From: Heliopora coerulea
Taxonomy: Eukaryota > Cnidaria > Anthozoa > Scleralcyonacea > Helioporidae
Direction: 5' to 3'
NCBI GenBank assembly: GCA_030142905.1
Contig: JASJOG010000002.1
Span: 1,234,501-1,298,500 of the forward strand
Length of the DNA stretch: 64,000 nt
Part shown: positions 1 to 64,000 of the stretch, in pieces
Numbering within the stretch: the first letter of the stretch is position 1
Layout: the number at the start of each line of letters is the position of its first letter
Position numbers and translations under genes: made by a program
The notes under the pieces: generated by a model
Told to the model about the DNA's origin: nothing
Database searches by the model: none
Seen by the model: only the letters and a program-made list of their open reading frames with translations

Positions 1-1217
1 TTTATTGAAGGATGATTACCGTGAGAATTGCAAAGACTGTGCATTAACATATTAAATATGACATGAGGTCGGCCAATTCAATGTTCAGTGTAATGAGTTG
101 TAGTGGGCCATCGCCAGACAGTGTAAAAACATGACCTTAATGTCACATTAATAGCTGGGCTTTGACAGTCATCGATAAGTTACGATATCCGCCAGGTAAA
201 TTACTTGGTACCAATCTAACTAGAACGGTTGTCATTTTCCCGCTATTCCCACTACAAACTTTGGCCTTGATTTAGCAATTCCATTTTACCTGTATTCGGA
301 TCGTTTATGACAGCAGAGAAGCCGTAGTTAATTGAGCGGAATAACTGCGTTGGTTTAAGCCGTCTAACCAGCTCAATGAAAACTTTAAAGACAAGAATGT
401 AAAAAACGACGCGAAAATAGATGCGGCTTACGTAAGACACGAACTGACAGACTTATTTACATGAGATTGACTCGCACATTTTGTATTTCACGTGCCTTGC
501 GAAAGAAGTAAACGGTTTTTGGCCGTTTTTTGTCAATTTAATACTAGTAATTTGTTTCGCGCTACTTATATAGTTTCGTATAAATGGTCGCCGATCTGCG
601 TATAATTTCACTGAGACAATTTTCATGACTTCAACGTTCTTAAGACTTTCTGAGTCTGACTGGTAGACCTCAAAAAAGAGAAAAGTTACCGATAATGTTA
701 TAGTTTGCCAGCCATTGGTGCTTCGGTAGGCTGAAAGCATTTCGTGAGTTCAAGAAAATCCATTTACACTTGACAATTTAGTCTTTTAAAGCGAGTAACA
801 TTTTATGATCCTTTTTATAAAACTGGTGTTTCTTTATCTTCACTGCTGGTTTGATGCAATTGCATTTGAAATCCACCCATACGTCTTCCAAAATATCAGC
901 ATTTATTCTCTTCATGGAATTGCCTGCGATTCATTTTCAAGGGGGCATTGATGTTTAACACATGTGACAAACCTGTACATTGTATAGATTCGAAATATCG
1001 TTGGCCAATTCACGGATTATTCGGCAAATTCATGGTTGCTTAGCATCCAAACAGCTAATGGCAGATTTAGTTTGTGGTCCAGCTGTTTAATTTTAATTCA
1101 ACAACTGCTGCAAACCTGATCAAAAATTTATCCTCGTATTAGATAAATCGAGATCGTTTGCAAACATGACGGGAACGTCAGCGACGACGTGACCTTACGA
1201 TAGGATTTTTCCTTTAA
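1..1217. other. No supported gene
   Basis: AT-rich non-coding DNA. The only reading frame of note is a 62-codon hydrophobic minus-strand frame near 252-440 that I cannot link to any family. It is flanked by AG and GT dinucleotides, so an orphan exon cannot be excluded, but nothing else supports it. Confidence 0.5.
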
Positions 1218-1337
1218 GGCCCAGTTTAAATGTCGAACTTTTCATGCACCGAATCTAATATTAATGAACAAGATCCTTTGTTCAAATTGATTTGCATTTG
1301 GTTCGGCACATGAAAGGTTCAAAGTTCTAACTGGGCC
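1218..1337. repeat. Short inverted-repeat element (MITE), GGCCCAGTT family, copy 1
   Basis: About 120 bp bounded by inverted termini that begin GGCCCAGTTTAAATGTCGAA on the left and GGCCCAGTTAGAACTTTGAA on the right (read inward), both running on into a CATGAAA-type block. A second copy lies at about 25132-25250 with the same internal order. The preceding bases are TTAA, but a matching TTAA on the right has decayed to TGAA, so the superfamily is not certain. Confidence 0.7.
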
Positions 1338-1659
1338 TGAATGGAAAAATTGAATTGAATAGTTTTTACTCCCTGAAATAATTTCCTTGATGTTCTTGTT
1401 CTACCATTGAATTCTAAGAAGACTGGAACGGTACCTGCAAACTGAATTTTGAAGACAGCATGCAAGCTGACATGTAGGTCAATTTGCAGGTCACCCCAGT
1501 CCCTTACGCGATAAAACACGCAACCTAATTCGAAAAACGTAACCTAAATCTTGGGGTTTTTAAACAGTTTTCTTTTTTATTTTAAGTAAGTAGGGGACAA
1601 TATCCGTAGGACTGCATTCTAGTAGTCATTGCATTTAGGACATGCAATGACTACTGGAA
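1338..1659. other. No gene seen
   Basis: Non-coding spacer between the MITE and the LINE 3' end. I see only short shadow frames. Confidence 0.5.
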
Positions 1660-2066
1660 ATTTATTTATCAACTTTATTTAAAGAGGGTAGCACGTAACA
1701 GTAAACACTGACAAACCTGTGGCCCTCAAGTTACATGAAATAATTACAAAACTAAAAATTGGAATTTAGTATAAAACTAAACTAAGAATATATACAAAGG
1801 TCATATTAAGTTTATATAAGAACTAATAAAAGAAAAAAGTCTATTTACATTGACTTCAGGTGTTTTGATAGCGCTACTTTAAAAGAACTAACTGTTTCTT
1901 TCTTATGCACATCAATTGGGATACTATTCCATAATTTTATACTACTTATTTGAAAAGTCCTTCCTCCCTCTGTTTCTCTATTGTAGCGTGGACATACTAG
2001 ATTATAGTAACCATGACGGCTAGCCCTATTATGTACATCTGAATTTCTAACAAATAAGTCCGTCAT
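1660..2066 (-). mobile_element. 3' end of a non-LTR (LINE) retrotransposon, 5'-truncated
   Basis: The minus strand carries a 73-codon frame (1845-2066) matching the extreme C-terminus of LINE reverse-transcriptase proteins: an R-YNRET-GGRTFQ-like stretch, then a LWNSIP motif, then an FK...LSKHLKSM ending. About 180 bp of 3' UTR follow, ending in an A/T-rich AAAT-type tail near 1660. The same 3' UTR (AAAGTTG next to the tail, CAACTTTATTT on the plus strand, and a GTGGCCCTC block) recurs at 26735-26840, so this is a family with at least two copies. Everything upstream of the last about 70 codons is missing, as expected for 5'-truncated target-primed insertions. Confidence 0.75.
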
Positions 2067-2069
2067 GTA

Positions 2070-2892
2070 GCTTGAAGTCTGACTGGTAGACCAGTTGCTC
2101 TAGGGTTTCCTCACCGGGATACTGTTTTAGACGGTCGACATGCATAAACTCTATGCAGCTCGTCGACTCTGCTGGATACGCACAATCACATCCTTAAGAT
2201 GGTCTACCACTACGTATGGATCTTCCCATCCTTTCGTATGTTTCAGAGACTTTCTCCTTTTTCTTTCGTGAGTTGTGGAGCCAAAACTACTTTCCTGGTC
2301 AATCTGAATCCTTCATGCCTCAGAATCTGTAACCGCGTTTCATTGCAGTGCCACTCTGTGGAAGATTTTCGTGGGCACACTTATTTATTCCATTCAATTT
2401 TACTTCTCAACTTTGAGCGTATTCTGTAGACGTACTGTATTGTCGTCTTCTTTGCCTGAAAACCATAGGTCTATCGTCACCTTCGTATCTCGACCTAGCT
2501 AGTATTCCTCTCGACGGCGATACATTCGTGGCCACGTAAACAGCTGTACGACACGCCATTAGAAGTACTTGTATGTGTTCGTAGGCCGGTGAGAGGAATT
2601 TGCATCGACTAACATTGTTAGCCCTAGTGTGCCAATGAATTGGTCAACCACTTCGTCGGATTCTGGGTGGTGAGGCTTCGTTATAGTCTTGAAAAACGGC
2701 AGATTCGAAAGTCCTTCCATTGTCTTAATATAGTTTTATGGAAACTCCGAAGGAAGAAAAATAAAACTGAACAACATCTCGGCAACCGTAGAAGCATGCT
2801 GATTAGGAAGAAGATACGCGCCTAGCCACTTAATGAAGTAGTCCTGAGTTATCAAGATGAAGTAATTCTCCATATCGGTCTCAGGAAGATGC
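2070..2892 (-). pseudogene. Decayed Ty3/gypsy-type integrase fragment
   Basis: Reading the minus strand from about 2890 downward gives recognisable pieces of a Ty3/gypsy pol integrase, in the right order but in shifting frames. First comes a catalytic-core stretch with QDYFIKW and a PNQHASTVAE block (compare the DYFTKW...ASTVAE signature of the family). Next is a PHHPESDEVVDQF block, the usual HPQSDG-type motif. Last is the C-terminal segment with GWEDPYVVVDHLKD, VIVRIQ and, after a frameshift, HVDRLKQYPGEE. Several stops and frameshifts separate them. No gag, RT or LTRs are visible nearby. It directly abuts the LINE 3' end at 2066. This is a fossil with no coding potential. Confidence 0.7.
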
Positions 2893-5743
2893 CCCAGAAC
2901 ACGTCAACAACCACTCTTTCCATTGGATATCCAATAAGTGTCAATAATAGAGCTCTTTCTTCCTATCTCCAGAGATTCATGACAAAAATTGACCGCCATG
3001 TTGATGTTTTAAATAAAGATGGTCAAAATTCTTTTGTTATAAACACCAACTTGGGGGCTATGACGTCAAGCGTAAACGCTTTATTAGAACGTAAACAGCT
3101 ACCACGCCAGTCAGTAAGAATACGTTATTTTCTAGACAAACGACACAGTGTTTAATGAGGAAGAGAGCGGTTAATCAAAAGCTCGTGAACTTGTTCAATA
3201 ACAAGAAAACGGGAAGTAAATAAATGTCAATCAAAGATGGGTCTGAAAATACGTCAGGCGACACGTTTACCAATAACAGGTTTACTAATAATACCTCGTG
3301 TATTGGTCATTTTGGTTTGGTCATTTGGTTATTGGCTTGCAATAACCTAAAAAGTCGTTTGGAACAGTGTTCCCAAGCATGGACTAATTGGACCTCCTAG
3401 GGGGAATTAAGGTATCGAGGAGCCCGTGTCAACCCACAGAAAATTTGGAGATGAACAGGTTTTCATGGTGATCAACTGATTCATGCGGAAAATAGTTCTT
3501 CCGGGGTTCTTGTTTTCTAAATATTGTCGTAAGAAGCCCTCCTTCATGCCCAACGGGCAATAGTTAGGATCTGGGTCACCTACGTTTTTCAGTTTGGGTA
3601 TTTTCAAGTGGGTACTATTGTTCTCAGTAAACTGCGAGACCTGTGATGTTTTTACTAGGAACACCTTTCAAGAATGAACGTGCAAGACATCTACTTACAG
3701 CAAATCATACCTAGTAAGAGCAACTAGAATATGAAACGTCCTGCCAAATGAAATACGTCTTCCAACCACTCTAAGAATTTCTAGAACTAACCTTAAACAT
3801 TATTACTACTCTGCCGTGCAGTCTACTTTCAACCCCGATGATCCACGATCTTGGAAAACAGTTAGCATCAAATGTAATTCTGTCTGAAGTCTATGCGTTT
3901 CCCCAACTTATTTTTAGTTCTCTTCCAGTTTCTTCCAAGACTCAGATTGTTTTTAATGCGCTACCAAGTAATTATTGTGCTATGTTGTATTTATGGATCA
4001 GCAGTAATTGGTTTCAGCTGTTGCGGTATTCCAGACCTTGTAACATGTTTAGAATACTTATAGAAACCAAGGCAAAGTTAAAATAAAATAAAAGTACTGA
4101 CAGTTTCCTCGGCCACATATTAGTTTCAAATCTATCACGTGACATGTAAGAATAAATTTTGGAGAGTGAATGAATATGAAACTAAACTGCTTGTGATGAA
4201 GTGTTCCGCTGTAGAGAAAGGGCTGCCAAGGGAATGTGGAGGATGAAATTAAAAAAAAATTAAAACAAAAATGCCGGACAGTAGCTTAGAGCTCTATGCT
4301 AAGTCAACGTCTCGTGGCTGCGTTCACATGCTAACAACGTAGTTACCTCTCTGTTTTTATAGTTGCTATCCAAGCTTGCTAATATTTCGGATTAGTAAAA
4401 AGAAAACTTCCGACGAGGAAAGTACAGCAAACAAGTTGGCCTTAGACACAATTCCCTGCATGGTATAATGCTGCCGGACTACAATTCCGACCTGGATTAA
4501 GGTGATGTTGCATGGCGTGATTTTAACAATGAATTTTAACGTCAACATCATTTTGCAACTAAATTTCTATGCAAATTGTTCACAAATAGCATGTTATACG
4601 TTTCAATTTTTTATCCAACATTCGTTGTGAAACGAATTCGACCCAAATTTATTTTAAGGGGTTGATTGTATAAAGATTTTCAGTAGGGGCTGAAATTACC
4701 TCCGGTTAGTCGGACATATGATGAAATCTCATTAAAACTACATAGCGATTATATAACGAAAATTTAATCTCGGACTAGAATCTCATGAAACTTTTGCCCC
4801 TGTTCACTGGACAAAAAATACAAGCTACGCAAGACATCAAAGAAGAGAAAGCCTGCCTCGAAAATTTCACGTGGGTTCACTTTCAATTTGATTTTTTCAG
4901 CCCAGATTGCAATTTATCATGTTATCTGGATTTGCTGGGTTGATTATGCAGTGCAATCTGAAATTCTTTCAAGTGATCGGCGGCGAAAGGGCTGAAATTT
5001 TCTTCATTTCATCGCAGAAATTTTTTAAGGGATATCTTGGGTTGACATTCCACACCAGCTAACCGAACTGACATTTCATACGGGGCTGAAATTCTCCATG
5101 CGATCGGCCCTTTGTGTAGTTTTTCATAAAATCTGTGATCAATGACGTTTTGGTTACCATGACTACGGTTACTCGATGAACAGTGAACCAGATAGAACTG
5201 TTCTGTCTTCTGAAAAATTTTACAAGGATCAACCTTCAGCGTCCAGAGATAGAAGCACATATAAATAAACAAGGAAGATTTTCCCAAGAAACAGCGAATG
5301 GTTTTCCGGTAAATGTTAATGCTGCGTTTAGTTTTACAGCTTGCACAAGGTGTTATGCACTGTTTACTTTTCAACAGTCAGTAAACGATTCAAGTTATAG
5401 CCCATTCAATTAACCATGAGAGTTACAGTGCTGGTTTACAGCGATATTCTGCAATGTCATTCGAACATCATTTTCCTTGGCTTCGTGTATTCAAAAGTGT
5501 ACAGGACGTGATGCTACTGGGCTTAAGTGATTTGTTATGAAGGTCATTAATTGGAACGCGCGATGCGTTTGCCGCCGCATTTATTTAATTGCACCTGTTT
5601 GCATCGGGCCAATCGGAACGTTCCGGGACCTCTGGGAAAGAAAACAAACCGAGCACAAATGAATAATTGTTTGTATCCCAAGAAAGTTGCAACAAACCTT
5701 GATGTCCATGCGTGTTGTAGTTGTGTATGCATGTGAGAGAAAC
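2893..5743. other. No supported gene; upstream region of the K+ channel gene
   Basis: Only short overlapping frames on both strands. The two longest (minus 5009-5374 and plus 5183-5413) overlap each other in antisense and match nothing I recognise. The distal promoter of the downstream channel gene could lie here. Confidence 0.45.
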
Positions 5744-5751
5744 ATATAAAA
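5744..5751 (+). promoter_or_regulatory. TATA-like sequence upstream of the K+ channel start
   Basis: ATATAAAA lies about 52 bp before the start codon of the Kv exon. The spacing would give a very short 5' UTR, so it may be chance in AT-rich DNA or an alternative promoter. Confidence 0.25.
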
Positions 5752-5802
5752 CAAAGAAATGTTTGGCAAAACGGCTGAAAAGTGTAGAGCTGTAGACTGA
5801 CC

Positions 5803-6348
5803 ATGGGACATGCCCAGAAACACCACTCTGAAATTTCCCCCCAAAAATATGGTTCGGACGGAATGGAGAAAATATGCCTGAACGTTGGAGGACAGAAACA
5901 CGAGACGTACCTTAGTACGGTGGGAAACCTACCGGACACACGTCTATACTGGATTATCGAAAGCGTCGTAAAATCACCCGACTATGACCCAGAGACGACG
6001 GAATTATTCTTCGATAGGCACCCGGCCGTTTTCGCACAGGTTTTGAACTATTACCGCACGGGCAAGCTGCATTGCCCGACCGACGTGTGCGGACCATTAT
6101 TCGAACAGGAACTTAACTACTGGGGCATCGACGAGAAAGACATGGAGCCATGTTGTTGGGCGAACTACACTCAGCATCGGGACGCTGAGCACAATTTAAA
6201 AAACGTCCTTTATGACTCGCCTTCCGAAGACCCCATTGTACCTAGCTCTTCTTCCGACGACCCATCAGAAGCAGTACATTTATGGCGAAAGATTCAACCA
6301 CAGGTTTGGGCAATACTCGATGAATGCCGCTCGTCGAGTCGAGCTAAG
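5803..6348 (+). CDS. Voltage-gated K+ channel (Shaw/Kv3-like), exon 1: N-terminus and T1 domain
   Basis: This exon codes residues 1-182 of a Kv-family subunit. Residues 21-125 form a BTB/T1 tetramerisation domain opening with [12 protein letters not shown] and including [13 protein letters not shown]. The zinc signature HX5CX20CC is exact (His90, Cys96, Cys117, Cys118); this marks the non-Shaker classes. The surrounding [12 protein letters not shown] and [13 protein letters not shown] stretches are closest to Shaw/Kv3 (KCNC). The start is the ATG in a strong GACCATGG context; a second in-frame Met at residue 21 sits at the domain boundary. The exon ends at an AAG/GTGAGA donor in phase 0. The frame beyond it runs into a stop, as expected for an intron. 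T1 sets which subunits co-assemble, so partners should be other Kv3-type subunits. Confidence 0.92.
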
Positions 6349-9300
6349 GTGAGAAAAAAATTCTTTACACGATGGTCTAACGCAAACTCGATTGATAATT
6401 TATGGGATCTCATCCTGGGTATTTGTGGTGTAAATCTACCTTTATTAGTATTAATAGAATAGGCACTTGCAGTTAGACTTTTCTCATCAATGGTCAAATT
6501 GTCTCTTTGTTTGCGGCTTCAGAATAATCGACGTTTGAACCGTCTAGGATTTAGCAGAAAATGCTACTAGTTTTTCGATATGTTAAAGTGTTTGACGTGA
6601 ACTACCATTTATAATTAAAGGTGCTCTGGTAGTTTAGTTAAACCCATGTGTGATCGTGTGCAACCTCTATACACTGGTGACCAAACGTGCATCTGCATAC
6701 CGTTGTACTGACAAAAAGATCTCGACAATTGTCGGTCAGAATTTTGAGATGATTGACTTAGATAACGTCGACCAATTTATTGTAAAGTTGTTTATATAAA
6801 TATTCCATATGATGTCATGAAAGTTTATATGCATTCTAAGCTTAGGACTTAAAACAAAGTTCAAAATTTCAAGACGAAATAGAGAAAACCAGAAAAAACA
6901 GGAACAGACAACATAAAGCACTATGTATTTTGTTTATGAACGTTGGCACCTTTGTGTTATGAAAATTATATTAATACAAAGTGCATGATCACTGACAGGT
7001 GTATTGTCGCATCGTTGCTTTGCATTTATTTTGCTTCCTTGTAATTCGCCTTGATCTTGGTAAAATTTGCTTTCTACCTGCCTCAGCCAAATTCTGAGTT
7101 GAGTTGAAACATTCCAAACCTTATGTTTTTCATACGCCTTGACGTAATTGTTTGCTTACGCAACGCTTCGATATTGCAACAGTTAAGTTAGACGACAATC
7201 AGATATGTTTGTTGCCCCTCTTGCCACCGAAATTTGCCCTGAATTTTACGAAAACTATTCTGTTGCAAGAGGAACGGTTTTTAACATTGCCCTGGGTTGC
7301 TCTAATGCTTACGTAGTTTTTGGATATTTTTTTGCGACTGCCGTGATCTTGCATGCGTCTTAGCCATGGGTGGTTGCGAACGAGTGTCAAGTACTCGGGT
7401 AACGTCTTATGCATCGTTAACAGCGCTATTACCCAGTCTACAGAAGGATTGCACTACAATTGGGAAGTTATAGGGGAATATTGCCTTAACAGTTAGTCAC
7501 CCCAACTGGAATTACGCTAAAAACGGTCTTGTATACTGATGCATCAGTCCATGAATAAACGTGTACTTGACGACGTTCCATTTCTTTAACAAACAAATTT
7601 TTTATGCAATACGTTGCCGTACACCTGCTGTATTGACATCCCATTGGTTGATGAATAGGGGGGACGATGCATTACATTTAGCTTAGTCACAAAACTAAAG
7701 AAGGAAGATTTCCGTTGTCGATGATTAAGAAGCGAAAGACCTTACTAGGCCTGCTTTTGTACTCGCAATTGACAGGTGATTTGTCGGAGGGGATTGTTTA
7801 GGACATCACATTGACTTAGCCTCGCGTTCACCACAGAAGTAAAACCTGAAATAACCACGTGACTATGACTCTTGCCGTATTTACCGTTTGCCTTTCAACA
7901 TTTTGGGCATTTTAATGATTTCAATGACATCATTCCCATAATTATTTCCGACTATTTCCGAAGAGTTGATTCAGGAAACTTCTACAAAATTACTAGTGTT
8001 ATACAAGATCAAGCAAAAGTGTTCGTCAGTTACAATTATGATAAGATGGTTCAATTCGAGTGATGTGTCTTGATGGTAAAGTACGTGGACTTTAACTCTA
8101 TAGCGACCGATTATTGTTGAGCTCTTTTTGGTCAATCCACTAGGATTGCGATTCTGCGTGATATCTTCTTTGAGAACCGAGAGAAGCGTCACACACGAAA
8201 AGAAACTGGAGTATGCTTCAAGTATATACCAAAAAGTCACGCATCCACAATCCAAGAGTGCACGTCCAAGTGGACCTGTGTAGGTGGGACCATGTAGGAA
8301 TATTGCCCTGGGTAAACTTACCGTGATACTGTGTCACTAGGGAAGTAGGGGAGAGGAATAGAACAGGGGCAAAACTAGCCCTTTTTCGTTGGGGAGTGTA
8401 GGGTAGAATTGACCTGATAAAATCTATAATGCCCTGCAGCAACGTAGGTAAAATTGACCGAAATGTGTATATGGAAGCCTACCTCAGTCTGGATGCATTT
8501 GAAATAAATTTCTACTGTCTGTTATGGGATGGCACAGTGGCAAAACAGAACAGTTAAAAATAAAGAAAAATTAGCAAGATAACGAAAACAATTGTTAAAT
8601 TGAATTTACGTAGCTACAGAATAACACGTGCACATGTACCGCTGCACAACCACTGCGTGTATAATGTACAGAATTCTTGATGTCACTGAATTCAGAACTA
8701 TTTTTCTGGAGTCTGTACATAAATACGTCAATTTAATCATCCTTTTTATTGCCAATTTTATAAATTTTAATTTACTCAACTTTGTGCAGTTGCGAGCCTG
8801 CGTCTGGGCTGCGCTGCCCTAGTGGCCTGCAAGATCTGGGATTGCCCTGCGAATCGGAGTTTCTAGTATTTTGGGGGGTGTCACACCCCCACACACACCC
8901 TTGAGTTTTGCCCCTGGAACAGAGACGAGAGCTTTTTTGGCTTCCTTGTTTGGTCATTTTTTTCATTGTATTTCACTGTCTCTTGCCAATTGACTGTACC
9001 GTAACAGGTGACTCGCACGTGCAACCTGTACCGTACCATGACGGGGGCTACTGGGACGCGTGATCTTTTTGATCTTTTTTTTCTAGATTGAAAGGTATTT
9101 TGTAAGCTCAACAAAACGTTAAATCAATGTCTCGATTTCTTATCATTAATTGACAATTTGCAGCTGTCAAGACCCGAAAGTGCCTGTTCTATATTTTCAA
9201 TTACATTTTAAGTAATAAAAAACAAAAAGCACAAAACCTTTTATCCCTTAAGAAGTACACTGTATGGTCGTATATTGGAAGTACTGATATACAGTTATTA

Positions 9301-10026
9301 TAATATTAGCCAGGGTAACCGGGCTTCGCCCGGGATTATAGAGAACAAATGAAAAAGTTCCCTTTTCTTTCAAATATGATTTTAGAAACTTGAACGGTTC
9401 CTCACGAAGAAATAATTGTGCACAGAGTACCAGAGATATGTGTAGATAATGTTATTGTTTCTGTACCACGGTTTCTTTTTTTGAGGTATTTTCTGAGGTA
9501 TTGATAGCTAATGTTACTCATCTGGTCATGGTGAGTTCGAATATGTAATTGAATCTTCTATAAGTCTTGTGGTTCTGGAGTTTTAAGGTAACAGACAAAC
9601 GCCGTGACACTCCAAATTTGTATATACAGATGAGGACATTGGATACGTTAGAGAGAGCAGAGCGGACGCCTTCAAAAGAATTCGCTCCGGATGAATTACC
9701 ACCTAGGTACGGCTATTCATGTAAACAATTTTCGCGCAATCTAAAAGATGGATCGTACAGAATTGCGGGAAAATGTAGGTTTTAAAAAGATTGAACTTGG
9801 TAAGGCGAAAGCTCTAACCACCTTTATGCGTAATAACATATTGAACATCTTAAACTATGATTAGAGCTGAATCTAGTAAGTTTGCTGTGCATAGTTGTTG
9901 AATTTACATGTCGCCATCATTTTCTCTGGAACTGTAACTACGATGTAGTGGTGTCGTATCTTAAACTATTGAGCACTTCTTTACTTAACCAAAAGATCTC
10001 AATCCATATGCACATTTTCATTCCAG
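6349..10026 (+). other. Intron of the K+ channel gene
   Basis: About 3.7 kb between the GTGAGA donor and a TTTTCATTCCAG acceptor. It joins phase 0 to phase 0, linking SSSRAK directly to the first residues of S1. No intervening exon is needed. The longer frames inside (for example minus 8218-8442 and plus 9567-9785) have no recognisable content. A GC-rich hairpin with a CCGGGC stem lies at 9319-9333. Confidence 0.75.
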
Positions 10027-11745
10027 ATCTTTTCATTCACGTCCGTCCTGTTTATTCTCGTTTCCGTGGCGATGTTTTGCCTCAACACTGTCCCAGAACT
10101 GGCTACCAGCAGTAAATGGCGCAGTTGGTTCACAGGAGTCGAAACCATTTGCGGCGTCTGGTTTACTTTGGAATTTGTCCTGAGAATCTTATTTTGCCCC
10201 GACAAACGAGCGTTTGCCTGCAGCTGGACCACTTGGATCGACTTTTTTGCCGTCATTCCGTTCTACCTTAGGCTGGTCATAAGCAACCATGGACATGCTA
10301 TAAATGCCTTGCTGGTGATCCGGTTGTTGCGCTTGTTCCGCTTTTTTCGTCTTATATATGGCCTTCAGGTACTGTCTCACACTCTTAAAGCCAGCTCTTA
10401 CGAATTGATCCTCCTGCTTTTTATGCTTTTCATCCCTGTCATCCTCTTTTCGTCCATCGTGTTCTTCATCGAAGATAACTTAAACCATGCCAACACGAAG
10501 TTCCGTTCGATCCCTCACTCATTCTGGTGGTCCCTCATCACCATCACCACCGTTGGCTACGGTGACATGCATCCGGTTTCGTGGCTTGGCAAAGTCGTGG
10601 GCTGTATGTGTGCAATCTGCGGAGTTCTCATCGTCGCTCTTCCGGTCTCTATCATCGGCAGCAACTTCACGCTGTTCTATATGCATGCCCAGGCAAGGCT
10701 TAAATTGCCGAAAAAGAAGAGCAAGATCTTCTTGCAGACATCATCGACGATGTATTCCGAAAGAACTTTGCCCAGGAGGAGAGCTATTAGAAGGAAGACA
10801 TCATCCAGGGCGAGCGATAGCTGTAGCGTCGCGTTCGAGGAACCTCGGAGCTCGTCTTTTCAACAGGCTCCCTTGTTTCACAATGGTATTTCTAATACGA
10901 AGAATGTGGCGTCTAGAAACTCGATTTTTAGTAAAGATGTGGGAAGACTGAGCTCACTGGCTATCAATGCTCAGGGGAAACCCAGGCAGAAAGTATCGAC
11001 TATTTCTGTCAAGATACCAATGTGCAACGTGAATCGGGATCGGCATGGTGGCGACGAACGAGAAGGAAAGGGCGAGGTCTCCCCAGGTATGGCATCATTA
11101 AGTCCAAAGAAGAGGGTTTATTCTTCATTCGATTCTGTGTATTATATAACTCGCCAAAAGTCCAAGTCAGCAGCAGCTGATTCTCTAATAGCAAGCCCTG
11201 GAAATACAGATCAGGTTAGAAGTGACATCACCAACAGCTTCTCGAACGAAGAAAAACGAAACGTTCGATTTTCAGGTCCCAGCAATGTGCCCGAGATGGA
11301 ACCACTTCTCTTGGAAAGAACAGATATGACAATGAAGTCCACGGAAGACGACGACAGTGGTCAAGAGGTTATAGGAACGTCAACAGTTTCTGAACAGCAA
11401 CAATGCGTTGTGGACGAAGAAATGTTTCACGAGAAAGGGGTCTCTCCATGTTCTCAGGACAGTGGAGATTCGGATATCGAACCGAAAATAGATAAAGTTG
11501 AAGAAGATGGAGTAAAACCACCTCTTTCGAGGCGGATGCGACGTCTGCAAAGAAGTACAGCAATCGATTGGATCAAGGGAGCTTCTCTTTTGGAAAGTGT
11601 TAGTGAAACATGCTCAAATTATAACAGAACGCCAAACACAGTAAGAGAGTCAAGCGAAAAATTCAACCACAATGATAAGGCTTGCTTAGAACAATCAGTA
11701 GATAAATTACATTTCAACCCCAGACGAAGGCAGTCAGTTTTTTAA
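10027..11745 (+). CDS. Voltage-gated K+ channel (Shaw/Kv3-like), exon 2: S1-S6, pore and C-terminal tail
   Basis: This exon codes residues 183-754. S1 is about 183-205, S2 217-238, S3 252-268, S4 about 276-298, S5 307-330 and S6 371-393. The selectivity filter TTVGYGD (356-362) is intact, so the pore should be K+-selective. Two features are unusual. S4 has four arginines at three-residue spacing (281, 284, 287, 290); aligned through the following GLQVL, they fall on canonical R3, R4, K5 and R6, while R1 and R2 are Asn and Leu. The S6 hinge is PVS (388-390), not PVP. Both features occur in electrically silent or modulatory Kv subunits. About 350 Ser/Arg-rich residues follow as a cytoplasmic tail with no domain I recognise. 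The S1-S2 loop is short, and no intron interrupts the membrane region. Confidence 0.92.
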   Translation: MFSFTSVLFILVSVAMFCLNTVPELATSSKWRSWFTGVETICGVWFTLEFVLRILFCPDKRAFACSWTTWIDFFAVIPFYLRLVISNHGHAINALLVIRLLRLFRFFRLIYGLQVLSHTLKASSYELILLLFMLFIPVILFSSIVFFIEDNLNHANTKFRSIPHSFWWSLITITTVGYGDMHPVSWLGKVVGCMCAICGVLIVALPVSIIGSNFTLFYMHAQARLKLPKKKSKIFLQTSSTMYSERTLPRRRAIRRKTSSRASDSCSVAFEEPRSSSFQQAPLFHNGISNTKNVASRNSIFSKDVGRLSSLAINAQGKPRQKVSTISVKIPMCNVNRDRHGGDEREGKGEVSPGMASLSPKKRVYSSFDSVYYITRQKSKSAAADSLIASPGNTDQVRSDITNSFSNEEKRNVRFSGPSNVPEMEPLLLERTDMTMKSTEDDDSGQEVIGTSTVSEQQQCVVDEEMFHEKGVSPCSQDSGDSDIEPKIDKVEEDGVKPPLSRRMRRLQRSTAIDWIKGASLLESVSETCSNYNRTPNTVRESSEKFNHNDKACLEQSVDKLHFNPRRRQSVF

Positions 11746-12186
11746 AACAAAAGGAGAAGAATATTTGTAGTCGATATCAGATTAAAACTTCATTCTCATT
11801 TACGGATTTTAAGTCAACATGATCTATAGTTCCAGTTGAACTAAAGGAATTTAACTTGATGGAAATACAGAGATGATTTAATTCTGTGGGCTCAGCTCAA
11901 CGTGAAACGCTTTGAATAGTAGAATTGTGAACTTTATGTCAGCATTGAAAAATGGAGGACTGTCAGGCTCCAGTTGATATCAAGAACTGTGCTGATGAAA
12001 CTGGAAATAATGCAAGGGATTCATTCCCTTCTTTAGCAGCCCAAAACTCCAGACCTTTGAGCGCTTTACTTCTCTTAGGTTCCAAGAACTGGACTCTTTT
12101 TTTTAAATACGATTTTTACCTGTCAGTTATTTTCGATTTCAAAGCAATCTTATTTACTGGGATCTTTTTATGTCCTTTTTTAAACC

Positions 12187-12192
12187 AATAAA
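12187..12192 (+). terminator. Candidate poly(A) signal of the K+ channel gene
   Basis: AATAAA about 440 bp after the stop codon, the first such hexamer I see downstream on this strand. The 79-codon frame between the stop and this site is taken as 3' UTR. Confidence 0.35.
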
Positions 12193-13767
12193 AATACAGC
12201 CAACTCATTGAGCGTAGTCCTTGCGCTACTAAGCGATACCATCAAAGAAGCTGTCTGGGGGCGTGGCATATCAATACTCCTCACTGAATCGCATTGACGT
12301 TGGTCTAATACCGGAAGCCTATTTGCATCTCATAAGTGGGTAACATCATCAGTGGACAAATAGAGACCTCATCATCAGATCTATTACCCCTGACAAACAC
12401 ACTAGGCCAGAGTGTTTAAATGTTGAGTCATGAACGGTGGTTTTGTAAGCCACGTTCAAAACATTTTAAACCAAGGGTAGTGTCAAACTATATGTTTGTT
12501 TTCCACCTGTTCTTTTAACTCTTTTCACCGGATGGGTCTTGCACTGTTTCACTATGGCTTGCACGATAGGATTTACTAGCCAAAGAGGGCTCTCTGGAGT
12601 GGAAAGGGTTGAACGGATTATGGCCCAAATACACGGTACGACTGTTGAATACAATTTCTCGTTTTGATGTATCTGATTAAGTCCCTGGAGTCTTCGAGAT
12701 GTATTGCTACATTAATGAGCGAATCAAAAACAGAAGATGTACATTCGAGACAACATTACATACTCCAGGACGACCAGTGGTATACAACAATCGTACTGTG
12801 AAAATGGATCCTTACGCACTTCATCTTTCGCCTGATGCAACAATTAACCTAAAATTTAAAATGGTTTACTTCGACGTTTTAGTCTCACGGGTGAGAACAC
12901 GCAAAATAATGGTGAAAGCATTCAATTTGGAAAAGTGATCCTAGTGCTTCTTTCGTTTTCAATTTGACTTGTTCTTCATGGATGTGCGGTGTCTCATGGA
13001 GCAACGATACTTGTGAGTTGAAATGCAAATTCAGACAACGTTGTCTGTCCTGAGGACTGAACGAAGTAGGGTGGATTGTGTTAAAAGGAATAGAAAAGCA
13101 GTTTGTTGTGCCGTTGTTGTTGGTTCCTGACGGAGAGGAATTTTAGCGACTTTAGTCAGTAAAGCATTCGCCGAGTGTTTAAGGGTCGTGAAAGCGAAAA
13201 TTGTCTGGAAGAAGAACTAGACTTGCTTTTAAAAAATAAATTTTCTTGTAAAAAGTAAAGTAATATAATGGCAAGAATTTTTCTTAGTGATGCTGAGGAA
13301 AAATGATAAATTAAGGGGTAAGTAAAAAATCGCATATGCATTTGTTAAATGATGTTACATTGTTTTATCATCAGGGACCTTAAGATCTACGACGTTAACT
13401 TGAACGACGACGTCCTTTAAAATTTCGGCATTTAAAGAAACTACAGTTAATTGACCACCATGCTTGATACTTGTGGCTTGTTTTATGACTCCTAAAACCC
13501 TCCAGTTTTCCTAAAACGACTGTAATCTTCCGTTGAATTCAATCTTAAGAAACAGCTTTTTTCACGCCGCGAGCTGACGTCTTCTCAAGACGTGAAAATG
13601 GTCTGGGTGACGTTGTATGTAGAACGACGACGGTGTTGAGAATGCACTGGAAAATAAAAATTATTTGTTTTCTTTGTTTTGCATGAAGAATTCTTTTGTT
13701 TCGAAGGACGCGTCGTTGAAGTTGATGTTGCAGATCTTAAAGTCTCTATTGTTGGGAAAACGAAGGT
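12193..13767. other. No supported gene
   Basis: AT-rich intergenic DNA. Plus frame 12699-12938 (79 codons) and minus frame 13156-13341 show no family resemblance. Confidence 0.45.
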
Positions 13768-13870
13768 TAACCCTTTCCCGGTCCGTACCCGATTTTTTAA
13801 ATTTTACTCTTGCTAACGCCTGGGGATTTTACTCGCTAAGGGGAGACGCCTCTGACAGGAAAGGGTTTTT
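13768..13870 (+). repeat. TTAA-type 100-bp MITE, copy A
   Basis: Begins TTAACCCTTTCCC and ends GGAAAGGG followed by a decayed TTAA. The core is a diverged form of the TTTTACTC / TCTGGCTAACGCCAGA hairpin block seen in six other copies here. TTAA target duplication with CCC-starting ends is the piggyBac pattern. Confidence 0.65.
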
Positions 13871-14124
13871 GCATATACATTTAAACGTGGTAGCTGTCAC
13901 TTGAAGATGAAGAATGTTGTCATTGGTTAAAATTGGTGCAGACACTTCCCTCCTACTTCCATTAGCAATCCCCGGATGGGTTAAGTGATTTTGATATAAC
14001 CGTCGTACATGCAGAAAGACAAACGTATACATAATGACTGATCATTTTTGACCAAGAATTTTGGGAAAACCAACTACTTTAAATAAAAATGGAGTGATGC
14101 GTAGGCAGTGTGGAAATCGAAGTG

Positions 14125-14410
14125 AAATAATCAGAAAGGTTTGAGTACTGCCGAAATGTGAGAAGAGTAGTTATCTAACGTTTCGAGCGAAGGCCCGTGA
14201 CAAGGCAAGTGATGAGCCACCATCTCATTTACATTTGTTTTCATTTTTCTATTCTGATTGACCATTTGTTGTCACATGACCATTTTCGCACGTATATATT
14301 CCGTGTTTTTCGATCCTCCTATGTTTTTTCTTTCTGACGAAGGGCCTTCGCTCGAAATGTTAGATAACTACTCTCACATTTCGGCAGTACTCAAACCTTT
14401 CTGATTATTC
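14125..14410. repeat. Fold-back element with long, near-identical arms
   Basis: Left arm 14125-14195 and right arm about 14342-14410 are inverted copies of roughly 70 bp, differing only by a few substitutions and a short indel, with about 145 bp between them. Each arm runs from AATAATCAGAAAGGTTTGAG through CTGCCGAAATGTGAGA to the TTTCGAGCGAAGGCCC block that also occurs at 26140 and 48700. The loop carries A/T-rich promoter-like sequence. It resembles paired terminal pieces of a Penelope-like element. Confidence 0.7.
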
Positions 14411-16282
14411 AACTACTTTAAAGCCCGGTTTTCACTAGTGACATAACGCCATAAGCAAGCGCGTTAGCCCTTTACATGGTCAATCGAACTCTTTGTACTA
14501 CCCTATAACAAAGGGATTAACCAACAATGCATGGAGTACCTATTTCGTCTGTCGTTTTGCTTTTGCTAATGTCCACAGTGAAAACCAGGTCAATTACTTT
14601 AAAATGAAATAGAAAGCTGAAAAATTCTATTTTCGGCGCATATTACGTCATAATGACGTCATATTACAATACAAGCTCTTCTCAATTTGAACCGATTGAT
14701 TGGCTTAACGCATACACAATATAACGGCCCGTGTGCGGAAAACCGGTGTGGTATTTCTCTTGTGAACTCATCATGCCTTAGAGGGAAGGTTTTGGGGAGG
14801 GGCAGAGATGGGGTTCCTTTTGCTCGTTTGAGTGGTCATTTTTAACAGTGATATAACTCATGTAATCTAGCGCATGATAACCTGATTTGTCGGGTTTTTT
14901 ACGGATGAAAACCCGTAGAACATGCAACGTCAGGTTGTATATGGACCTACTGGCCGCTATAACAGTTAATTCTCCGAAAAGAATTGAATTCTTTTACGAA
15001 AGACAAAGGCTTAGCTAATAAATTGTTAAAATTTTCCTTGATCAGTATACCGCTTACATATCTGCTCCGTACGACACTATAATCATTACATAGCAGGGAC
15101 GTTATATAAGATCTCGCTGATATTTTACAACATCCCCAGGACGTCGACAAGGAAATTCTAAAAATTCATCATCTCGTAAGTTCCCTAATGAATTTAATTC
15201 CTTCGTCAGCTCCAGGACACTTAATATTCACGGCCATTCAAGTTTTACAACAGTGGTTCATCTGAGAAAAATCGACGTGTGTTCATTCTTTGTTCGTTCA
15301 GATTTATGAAACTTTAAAAATACACTTAAAAATGAACAAACAAAGAATCAACAATAGCAGCTTTCCCGGATTCAAACCATTGAATTTAAAACCGATGTCA
15401 TCATAAACTAAGGATATGCATGCTACTCGGAAAAAAGAACCCATACGCAGAAGGCAGAAAAAGAGCGTACATGTTCACACGAGTTACTGACGTGATCGTT
15501 TCATCTTCCAGACACGTTATAGCATTGGATGCTTAACAAATTTACAAAGCACTAACAACGTGATCACAAGAGTGGCGGAAGCAGGGGGGCAGTATGGATG
15601 TTCGCCCCCACAAAACTTTGGCATTGGGGAGATGGCCCCTACTAATGGTGACAATGTTCTCAACCACCGATGCCACGAACCGCAAGCTGTAAAAACATTC
15701 GAATGCAATTTGAGCCATTTTGACCAGCGGCAAAGCCGCTGAAAGCCTGAAATACATTCAACTAATGAAATGCTGTAAATTTTTATCACGCAAGACTTTC
15801 CTTGCGGCGTAGGCAAAATAACCAATAATGTGTTTGGAAAAAAGGAATATAGAATTAATAGAAATTTAAAACTACAAGAATTCATTAAGAAGGATTAAAA
15901 CAACAGCACGCCTTAGAATTCTGTGTTAGTCGGGGGACTGCAGCCCCCCTCAGATTCGGGCATCGTCAATTTCTTTGGGTAACATTTCCATTTTTCGGGC
16001 AGAAATTTTTATCTTCTCATAACCTGGGATCTGAGAGGAAAAGCTCAGCAATTTTAGACTGAACGTATTGTCCGTTGATATTGCTTTGTTTGTACCCATT
16101 TCGATGTCATTTTACTATCGCGTAAAATATATAATAAGCGCAGTTTTGTTGAAGACATGGCTTAGTGGTTGGTTCATTTTGAGAATTCAGGTGACGAAAA
16201 AAATTTTCGGGCAACAGCCCTCAGCCCCCCAGTTGAAATCGGTCTCGTACGCTTATGAGCATAGTGAGTCATGGTTTACAAA
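14411..16282. other. No supported gene
   Basis: Non-coding. The minus frame 15517-15885 and plus frame 15560-15742 are antisense to each other and neither resembles a protein family. Two CAGCCCCCCTCAG-like blocks (about 15943 and 16220) look like diverged transposon ends. Confidence 0.45.
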
Positions 16283-16568
16283 AATTTCATATGCAATTTC
16301 ACATATGAAAATAACATTTCACGTGTTGTTTCAATTCCATATGTGAAATAAAAATTTCATACGTAAAATTGATTTTCATACATGAATGCAGTACTTCATA
16401 CGTGAAATACATGCTTCGTCCACTACGATTTCTCATGTGAACCAGCTCATTTCACGTGTGAAAAGTTAACCAGTTCGTTTCATATGTGAAAAGGCTCCAA
16501 TTTCAAAATTGAAATGAAAATTTCATAAGTGAAAATGTTGCAAATCTATATGTTTTTCACATGTGAAA
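16283..16568. repeat. Cluster of twelve near-palindromic TTTCA-NNNN-TGAAA motifs with E-box centres
   Basis: Within about 290 bp there are twelve copies of a 14-nt near-palindrome with consensus TTTCAYAYGTGAAA, for example at 16297-16310, 16355-16368, 16394-16407, 16449-16462, 16478-16491, 16520-16533 and 16555-16568. The centres are mostly CANNTG (CATATG, CACGTG, CATGTG). Spacing is irregular (about 15-40 bp), so this is not a simple tandem array. No coding frame explains it. Confidence 0.8.
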
Positions 16569-17937
16569 TGACACACGAAATTTTCTGTGGAATAAATGCA
16601 GTGTGAAAGATGCTATAAATCGAGGCAAAGTCGAGGCAATAGATCCCCTCATCGCATTCCATCTAAAGTTAAAATAAGAGCGGGAAATTCGGTAGTGATG
16701 TCTGCTATTAATCATCCACAAGTAAGATTTATTGCTAATGTTTTAACCGCTTTTGCGATGAATTCTAAATGAAAAAGCCCTTTCCAGTTATATGCACACT
16801 CTGTTTAGTGGAGGTTACTATTTGACAACAATATTGGACACCCCCTTATCAAAAATGTTGACCGGATCATGAAGCGCTGACAAATCATTGCAATGATAAT
16901 GTAACGATTAAATGTAAGTTTTAATGTCACCATATTTCTAAGCAAATATTGTTCAGTTTTAATAAGGCTACATAAATTACTCTGCAGCAGAATTTGTCTA
17001 CACGAAATGTACACGTATTAGCATCTGTTATAAATGTTCAAAAAAGAATGGTAGTAACATTTTCAGAGATTCTTTCTAAATAAAAAGAAAAAAAAGAGGA
17101 GAATTTACGTGGTTACTGTGAAATTTGGTTCAGATTATTGTGAATCTGATTTCACTTTGGGGATAGCTTACAGATGCTTACTCAAATCCATAAAACCAAA
17201 CCTATATTATTGTTCAAAAACTCCTATAACCGGCCACAAGACTGCAATAAATCATCTTGGTTTGTGAGAATGACAAAAATATTCCGCTCTTGCTTCAGAA
17301 ACTTCGGCTTTGTATTCAAAAGACAAACAGTAAACATGAATTTATCTTAATCAACGTAAAATATGCTACCCAGCATATAAATTTATTGCTAACAAAAACT
17401 ACTCTTGGCTAGTCAGCATTCCAAAGATGTTTTAAGTTAAAGAATCGATTCAATTTTCAGCTCATTCTATGATCACTAGAATCGCTGTTAAATTTTAAAA
17501 TCTGGGACACGCTTTCGTAACCAGAACGTTGTTCAACGCGATTTGGCGTTTCCGATAAATGCATGTTTACCGTTGGATTTTTTCAATGCGAATAGCAAGT
17601 CTCATGAAACAGGATAAATATATATATATTTTTTTCTTTTTTTCCTTGATGCAAACCAAAACATTTTATAGCTGTCCTTTATCCAATTATATAGTTTTCA
17701 ATAATAAAATTGTTGGTTTGACGTTCTTGAGTAACAGACAGAATACCATGATGCGTAACCAACAACGTGCCGGCGTTGAATAAGAACTCATAATAACGAT
17801 GGCCGTCATCAAATGTCCTAATACCATGATATTTTACCTAAACACCAGGAACATCTTCATAGTACATAGCGATTTTAAACAAATGGTTCACCCAATTTTT
17901 TACCAGTAGGTTGGCCCAGTAATTTCCTTAACTACCA
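16569..17937. other. No supported gene
   Basis: AT-rich DNA with short shadow frames only. It lies downstream of the minus-strand precursor gene and may contain its 3' UTR. No clear poly(A) signal was assigned. Confidence 0.4.
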
Positions 17938-18100
17938 CGTTAACTCTTACCTTAACCCTAACCCTAATCCTAATCCTAACCCTAATCCTAATCGTAACCC
18001 TAATCCTAACCCAAACCCTAACCCTAATCCTAACCCTGACCCTAACCCTAACCCTATTTATGATCCTAACTCCAACCCTAACCATAACCCTAATCGTAAG
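17938..18100 (-). repeat. Degenerate telomere-like repeat (CCCTAA/CCTAAT variants)
   Basis: About 160 bp of CCCTAA mixed with CCTAAT, CGTAAC and CAAACC variants on the plus strand, equal to degenerate TTAGGG on the minus strand. A Val-Arg repeat frame on the minus strand (17900-18085) is only a translation of it. Confidence 0.85.
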
Positions 18101-18204
18101 ACGAATTCTGAACTTAAGGGGATAGTTAAAGATTCAAGTTATCAGCAAAGCAAACAAAGAATCATATCCTGAAATAAGCATTACCTACCACTGAATTGAG
18201 TTGT

Positions 18205-19119
18205 TCATCTATCTCTAATATTATTTTCTGCTGCCATATGATCTTTCGGGATGATAGTTCGGCCACCTCGCAACTGGTCACCGGGGATGGAATCTCTTCC
18301 ACCTCGCAACTGGTCACTGAGAATGGTATTTTGTCCAGGACGAAACTGATCGCTAGGAATGATATCTTGTCCGCCATGTAATTGATTGCTGGGAATTTCA
18401 TCCCGTCCACCACGCAGTTGGTCCCCGGGAACGGTATCTCTTCCACCACGGAGCTGATCACTGGGAATAGTATTTCTTCCACCTCGTAATTGATCGTTGG
18501 GAATAGTATCCCTTCCACCACGGAGCTGATCACTAGTTATGGTATCTCTACCACCGCGGAGTTGATCACTGGGGATGGTATCTCTTCCTCCACGTAACTG
18601 GTCGCTAGGAATAGTATCCCTTCCACCACGTAGCTGGTCACTGGTAATGGTATCTCTTTCACCACGAAGCTGATCCATGGTAATTGTATCTCTGCCACCG
18701 CGGAGCTGATCACTGGGAATGGTGTCTCTTCCGCCACGTAACTGGTCGCCAGGAATAGTATCCCTTCCTCCACGCAATTGATTCTTTGGAATAACATTTC
18801 TTCCACCACGTAACTGATCACGAAGAATGACGTCCCTTCCACCTCGGAGCTGGCTGCTGGGAATGGTGTTCCGTCCACCCCGCAACTGGTCTTTGGCAAT
18901 ATTATTTCTTCCTCCACGTAATTGATCATTAGCAATGAAGTCTTGTTTCTCATCTAACTGATCATGAGCGTCTGGAATCGCATTTCTTCCACCCCGTAAT
19001 TGGTCCTTCGAAATCAAATCTCTAACACTGCGTAATTCATACTTAGGAATTTTGTTAAATTTAATTCCATTGGCACACCACAGATACGAGGCCATCGCTA
19101 AAAGAAGGACTGTTTTCAT
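18205..19119 (-). CDS. Secreted multi-copy peptide precursor; putative pQLRGamide neuropeptide preprohormone
   Basis: Intact single-exon frame of 304 residues starting at an ATG in a TAGCCATGA context. Residues 1-18 are a typical signal peptide (MKTVLLLAMASYLWCANG). From residue 40 to 287 it consists of 12-residue units; 17 are perfect QLRGGR, almost always preceded by Asp and followed by Asp or Asn, with spacers such as DTIPSD. Three more units are degenerate (QLRGER, QLHGGQ, QFRPGQ). In known cnidarian precursors such as Antho-RFamide, Gln after an acidic residue becomes pyroglutamate and Gly-Arg marks amidation plus cleavage. Applied here, each unit would yield pGlu-Leu-Arg-Gly-amide. Seeing the units is direct; the mature peptide is inference. 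A structural secreted repeat protein is the main alternative. No cysteine framework is present beyond the signal peptide, which argues against a disulfide-rich toxin. Confidence 0.85.
   Translation of the reverse strand: MKTVLLLAMASYLWCANGIKFNKIPKYELRSVRDLISKDQLRGGRNAIPDAHDQLDEKQDFIANDQLRGGRNNIAKDQLRGGRNTIPSSQLRGGRDVILRDQLRGGRNVIPKNQLRGGRDTIPGDQLRGGRDTIPSDQLRGGRDTITMDQLRGERDTITSDQLRGGRDTIPSDQLRGGRDTIPSDQLRGGRDTITSDQLRGGRDTIPNDQLRGGRNTIPSDQLRGGRDTVPGDQLRGGRDEIPSNQLHGGQDIIPSDQFRPGQNTILSDQLRGGRDSIPGDQLRGGRTIIPKDHMAAENNIRDR
18259..19002 (-). repeat. Coding minisatellite, 36-bp period (about 20 units)
   Basis: The DNA of the precursor repeats with a 36-bp period in phase with the codons. Synonymous positions vary widely (for example Arg and Gly codons differ between units) while Q-L-R-G-G-R is kept, which suggests protein-level selection rather than fresh duplication alone. 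Confidence 0.85.
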
Positions 19120-19254
19120 GGCTACCCTCTAGAAAAGCAGGCACAAAAAGACCAAACATGAAAGCTACTTTCAAACTAGTTAATCAATGTAAATTAATAA
19201 ATGTAATCCAGATCAGTAGTGATTTTCCTACAGGCTTTCATTGGGTATCAAAAT

Positions 19255-19293
19255 GCATGCATGTGATGTGGCATGCATGTGATGTGGCATGCG
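19255..19293. repeat. Short tandem repeat, 16-bp unit
   Basis: GCATGCATGTGATGTG occurs twice plus a partial third, about 135 bp upstream of the precursor start codon on its 5' side. Confidence 0.85.
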
Positions 19294-20976
19294 TTGATGG
19301 ATTAGCTACTATAACTCATGAGTTAATGATGAGTGCAAGACATTACGTTTCCGACCTTTCATTCGACCAAATTTAATGTTATGTTGTTTTGGGGAGAGTG
19401 CGTTGTACTATTACTAAGAAACAACCTAGATGTAAACTGACTGTTGGTAAGACAAATTTGATCCATTTTGGCTTTTGAATGAAGTTACACACTGATGAGT
19501 ACCTAAACGTTCATTTCCAGTTTCGGTCATTTGCGGATTCAGTCTTCGTCGTTTTGGTTTCCGTTCTTTACATTGAACCCTCTTAGCCTGAAAAGTGTTT
19601 CTACGTTTGTAACTGGCAATAGTTGAGTAGCTCTTAGCACAACCATTCGGGATTCAATACAATGAAATTCAGGATAAAAACGAAAGCTTGAAGAAATGGC
19701 AGTAGAGGGAAACATAAGTTATTTCTAGGATTTCTTGTAATCCAAGACCTACGTTGACAGAAAAATAAACCATAAACTTCAAATTTATAATCCTCTTACG
19801 GTTACATAAATCTGAGAAACTAAATTTACGTATAGCGAAGGCGGAGAAAGTGAATGGGCTTTGAGCAGGCATTAATATTGCATAAGGAGAAAAAAATTAT
19901 AGAACACAATTCCGCAAAATGTGAAGCAACATTTGCCCTGAACAATCCGTAATGTCTCCCCTTTACAAGCAAAATCATTCAGCGTTAGCCAGAGTAAAGT
20001 TAAAAAGTCGGATACTGCCTGGAAAAAGATAAATGATGATCGAACTTTTTTGGCTTTTGTAATAAACCCTTTGGAGTTTGGAGCTCTGGTATTGCTGTTA
20101 AGGTGATCTGTCAATCAGCAGTTTTGGTAACTTTTGCTAACTTTCTTCTCCTTATTTTGTTTTCAAACGGATCAAACGAATACTCCAAACTAATAGTGTC
20201 TAAATTGTATAAATGAAAACTTTCTTTGGTTCTTATTGAAGTTTTTATCGCTGTACAAAATCAGTTTCATCACTGCGCAATTTCCATTTATCGCTGCATC
20301 AACTGTTATCACTGCACAGTAAATTAATGCCTGACTTCGGGTGACGAAGGCTACCGACAATTTGCAGAACCTTTTTGTTCCCAATCGTACATAGCTGTAC
20401 GACTCAATTTACGCAAATTAGATGCATAAACGTATTCCAATAGATTTTCAAAAGGATTTTTAATTGATTGAATAAAGTAAAAATTTTTTAGAAAAATCAG
20501 GGATATAAAGCTCTAAACGGTGAATAGTCCTTTGGTTTTTCAGTTTTGCATCATGATAAAAAGTTTGGATAGAGATCTACAAAAAATGAAGGGAAGATTT
20601 AAGTAGTTTATCCCTCCGTGCGTATTACGCCTACGTAAGCAGTATTTCATCAGATCTATAGTCTTCTTAATTTACTTTCGATGTGCCCTCGTATGTCGCG
20701 TTCATAGTGTTGTCCAAATAAAGCCGTGCAATTACAACCCGTTTGATGTCTAGTCAAAAAAGATTATTTGGCAGGATACGAATCACCAGATAAGATCACA
20801 ATTACATTCGGTTAAATTTAAAAAAGTCACTCTGTTGGTTCAAAAAGAGACGTTGGAACGGCGAGGCATCAAGTGAAGTGCTTCCGGACAATTTTTAAAA
20901 GGATGAAAAGTGCCCTATTTGTGGTGGAAAGCTCAAGTTTTTTTCTGATGGGTGTATCCTTGAAATTAAATATTTA
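19294..20976. other. No supported gene; 5' flank of the minus-strand precursor
   Basis: Only short frames without family resemblance. The promoter of the precursor gene should lie in the first part of this stretch; no specific element was recognised. Confidence 0.4.
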
Positions 20977-21040
20977 ACAATTATTCACCGAAGTGGAGAT
21001 GAATAGTTGTCATTTCATCGACACCGAGGTGAATAATTGT
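20977..21040. repeat. Small hairpin repeat, ACAATTATTCACC arms
   Basis: ACAATTATTCACC at the left and GGTGAATAATTGT at the right form exact 13-bp inverted arms around a spacer of about 38 bp, with further partial pairing inside. Probably a miniature transposon relic. Confidence 0.7.
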
Positions 21041-21937
21041 CTTGGGATATACCTCGCATAATTGTTTTCTCATATCTATATATTTTAAATGCTTAAAACA
21101 ATTTTACGGAACGTCGACTTGTTGACAGCTCGTCATGTGTAAAGAAAACATTTTGAATACATACTGAGTGAATCTATCATTAAAAAGTAAAAGAAATACA
21201 TATCTCTGAATACTTCAATGCTAAATTTTGTTGCTTTTGTGGTATTGTCTTGCACGGCAGACTCTTTAATCAAAAATTTTCTTAATGTGAAACTGAAACA
21301 AAACGAGAAGCCATCATGCTTTGCTTTGAAGTGAATACTCGGGGATATTTTGTGAAAGAGGAATCAATCAGATTAAGCAAAAAAAAACCAAACAATATTC
21401 ACTTGCGAGGCATATACTAAACATGTATATAGCCAAGTAGCCTCGTTTCTTTGGGTATCCTATCTGTATGTAAAATTGCCCTTGAAAGCTTGCGTCCGTC
21501 ACAACGTAAGGAGGTTCCATATTGTAGATTTTAATTGAAGATTAGTAACTGAATATTGATTATACACATGCTTTGGTAATGATATTATTGAGTTGGTTTA
21601 TCAGACTATCATTACAACATTGTCTGTGTCAATGCGCATGCTTAATTTTTTAATGCTTGCTTCAGTGAATTTCGTTACAACACAGGAGATCAAGCGATTC
21701 TTTAAAAAGTTCCTGATAAAAAAGTATTTCTTAAAATACACAGTTTTTACCCCCCCAAAAAGGTTTTATTGTGTTATTCAGTGAATTGTCAGTTCTGATG
21801 CCAATTTTCAGAACAATTCATCAGTGGAACTCGAAGGAATGTGCCCTAGTTGTTATAACTGGGAAAATATGCCCAAGTTCCAACGCTACTGTTACTATGG
21901 TAGTAATGGGTAATTGTACAATCTGCAAAATATGTCA
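21041..21937. other. No supported gene
   Basis: AT-rich non-coding DNA with short frames only. Confidence 0.45.
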
Positions 21938-22044
21938 GCATTTTCCCTACAGAGGACGTACTTCACTATTTTAATCTGGCTAACGCCAGATAATGTCACT
22001 CATCAATGGGAGATATCCGGTATATCCGAGAGGGAAAGGGTTAA
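21938..22044 (+). repeat. TTAA-type 100-bp MITE, copy B
   Basis: Contains the hairpin core TCTGGCTAACGCCAGA followed by a TCACTCATCAATGGGAGA block. It ends GGGAAAGGGTTAA at 22044. The left terminus is diverged. Confidence 0.65.
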
Positions 22045-23161
22045 GTATTAGTTTATAATTCATTTTCTGTACTTATACACGTAAAGGAACTTACGATCAC
22101 TTTGAAGATCGAATCATAGAAATGCCTAAGAACGAAGGCCGCACTAATTACAGCATGGAAGAATAGAAACTGTAGGGAGCCACTTTTAAAGCTTGCTTCC
22201 TACGCTCATGAACAGTTGCGATCCATGAACACATGCATATAATGAACACAGTTCTAACTGGCTGGTTAAGACAAGGGGGAGATTGTTATACTAATTTAAC
22301 ATATAGGAAAGACTCCTTGTACATTCGCCAAATGAGTCTGTAAACCTTTTAAGCATGGAAAGATTGTAATAAAGAGCGCTCGTCTCGGCTATACAATGTT
22401 AATTTATTGAGAATTCAGACAAGTGCACTATGTTTAGTATAGACTTTAAAAGACGCGCATGTCTATCAAAGAATGACTGGTCAGATAGCATTCAAAAACG
22501 TGATCTGGTAAGGTGGTCCAAACGTTACTGTAGATAATGTAAACGGGATTTTCTTCTCAAAGATGACGTTTACCAGAATGGTGGTCTTTTTTCTTCCCAA
22601 CCATTTACTCCGATAATTCCTACAGGAATTTCCAACGTTAATCCATAACCCGTTGGGGATCGGTAATCACCACAGGGATTTAAACACATTTACTAGCTTA
22701 GGAATTGCCGTTCTAGATGGTATAGAGTGCAATGGCCTATTTTAAATTAGATTTTTTTTGACAAACTACTGTTGAAAACAAGGCGAACGCCCGGCAATAG
22801 GCAATGAAGTTGAAAAATTTTGAGAATATTGACAACATCATGTCTGGTCAAAGGAATAACAAAAAGTGAGAAAGAGTAGAAAGAAAGTCACCCAAATCAT
22901 TTCAGTAATCTCAGACCTATGCAACTTAACAGTTGTAACTTACTTGGAGTCGAATAAGGTTGGACTGAGTGAGCTCTTGTTTCGGTGCGATGCAGTTTTT
23001 GTTCCAAATAAAATGCTGCCCGTTGATACGATTATTTTGAAAAATCAATTTCAATATATAGAGTTACGATATCACGGGTGGGCGTCAAGAGTTCGATAAC
23101 GGTTGTAAATGATTTGAAAACGTAATATTCAATGACGCAAATTGCATGAAATTGGATCTTG
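22045..23161. other. No supported gene
   Basis: Non-coding. Plus frame 22866-23099 (77 codons) has no recognisable content. Confidence 0.45.
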
Positions 23162-23169
23162 CATGAAAT

Positions 23170-23770
23170 CAGTGGCGTAGTTACACCCGGGCCTGAACCC
23201 GGGTGAAACCTGCTTGTGCCCGGGTGAAATATTGCTGACAAATCTAGCTCACATTTGGCAAAGTATAGAGTATAGTCACTACAAAGATTAAATATAATTA
23301 TTCTGTTTACCTAAAATAAAGTATTAGTTTAATTTCCGCACAAATGTTAAATATTTCGTAAAAATATATCCTTGCAAGATGAAGTAAATGTACAATGTTT
23401 TTGACTGTCACCGCTAAGGCATGTGTCAGTGGGCGCAGATTTGTAAAATGTTCAAGTGTAAATATGGTGGCAAAGCAACTGTCGTTGTTCGATTGTTGTG
23501 AAATAAATCCGAATAAATAGAGAAGGACAGAAAGTGGTAACATCGAGGCCAAGCCAAGCGACCTAAGGGTGATACAGAGAAGCCAGAAGAAACACAATAC
23601 TAGTGGCAGTTTGCACAGAATTGTTATTGGACTCAAGTACTGCAAAATATCTGGAGGGGCGTGCTGCATGCCTTTAGCTAGCAGTGTAATAACTAAAAAA
23701 CTACCAAGAAATGTTGACAACTGTGCCCATGTTGTGCCCACGTAACATTTGCTTTCTGGTTACGCCACTG
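23170..23770. mobile_element. Non-autonomous hAT element (601 bp) with perfect 8-bp target duplication
   Basis: Both ends begin CAGTGGCGTA when read inward (10/10 match). They are flanked by an exact 8-bp duplication CATGAAAT (23162-23169 and 23771-23778). Eight-bp duplications with CA-starting ends are diagnostic for hAT. The left subterminus has CCCGGG-rich tandem blocks (ACCCGGGYY). A 144-codon hydrophobic minus-strand frame (23307-23741) spans most of the interior; no transposase is present. Confidence 0.88.
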
Positions 23771-23778
23771 CATGAAAT

Positions 23779-25131
23779 TTGGTCTCGCATGTTTGGAAAC
23801 AGGCCGAAAATTGTCAACCATGCGCACGAAATGAGGTTGTTTAAAAAAAGCTCAAGATTGTCCACCCAGCATCTCAATGAGCTACGTATTTATTGACTGT
23901 GTGATTACGTATTGATTGACTACGTATTGATTGACTGTGAAGTGTCGTGATATTTTTTTTTCAGGAAATGGTGTGTTCTCTGTGGGTACCTACGTCAACA
24001 GTTACAAATTCATTGTTATTGATGCGAACTGAAGCGTCGCATCGCTATCGTTCATTGGAGACAATCAATCATTGACTTGACCTGAGGTTTAACGACCGCA
24101 ACGATCGGTATCGAGTATGCATAGGTATATACATGTATACATTTTATTAACCACTTCTACCAGGAATGCATTTGGCCTATCTTATACAGGAAATAAGTGG
24201 TTATTGAAATATACTTGGCTAATTTAGTGGTTAGATTTACTTTCCAATCCCGTCAGTTCTACTCTCTGGCAGTTTTTTCAATAGTGACCAACAGTAAATA
24301 AAAAAAGAAAAACTTGTATTAAGTGTAACATCTCCAATAAATTGCAGTAGAGTGACAGTAAAGTACCTATAGAGGTTGATGACACCAGTTGCACAACCGT
24401 TGTTAATCCAGATTTCTCGTGTCATGAAAACTTTCCTTCAATTCAGTCCAACTCAATTAGTATTAGTTTGTCTGATACAATACATAAAAGACTTTAAGAT
24501 TCAATATAAGAGACGAGAAAAAAGAAAACTGTGCACGACATTTGAATGTAAAGTAGACGTAAATTAAGACTATATTATAAATTGTGATAAACAATTACGA
24601 TTTTCGTGTCTTGACGTTAACTTTTTAAGCGCCTCGTGAAGTCTTTCAATGTTACCGACCATGCACTGACAGAGATCCGACAGGTTCCACAGGGAGTCGT
24701 TTGGGAAGCAGTATGTATTAACTGCATTAACCCGTCGTTCATACCCCTGTAAACTTTGTCAGCCTCACTAAGGTTTAAAACTTCTTTTTTTGCTGCAAAG
24801 GGGCTTGACACCTGACTGATTGCTCATTTGGTAAATTAGAACTTGTTGCATAATCGTAATTAGACAACGCTAACCATTTAAGTTAGCAAATAAGACTGCC
24901 TTTGTTATGACGCTCATGTGTTTGAAATCTGTTGGAGAAATCTTCACGTAAATGCTAGAAGGGTTTAACCCCAGAACGTTTCCTATTCCAGCTTTCAAAG
25001 ACAATGGTGAAATATATTTATAACGCATTTTTTGCAGTGTTTAACATTGCTCAACCTATTGATCTCCAACATATTCGGAGTAAATTTTCACGTCACACTT
25101 CACTGGCGTCGAATGTAATTCAAGCGACTTA
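23779..25131. other. No supported gene
   Basis: AT-rich intergenic DNA, short frames only. Confidence 0.45.
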
Positions 25132-25250
25132 GGTCCAGTTCAAACGTCGAACTTTTCATGTGCCCAATCTAATGTTAATAAGCAAAATCCTTTGTTCAAA
25201 ATGATTTGCATTTGATTCGGCTCATGAAAAGTTTGACGTTTGAACTAGGC
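25132..25250. repeat. GGCCCAGTT-family MITE, copy 2
   Basis: About 120 bp collinear with the element at 1218-1337. It shares AACTTTTCATG, the AATCCTTTGTTCAAA-type centre (here AAAATCCTTTGTTCAAAATG), TTTGCATTTG and the CATGAAAAGTTTGACGTTTG-like right arm. Overall identity is high enough to see by eye. Confidence 0.75.
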
Positions 25251-26734
25251 TTTAAGACTTTATATACGAGATTCACCGTCGTATCAATATGCAAAGAATC
25301 TATTACATAAAGGTTCATTTACCCGTTAGAATTGTCGCATACGAGTTTAAATGTGATTTACTCTCTAGAGTCTGGATTACATATTGCTGCATTAGTGGAG
25401 GAATCATAAGTGGGAATTGGTCAGTGAGACAAAATCACATATATGACGCGACGACGAACAATCTTGTGCGACAATCATATCGTATAGATAGGCCCTAATA
25501 TTACTGAGATACGATATGGATTTAAACATCGCATTTACCCTCGGTGACACTAAATTGCGAAATATCTAAAGAGTTCTATTTCAGAATCATCCTGTTGAGA
25601 GAGAGTTCTTTGTCTGGCAAATTAGTCGCATGTTAGTCCGTGTAGAATAAGGAAATGATATGCTTAGGTAGAAGAGAGTTAACTAATGTGATCCAAATCC
25701 TTCCTATCCAGAGGTTCTCCTCGAGCGAGTAAATTAAATCGTCTGGCGAAAGTCGGAGTGAAATAAAAAAATAACTTATCCGAACAGGAAAGAGTTGAGC
25801 AAAAATGACCCTTAGGCTTTAAGAACGATTGCGACATGAAATGCGAACGTCTTGTTTCAAACAACCTATGAAGCTTGCTTATGAGAGATGAATTATGCTA
25901 GTTGAATCTCCAAGATCTGCCGAAATGATTACTTTTCAAAACATCAAGGTATACAATGATTTGCGCTGACCTGCCCTAACAACAACAGTTCTGTTGCCTG
26001 TATTTCCGAGCAAACCCACTACGAAAGCCTTCTATCCAACAAATGAATGTGGTGGACCAACAATGTTAAACTATACCAGACCAGAGATACGATAACTTTG
26101 GGTGAAGCAACTACCTGAACTATACGAAAAGAAACTTCGACGTTTCGAGCGAAGGCCCTTCGTCGGGAAGTTTAATAATTCTGAAAAGAGTACAAAGGTT
26201 GTTAAAATCGAGTGAGTTGTCCAAAACGTTTCATGACCAAAGAAAGACCATTGATCCAATTAAAATCGCTAACTATTCAAGTGGACAGAAGGTCACGCTT
26301 GTGAGCCTGAAGGTGGGCCAAGACTTTTCATCAAATACTTGAAAAATTAGCCAGGAAATGGAATTGACCTTCCTCATTTACTGATCGTTAGTTACCAAAC
26401 AGTTGCATGGGGTTCTTAAGCTTACATCAAAGTTTGACGTTCCTTTCCTTTGTTAAATTTTTACCTTCTGGGACAAAAGTTGAACGGAAGCAACTCTTGT
26501 CAAATTTTTATTTAAATACTATCGCGAACTCTTTTATTAGATTATTACTAAGCAGAGGTTAAAGCCCAAGATGCTAGTAAACTAATTTTTAATTCATTAT
26601 TCCTTAATATATGATATGTGTTTGTATGTCGTTAGGATGGTTGGTAGGTAAATGGGTACGAAGACATGTATTGTACCTAGGTATGTACATATGTACATAT
26701 GTATGCTGGAAGTAAGAGCCGTGGGTTTGAATGA
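25251..26734. other. No supported gene; one GAAACGTC-tail motif
   Basis: Mostly non-coding. At about 26135-26170 the minus strand reads CGACGAAGGGCCTTCGCTCG followed by AAACGTC, the same terminal hairpin motif found at 14342 and elsewhere. It is probably a solo terminal fragment of a Penelope-like element. Confidence 0.5.
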
Positions 26735-26840
26735 ATGAATGAATCAACTTTATTTACCGAGGGTAACACGTGACAGTTATAAACTGAAAAACTTGTGGCC
26801 CTCTTGTGGCCCTCTTGTGGCCCTCTTGTGGCCCCGTTTG
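26735..26840 (-). mobile_element. LINE 3' UTR remnant, same family as 1660-2066
   Basis: On the plus strand a GAATGAATGAATGAAT tail leads into CAACTTTATTTACCGAGGG, then ACACGTGACAG, then CTTGTGGCCCTC. This matches the order at 1667-1726. The GTGGCCCTCTT block is expanded to four tandem copies. Only the 3' UTR is present. Confidence 0.7.
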
Positions 26841-28740
26841 AGTCTCCATGTGCCTATGTAAGTGTGTATGTATGTATGTATGTGTGGTTGTATAATAAAG
26901 AAGTATATATAAATGAACATGAACTCCGTTAAAACCAAAATAATAGTTTGTTTTCTGAAACCCAAATATAAACGATCGAAAAAGTATGCTTTGGAAAATC
27001 TTCTTCATCAAAATACTGCAAGCCTAAAATGTACTCGAAATCTCTCTATTCAAACCCTTAAATAGGTATCTAGTTTTTTTCCTTTTTACCTCAATCTTTC
27101 GCTGCTGATCTGTCTTAAAACCTCAGGCAAATTCCTTCCCGTACACAACTCGCTCTTGATAAGTTTTTCATACTTTCATTTCGACGATTCTCTGAAATGA
27201 ACTATTAAGAATCTAATGATGCTTCCAGAGATGTAGGTGCTGTAACTTAGACATTTGTAAATGGATGGTGTCATGCAAAACACATATTTGCCGGGAGTCT
27301 ATGAAAATACATATTCTGAAAAATAGTTCAAATCAAACTAGTCAGAGCCGATATGGTATGCCTGTTTAAGGTCAGTGTTCTAAATAATGGCCATGGGATA
27401 AGAAGTTACATTTTGCGTGAGCTAGTTGACTTCTACGAGCTATGCATCATTTATTGTTTGTGGCTAATGCATTTTGTTTCATTTACATTGTCTATTGTTG
27501 GCCGTTATGCATGTTCAGTTGTATTTTAGTATAACGGCTAACATTAGATCTTATCAACAGAAGCTCTCAGTATAGAATTGTAGACCTAAAGTTCGCAATA
27601 AACACCATTTTAAAAATTGTCTGCTGAAGCTATTGCCGTGACGCAGAGGTCTATGAATCAGTTTATACTGCATGGACGATAACTTGAGTTTTTTTTCTCG
27701 ATGGTATCCTTTTTTAAAACTTTTAGACAGATGTTTTTTTTCTCTGTTTTTCTGTGACAGTTAAGGTTAGGGTTGGGGTAAGGATTGGGGTTAAGGTTTG
27801 GGCAAGGTTTTAGGTTAGGGTTGTGGTTAGAGTTGGGTTTTTGCGAAGGTTAGGTTTACGGTTACGGTTAGGATAAGGTTTCGTGATCTTGATGAATAAT
27901 GATTTTAGATGAGTGAAGATTCGAGAATTTATCGTCTGACACTTCATGATTGAGAGGTGAAAGTGGATTGGATTATATGCCGTTCCAGAAAGAACAAACT
28001 TAATGACCAGAAGTGACTCATGAATGCGTTGAAATACGAAAGACACTTTTTGTCTTAATGATTTTATAATCATTTTTGCCTTTTTGTTTCCAATTTCTTT
28101 TTATCATTTCGTTTGTGTGGTTTATACTTATGAAACCAATTTCTTTGTTTTAACTGCACAATTTGTTCAGTACCACTTTCTTTGTTCTAATTAATATTCT
28201 TTCTTTCCTTCTGTGTTGGCTCTTACTTGTTCTCCTTCCGTTCGTCCAGAATTACGAAAGAAACACAATACAGCTCCTTCTTCCGTTTGATTGATGCACA
28301 ATTAAAATATTGTTTCATCACTAAGTGTCTAGAGCCATCTAAGTTGTGAACATTAACTAACTTTTGATATGTTTCAAGTATAAGCAATGTAACCTTAATT
28401 CAGTTTGCAGCTTTATATGGTTTGTAATTTTTTTTTGTTTCAGGCATTCATATTTATTAATCGACGATATTTTGCCAGCACTGATTATTAAGCCGATACT
28501 AACCGTGCAATCTTATTTTTAGTTTGTGAAAAAAATTGGAATCTCTTTTCTAATGGACTGGATGCAGGAAAAAAACAATGTTTGTTAAGTGGAAAAAACG
28601 AAAGATTTTGTGGAAGATTACACCTAATGTTTTCTTTTTACTTGTTCATAGACATGCTAATTTTAAACACAAGTCTTCTTTTGTCTTACAACTGGCCATT
28701 CGACCACAGTCAATCCATATGCATAGTCTCGTTAAACTTT

Positions 28741-28744
<4 letters not shown>
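26841..28744. other. No supported gene
   Basis: AT-rich intergenic DNA between the LINE remnant and a microsatellite. It contains the telomere-like tract listed separately. Confidence 0.45.
27761..27880 (+). repeat. Degenerate telomere-like repeat (GGTTAGGG variants)
   Basis: About 120 bp of TTAGGG-like units (GGTTAGGGTTGGGGT, GGTTAAGG, GGTTACGG) in plus orientation, strongly diverged. Confidence 0.75.

Positions 28745-28814
<70 letters not shown>
28745..28814. repeat. Compound (AC)n(AT)n microsatellite
   Basis: About 15 AC units followed by about 20 AT units. The first base after the tract begins a Penelope-like coding fragment. Confidence 0.95.
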
Positions 28815-28817
<3 letters not shown>

Positions 28818-29075
28818 TTAGGAGTACCATAACGTCCTCCAGAAAGCACTTCAATAATCATAGGAGTAGTCTAATTAGATACGGGAAGGGACAGAAGGGT
28901 ATAGCAGGAGAGCATCTGTATGCGCGATTTTTTGAATTGGGACGTTCTGGATTGGATTATGTAATGGTCAAAGTTATTGATAAGACAGATGTTAATGAAC
29001 TGAAAAGGAGAGGAGGATTTTGGACATAAAAATTAGACACTTTCATTCCTAAGGGATTGAATGTTAGAGATTTTA
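28815..29075 (+). pseudogene. Penelope-like element, GIY-YIG endonuclease C-terminal fragment
   Basis: Immediately after the microsatellite one frame reads RSTITSSRKHFNNHRSSL, then GKGQKGIAGEHLYARFFELG, LDYVMVKVIDKTDV and KLDTFIPKGLNVRDFI, ending in a stop. This is the order seen in the GIY-YIG domain of many Penelope-like elements (GST, FNNHKS, HLY-HFxxxG, IDxTDVN, KLxxFxPxGLNxRDF). One internal stop (TAA after GGFWT) breaks it. The 5' boundary falls inside the YVGST motif, exactly at the microsatellite. Confidence 0.75.
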
Positions 29076-32000
29076 TTTGAATATGATTAGTACGAGTTGT
29101 ATAAATAGGGTCCACTTTCCATATCTTATAGTTTTTAATAAAGCGGCTGGACCCCAAAACGTTAAAAGCAAAAGGCCCCTTGGTAAATTTCTACCATAGC
29201 TTGTAAAACGCATCGAAAAGAAATGTTAATTCGAGGGTTCTTTCTCTTTATCCATTTTCAAAGTTAAAACCAAAATACAAACTCAAAAATCTTGATGTCA
29301 ACCATGATTCTGAAGTCTTGCGATGTTTTCTGCCGACTTTGCTTACTTTGGGCTGTAGTTTACATGGACCATAGGTTGGAAGCGTGCTTTATATTAAATC
29401 CAGTCGATATTTATATTCGCATTGATCACTTACGTCGTGCGTACAAAAGTCGTTAAACATAAGATGCCAATTCTGCGCTTACATTTAATTGTTGTTAATG
29501 TGTCTCCAACGTTATACATCAATTCTATGCATGGTTGATAACGATGAACGAATCAACTTACTCCAGCATCTTAAAAAGTCATAAACTTCATCTGCATTCA
29601 AACATTCACACTCCGCCTACAAAATGTTGTTTAGTCTGTCAGTTTACGATCCTCATGCGATGAATGTTCAGCAAAGTTTATGGGAAGCTGTCAATCGAAC
29701 AGCGGGTGTTGCCCCATTGAAATTAAAATTTCTCATTAATGTCTGCTCAACTTGATTAAGAAAGTGGTAAACAAGAAATTTTAAACCTTGTATTTCCACA
29801 AAAATTCATCTTCAACCCGTTTAACATTGCTCAATTTTAGGTGTCTTTTTACTTTTTCGCATCGTTCTCATGTTATATATTCTACATTCACAATGATCAC
29901 CATCCAAATTACGCAGATACGCATGTTGACCACAAGGGTATACAAACTCTAGAACTTTCTTTTGAAACAAAACAAAATGAGCAATTTTCTCCGATCAGGT
30001 AGATACATATTCCATGAATCTCACGTTATTTTGTTATGTTCATTTCTGTGGTGTTCAAGCTAAAGCTTAACTTCACTGAAGAAATCCTCCATACGATATA
30101 GTAATGAATTCCCAAACAAGCATTACCGAGGGAACAAAAATACATAGAAAGAGTTTAAAGGTTGTTTACAGGAGAAAATTTGAAGAGCAGAAACCAAGAT
30201 TTTGAGCAAAGATCCCTTATTGTGAGTTAGACTAAAAGTGAAATCGCCAGTAAGCGCAAGGTTTTATAGGTAAAGTAATCAAGTAAGCGAGTGAACGACA
30301 CATATAAACCTCCACTTAGTTTAACGTCATTTTACGGTTTACTCTAACGAAACGTTAGTTTCTCATGTTCACATTCTGAGCAGTCTACTGCCTTTAAACT
30401 TCTTAAAATTACCTTCGCAGCACTTTATTTTAAAAAATAAAAGCAAAATTTCACTGCTGTAAACTGCTTTAAATGGCCTTAATTCACCAACCGGCATTAT
30501 CTCAATCGATACTTTGTTAGGTCGATATGTTCATTGTGCATTTCCACAGAGCACCCTACTGTTTCTCCATAAACGAAAAGAATTTCCTTCGGAGGACGTG
30601 ACTGGAGTTTTGTACTCTTAAACTGTAGACTCTAGACAGGCGGGATAACCAATGTTTAAAGATGTTCCGTGAGTTCCTGCTGAAATTCGATCCAACTTTA
30701 ACCGTCAATCGTACATTCGAACACATATGTATACGTTTGCTGGCTAAACGAATCTACCGGTTAGAATGTTAATATGAATTAGAAAAACAATGAAAGCTCC
30801 AGCTGACAAATTTTCCTTGCTTTTTTTTTCTCCCTCTGACAGCTGATTTTACGAGGTTGTGAGCGGTTGAAAAATAAATCCGCATTTTTTTTTTTTAAAA
30901 AAATTATCTTAAACTTTTTTTTAGTGGAGTGGGATTGTTCACTTATCTTACCGGGTGTACCTTCATATCTTCAGTTGATATTCCAAGATTTTCGACTTCG
31001 TTGATCCCAATTCTTAAAAATCTACGACGATTCTCTGCATCAAACTGGACCGGCAGTTAACCTGAAGAGTTTTTAACTCAATCTGGGAGTCAATATATGT
31101 GTTTATGCTGCACAATTCTCCCCTCGACTCGATCTGTTTTTCTTGAAAAAAACTCCCTTAGTTTCAGTTTAGTCCGAAGAGAATTGTGCATAAATTTAGA
31201 ACGTTCTGGGGTGTTTTTGTGTTTATCTTATGTTAAACTCATGACTTTGTCAGGGTTTTGTTCGGCAGACGTCATAGCTATTGATTGCTAGATTAACGCT
31301 TATATTCTATTTTCCCAATTTGATACATAATTGAAAACTTGCAAGTTTTCAAATCATGACAACGAAGCACATTCACATTGATGCATATGCTATGTTCAAA
31401 CGAACAAGCAGTTGGTCTTTTTTTTTTTCAAATTTTGTTTAATTTTGTTCGTGAATAATATAGTGCCTTCTTTCTGTAGTCATAGTAAGGTCAGTCAAAG
31501 AAGTATTTGTCATGTTTGGATTGCATGGACTTGATAAATTAAGAATGATGAGGTTGATATTTCACAACTGTCTTCAACAATGCTCGAAGAAATGATAAGA
31601 TTGAGACCATATAGCACCTTCGGTGTGATCAATATACGAACACTAAAAGAACTAAAAAACGATGAATCATGATTTATTGTCTGAATAGTTGTTCGGCAAA
31701 ATCAGAGGTAGTTGTTAAATGCTTTTGAATAATAAGTGATGACAAGCGATGTCTGGTACACATATTAGACATGACAAATTACTATTCAAATTAGATCCAA
31801 TTGAGAGTCAAAATAACAGCTGCATTACGAAGGCTGACTTACTGAGGCTGGTCTCATATACAGTGATTCTTGTTATGTGTACAAAATAAGCAGTAGCATG
31901 CAGTCGCTTTATGGCTGGCTAGTTGAGGTCAGTTTGGGTTTAATAGGACATTTAGTATAGATCTTGTAGCAAGTAACATTATCAGTTGAAATCTGGTCAC

Positions 32001-33316
32001 TGGTTTCTATGAAGTCAGTAACTTTGGGCGCATGAGTTCTTGAAAACAGTTGAAACTTAATTTTTTTTCATTCATGATTTTATATAATATCATCTTGGAC
32101 ATTGAACTAGAGCATGTTTCACGGCTTAAATAACTGCTAAGGTAAGCCTTCGTCAGACGTTTTTATATAGGCTAATTTAAACAACTTTTGTACATTGCAG
32201 ATACAAAGAAAAATAACGTTATACACCAATGTTTCATGAGCATAACTTTTTTTTTAGCTGAAACGGGATTAAAATAACTTCTCGTGGACGGCTTTAACTT
32301 GATGGGTATGGTAGAACTGTCCCGTGCGTGCGAATGTATTTCATCCACCTCAAACGCCTTTACTTCAGTCGCCCAGATGTCAAACGAAGAACAAAGATGT
32401 TAGGGCGCCTAGAGTAATACTGACTTATTGCTAGTTACTGAACAATTATAGGCCAGATTAAATATTTACGACAGAGAGCAACGATACATGATATAACTTC
32501 GTGGATATAGTCATATTTATATACTTTCGTAAACTTTCAGAAAGAAACTAAAATTCCGTGACTTCTTGTACGATGAAAAGTATGGCAAGGAAGGGTGATA
32601 TACATGACTGATAATCGAGACATAATTCACATAAATCTTTTGATTCAAGATCCAAGATTCTCAATTTTGTTTTCTCCATTTTTCAACATTTATAACATTT
32701 TTCATCTATATCTCATGAGTTTTTAAGGAAAAAGATCGTTCGAGAACATCATTCAAACATAACTCAATGGCTGACTGAAAATTCTTGAAAACATAACTAG
32801 TTCAATTCTACACCGGACAAATGATGGGAACAGGGGTGCAGAACAAAAACAAAAGAACAGGAAGAAATCTATTGAACTTACCTAGGGATCGAAGATAAGT
32901 TACTTGCTCTTTCTCGTTGGCTTAGATGTGCATGTCAAATGATTTTTGGAAATATTCCCCGGCACATATAAAGCCGTAACTTTTGTTTTTAGTAATGAAG
33001 TTCTTGAGATACATTCAGCTGATAATCTCACTACACTTGTTACTTTCTCACACTCGCCGTATCATTAACGATAATAGATGTTGATACAGATAATAGTCTC
33101 TGTTCGCGGCTCCTAGGCGCTGTGTTCGAGAAGCCAGAATACACAAATCGCATTCGAAATGCAACTTCCTTGCTTCCTACACACTCATGAATTAAATCAA
33201 TTTACCTTGTCGCCGCCTTGCCCGCGTTCTAAAGTTAAACATACTTTACTACGAGCAAAAACAAAATATATATTTGTTACTCTATAGTATATGTATGACC
33301 TATCGATGTACATAAA

Positions 33317-33318
<2 letters not shown>
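29076..33318. other. No supported gene
   Basis: About 4.2 kb of AT-rich DNA with stops dense in all frames. I see no exon-like block or repeat boundary that I can defend. Confidence 0.45.

Positions 33319-33382
<64 letters not shown>
33319..33382. repeat. Compound (AC)n(AT)n microsatellite, second locus
   Basis: Same composition as the tract at 28745. The bases that follow (ACGTAAGGAGT) resemble those after the first tract (GCGTTAGGAGT). Confidence 0.95.
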
Positions 33383-33384
<2 letters not shown>

Positions 33385-35721
33385 CGTAAGGAGTCTTCCT
33401 TCATCGTAAACATCCATCTCCCACTATACAAAAGGATCGACATAGAATTGAAGTGTATTTGCTGTGTTTTGATCACTATTCTTGATTTCAGATGGGAAGT
33501 TCTGAAAGAAACGGAAAATTAAAAGATTCGGAAGACTTTCTTTACTAATTGATTTGTAGATTTTCGTTTATCCTTTGTTATTTTTGAGCTTAACATGCAC
33601 TCAGGAGCCCTTGTATTGTCTAAACTAGTGTACATTGTCTCCTCTATGAGGGGAATCGATAGTTTTGTGAATGTGAGTACTTCAAAATGAAAGAATGATT
33701 TCCTTCTTTCTAAATAGCAATATAAACCTAATTTAATACCAAAATAAGGGAATCTCCTGATGTTGAAGTTGGATTAAATTACACAGAACGTTGAAATTTT
33801 CATTGAGAGTTTGTACATTAAAAATACGCCAACTGCATCAAAAATTCGAATAACAAGCGATATATCAAATGAACTTAAAAACAGGGAAATAAAAAAGTAT
33901 CCGCTCAAGTCAAAGCTCTTCATGTTATGATGTTTCATCCTCATGAAATACTTTTAGTCGTCAGTTTCTTTTACCAGTGTTTGGTAGGCTTGCTTTTTAT
34001 AGTCAGGGTAAGTGTGATCCTCGGTCAGTTCTAAGTGAGTCTGCTACTTTAATTAGTCATTATTTTTGAACAACCCACACGTCTGCAATGTAACTTAGCA
34101 TATCATTTGAGATTCGGAAATACGTTGTCACTGACCAAAGAGATTGTTTTATCTACATTCTATGTCATGTGGGTAAGCAGTAAAAATTAAGGACGAAGAC
34201 AAAAGTTGAATTAACGAGTCGTCAAGACATCATCCGTATGAATTACGATATGATTGCCGCGTACGATTCAACATTCTGGGGTATGAAATTATCTCTTTTG
34301 AGCCCAATTCTTGGTTATTATTGGCTTGCAAATGTTGAAATACGTCTTTAAGACTTTTGTGATTCAATCTCATCCATCAGGCTAAACAATCGCATTGGAG
34401 AATTGTACTGTGTATGCTGAAGCTGTCAATCTACTTTGCTCATTAACGTAGCAAAATCAATAGACTACAACGCTTTTGCTGTATCGTTCGCATTGCCCTT
34501 TCTTCGAGTAACAGGTTAACGAATACAGACATTTACGGCTAAATTCAATTGTTGAACAAACACGCGAAAACGAAGAACAAATGAGAACAAAAAAATTCAC
34601 GTTTCATTGTTTTAGTCATGCTCATGGGTTCTTTATCATATCAAAAAACATAGGCCAGCTGTCATAACACTTCCCTTGCCATGACATCTGTATTCATGCA
34701 CGTTATCCAAGCTAATAGGTAGAAGGCGTAGGATCGTTAAGCAATATTGATGATCGTATGAACAAAAGCCCCTTTGAGGACATATTCATGTAACAGTCGC
34801 ATAGCAAATTGAAAATACTCTAGGTTGATTGGCTTTCGCTATGAAGCTATGATTGTTGTTCAGAATCACAGACCAAACGATATAATAAGGAAATGTTCCA
34901 AGTTTGGAAAAGGGAGTTGAGTATCGTTACTTTCTTTTTTCAAAACCTGATATTACTGAACGATTCAAGGTTTACCTCAGTAAGTTCTGGACAAGTTATC
35001 GATCCTCAGGCAACACTGCCGGACCCAGGGTTTGGCTACTCCAACCATGAACCTTTCAAAAGAGGCAATAGAAAGGCAGAAAAGCAATATTTTCTTTACT
35101 GATAATGATCAATTATAAATCTTATCATTTAGACACACACTATTTTCACGCCTGCGCGCGGATAGGGGGGTTATGGATAGTTATATATTTTTTGACACCA
35201 AATATGTCACCCTTTCGTGTGAAAAATGTCTGGATTCGTCATTGGAATTCTTCCTCTTGGAAAAATCTCAAGATCCATTTGTGTCAAGCAAAGACAAATT
35301 TTCAAATTAAATTTCTCTTCTATATATTAGACGAGACCTATGCTGGAAAATTTTTGGTTCCATGAGCGAAATACCAGTGTTGAGATAGCAGCAAGAATAT
35401 TTCTGAAAACTATGACGTTTTGGAGGAGAGATGTCACTCCAGGGTTGCCACTTCACTTTAAGAAATAATAAGAAAATGGACTCAAAATTTTTTGACTATG
35501 TAAACACGTTTTTAAAGAAATTTTTTTGACGAATTTTTAACTTTGAGATCACATTCCCATCTTTATAATTCAGCAGCGTCAGATTAGACAAGGTTTTTTG
35601 AAAGAGATGAAAATATCTGAATTCTCTTGAAAGACTCTTAGAATATAACCACGTATTGTCTCTAGATAAGGAGACAATTGAACCTCTCAAGGAAAGATCG
35701 ATACAATTTTAATGATCGACA
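33383..35721. other. No supported gene
   Basis: AT-rich intergenic DNA. Frames of 60-90 codons at 34893-35365 have no recognisable content. Confidence 0.45.
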
Positions 35722-35729
35722 TGCTAATG

Positions 35730-36009
35730 CAGCGGTAGATCCAATATTTAAAGAGAGAGGGGCACAAGAATTTTTATCGTACCATCGTTTCCGGTGGTGA
35801 TTTTTTTTAACTAGAATCTCTTCTATTCATCCTTTCTTTTTTTTTTCTGTTTGTTCCGATTTTATTTAAAAATGATCATTAATCTTCTCTTGTTGGTCGA
35901 CATGTTTAATGCTTGTGTTTTGTAACCAATCAAAAAGTCACATAACATCTAATCACAATAGGAGTAGGAGGGGGTGCGTCCGGTGCGCCCCCGCCTAAAT
36001 CCGCCCCTG
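35730..36009. mobile_element. Non-autonomous hAT-like MITE (280 bp)
   Basis: The right end read inward starts CAGGGGCGGATTTAGG, a typical hAT terminus; the left end starts CAGCGGTAGATCCA (9 of 14 positions match). Flanking octamers TGCTAATG (35722-35729) and TGCGAATG (36010-36017) agree at 7 of 8 positions. An old but recognisable insertion. Confidence 0.65.
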
Positions 36010-36017
36010 TGCGAATG

Positions 36018-38065
36018 CAACGAAAAATGTCCTTGATCAAAAGGAGTTTCAGGGTTCTCGAGAAAAGAGTTTCATCTTTGGACGAAATAGCTCTTGAACG
36101 TACCAACTTTCCTTCCCAAAGAAATAATCGTGTAGGCAAAATATTACTGAACATTGCTGATGTCGAAAAGTCTTTTTGACGATGTTATTGATGCAACTTA
36201 TCTTAAACCCAGTTTTGATACTAATTTAGGCTGTAGTAGTAGGCCATTTTAAGTCAGAAGTTTCAAAGCTTATTTTGACGCCACAAAATCAACCGAAAAT
36301 AGAATAACAAGTTTTTCATGGAGCAGTAAGTAGAATGATAAACTTTTTTATCATCCGTTCTACTTATCTTATGCAGCCATTTCTAGAGTTTGCGTTTAAT
36401 TTTGACTGACATCAGGCACCTTCCTACGACCCAATTGAAAATTATATTTAATGATCACAATTTACAAAATATACTTAAAAAATTTGGCATGGGGGTCTGG
36501 TTCACACAATTGACAAAATATACATAAAAATTCAGCATGGAGCAATAAAGTATTTTGTGACCTAAGAATTGGGAAATTAAGATGTCCAAATCGCAATAGT
36601 TAATTAACGAGCGCCAATAAAGTGAAAATTGAAGCCTTTTTTAACATTGGAAGAAAAGCTGTCATAAAACTTTTGAAAATGATAGAAAAATCGAAAGGTG
36701 TGTACTGGAAAGTAGTCGCTATAAGTTTATCAACCTTTCAAATTTTTGGTAAAATTTTAAACACTGCTACACAGTAGGGTAGGCGTCTTGACTCTTCTCT
36801 GGACGACTCAAATCCTTATATTTTACTCTGGCCCATGCCAGACAATTCTACTAGTCACCGGGAGACGCCTTCAAAGGAAATGGTAATATAAATGTTCAGA
36901 GCATCCTAGGGAACACGACACTGATCCTTTGGCCGATTTACTATTTTACATTGCATTTTATTGTTAGTAGAAGTTACTCATAAATCACAAAAAATGTCAA
37001 CGTCTGCATATTTTCTTGTCGGAAATTATCCGACATGTTGTTTACATGACAATCAAGATCACTATCATGTGTCGTAGTTTTAACACCTAGTGGGTTCAAA
37101 TCCTGGTAACGCAACTGCAAATGCTAAAACCAACCTGTCAAAAACTGTCGTCAATTCTTAGAGATAACATAACTGTCACACCATGCCATGGGAACGTTAG
37201 GGAAAACGCCGTGGGGACGAGGTTTTCTCCACTCTTCACTTTGAATTTTCTTTACGCTTTATGTGTGTTTCACAATCTACTCTGACTGAATCTAAAAGCC
37301 AAGTACCAGACCTTGGTGACTTACATTGTTTTTCCAAACATAACTATTTGTTTATAACAAGTTCCCCACACTAACATCATAAGCATCCCGCTCTGCGACA
37401 AATGATTTCACCAATTACTATTTCCTATGAACTTGTTAAACTTAATTTACCATGCATTTTACTCATTATAAATTTACTCGAAACTATTCTACCACAACAA
37501 CGCTTTTTTGCAAATATTTTCTTTTTACGCTGTGGTGAATCCTTTCACTGAAGTTTTTACGGACTCCCAATTGTGAAAATGCTTATTAAATTGTAATGAA
37601 AAACAAAATGTTTTAAATAATCACTTTTTAAATCAGTCTTCGTGGAATTTGTTTAGATAAACAATTACTGAAAAATTAAGACTTACAGCTCTAACAATCA
37701 GGAGAGTTCACTGTGGTACTGTGCCATGGGATATGGCCAGCCATATTGCTGTCGCAAGATGACACAATTGCTAGTCCGAACCTACGCTTGATAGCTTATG
37801 ACGCAAGTTAAGATATTTAAAGTGTATAAGACATAGATTTTCCTTGAACAATCGGATAAACTACTGTGCTTTGAATCCTTGGCACAGGTTTCTCTGTTCT
37901 TACAAAATTTTCTGGTTGCGAACGTTTCCGGAGAACATCACGAGACCTTTGATAAAGATAAATATCCGAAAAGGCAGAAGATTCCTTACTGGACCTTGCA
38001 CTGATTTGCCAGGGGCGCAGGTATCTTGGACAGGAGGGGCTGGAAAGAATGTCCTGTAGAGGTCT
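36018..38065. other. No supported gene
   Basis: AT-rich non-coding DNA containing one diverged TTAA-type MITE copy (listed separately). Confidence 0.45.
36818..36873 (+). repeat. TTAA-type MITE, copy C (core only)
   Basis: Core TTTTACTCTGGCCCATGCCAGA followed by a TTCTACTAGTCACCGGGAGACG-like block. This is a diverged form of the hairpin family; the termini are no longer clear. Confidence 0.55.
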
Positions 38066-38165
38066 TTTACTCTTTCCCGGCGGCATAAGGCCCCTATTAT
38101 TTTACTCTGGCTAACGCCAGATTATTTTACTCGTCAAAAGGAGAGCTTCTGCAGCGAATGAGTTC
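38066..38165 (+). repeat. TTAA-type MITE, copy D
   Basis: Core TTTTACTCTGGCTAACGCC then AGATTATTTTACTCGTCAA, the best preserved hairpin core in the window (stem TCTGGC/GCCAGA, loop TAAC). The ends are partly degraded (right end TTCA for TTAA). Confidence 0.65.
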
Positions 38166-38211
38166 AACAAATTACAGTTCTCTGAGAAAAGAGGAGTGCA
38201 GCCGTTTGCCG

Positions 38212-38229
38212 CCCCCCCCCCCCCCCCCC
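38212..38229 (+). repeat. Homopolymer C tract (18 bp)
   Basis: Eighteen consecutive C residues, unusual in this AT-rich DNA. Its length may be affected by sequencing error. Confidence 0.9.
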
Positions 38230-38943
38230 ACGAAATCTGCCATTGTTTGCGCTTCGGTTTCTGTGCTTGTAAATATTTCCAAAGTCTCATTACATAGATT
38301 AGTGGTAGGATTAGCTTTTAAATTATCATCATGTTTCAGTCAAAAATAGAATTTATTCATCAGTAGAGATTAATGGGAGTCATCCATTTTCTTCATTCTA
38401 GCCCTGCTGTAAATCTAAAAGGTCTTCAAATTCTTTGGCTGTTGGAAGGTTTTGTAGTTAGAATAAATTGACATTCTACCTCAGGATAGTTGCGTAAAGC
38501 CAGCAGCATTACTGCACTCTTGAAAGGGGTTAAGTGTTCTATAATAACAATGTTAGGCTGTAATGAAATAAAACTACTTTGTTGCTTGTCTTACCATGCC
38601 AGCCAGCCAACCCTTGGCAACCCTCGGCAACCCTTGACAACCCTGCGGTTCTTGACACCATAAGATAATTAGGTTTTCTAGAGAGTCTATTTTTCGTTCT
38701 TGTCAAATGTTAGTGCGGAATTCTGAAAAAAAGATTAACAATGCTCATTTGATTACTTTCATTATCAATTGGTTGAACTTTACAACTGCACCTCATGGAT
38801 TACGTCATTCATGAGGCAAAATCCAGGTGCTTACCTCACCCCGGGAGGGGCTGGTATCTGTCTCGTGACCGGTGAAGGTTGACATTGGCTCAGCATCCAC
38901 AACTCCGTTCTGGGACTGTATTTCTTATCTCTTAGTGGAAACA

Positions 38944-39004
38944 ATGATATGTTTATATGTTTATCCTTTCCTCATTCTTTTTTTCTTAACACAAACTTCA
39001 TCAG
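38944..39004 (+). CDS. Cystinosin exon 1 (signal peptide)
   Basis: Codes residues 1-20 and one base of 21: a Met followed by a hydrophobic run rich in Leu, Phe and Ile that ends TQTSS. Ends at a perfect CAG/GTAAGT donor, phase 1. The ATG context is AACAATG. Assignment rests on signal-peptide character and on phase match with exon 2. Confidence 0.75.
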
Positions 39005-39589
39005 GTAAGTCAGGTTTAAGTCATGTATGTTTGTCCGTAAATTTTTGAACCTTTGACGTTTGTAAAGGTGGATGGCGTTGATAAGGGACATCAGATAGGT
39101 ATCGACTTTGAAATGATACAGCAGACATGTTTCAATACGAAGCAGCCGACCATTCGTAAAACTGTGTTTTTGTGTTTGAATTAGGCAACGGTTAATGAGA
39201 AAGATACTGAGTCAAGAGGACTTTGACAGTCGCATACCATGCATGTGTTGCGACCGGATTTAAAGTAGTGGGCTTGAATACCCATACAGAGATTCTACTT
39301 TACGGTCATCACATCTTCGAGGCCATGTGATCAGAAATTTCACTTTGTGGTCATCATGTCGGGGTGAAATGTCGGTGAAAATTTTTGAGCTTGCCGTAGC
39401 AGCAGCATATGTTTCATTGTTTTGAAACTGGCATGTGCGACACGAGTGGCACAGGCATATAACAAGTTCAGCAACATTTGCAGTTTCTTTGGAGGGACCA
39501 AGAAGAGTTTTGAAAGCTTAGTAAAATTACTCAGCATAATTCGAATAATAAAGAATCTTCTTTTAAAACATTTAATGATAAAAGTTAGC

Positions 39590-40298
39590 GATATAAGATT
39601 TACTCGACGTTTCGATGTCATCTTGAGATCATTTTCAAGAGAGATTAAGATAATTTACAATACTTGAATTTAAATAGAATCCTGAAGAATATATTACAAT
39701 AAAATTATATACTAAGTAAAATAAATAACTAAAAAAGTTTTGACTTAATCGAGTCTGATTGTCCATTTAAACTTGATCTATATTGTTTTATTAGCAGCAT
39801 CTCATAAATTAAACAATCAAATTTACTCGCATTTGCGAAGAACAAAAAATTGTTCACTAAGATTATCCACGCTTTGTCCATTTATTTCCTTCACATGCTT
39901 CCTCACAGCAGTCGTTTTGTGCTCTTCGATGCGTTGATATAGGTGCCGACTGGTATACCCGACATAACTAGCATCACGCTGGTCACATTTGTATTGATAG
40001 ACAACACATTGTTGAGACAATAGGAGTGGTTTCAGCGCTCGTTAAATCCGTTATCAAAAAGTTTGTGAATGAGAAATCCCTAGATCATGTCCCCATCTCT
40101 GATTGTGTAAACAATACCTCTCGAACTAAGATCGATAATTGTGGTAACATTAACGTCTTTCTGCCGTTTAAAGATCAGAAGTCAGCGAGAATAGTGAGGA
40201 ATCAGCTGTTTGACCTATCCATAGAAGTGGGAAAGTTATTAAGACTCGTCTTTGTAAGCAAGAAAATCAAAACGGAATTGAGAATACGTGAAAAGTAA
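39590..40298. mobile_element. 5'-inverted Penelope-like element fragment in cystinosin intron 1
   Basis: The minus strand (39823-40020) encodes the start of the GIY-YIG region: SQQCVVYQYKCDQ, then YVGYTSRHLYQRIEEHK. The plus strand (40026-40298) encodes the segment that normally comes just before it: NINVFLPFKDQKSARIVRNQ to LRIREK. The two halves lie head to head, joined at about 40020-40026, and in an intact element they would be adjacent. Left of them the minus strand continues into a tail ending ATGACATCGAAACGTCGAG (about 39600-39645). This is the structure expected when target-primed reverse transcription inverts the 5' part. Confidence 0.78.
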
Positions 40299-40304
40299 CC
40301 ACTC

Positions 40305-40372
40305 AAATCCTGGCTTCAATTCTAATCCAAATCCTAACTTGAATCCTGACTCAAATCCTAACTTGAAACCTT
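40305..40372. repeat. Degenerate AATCCTAACTTG repeat
   Basis: Five to six diverged copies of a roughly 12-bp unit (AATCCTAACTTG, AATCCTGACTCA). Confidence 0.7.
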
Positions 40373-41461
40373 ACTCTGGTGACCAGCTAGGTCTACTTCA
40401 TGCTTATTTCTTATCTTTCTCTGCTAGCAGGTCCATTCCTGTTATTTCTTAAAATTTTATCGGTTGATCTAATATTCACAGGTTGGCTGTATAAAATTAT
40501 AATCTGGAACTGGACTTTAGAATATGCTTTATAAAACAATCAGGATTTAATGCACAGTCAGATTGCACAAGCCTTGTTTTGTCCCAGTGATATGTCTCCT
40601 TTTCATTTTGTACTTCAGCACAGTACAAGCAGTAAGGATAGCATGAGCTAGAAAAATATTTAATCATCATATGAAACAGTTACAGATAGCTTTTATTTCT
40701 CTGTGATGTTACAATTAGGCAATGCTGCCATTACCACCATTTCAATTATCAAAATGCTGCTATATGCTTGATTTTGTGTTGTATGTAGTATTAGTTAGGC
40801 CAAACTGTACTGCCTCAAATGTTGGCATACAATTCTTGGTAGAGATTTTGGTATACAGTATTGGCACACAATTGGCAATTCTTGTACTTTTCTAGTACAG
40901 TATAGAGATTTTTGCTAATTCTTCCTTTGAGCAAGTCAGTATACCTCCAAGTAATATTGCAAATAAACCTGAAAATGTTTTTGATTTTATAATTTTTATT
41001 CAAAGACAATTTCAGATTTATTTGTATAGTTTCCTTTCATAGTTGTTGTTGTACCATCTACTTGAATTTTTAGCATTCATTAAATTTCTTAAGTCACAAA
41101 ACCATCATTAGAGAAGACTACAACAGTTTCAGTTTGCTCCTTTGCTTGATAGTGATGACAGGATGACATTAAAACATCTGTTTTTGTTGGTGAGTTACCT
41201 CATTAAAAGTTTTAAATGAAGATTGTTTATCAAGCAAGTAAGCAGATGAATTTAACTCTAAGCACTTTCTTGTTGTAAATGCAGTTTGTAATGATTGATA
41301 TTGAGACTGTCAAATCTCTAAAAATTACAAATACAGTGTATTTATGATCCTTAATTCCAGGTTTAGATACAGTTTTGTGTGAATGCAGTATTAAAAGCAT
41401 TTACTACAATGTTAGTGTGTACGTAAATCTTATAACTGATCTTGCTTGTTTTATAAACCAG

Positions 41462-41543
41462 GAATTGAATTACAAGCCAATCAACCAGACAAAATTCAAA
41501 TTGGATGTAAATCATCTTTTTTGCTCTCTCTAGATGGCATGAG
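41462..41543 (+). CDS. Cystinosin exon 2 (luminal domain)
   Basis: Starts after TTTATAAACCAG, ends at ATGAG/GTAAGA, phase 1 to phase 2. Codes IELQANQPDKIQIGCK and the following luminal residues; weakly conserved, supported by an open frame and matching phases. A hAT element begins 95 bp after its donor. Confidence 0.72.
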
Positions 41544-41871
41544 GTAAGATTGCATGCCTTAAAACTCAGTGAGTAAAAACCTTTTCCTTGGTGTGTGATA
41601 TTTTCAATAAAGATTTACATCTGGGGAGTCTTACATGCAAGCCTGGATATATTTTTTTTTGCTCTGGCTGTCAAAATGACCACCATCAATCAGATTGTGC
41701 CTGTCACAAAACAAAATGTACCTGTCACTTAACAAGACTATAATTTAATTGATATTTGTACAGTCACTGTATAACAATAATTGTTACTGTATATAAGCAT
41801 TGGTATGAGATATTAAAACTTAAAAGTATGAATGATACATGCACTGCACACAATTTTATTTAAAAGTATTA

Positions 41872-41936
41872 TACATGTAGATTTATACATGTAGATTTAT
41901 ACATGTAGATTTATACATGTAGATTTATACATGTAG
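41872..41936. repeat. 14-bp tandem repeat inside the hAT element
   Basis: TACATGTAGATTTA repeated 4.6 times without mismatch. Each unit carries the palindrome TACATGTA. Confidence 0.95.
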
Positions 41937-42024
41937 TTTACAACTACAAAAAGATCATAATCAGCAACAATTAATTTATTCTTGAACCATCACATGTCTC
42001 TTTGATCAATTTAAATCCTCAAAG

Positions 42025-44530
42025 TCACAGTAAATCCCCAGGTAGGAAACCTGCAAAACTAGCATCACTATCATCTGAATCAGACAAATGTTTCTCATGT
42101 AAGTCATTGTCAGTAGTCATGTCCTGATCAATATGGCTATTGCTATCTGCAGACTCCATATCTGATTCAGAGTCTGATACAGCTTCAAGCTCATTACTAG
42201 GGTCAGCTTCATCTTCTGGCAAAGGATTTTGGTAATATTTAACTTTCTTTTTCCTTGCTTTGTACTTCTTCTTTTTTGGTTTGGCCATCTTGCTTTCTGG
42301 CTTTATCACATGTTAACAACAGGTCTGACATTGAATGAACCCAGCAGAGGACCTTCTTCAACAATTCTAAGAATGTTTGTCAAAGGTCCTCACCCAAAAA
42401 ACATCTGCTATCATTCTTTGTTCTTTTGAGTTGAGAAAACATGTGTTCCAGTTTTGCATTGGAAACTGGAACTGAAAACAGGAGTTCAATCAGAATTAAA
42501 ATGTTCTTCCAATTTGATGAGTACGAGCAGTTGAATAGAAGTTTCCATGTCTTCTTGTAGTTAGTTTTACCTGACTGAAGAAAGTTCATTGCATAACTAA
42601 GTAAATCATGCTATTCTTCAAGAATTTCATGAGAAGTAGCACTGGAAGAAAACCCTTGTTTTAAAATTACAGGCTGGAATTTTCATACAAGTTCAGTAAC
42701 CTTATCATCTGCAAATTCAATGCCTTCAGCTTCTGAAATCGACTTCCAGTGTTCAGTGTTTAAGATGCTTGCCACAGCATCTAACTGAATGCTTCTTGCT
42801 CCCTCTAATCTGGCACTGATTGTGGAGTGCACAGATTTGATTAAGGAGTTCTTATCAGTTTTTATATCATCAATGGCTTTCTGAAAATTCCTGGTTGTAA
42901 ACTCAATTCCTTGATAAATGTACAATGAAGGTGTCTTTTTCATATTTCTCAGTAAGTGTTTAACTGATGGAAGATCTTCTAAAGATCTGGACATCACCTT
43001 ATCATGTGACTGCTCAGATTGCTTGAGATTGTGAACTGCTCCAACACAATCAATACCATCCTCTTGAAATGCTTTGGAAGATATTGCAGCTGGATTCAGA
43101 ACATCAATGAACAAGGCAACACACAGTAGCATGTGGCTTGATTTCCACTGGTGCAAGTAACCTTTGATGTTTTCACGACCTTTGAAATTCGTATCATTGG
43201 CCAAACGTTCCAAATGTTGAATGTAAATACCATATTTGTCAAGGACAATTCACAGTGCTGACAACTTGAATGCAATCCATCTTGTACCACCAGCTTGCTT
43301 TGGTTTTAGAGATCCCTCTTCAAATTCAAAAGTATCCTTGAGTAAATCATGCAACAGTTTAAGTTCATGTAGTTTTTTTTGAGATTTGTGGTAGAGTGCA
43401 TATATTTTGATTAGCATGTTGTCAACTTTCTGGAATATGGTGTCATTCAATGCATTTTTGAGGGCTAGTTCTAACTTATGAGCAACACACCATGTATAAA
43501 TTAGCCACGGTGCTTTTTCTTCTAAAAGTACTTTAACTCCATTCTTATTACTACTATTGACCGATGCACCATCAGCTCCAAAGCCTACAAGCTTTGAATA
43601 AAGTTCACTTGGCAAAATACCCAGCGAATGAAAACTTTCTTTGATTGCAGCCTTTATTCCTGGTGCATCTGCTTTTTTGACATCTTTCAAGTAAATAAAG
43701 GATAATTTCACTTCAACTTCTTCACTCTCGGAATGAGGATCAAAATATAGTACGTAGACAACTTCTTTCTCAGTGGTGGAACTGTCTGTACTCCCATCTG
43801 TTAATACGCTATAGAATTTTGCTTTCGTAAGATCTTCTTTTAGCTGTGAAGCTATATATTCTCCATGATCATCAATGAACTCTCCACACTGTTTTCGAGT
43901 AGTATACGCATCCTACATCCACGCTATGGTGTTTCTCCAATTCAACTAAATCTTCATAAATAGTAAAAGGAAGTTCCTTTTTGGCAACAAAGTATGCAAT
44001 TTCGAACTTTTTAATTGCCTGTTCCTGTCGAACTTCACTCAATTTAGCAACATTATCTCTCAGAGTTGTTGACCTGCGTCTGGTTGAAATTACTCAATCA
44101 CATGTAGATGATTAACACACTCACCCTTGGGTTTCAAGTCATTGATGTACAATCTGTACGCGTGTTGGTGGCATTTCGTTACAGAATGGTCTGTCGCGTT
44201 TGACAAGCGAAGGTTGCGACTTTCTTTTATCCACGCGTCAGAGAAATCCCGATTGTGTTGTATTTGCTTTTGAAATTTGGTGCAGATCAAGCACTTCATT
44301 TGAATAACTTGTCCTTTTTTGTTGTCTTCGTGCTTTAACCATACGATTGCATTGGTTTTTGCCAGATCTTCGTTAATCCATTTCGTAACAGTGCTCGATT
44401 TTAACATTCGGCTTGACTTCCTTGGCTCTTGTTGTTGTAGTAAAGCTGATTCATCAAAAGTGATCGAGTCTTTGTTGCTAACACTATTTGTGTCAGCAGA
44501 CATAAAAAATGAAGTTATTTTCTTCGACAT
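42025..44530 (-). pseudogene. Disrupted hAT transposase (zinc-finger plus DDE plus hATC)
   Basis: Recognisable parts in order on the minus strand: an N-terminal zinc-finger region (44530-44090, KCLICTKF with downstream His residues); the catalytic start LTDGSTDSS (about 43790); LVGFGADGASVNS and WCVAHKLELALK (43250-43711); TRWIA; a helical insertion (42683-43213); the hATC dimerisation motif LLFSVPVSNAKLEHMFSQLK (about 42480); and a Lys-rich then acidic C-terminal tail (42025-42309). I can locate a frameshift near 44090, one near 43920, in-frame stops near 43250 and 42683, and a frame change after 42380. It resembles the ZNF862-like group of hAT proteins. It cannot produce an active enzyme. 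Confidence 0.88.
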
Positions 44531-45444
44531 GTTGTATATAATTTAACGCTAGAGTGATTACAAACAATCGATATTCAAGACAGTCGCACTTCGCCATTTT
44601 TCGCAAAACCACTCATGGCAACTCGCGCGCATTCACTAATTTAATATACAAATGAAGAGCGATTGATTCAAGACAAATATTAATAGTTGGTTTTGTAGTG
44701 AAACTAGAAGTCAATGTCACCAAAAACTGTTCCGGACAAAGTGACAGACATCGTCAAATTTGTGACTGTCAAAACTCTATAAATGACAAATTTGTACCGG
44801 ACAATATCCGTGACCGGACGCTAATATCCAGGCATGCTTACATGTATTACATCATTAGTGAGAGTTTTGCATTTCAACATTAAGATGACCCAGTTTTGCA
44901 AGCTATGTTTTGCTGTTACGAGACACTGTAAAAGTTGTATTTGGTATTTTGATGCCAAACACAGATGTGAACCCATGGCTAAACATTTAGTGTGGTTTTT
45001 ATTGGGTGAGAAGGAACTTACTTATGGAAACTTCTGGACTTTTCTAGTTAGATTAGTTTTTCCTCTCAAAGGTTAACCTGTTAATGCCCAGTGTCCCACA
45101 TATACAGTAGGAAACCTGTAGAACAAAAGGACAAAAAAAATAGGCAAAGGGAAAAACAAACAGAGAACAATAAATAATATATAAAAGTTGGACTTTAAAG
45201 GGTTAAGTAACTGTGTTTTTGGCTTGCAAAGTTAAACTTCATGATGAATGCACTGAAACTGCATTCAATTCGTGTTGATTGCATGAAAACTAAAGATGGG
45301 TTTAAGTTACGTTTTTGATTCAAAGAGACCAAGTGACATAAAAATGATACAGTCTGCCAGGAAAAAAAAAAGACTAAAACCTCATCCTTTCATTTTGACA
45401 ACAAATTTTGGAAACTTATTTTACCTTATAAGAGCCATAGGCAC

Positions 45445-45521
45445 ACTTTAACAGTTTACTCTGGCTAACACCAGATGATTTTACTTGTTGGAGGGATGAG
45501 CCATGGCCCTTAATGAGTTAA
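45445..45521 (+). repeat. TTAA-type MITE, copy E
   Basis: Core TTTACTCTGGCTAACACCAG then ATGATTTTACTTGTTGGAGG, ending at GAGTTAA. A diverged member of the family, in cystinosin intron 2. Confidence 0.6.
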
Positions 45522-46488
45522 TCACTCTTTTATTGTTGCAATGATTTTCTGAGTTATTTTCTGTAAACAGTCATCCTGAATCTGCCATTATGGATTTGTA
45601 ACAGCTACGTATCATGTCCAGATCATGGATGAAAGTTTGACCAGCAGGTGTCCTTCTTGGCATTTTGAAGCTCGGAATTTGTGTGTAGCAACAGGTCTAA
45701 CTTAACATGTCATAGTCAGAGCAGGTGTAGCATAAACATAAATTTTCTCTCCATATTCAAGAAGATAATGGATTTGGTGCATTTATAAGTAATAGATCAA
45801 GGGCGCAACAAAGAATTTTGAAGGGCAGGGGTCGGATGGTAGTCTCTAGGTATCGTTGGGGTGATTTTGATTCTTTTGAGTGAAGTAGACCTATGTGGCT
45901 TGGGGGAATGAAGGGGAAAAGCTGTCAATTACAGGGCACGCATACTGTAATACCTCCCACAAATGGAGCAGGTGTCAAGACCCCCTAACCTCCCCTCCTC
46001 TATTTGCACACCCTGTAGATACAAATGAACGATCGAACTGTATGATAAACGATATTTACCGGAGTCCTTAAGGATAAAAGCCATTTTGGGCTGCTTACGG
46101 TAGTCGGAGGAAAAGTACTTAGTAAATCAGGATGACTCTGTATCCAATGCATTTATAACTACCAAATGGACAGCAATTTCTTTGGATTTTTCTTCATTTA
46201 TTATCAATTAGTGTTATAGTTTGACATTTATATGTAACATGTCGTTCACTAACACGTAATACAGTAGTGTCACGACTTAAGACAACATTTTTGGATGCAA
46301 AACGATCATCAACCGGCACTACGCTTAGTACGTCACTGGATCAAAAACGCTGAACCATCATGTTATACGTTGTACTATGAAACATAAAATTACTACACGA
46401 AGTAATGACATCGTATTGTGTGGTTGGAAAGCTGCTAAATCATCAAATTCTAGCTGTCTTAGGTTTTTTCAACATTTCGATTTTTCAG

Positions 46489-46558
46489 CAAAAAGGACGA
46501 AAACGTTACCATAAACGTAAACACTGAAGAACCCAGCATTGCAAGTGTGCAACCTAAT
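46489..46558 (+). CDS. Cystinosin exon 3 (luminal domain)
   Basis: Flanked by GATTTTTCAG and AAT/GTAAGT, phase 2 to phase 0. Codes KKDENVTINVNTEEPS and following, with one NVT sequon. The pattern matches the beta-rich luminal region of cystinosins. Confidence 0.78.
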
Positions 46559-46863
46559 GTAAGTACATCTACAAATCTGGGCTATCGACCAAATTTCGAA
46601 TGTTCGGTGTTCGGTTTCATGTCTCGGTTTTCGATTTGCGGTTGCGCAAACCGAATATTCACTTCCACCGGTATAGTGCGCGAGTAAAGTGCATATTCCA
46701 AATTAGAATGTTGACCAAAATATGAGATTATTCGAAATTTGAACTTCATAGCTACTAGAATGTCCAGGCATGTCTTTGTAAATACCCAAAGTAGATGGTA
46801 CGCAGATAAGAGCAAAAACGCTGATTGGTAGTTGGTATTAATGAACGTTTATGCTACCATATA

Positions 46864-48096
46864 CAGTCAACTCTCGCCTTGCGGACACCCCGCTATTACG
46901 GACACCCCGTTATTACGGACAGACAGTAAATCCCCGGCCGAAACTACTATGAAATATATTGAAATAACTCTCGCTATTACGGACTCTTGCTATTACGGAA
47001 TTGCGAACACTTCGTGCGGTCCCAAACTAACATTTGTATTGTTTTACTCTCGTTACAACGGACACCTGCTGTTTGTCAGCGGAAGTACTTTGAATATTCT
47101 GTTCGTCATTACTTCCGTCGACAAAAATGACAGACAAAATATAAACATGTCTTTCAATACTACCAAGGTGTATGTTCCGATCTTCAAAGTTCTTCTGCTA
47201 TGTTTACATTACTTTCGAGGCTTTTTAGTTTCTTTTGCCATTTCAATGCTCTTGACAGACTTGCGCTTTTGTGTGCAGTGGCCATTCCTTCGTGTGTGTC
47301 TCGCAAGGACTGCCTGGCTATATCACTGCCAATAATGAGTTAGTCAAGTCTTGTCAAATATCTATGTTCACCATAAAACTTGTAAAGAGCAGGAATCTCT
47401 AAACCCAGGCCAGCTCATCTGTTTACCCTCTTTCCACAAATGACAGCTTCTCCTCTGTGATTTACTCTTTTCAAAAGTGAAGAAACAATTTTGAAGAGCT
47501 CTAAAGGGATATGCCCCACAATTCGTCCGTTATTTTCTGTTATGGCCACAGCATGTGGATCTTTGGCATTTTCCGGTTCACGTTGAAGCACGAGAGTCAT
47601 GTCAATTTCAGGCTGAAATTCGTCTTTGTAAGCATGGTGGCCTCTCAACCAAGAATAAGACTTTTATTCTTCACACTTTTCTTGACTTGCCATGAATTTG
47701 TTAGTATTTGTCAGTATTTGTCTAAAACAGGATTACTAACTTCGCATAAGTCGACTGAGTTTTGTTACGTTATTGTAGCTTTACAGTGAAGGAAAAGGCA
47801 ATTGACACTGATTCATGTTACAGTTTGATTTTTGGTTTGGGTATATAATATTTTTTTCTCAATATAAATTTTTGATTTGTATTTTAATTTGTGTTGTGTA
47901 TTTATATATCACCGTAAATGTTAACTAGAAATTGAAAGAAACTGGACATTTCAAAATAAAAAAGCAGTAATACATAGTAAAGACATTTTACAACCTGACT
48001 TTGGGTCATTTTTCTCGCACTCGCTATTGCGGACTCTCGCTATTACGGCCACCAAATGACAGTCCCCTGGGTGTCCGCAATAACGAGAGTTGACTG
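46864..48096. mobile_element. Tc1/mariner-pogo-like element (1233 bp) with TA target sites
   Basis: Both ends read inward start CAGTCAACTCTCG and run into GCGGACACCC-type sequence. Each end is flanked by TA (46862-46863, 48097-48098). Subterminal blocks of CTCGCTATTACGGACTC repeat near both ends. No transposase is visible; the interior carries a HIRAN-domain fragment. In cystinosin intron 3. Confidence 0.85.
47415..47648 (-). pseudogene. HIRAN-domain fragment inside the pogo-like element
   Basis: A 77-codon minus-strand frame reads RGHHAYKDEFQP, then LQREPENAKDPHAVAITE and NGRIVGHIPLEL. This matches the HIRAN signature (REPxNxxDPxAVxV...GxxVGHIP). HIRAN is a DNA-binding module found in SNF2/HLTF proteins and also in stand-alone cnidarian proteins. 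Open codons continue slightly upstream (SYSW), but there is no start Met and the end is ragged, so it is probably a captured gene piece. Confidence 0.72.
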
Positions 48097-48785
48097 TACA
48101 TGGAAGATAAATGCCCGTTTGGTCCTGTTACAATAAATTATTATCGACCGCACCCATATTCACCAAATATTCGAAAATGCAGAATATTTTACAGGAGTTG
48201 GCATCTCTCTTGTATAGACCATCCCAATGCCAAAGTTGCCCAGTTTGAGCGCATGTGTAATCGACACACGAATCCAAATCCACGATGAATTTTGTTTGAC
48301 GCCAGTGGAGAAACAGAAATACCGTTCACGGGAAATAAATGAAATTTGCTTTTTGCGAAAATTGCGTTAAAAATGTATGGAATGATTTCTAAATCTATGA
48401 AGTAACGCAAGACGGCATTCTCATAATCTAAACTTTTATAATAGGGCCATTTAAACGTGCGAAATTTAACTGCAAACACTATGAATTGCCGATAATAAAA
48501 TTATTTGTAACCAAAATAAGCTGCGATTGAATCAAGCCTCAAAAATGTTCATATAAATCCACGGTCATTTTAGCCGCGGATGATTCTTTCTCGTATAGTC
48601 ATACAAATGGTTTATTTATTATATTTATTATTATAGTCATATAAAAGGTAGTATTCTGCCAAAGAAAAAACAAAAAACGAGAGAATAAGTTAATGACGTT
48701 TCGAGCGAAAGCTTTTACAGCTTACGACAAAGCTAAGGACATCAGCTCAAGAACTGTTGAATATATTTCAATTAGTTAAGAAATA

Positions 48786-48959
48786 GAAACTGTTTTGCCG
48801 TGTTTATATAGCCTGATGCGACACGAGGAGGTTGGGAGAACTCGAACGCTGCTTTGTACGCTCGAGACTGAAGGTCTAGGGTTTACACAGTCGCTGGAGT
48901 GTTCTCCCAACCACTCCGAGTCTTCGCATCAGGCTATATAAGCACAGTGGAACAGTTTC
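48786..48959. repeat. Fold-back, GAAACTGTT...TATATAGCCTGATGCG arms
   Basis: Arms of about 60-65 bp, from GAAACTGTTTTGCC / GAAACTGTTCCACT through TATATAGCCTGATGCG to GGTTGGGAGAAC, surround a loop of about 45 bp. A further TTTGCATAGCCTGAT piece lies at 49130. Just upstream (about 48695-48730) is the TTTCGAGCGAAAGC motif. Confidence 0.75.
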
Positions 48960-49372
48960 TCTTTCTTTTCTCAAATAAGTAAAGTACTGAGCAATAATAA
49001 TTGTGAATAACGAACTTTGTTTTTAATATCAAATGGCAAGTTCTTAGTTCGTAAACCCATCGGAACTTCCCATTCGCAGCAAGAACAAATTCTGGCGTCA
49101 ACCGACTATGTGATGTCATTACCGTGTTTGCATAGCCTGATATAAACACAGAATCTGACCAATCACTGCGTGCGTAATAGGAAGATTATTTTATGATAGT
49201 ATAGTAGACATTCGACTATTCTAGTGTGAGTTACTGTTCACTTACCTGTAAGCCAGAAAACAGAAAAAAGTATTTAAAAATGGTATCTTTGCTTTAGTTT
49301 GAGAAACACTAAGTTACAGGTTAAGTTATGTGTGACAACAAACTTCTTATCTGCACTCTTTTTATTCTTCAG

Positions 49373-49479
49373 GTAACTTTCTCTGCAAAAAAAGCCTCTG
49401 CCCACGTTGATATTTATGGTTGCAATTCTGGGGAGACTTACATTGTTTTTAACGCCACATCATCAGTTAACATTACCAA
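49373..49479 (+). CDS. Cystinosin exon 4 (luminal domain)
   Basis: Acceptor TTATTCTTCAG, donor CCAA/GTAGGT, phase 0 to phase 2. Codes VTFSAKKASAHVDIYG to NATSSVNIT, with two N-glycosylation sequons. Confidence 0.82.
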
Positions 49480-49505
49480 GTAGGTATATATACCCTTTGC
49501 TACTT

Positions 49506-49509
<4 letters not shown>

Positions 49510-49539
<30 letters not shown>
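49510..49539. repeat. (AT)n tract, tail of the SINE
   Basis: About 15 AT units directly at the 3' side of the minus-strand tRNA-derived sequence. Confidence 0.9.
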
Positions 49540-49542
<3 letters not shown>

Positions 49543-49675
49543 AAGTGAATAAATGATGGATGAATGGTCGTCAAGCTGTTACTTCAGAAAAACGATTTCC
49601 GAGCCCCAGACGGGGTCGAACCCGCAACCTTCTGATGACTGGCGAGACGCTCTAACCATTGAGCTACCAGGGCTC
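49540..49675 (-). repeat. tRNA-derived SINE
   Basis: The first 75 nt (49675 to 49601) are tRNA-like: a 7-bp acceptor-type pairing (GAGCCCT with GGGGCTC), a pol III A-box TAGCTCAATGG, and a B-box GGTTCGACCCC. The T-stem has a base missing and the anticodon loop lacks the usual U33, so it is not a working tRNA. A 60-nt body and an (AT)n tail follow, giving SINE architecture. Confidence 0.7.
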
Positions 49676-49824
49676 AGATGGCGAGATAGGGTGCATGTTC
49701 GACTATGTGCGACCTAAGCGGCAGCACAATATATTAATAATGTTATTAATGGGATATATGTAATGAAAATGTGGGAGCTTGGAGATATCTTGAATGAATG
49801 AATGATAGATAAAGCTCGCTATCT

Positions 49825-49887
49825 GAGTCTTGGTAGCTGGATGGTTAAAGCGTCTCTCCGGTCATCAGAAGGTTGCGAGTTATCTCC
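49825..49887 (+). repeat. Second tRNA-like SINE head, divergent orientation
   Basis: GAGTCTTGGTAGCTGGATGG, then GCGTCTCTCCGGTCATCAGA and AGGTTGCGAGTT. The copy is collinear with the head at 49675-49601 but on the opposite strand and with its B-box lost. The two heads point away from each other, 149 bp apart. Confidence 0.65.
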
Positions 49888-52005
49888 CTTTGAAGCTCAG
49901 CTTAAAAATAGTATCAATGCTACTCAGAATCAAAATATTCACTAACCTGGGTCATGGTTTTATGGTCATGCATCGCCGAAAATATACGAAGACGAAAAAC
50001 TTTCGAGAAAAGGCCCTTTGTCAGAGTGCAACGTTAAGTTTGTTTTTCTTTCATGCTGGATAACCCAATCAGCTAGCTGAGCTGTTCTCCATGGAGGTCT
50101 AGTCGGGGCCACTCTGCATGGGTCCTGTATTACCACAGGATGAAGCTGGGGTGTCCGAAGAAAGCTTGCGGTGGCAGGTAGAGTCAAACTGAACGAGACT
50201 CTTCTTACCTGTGATCAAGAACTCTGTCTACTCAGGCAACTGCACGGAGCCGGAACCTTCTTCCAGAATTTTTGATAAAAAAGTATAACAATTTAAGTGT
50301 CACTGAAGCTGACAGAAGATTACAACGTTTGTGCCCATGGTTAAGTCTTACGCTAGTTTTACCATCTAGGAATGTTTTTAATATTTCACAGATGATTTTC
50401 CCAGTATTTTAAGAATAATTACCGATTCTTGTACGTTTGTAAGGGTAGTTTTAAATAAGGTGGTTTTAAGAACCGTTTTTGTAAAAAAGATACAAAGGCT
50501 GTCAAGCGCGAGTACGAATGCTGGGAGGGCAGCAAACTTGCGAAGTCCAAATGGTCAGCATTACATTTTGTTAACTTACCCTTTTCAAATATATTTCTCA
50601 CAGATGTAGTGGTTCTAGGAGAACGGACTTGGAAACATTTGGCGAGCGATGTTCCCTTGTGCCCCCTCCCTCTTCCCTCTGCTAAGCCACAATCTAAAAA
50701 CAAGCAGTAACAGATGAATCTGCCCCGAACGTAACTTTTTGACACTATTAGGACGAGAGGTAGATTCTACTTCCAAAATACTCTAATCTTTGCCCTCCCC
50801 TCCCACACAAGAGAACTGCTCCCAGGCTGTACGCTGCTCTAAGATAGCCTACGTCGCAGCCGGAATTGTCGAAGCGCCGGTAACCGCGTCCGGCTTCTCT
50901 AAAAGGGCGGTGCTTGGATTGGCCACTGCAGTGATGTAACTCAAATTTTAGAAACCAGATACGAAAATCGAACACAAAATAATTAATGAGATCCTACGGA
51001 GGAAAAGTTATTTGTTTTTGTAAATGTCGATTAGTACATGTAAATGGACAGGAGAAGAAGCTTCCAGAGGATCCGAGAGAATGTCGGTGTGTTGGCGTAA
51101 AATAAAGAGAAGCCAAGGGAACGAACGTAGACAAGCTGGTGTTTTTTTCCATGGGCGGTTCCAGGAATCCAGGGATGTTGGGGCTAAATTATGTCAATAG
51201 TTTGGTTACAATCACGTAAATTTCAAATGCGAACCTTGATATGAACAATCACAACCTTAGCCCATTTACACGATATGAAATTATTGGGATCGCGATCGCG
51301 ATCATCATTGATCGTGGTCGATATCAACTGGTTAGGGGCTGATCAGTATGTGGATTGCAAACGCTATCGAAATTCATGGTGTACACAGTCACGGGATTTA
51401 AACCTTAAAATACAATCATGCAAGTTATTTTATCTCACAGGTGATGTGCTGTTTCACAAAGAGGATAAATTCCCCTGCTGAGATAGAGGGTTTCCAGCGT
51501 ACTATTATTTAAACTATATCGATGGTTTGAATTATAAAAATTACGTTTACGTTGTTGAGGATCGAGTTGAGCGTCCATTTAACAAATTACTTGCCAAAGA
51601 AGAGGGGCGTGGCTCCTTCGCTCCTTCTCAAAATCCAGCCCCGTGTATGCCCGTTTGATCTTTTGGGTTTTTTTATTTAACCTCCTATGAATCGTTTTTC
51701 TCGTGGATCCTCTCTGATCCTCCCTCCGCCCGTACGCTGATCGACTTAAAAAAAAATAACAAGTTACTCACATCATCAATACTATAGCTCGTTAGTTATT
51801 TTGTAATTGATTTTTGCTACTGATCGGCTATTTTTTGTCAGATGACCATCTTACATATAAAACCCGCTCTCAGTTATGATTTTCTTTACGCATCAACGTG
51901 ACGAAGGGTCGTCTCACGAGACGATAGTGTCGTTTTCGCACTGTCGGCAGTAACACACACCTGTAACCTCTAGTCTTCTTTCTTTATTTTCGTCATTTAA
52001 ATCAG

Positions 52006-52120
52006 TCTTCATACCTTCAAAGTCAAAGTATACGTGGTTCATTCCCATGCACTGGTGGTAATAAACTTGGTTATTGGTTGGATTTATTTCGTTGCCTGGT
52101 CAATTTCATTTTACCCTCAG
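52006..52120 (+). CDS. Cystinosin exon 5 (end of luminal domain, first membrane segment, PQ motif 1)
   Basis: Codes [18 protein letters not shown] and [12 protein letters not shown], nearly identical to the human [17 protein letters not shown] region. Ends CCTCAG/GTAAAT in phase 0. Confidence 0.96.
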
Positions 52121-52489
52121 GTAAATTTTTTGATATTAGATATCTAAAATATTTACATTTTAGAGCCTACCTCTAACAGTAATATGTGAAGTTATCATGC
52201 AGTTATAATTGTAATATCAATTGTCATTTGTTCTGGCTACATGTTCTCACGCGAAATGACCGTTGCTATCAAATACTCCCTCATTATGAAACGTCCTTCC
52301 TATCAGATTTGCGCCACTCAAAAAACCTTAAATACTCATCTTTTTAGTAGGCTTTTAATTTGTGGTGTATGGTAATAGTTTAAATTTGATTTTCCACCTG
52401 TAATTTGTTAAATTTATGATGTAAATCATAGTTTCATATTTTATATTTGTAATGTATTTTTGATAATTTTAGCTTCTCAAAGAGATTAG

Positions 52490-54440
52490 GCAGAGACAAC
52501 AAAAGATGAGATCAGGAGTAGGGTTGCCTCCACCGTACAATCGGCCTCTATACGTGACACCAACTTGACGGCAGTCGAAAAACAAGCACTCAAACGACTA
52601 AAACATGACGAAAACATTGTTATACTACCAGCAGACAAAGGACGCGTTACTGTTGTTATGGACAAGACCGATTACTACGACAAAATGGACGAACTAGTTA
52701 ACGACAAACAGACCTACGAACTACTTAAACGAGACCCTGCACCATCACTTCAACGAAAACTTAACAACAAAATTTTCTCAATGAGAAAAACTAACACGAT
52801 CACTCAACAAACTTACTATCGACTCAGGTGTTCGGTCCCGCGATCACCAAAGCTGTACGGACTACCGAAACTCCACAAGCCACAAATACCCATGCGACCT
52901 ATAGTTTCGTTCTGTGGGTCGCCTACTTACGAACTTTCCAAATACTTAACAACCATACTGCAACCACTAACCAACAAGTCACAACATAGACTACAATCGA
53001 CTGAAACCATCAACAATCTCAAAACAGTACAAATACCACACAACCACAAGCTAGCGTCTTTTGACGTGAAATCACTGTTTACAAGTATTCCGCTTCAACT
53101 GGCGCTAGAATGCACCAAAACTGCCATCAACGAATTTACTGACGCACTTCCTTTACCTACAGGGGACATCGTGGAACTACTGGAACTTTGCCTCACATCA
53201 ACTTACTTTCAATACAACGGTAAACACTACAAACAGTTACATGGCACAGCAATGGGCTCACCCGTTTCTGTTGTGGTTGCTGAAATTGTAATGCAATCCA
53301 TAGAGGAACGAGCTCTTGCACCTTACAAACACACGTTACCTTTTTGGTTTCGTTACGTTGACGACACGATTACTGCACTACCCGAAGACGAGATTGACGA
53401 GTTTCACAAACACATTAACGAACAGAACAGTCACAAACAATTTACCAAAGAGATTGAAGAACACGGAGCTATTCCGTTCCTAGACTGTTTGGTAAGTCGT
53501 GACAATAACAAACTACAGACCACTGTCTACAGGAAACCAACGCATACTGACAGACTACTGGACCAATCATCGTACAATCCAACCTCACACAAAGCTACCA
53601 CCATCAAAGCATTGACGAGACGTGCACAACTCATTTGTAACTCACCCGACGCTCTACGCCAAGAAAATGACTATTTACAATGCGTTTTCCACAAAAACAA
53701 CTATAACTCTGACTTCATCAAACTTAACACTTACAAAGACAATGAACGCGACGAAAACAACAGTCCGACAACAACTACAGCAACGATACCCTACATAAAA
53801 GGTACGTCTGACAAGGTGCAGTTTACAAAATTAATTGCTCCGACTGCCAAGCCACTTATATAGGTGACACTAGCAGAAACTTAAATATACGACTCACAGA
53901 ACACAAACGAGCGACAAAAAACGGAGACAAAACCAACCACATTGCCGAACACCACCGACAAACCAAACACAACATTGACTGGGAATCGGCAAAATGCATT
54001 ACGTCCAGCACCAACTACAAACAGCGACTCACACTAGAAAGCTGGTATACGAACTTAGAACAAAATCCATTAAACCGATCACAACAATTACCGGGACCTT
54101 ACAAACGACTAATTCACAAAGTCAAACGTGCGAGCAGCCAATAGACTTACACTTCGACAAACTGATAATTAACGCCTACACAACCACACCCATTGTTTCT
54201 CACCAACTATCACACCTCCATGACTAATACGACCGCCCACTTATCACGCACGAGCCAGATACAAATACAGGCGAACCTGACATTTACTCTCCTTTTGACT
54301 CTGAAGATGACCGCCGCTAAGGCTGTCGAAACGTCAGTCACTTCAACCAACAGTCTTTCTCAAGACTCCGCTAACCTGGACGATCAACTTCCTCAAACAT
54401 GTCACGATTCTCCCAGGTTCAAACCATTTACTTTAAGCGT
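52490..54440 (+). mobile_element. Penelope-like retroelement, 5'-truncated, in cystinosin intron 5
   Basis: Contains an almost complete reverse transcriptase and a GIY-YIG endonuclease, followed by a tail with CTGAAGA, a stem and TCGAAACGTC. It ends about 120 bp before the cystinosin micro-exon. The 5' boundary is unclear; just upstream lies a short LINE-like tail. Confidence 0.85.
52565..54144 (+). pseudogene. Penelope-like RT and GIY-YIG polyprotein, one frameshift
   Basis: Frame 1 (52565-53863; homology starts a little earlier with an RSRVASTV block) has IVILPADKGRVTVVMDK, RPIVS, the catalytic SFDVKSLFTSIP (Asp167 counted from 52565), GTAMGSPVS, FRYVDDT (Asp266/267) and FLDCLV, TVYRKPTHTDR. 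All RT catalytic residues are intact. At about 53815 the frame shifts by one base, consistent with a single deletion. Frame 2 then encodes VYKINCSDCQATYIGDTSRN and LNIRLTEHK, a GIY-YIG nuclease with its Cys pair, to a stop at 54144. With one visible lesion it is the youngest-looking retroelement here. Confidence 0.88.
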
Positions 54441-54563
54441 ATATAAGTTGTAAATTATTGTTGATCATTATCTGAAGTGCTCATATGAGAGCAAAATTGA
54501 CATGCGGCTGGATATCTTTAAAGTTTCATGTGTGTAACCCTTTTCATCCGTATAATTTCTCAG

Positions 54564-54589
54564 GTGTACATGAACTGGTCCCGGAAGAG
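54564..54589 (+). CDS. Cystinosin exon 6, 26-nt micro-exon
   Basis: Acceptor AATTTCTCAG, donor GAAGAG/GTAAAT. Codes VYMNWSRK and two bases of Ser, filling exactly the gap between SFYPQ of exon 5 and SVVGLNFDF of exon 7. The human equivalent is VIMNWRRKS. Confidence 0.95.
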
Positions 54590-55308
54590 GTAAATCGACG
54601 AAAAATTAACTATTATTCGTGTTACTGCTATTGCTACTTCCCTTCCCGTTTTTGCTGCACATTTAATGTTTGCCTTAATGTTGATTGTTGTAAATTTCTA
54701 CTGTTTTTATTGAATTTGCGTCCAGATTATGTTGTATAGGAGGTATACTAAGTTTGTTTTGTTTGGTTTTTTTTTAACTCAGCAGGACACAACTTTTTGT
54801 TTTCACATTTCCAAAAATCTCACTTAGCACTGAAAATTTTTTTTAAAAAAACCCCCAAAAAAGCCCCCAAAAAACCCCCCATAAAACCTTACTTTTTTGG
54901 TGGGTTTTTCCAAATATCCAGTCAGATGTCTCTAAAACAGTTGGTGGTTTTAGGGTTAAAGGAATATCATTCTTACTAAAACCCTTATTACAAAAGTTAA
55001 AGCCGAAATACATGAGAACGAATGTCGACGTTGGTCAAAGTTAAGGTAGATGGTCAACGCACCACAGTCAGGATTTTTTCTAGAACAAGAACAAAACTGG
55101 AATGCAATTAATCGCTGGATTTCTGTTAATTCACTTATATGTTTGAGTGACGACTTTTTTAAATATGAAACTTCTTTACATTGCTGTCGAGACCGAAGGA
55201 GTTCATTTGTCAATGAAGTAGTGTTCTGTTACTCTATGCCAATAACCCTGCGACTGTATATTTAATACCTCCTTCAATGTTTCTTATATACGTATCTTCT
55301 AATTATAG

Positions 55309-55408
55309 TGTGGTCGGCCTAAATTTCGATTTCTTAAGCTACAATCTTCTTGGTTTTGTTGCTTATGGTGTATTCAACGTTGGCATGTTTTGGATTCCTA
55401 AAGTGAAG
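55309..55408 (+). CDS. Cystinosin exon 7
   Basis: Codes the last base of Ser then [20 protein letters not shown] to FWIPKVK. Strongly conserved second membrane segment. Donor AAG/GTACGC. Confidence 0.97.
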
Positions 55409-56259
55409 GTACGCAGCAAATTTAACTCAATGGCGGATCTGGGGGAGGTGCTAGAGGATCCTCGTCAACTTTTTCATTCCAACTGATATTATAGTGCGTG
55501 AGAAGGCACCAAATTAGCACCTGAAAAGCAAAAACAAAATATGTGGTAGCTAGGGAATACCCTTTCCGCACCCATCCCTACCCCCACACTTATCGCACCC
55601 CATGCAGCTAAATGTTTAGTGCACCGACTTAAACTTGGACACCCCATTTGCATTTACCCTAGACGCGCTCTTGGGCTTGTTTTCTCGGACACACGTTTTA
55701 ACTCAAAATAGCTACAGTTTTTTTTTCTAACTTGGTCATTTTCCTTGAACATTGATACTGTACTTTATGAGACTTCATTGCGACAACTTTATAGTTACAG
55801 ATGCCGTTTGTAGTTTTTGTGACTTCTCATAATGTCAATGCAATATGACAGTTATATTGAGGCCAAGTAGCTTTGGCAGCACGTCCGTCCGTCAAACAAA
55901 CCAGCACACATTCGTAACCTTTGTTCGCCATCTTAAACTTGGTAGTTCAGTGTAACCGTTAGGGCGTCTCTCTTGCTACTACTACAGTTTTCCTTCATCT
56001 TAAGGTTTTTCATTCTTTTCAAACTTTTTAAGAAGGTGATTCAAAAGAATGTGTGGGCAAATCGCCCTTAGGTCTTGCGATAATGGTGGTGATGATGATG
56101 ATGGGGTCGGCACCAGAACGTAACTACTGAGACCAGGTAGCCGTGTGGAAACTGGGACTGAAGAATAAAGTATTTTATTTACCGGATAACTTTTTGGAAA
56201 AAGTCATTGGGGTATAGGTTAAAAAGGCGACAGGGGTAACTCGTCATCAGTTAGAATTT

Positions 56260-56332
56260 GGGTTAAGATTAGGGTTAGCATTAGGGTTAGGATGAGGATA
56301 CTAACCTTAGCCCTAACCTTAATCCTAACCAT
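56260..56332. repeat. Head-to-head degenerate telomere-like hairpin
   Basis: About 30 bp of GGTTAAGATTAGGGTTAG-like sequence is followed by a 6-bp spacer and about 33 bp of CTAACC-like sequence, making inverted arms. In cystinosin intron 7. Confidence 0.75.
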
Positions 56333-56615
56333 AACATTTGGGATAATTTTGAATCTTAGGACTATTGACATTTCAGGATTATCCTGAATCTTAGGTGAGA
56401 GGATATCAGTTAAAAAAGAATATTCTTAATTTTCCAGTCCCAGTCTCCACCCGGTGACCTGCTTTCAGTGTTTACGTTCTAGTACCGCCCTAATGATGGA
56501 AATATGATGGTAACGGTGATAATGATGGAGATGATGGTGATAGTGATGGTAAAAGTAACAATAATAAGTAATGACAATGTACACTGCTCTTTTTGTGTTG
56601 TGCTTTTCCTTTTAG

Positions 56616-56738
56616 TCCGAGTATAGAACGAAGCATCCAAACGATGACGTTGATCCCGTGGAAGTCAATGATGTTTTCTTCACGCTTCACGCGATTTTGT
56701 TGACGTGCATTACAATTTTTCAATGTTTCATATATGAT
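56616..56738 (+). CDS. Cystinosin exon 8
   Basis: Codes SEYRTKHPNDDVDPVEVNDV then FFTLHAILLTCITIFQC. It includes the conserved VNDVFF(S/T)LHA motif. Flanked by CCTTTTAG and GAT/GTAAGT. Confidence 0.97.
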
Positions 56739-57201
56739 GTAAGTTTTGTTTTTTTCAGTTCTATGTTGTCATAGATTAGAGTGTAAAGATTGTAAATTAA
56801 GAATAATTTTATTTGACAAATAAGGAATATGAACCAATAGTTTTACGAATCTGACCATCTTCGTTGCTTTTTACAATCTGGCCGTGCATTTAACTTACGT
56901 CTGGAAGGGGAATTGCCGGCGTGTCCCTTACCATACGTTGGAATTTAATTTATATTCTACTTTGTTTTTCAGAACTTATGCTCTTTGCCACCGTTTCACC
57001 GGATAAGACTTTCCTTCCCATTTTCGCCCGAAAATCTTTGCGTATCATTTGTACTCGCCCAGGGAACTTTGCTTACTATTTTTACTCCGTTTAAGTTAAA
57101 AAAAGTTTGCTTGCGATTTGTATATCAATTAGATGTGGTGTTGTGATCGGATGACACCCAGACGCAAAGTATTTGTAGTATTAATTCTCTGCCTGTTTTA
57201 G

Positions 57202-57375
57202 AGAGGAGGACAAAGCGTTTCGTTATTATGTAAGGTGTTAGTTTCCATTGCCTGCCTGTTCGCCTTCATCACGTTGATGGTAACAATCTTCTCGGATAAA
57301 TTAACCTGGCTTCAATACCTCTACTACTTCTCCTATATAAAGATTGCTGTCACATTAATAAAGTACATACCACAG
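57202..57375 (+). CDS. Cystinosin exon 9 (PQ motif 2)
   Basis: Codes RGGQSVS, two membrane segments (LVSIACLFAFITLMVTIF and the YYFSYIKIAVTLIKYIPQ stretch) and ends at the second PQ motif. Donor CAG/GTTAGT, phase 0. Confidence 0.97.
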
Positions 57376-58088
57376 GTTAGTATGTTAGTATATTATTGCT
57401 GGTGACCTCCTATACTTTTATACTATTTTAGTTTCGGGGAGATTCCTACTTTATGTGGTGATACCATTTCATTCTGCGGTATTATATTTTACATTATATT
57501 TCCACTCTAGTTTTCGGGAGATATCCACATTAAGTGGTGATTCTATTTAAAATTGTCACTTTTGTCTGCAATACTGTATCTTAAACCAGAGTAGCACTCT
57601 TACATCATGTGTTCCTCACCTGGTCGAAACTTACACTGTTTACAATATTTTTAGTGTTTTGAAAGCCTTACATGATTTAAATGTTAATGAAAAGTACTTT
57701 TCTATATTAAACCCTAGTACATCGTCATGTACACCCAAGATCCGGCTGAGTTAAAAAACAAGACGATAGACGAAGCAACAGGAATATGTCGACGCTATTT
57801 AATTTTTTAATTTTGTTTTTCATTTTCCTGTGCTGTATTCAAACTGGGTGTTAATAATACGACTGAATCGTCTATTATCTTGTTTTTTTGTGTGATTTTT
57901 TTAGCCCTCATCTTCGGTTTACAAGATGTTGTTCTTCGTAATTTAGTTTTTTTTTTTTTCGTACGATAGATTCAAGATATTTAACCTAGGTGGTAATTAA
58001 ACCCAATCTTTTTTCAAAGCCAGTGTAATAATCGTTCGCTTTACGGTATGAAAAACCAACGTACTCGCTCCCTTCTTTGTCCTTCTAG

Positions 58089-58206
58089 GCGTATATGAAT
58101 TTTCGCAGAAAGAGCACAGCAGGTTGGAGCATAGGCAATGTGTTGCTGGATTTTACTGGCGGAACATTCAGTATAATTCAAATGATCATACTGTCATACA
58201 ATAATA
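58089..58206 (+). CDS. Cystinosin exon 10
   Basis: Codes [17 protein letters not shown] then [11 protein letters not shown] to SYNN. It holds the conserved [13 protein letters not shown] block with Asp307. Ends in phase 1 at a GTAAGT donor. Confidence 0.97.
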
Positions 58207-59311
58207 GTAAGTAGAGTAAAACTTTGCTTCTCAACTGAAATCGCAACATACAGTATTTTGATGTCAAAAAACATCAAAAGGCACAAAATAAAGCAATCAG
58301 AGTAATTTATTTAAGCAAAAGCCATAGACAGTGTAGACTGTGTGGCCTTTTTAGGACTTAGAGGGAGGGGGTAACAGATTCGGCAAAATTCGCGAGCAGC
58401 GAGAGGATGGAAAACCCTGAAAGTGGACTGTATTACAGTCTATAAACAGAGTAACATAAAACAAGTCTTGGCATTAAATATATATATATGAATGGCACTT
58501 ATGATATTACTCGCAGTTACGGAGAGGTGGTAAGTTGGAGCAAACTTAACTACAAAGCATGCAAGTAACAAATTCTTAAGAGTTGCAGAGTTGTGTTTTG
58601 CGTTCAGTGAGGGGTCGAGCTCATGAATTAGTTTCAATTAGAAAAACACGAACAGAAAATACGAGAATTTGTTGGACAAATGGAAGAGAGTTCTGTTCTC
58701 CCCGCAAGACCTTGAACAGTCACATACTGTATTTGAATTTTTCTACATAAGTGAGACCCGTGACCGGCAGCCGTGGAGGACTTGACAATCGGGCTGTGCC
58801 TGATGCGCCAACTTGTTTAACGCGTTACTTGTGCAGCGCAAATGCCCGAGTTAAACCCGAGCAAATGGTGATGAAAAAGGATATACCACTTGGAATCGCC
58901 AGCTCCTGTATTGACCCACGAACCATTGCTTCGGTTGTGTGCTGTATCTTTGCTGGTAAATCTCAATTGACTGAACTCAGTATTCCTTGAATGACAAGAT
59001 AGGAATAGGCAGGGTATGTAGATGTCATTACATGAAGTATCCGTTTTCTTTCATTTTTTTGGTATTGTTTATTTCATCGTACGTCCAAATGGTGACCCCG
59101 TCTGGCACCTAGAAACTTTCTGACTTACAGCACGTAATTGGTAATCCTGATGCTCAGGACTTTTACATTTAAGTCTTTTCTTCCATTTTCGCGTTAGGAA
59201 ATCCTGAGAAATTTCGTGTTTGGACAGTTTACTTGATTTTTCAACCTTGAATTGCTTTCCTACATGGGTTGGCATGTTAATATTGATCGCGTTTATTTTT
59301 GCTTCCTATAG

Positions 59312-59490
59312 ACGCCTGGGAGTCGATATTTGGTGACTTGACAAAATTTGGATTGGGATTGGTCTCTATTATTTTCGATATCTTGTTTATGATACAACAC
59401 TACGTGTTATACGGTTCGCGTTACGTTGAATATGAACAAATCTCTCCCATCCAAGATAAGAAAGAAAAAGGTTCCGAATATAAAAAATAA
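59312..59490 (+). CDS. Cystinosin exon 11 (C-terminus)
   Basis: Acceptor CTTCCTATAG. Codes [19 protein letters not shown], the last membrane segment and a cytosolic tail with YEQI followed by a Lys/Glu-rich end about 15 residues longer than the human tail. Confidence 0.96.
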
Positions 59491-59893
59491 CATAAGGAAT
59501 ATTTCTTGGTCAGTTTTAATTTAAAGTGTCTATGACATTATCATTGACACTTTATTTTAAACTGCATTCTGAGTTAAAAAAAAAACGATGTCCTTAGTTG
59601 GTTAATGTCTTAACTATTCTCAGATATGTTTTCGGATATTAAATTATAAAATAACATGCATCAATCGTGAACTCTGATTGATTAATACCTGTGCTAGAAT
59701 GAGAGTATCCAAACACGAATGATTTCCCGCCAAAAGTTTACTGAAGTTTGTGTTGCTCTTTTAATCTTATTATTTTACAAAAGAAACATGTAATGGTTTT
59801 CGTGTGTGTATGTGGATACTGTGATCAAAGCACTTGGTATATTGCTTGATTGATAGTTAATGATTTTTGGAAGAATTACTTCATCAATGTGTT

Positions 59894-59899
59894 AATAAA
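59894..59899 (+). terminator. Candidate poly(A) signal of the cystinosin gene
   Basis: AATAAA about 400 bp after the stop codon, followed by a T-rich region (CTGTTCTCTTTCTGG). Confidence 0.4.
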
Positions 59900-60579
59900 G
59901 TTAACATCACTCACCTGGCAGCATCTGTTCTCTTTCTGGCAACATTCCACGTGTTTAGGTCACCGTATTCAAACACGCAAACCATTTGGCATCTCTTAAA
60001 TGTGCAAATTACATAGCGACAGTAAAATGATGTGACCAACGCCCACTATCTAACAGACGCCTCTTATCTGATAAACGCCCCTGTAAAATTTTTATTTTCT
60101 AATAAACGCCCCCAAGCAAACAAGAGAAAAAGAAGTGAATATAACACTTTAGTGTAATTACACAGGTGATTGTCGAAAATCCCGCGTGGTGATTGGCTAG
60201 AAATTTACGTCATAAATCTCAATCACCTGCGGGTGATTATAACAGTGAAGGCTGAGATAGCCTGGCTCGTGAACGGCCCCTAAAATTGCGCGTGTAAATA
60301 AGGAAAAAATAGCAGAGAAATCTGAACGGGATAAAAATAGTGGTGTGAAATTAACATAAAACCACGGTATTAGTCTACCTAAGTAGGGCTGACGTCTTAT
60401 GGCAACTTGATGGCAAAACGTCCTGCAACTAATTTTGGTAGTTATACTGTGATCCTATGGTGCGTAGATACTAGCGGATTTGGACTGCATTTGAATATAG
60501 ATTTTGTCGGCACGAACGCAGTCGAACTGTATTTGTGCCGTAAGTTTTAACAAGAGTTAAACAAGTCAGCTAAACTTGG
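59900..60579. other. No gene; small degenerate repeats
   Basis: Contains three diverged ATAAACGCCC-type blocks (about 60040-60115) and a pair of CAGGTGATTG / CAATCACCTG inverted pieces (60160-60230). Likely MITE relics. Confidence 0.45.
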
Positions 60580-60679
60580 TTAACACTTTCCCGAATGGAG
60601 TTCTCCTCTTGACAAGTAAAATCATCTGGCATTGGTCAGAGTAAAGAGTAGAGTTCATCCTCAGTTAGGAAAGTGTTAA
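60580..60679 (-). repeat. TTAA-type 100-bp MITE, copy F (best ends)
   Basis: Exactly flanked by TTAA (60580-60583 and 60676-60679), with perfect inverted ends GGTTAACACTTTCC / GGAAAGTGTTAACC. The core on the minus strand is CTCTGACCAATGCCAGATG followed by ATTTTACTTGTCAAGAGGAG, the family hairpin with changes. This copy defines the unit length as 100 bp including both TTAA. Confidence 0.85.
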
Positions 60680-60741
60680 CCTTTGCAAAACCCGTGTATA
60701 CATACATATATATATATACATTGTAATTACATACTAGATTA

Positions 60742-61076
60742 TAAACTAAGATTTATTGTTGTTGAAATTTCCTGCAATTTTAGGACAGTGACGTCATTAT
60801 TATCTAATGTACTTCTTTTTAGTTCGCACCGGGAATAATTTTCGTAATCTCGTGATTCATCAGATCAAATTGTAGTGACCTAGTGTTATGTCCTTTATAA
60901 TTAGCTAACGAAGTTGGTTCTCTTTGTTCTATCATGGTGTGTGTATATTTACATATACATATACATGTACATGTAATAAAATCATCAACAGCTTCGCTCA
61001 TCATAAAGTTAAAAGTCATACATTTATCAAAAATGAACTTTATTTACATATACATATATGTATCTGTAAATGAATG

Positions 61077-61107
<31 letters not shown>

Positions 61108-61300
61108 GTATATATATATACGTATATGTATACGTATATACACACACCTTGATAGAACCAAGAGAACCGACTTCGTTAGGTAATTATAAAGGACAAAACA
61201 CAAGGTCACTACAGTTTGGTCTGATGAATCACAAGATAAAAATGACGTCACTGTCCTAAAATTACAGGAAATTTCAACATCAACTATAAATCTTAGTTTA
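60742..61300. repeat. Large fold-back (559 bp) with (TA)n/(TATG)n centre
   Basis: Outer ends are TAAACTAAGATTTAT on both sides. Arms of about 190 bp pair with roughly 85-90% identity by eye, sharing GAAATTTCCTG, TTTTAGGACAGTGACGTCA, GATGAATCAC or its complement, and the AACGAAGTTGGTTCTCTT block. The centre (about 61020-61145) is TATA/TATG microsatellite. Confidence 0.85.
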
Positions 61301-61787
61301 ATAAATTTAGTTTTGGAATCCTACTTACTCATCTAATCATAGGTCGTAGTTTAGCGGATCCTGACAAACCGCTGACCTTTCAAGGTCACGCATAGGGGTA
61401 GGGTTGTGGCTGAGTTGGGGTTGCTGACCTATCTAAACTGGACTGCTGGAGGATGCCGAAGTGTTCCCACAAAGATGGTATAATTTATTTGTCCTTGTGT
61501 TCATGGTGCCCACCACTGATCGATACTGGAATGGTCTGTTTGACGACCCTCGGCGACCGTCTGCGATTCATCTTTAAAACAAAGATTCCGATTCTTATGA
61601 TTTTCACGATTAGATTTACGAGCGCCTTGAAGGGCTGACTATGTTCACATTTGTAAAAATACCCGATGATAAAACAAAATAATCCCTAATTCTTCCGTAT
61701 CTATTTTTCAAGCAGAACAAGACTTAAGGCTTTGAATTCTCATCTCGAAGACTAAACCACAGTTCTTTGATTAATGTAACAAAATCT
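61301..61787. other. Non-coding; probable 3' flank of the DCAKD-like gene
   Basis: No coding content recognised. The minus-strand 3' UTR of the adjacent gene should lie at the right side of this stretch. Confidence 0.45.
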
Positions 61788-62067
61788 TTACCAAATGCTA
61801 ACGACCCAACGGCTTAGCAAGATCAGAGCACAACTAGCTACTACTGCTGTAATTCTTGCTGGCAGGTAAGCACGGGAACTTATGAGTTCTTCATGGATTT
61901 TTTTCACTTGCTGAAGTGTTTCGGTTTTTGATTCCGAGTTATTCACAACATGCGTAGCCTTCCTGCACTTTTCGTTCAAAGGAATTTGCGCACTGATCCT
62001 TTCTCTAGCGTGCTCCTCCGTATAGCCATTTCTTTTGACCAGTCTCTGGAACTGGATATCGGGATCA
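61788..62067 (-). CDS. Dephospho-CoA kinase domain-containing protein (DCAKD-like), last exon
   Basis: The minus-strand exon starts after a TTTGAAG acceptor (phase 2) and codes the last 92 residues. DPDIQFQRLVKRNGYTEEHA and RERISAQIPLNEKC match the CDRDTQLxRLMxRN...A-xARIxAQLPL region of the kinase. THVVNNSESKTETLQQVKKI matches its C-terminal HVxDNSG motif. It ends with LPARITAVVASCALILLS, the hydrophobic C-terminal segment typical of the animal DCAKD group rather than of COASY, which suggests membrane anchoring. The P-loop and substrate-binding parts lie in upstream exons beyond 64000; none was found between 62068 and the window end. The family phosphorylates dephospho-CoA in CoA synthesis; activity of DCAKD itself is less well established. 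Confidence 0.85.
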
Positions 62068-62814
62068 CTTCAAACGAAAGCAAAACGTAGACTTAACGAT
62101 GATTAAATGAACAGGTGTCCTGGTAAATTTGTCTCCCCAAATTTAGCCCCGCGCTACATATGTTCTAGGAAATTTCTCAGGAAATGTCCCTCTCTTCGAA
62201 AATTTGGTCCCCTTCTCACGTGTGTGCACAGTACGCCCAGACACCAAGAAGCCATTTCCGAGCTTCTGAAACTTGCTGAAAGCATTTAGGTGTTAAAGTT
62301 GAATGGATTGTGTGGTATTGAAGATGCAGTAAAGTCGAAAATTTACCATTTGAACATTTAGTGTTGTTCATAACATATATCTTGGGTTTTTCAAAAATTC
62401 GCTTTTATTGGGATTTTGCTTCGTCTTATACTTTTGTGTGGTATATTTGCAGGAAGTGTACAAGGATCACTTCTGCTATGCTAACACTCTTGTTTGTATT
62501 AAAAACGGATAGGGAACTCCCAAAATGTTTGGATAGAAAATACGGACGTTTCGAGTGAATGTTCTTTATTAGATTTATTGGTCATCTTTGAGGTTAACTT
62601 TTTTCCAATACCGAATATATCTCCAAGTTTTTATATCACTTTGCGCTTCACTCCGTAGAAGGGCCTTCGGTCGAAATCTCAATATTTCAAGTTTTCGGCT
62701 GCTAATTCCCGTAACTCTTTGGACGCAGCAAAATTTAAATAAAGCTGCAGAGGTCACCCACGTTGTAGCCAATCACAGTTGGAATACATTTGATCCGATC
62801 CGTTCTGAGATCAT
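62068..62814. other. Intron of the DCAKD-like gene
   Basis: No further exon recognised. At about 62545-62700 the TTTCGAGTGAA and AGAAGGGCCTTCGGTCGAAA pieces form a diverged version of the terminal hairpin family. Confidence 0.5.
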
Positions 62815-63211
62815 CAGCGAACTTAAACAGTTGACGTTCTTGAGCCACGGACGGCTTTTTCTTCCAGTAGACTTTTTCATGCAAAACAGAAAACGAGTAA
62901 TTTCAAACCTCAAGGGCGTTGTCGAACATGGGAAACGTTTTCGTTCTACATAGACGTCACTATAGGCATTTTCACGTTCTGAAAACGACGTCTACTCCCA
63001 CAACGTCAACATCTTTCAGTTAAGTTCATCGCCGAATCGCTGATTGGACATGCTATGATTTCTCCTGGGATTTTTGAGTTATTCATAGTCTTCGCTTCGA
63101 TAAATAGAAATTCTACTGAGAGAATACACAGCCCAAAATTCAAAAACACCTGTTCGTCAAATCGTCCGATCGACGTCCGTGGCTCAAGTGGCGTCAACTG
63201 CTTAAGTTTGC
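62815..63211. repeat. Fold-back with CTTAAACAGTTGACG...GAGCCACGGACG arms
   Basis: The stretch at about 62821-62853 and the inverse of 63173-63205 agree over about 33 bp with few differences. The 320 bp between them contain a second nested pair (AGACGTC / GACGTCT near 62955 and 62990). Probably a miniature DNA transposon. Confidence 0.65.
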
Positions 63212-64000
63212 GATTGAGGTGATTGGACGACGACCCACTAAATTTCAAATTGAGGTTCTCGTTTTCCCTCGCGATTTGTATTCTTGTTTTTTATATAAAC
63301 TTCTGTGATATGAAGCCGAGTATGTTCTGAGAAGGGGGACAAATCTCCTGGGAAATATATATTAGAGAAATATCTTTGGCGGGATATATGTCCTGTGATG
63401 CCGGGTCAGTCAGCAAGAAACAGTTTTCTCAACATGCGAGAGCTTATCCAAACCAAGTTTTTTGGGGGGCAGGAGGAGAAGATTTCAAGTATTGGCTTAT
63501 GTAGATATAGCAAATTGCGTGTTACGGTGGCCAAAAACTTGTCTCGATTCACAAAAACCAACTATGATGTAGTTCAGCACATCACCCGGATTAGAGTGAG
63601 GTTTAGGATCTGGGTTCGGGATGCTCGAAACGTTAGATTTCTTTCTCTTTTTTTTTTCTATCCACGCAGTATACTATTTTTATTTCAATTATTTTACTCT
63701 GGCTAATGACAGACAATTTTAATCACCAACCGAAACATCCTGCAAGGCCTTTCAAACTATTTTCGATTTGGGAGAATCTATAACCAAAGGAGACCTTGTG
63801 TTAAAGGCGAGGGGAAGAATTTATAAATATCTCCTGTGTAAATGTGACAGTTAAATAATGATGCTCCTTGTCCATAGTAAGGATCTGAAATTTTGAAATT
63901 GTCCAGTGTCAGTAGCAAATTCATGCTGGAGTGGATATCGACCAACTGAAGGAAACAGATAACGCTAACGCTCAGTGAGAACAATGCGTTCGGCTTTATT
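63212..64000. other. No supported gene; presumably intron or 5' flank of the DCAKD-like gene
   Basis: AT-rich. Plus frame 63395-63706 and minus frame 63778-63984 have no family resemblance. Includes the MITE core listed separately. Confidence 0.45.
63689..63730 (+). repeat. TTAA-type MITE, copy G (core only)
   Basis: TTTTACTCTGGCTAATGACA then GACAATTTTAATCACCAA, a diverged hairpin core. Confidence 0.5.

Follow-up and report, generated by a model that had tools for sequence, protein, structure and literature searches.

A predicted preprohormone gene for the octocoral neuropeptide pQLRGamide at one locus in Heliopora coerulea

An open reading frame on the reverse strand of the window, by which we mean the whole 64,000-nucleotide stretch of DNA analysed here, very probably encodes, at one locus, the Heliopora coerulea preprohormone of pQLRGamide, an octocoral neuropeptide (Table 1). 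The precursor's anatomy, the codon-level constraint on its repeats and a published octocoral peptide family support the preprohormone reading made in the original prediction. The pQLRGamide family is already known and published for soft corals and relatives: it was described in 2019 as Octocorallia-specific neuropeptide family #3, in a transcriptome survey that had H. coerulea among its seven octocoral species (Koch & Grimmelikhuijzen, PMC6909153). The original prediction was thus right about the peptide, and its suggestion that the peptide may define its own family is overtaken by that 2019 publication.

Precursor anatomy and repeat array

The N terminus of the protein, MKTVLLLAMASYLWCANG, contains its most hydrophobic windows. 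The four highest hydropathy values (1.65 to 2.01) belong to windows starting at residues 3-6, and the maximum among windows starting beyond residue 30 is -0.12. The signal peptide that had been claimed, and that characterizes cnidarian neuropeptide preprohormones, is borne out as a signal-peptide-like N terminus, the call being made from hydropathy and the -3/-1 residue rule, applied by eye, only. At the other end of the gene, the closest AATAAA or ATTAAA lies 817 bases beyond the stop, which counts against the preprohormone reading.

Table 1 Features of the predicted pQLRGamide precursor gene (positions in the window)
Feature	Position	Strand	Description
pQLRGamide preprohormone CDS	18205..19119	-	Single open frame, ATG (19119) to stop (18205), 304 aa plus stop
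Signal peptide, residues 1-18	19066..19119	-	Predicted cut after Ala-Asn-Gly; -3/-1 rule by eye and hydropathy
Array of 20 QLRGGR-like units (17 exact)	18259..19002	-	12-residue period, spacer typically D-T-I-P-S-D; from translation
Variant unit QLRGER	18655..18672	-	Amidation Gly lost; from translation
Two variant units, QLHGGQ (18367-18384) and QFRPGQ (18331-18348)	18331..18384	-	Arg cleavage site lost in both; from translation
Apparently decayed unit QLDEKQ	18943..18960	-	12 residues ahead of the second exact unit; read from translation

The array is strikingly regular. Exactly 12 residues separate successive units in 18 of the 19 inter-unit steps, and the first step, of 26 residues, has QLDEKQ inside it; the 20 units of 12 residues and the 17 perfect QLRGGR copies that had been predicted were therefore recovered. 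So was the near-constant Asp before Gln, present in 17 of 20 units overall and in 15 of the 17 exact ones, with Asn or Ser elsewhere. The claim that Gly-Arg closes each unit stands for the 17 perfect units and fails for QLRGER, which lacks the amidation Gly, and for the two units that end in Gln rather than Arg. With 17 units ending in GGR, the protein has the layout selected by the published screen, which asks for three or more repeats that end in GR, GKR or GRR. Shuffling the mature part of the frame 2000 times yielded QLRGGR in two shuffles, once in each, and never more than once, so the array is not a product of chance.

Codon by codon, pairwise comparison of the 20 units, with the core defined as the six codons of the motif, showed that, in the coding frame, synonymous divergence is high for both core (pS 0.68) and spacer (pS 0.71), while amino-acid change is slight for the core (pN/pS 0.13) and moderate for the spacer (pN/pS 0.38). 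In the two other frames of this strand, pN/pS came to 0.82-2.71; because the units are not independent, these comparisons are descriptive and stand in place of a statistical test. Heavy synonymous change with low amino-acid change in the core makes the repeats look old, and the peptide is the part that is kept.

Locus number and surroundings

A genome-wide scan with a degenerate DNA pattern for QLRGGR, which also admitted some Phe and Ser codons, returned 55 matches: the 17 exact units of the gene and 38 scattered elsewhere, as against 77 genome matches for the reversed-pattern control. At the 13 outside loci that were read, no second QLRGG[RK] occurs nearby in one open frame, and the coordinates of the remaining outside matches reveal no cluster. 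The gene is probably single-copy, since the motif clusters only at this locus.

Wider searches yielded no relative of the open reading frame. The full protein found none at E<=10 among 8000 scored candidates of the protein collection, and a core-only query retrieved one irrelevant bacterial match (E 2.0) among 6778. Five Pfam matches, all under the curated cut-offs (best E 0.0015), and two insignificant matches to solved structures (E 0.48 and 0.62) were rejected; NCBIfam gave zero matches. Of nine further matches from a protein search of the same genome, the seven that have a locus (L002-L008) proved to be tandem repeats of low complexity and were set aside. L009 and L017, read in their own frames, are simple repeats.

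The window holds several other features. On the forward strand, two exons (5788-6459 and 9973-11742) encode a Kv3/Shaw-like voltage-gated potassium channel with BTB_2 and Ion_trans domains. Thirteen proteins (P0002-P0014, the one with a name being from Dendronephthya) match nearly the whole of the second exon with its tail at 48-53%; among the best 120 of 161 matches, Dendronephthya gigantea is the best named one (48% over 97% of the query, eight ranking higher), and a Nematostella protein matches at 59% over 42% of the query. An RVT_1 reverse transcriptase frame followed by a GIY-YIG-like stretch in another frame (52490-54141, forward strand) resembles, by eye, a Penelope-like retroelement. 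Judged by eye, three frames on the reverse strand (42686-44542) resemble a broken transposase, with one below-cut-off match of the C17orf113 zinc-finger type and no Pfam match for two of the three. Also on the reverse strand, 61791-62069 is an exon with a match to the final part of dephospho-CoA kinase (CoaE). Degenerate telomere-like or related arrays (TAACCC, GTTAGG, AATCCTAACTTG, GTTAGGATTAGG) occur inside the contig at 17941-18093, 27760-27872, 40301-40376 and 56250-56297, the first of them just beyond the stop of the pQLRGamide gene.

Related peptides and precursors

Family #3 is defined by multiple copies of pQLRGamide or a very similar peptide in an octocoral host. The 17 exact QLRGGR units predict, from sequence, that same peptide, and the prediction of a pQLRGamide product at high copy number is thereby supported (PMC6909153). 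The host is likewise an octocoral, in whose genome we also found a precursor of GPRRamide, a peptide that PMC6909153 calls Octocorallia-specific; the named protein that best matches the second channel exon likewise comes from an octocoral, Dendronephthya gigantea. The likeness to family #3 is one of predicted peptides.

Among other cnidarian peptides, the GPRGamide or X1PRX2amide group shares the Arg-Gly-amide end, encoded as RGGR, but has Pro and Arg as its second and third residues and no pGlu, whereas all 17 exact units have Leu in second place; PMC6909153 keeps pQLRGamide apart, as a family specific to Octocorallia. The original prediction's comparison with Nematostella RGamides was off target. 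The main text of a hexacoral survey (PMC7523074) has GPRGamide-type peptides and no 'QLR', and the main texts of the Nematostella receptor (PMC11087051) and peptidomics (PMC6756747) papers have peptides of the same type and no 'LRG'. Closer in form is pQLLRGamide of the hydrozoan Turritopsis sp., with pGlu and an LRGamide end, but it is one Leu longer and is present in four copies beside nine of RPRGamide in one incomplete precursor (PMC8638164).

Two further precursors were located in the H. coerulea genome. The Antho-RFamide (pQGRFamide) precursor, on contig C101, has a signal-like start and, in one open frame, 12 QGRFG[RK] copies, 8 of them with Asp or Glu before Gln. It follows the same logic of acidic residue, Gln, peptide and Gly-Arg as the pQLRGamide precursor, but its peptide is another one and its copies are irregularly spaced, 9 to 29 residues apart. 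The GPRRamide precursor (L025 1213-2166; G000:C7, match at 633351-633530) carries 12 GPRRGR copies, as against the 4 given for H. coerulea in PMC6909153, where the peptide is family #5; an incomplete transcript would explain the difference. An RPFLamide precursor, also reported for this species (PMC6909153), was not found in our search of the genome with a guessed spacer, in which 8 of 14 matches were read in frame and motif-scanned.

The GPRRamide precursor resembles that of pQLRGamide in its regular short unit, its single-Arg sites and the GRD-x-I start of its spacer (GRDEIS versus GRDTIPSD). It differs in being Pro-protected rather than pGlu-protected, in its 10-residue unit and in its N terminus. 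After Gly-Arg, the spacer reads D-T-I-P-S-D in the pQLRGamide precursor and mostly D-E-I-S in the other; PMC6909153 had remarked on a DEIT preceding GPRRamide. Unfiltered BLAST of the pQLRGamide precursor gave E 1.4e-6 against both the GPRRamide and the Antho-RFamide precursors; with low-complexity filtering and composition correction, Antho-RFamide scored E 3.6e-5 and GPRRamide E 0.12, which is not significant. Repeat-region scores were 98 against GPRRamide (mean 48.8 and maximum 105 over 300 shuffles) and 93 against Antho-RFamide (shuffle mean 39.4, maximum 69), to be read knowing that these shuffles destroy the repeat period and that the compared proteins have the G-R-acidic processing pattern in common. 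N-terminal scores fell within the shuffle range for both, that against GPRRamide being 25 (mean 20.3, maximum 40). On these numbers the Antho-RFamide precursor appears nearer than the GPRRamide one, for which the GRD-x-I spacer is the single feature suggesting a link. Acidic spacers are common in neuropeptide precursors. Given this, together with the unaligned N termini and the filtered E of 0.12, we consider it unlikely that the octocoral pQLRGamide and GPRRamide precursors are paralogues that kept a selected GRD-x-I spacer and switched the peptide between Pro and pGlu protection. If they were, the spacer could perhaps act as a signal for processing or be a companion peptide.

Alternative readings and predicted processing

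A secreted, repetitive protein of a structural kind or of the skeletal matrix could carry a 12-residue repeat that merely looks prohormone-like; the protein is secreted-looking and tandemly repeated, its spacer is also constrained (pN/pS 0.38) and its host builds a skeleton. Such a protein would hardly be expected to show a complete processing signature (D-Q...G-R) in 15 of the 17 exact units, to be most conserved in the peptide core, to contain a peptide identical to published octocoral pQLRGamide (PMC6909153) and to be laid out like the Antho-RFamide precursor of the same genome, and we regard this explanation as very improbable. Still less credible is the idea that the gene is a prohormone copy in decay or without expression. 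The three variant units and the apparently decayed one point that way, but the frame is intact, constraint on the core is strong and the genome holds no other motif cluster that might be a working copy.

A true precursor might also release products that are not neuronal, for example endocrine, epithelial or cnidocyte peptides. The authors of PMC6909153 state that they are not really sure if the novel families in their paper localise to neurons; against this, the Nematostella precursor genes of HIRamide, PRGamide and VRHamide are reported to be neuron-exclusive (PMC6756747), and we judge non-neuronal products to be quite improbable. Among the titles and abstract openings listed in our literature searches, with subscription journals thinly covered, none announces peptide-level detection of pQLRGamide.

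For a neuropeptide precursor, maturation would involve pGlu formation, removal of Arg and amidation on Gly, the enzyme steps of cnidarian precursor processing. By analogy with that processing, the signal peptide would be removed, and a cut after Asp, occasionally Asn or Ser, would expose Gln, which would cyclise to pGlu. A further cut after Arg, followed by trimming of that residue, would leave pQLRGG, whose last Gly would be converted to the amide by PAM, yielding up to 17 copies of pGlu-Leu-Arg-Gly-NH2. No more than 17 active copies are expected, since QLRGER would go unamidated and neither QLHGGQ nor QFRPGQ would be cut at Arg. Cleavage of cnidarian precursors at acidic residues and at basic sites, and their amide ends, have been described in papers including PMC6909153. 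A search for the PAM domain PF03712 returned 0 matches in this genome and likewise 0 in all 14 control genomes. The mature peptide would be released from peptidergic cells and would probably act on GPCRs.

A published octocoral peptide family is thereby placed on a genome, as one locus with its full coding sequence in one frame and up to 17 copies of the predicted peptide. It represents no new kind of system; what the locus offers is a straightforward route to probes, antibodies and receptor tests in a reef builder.
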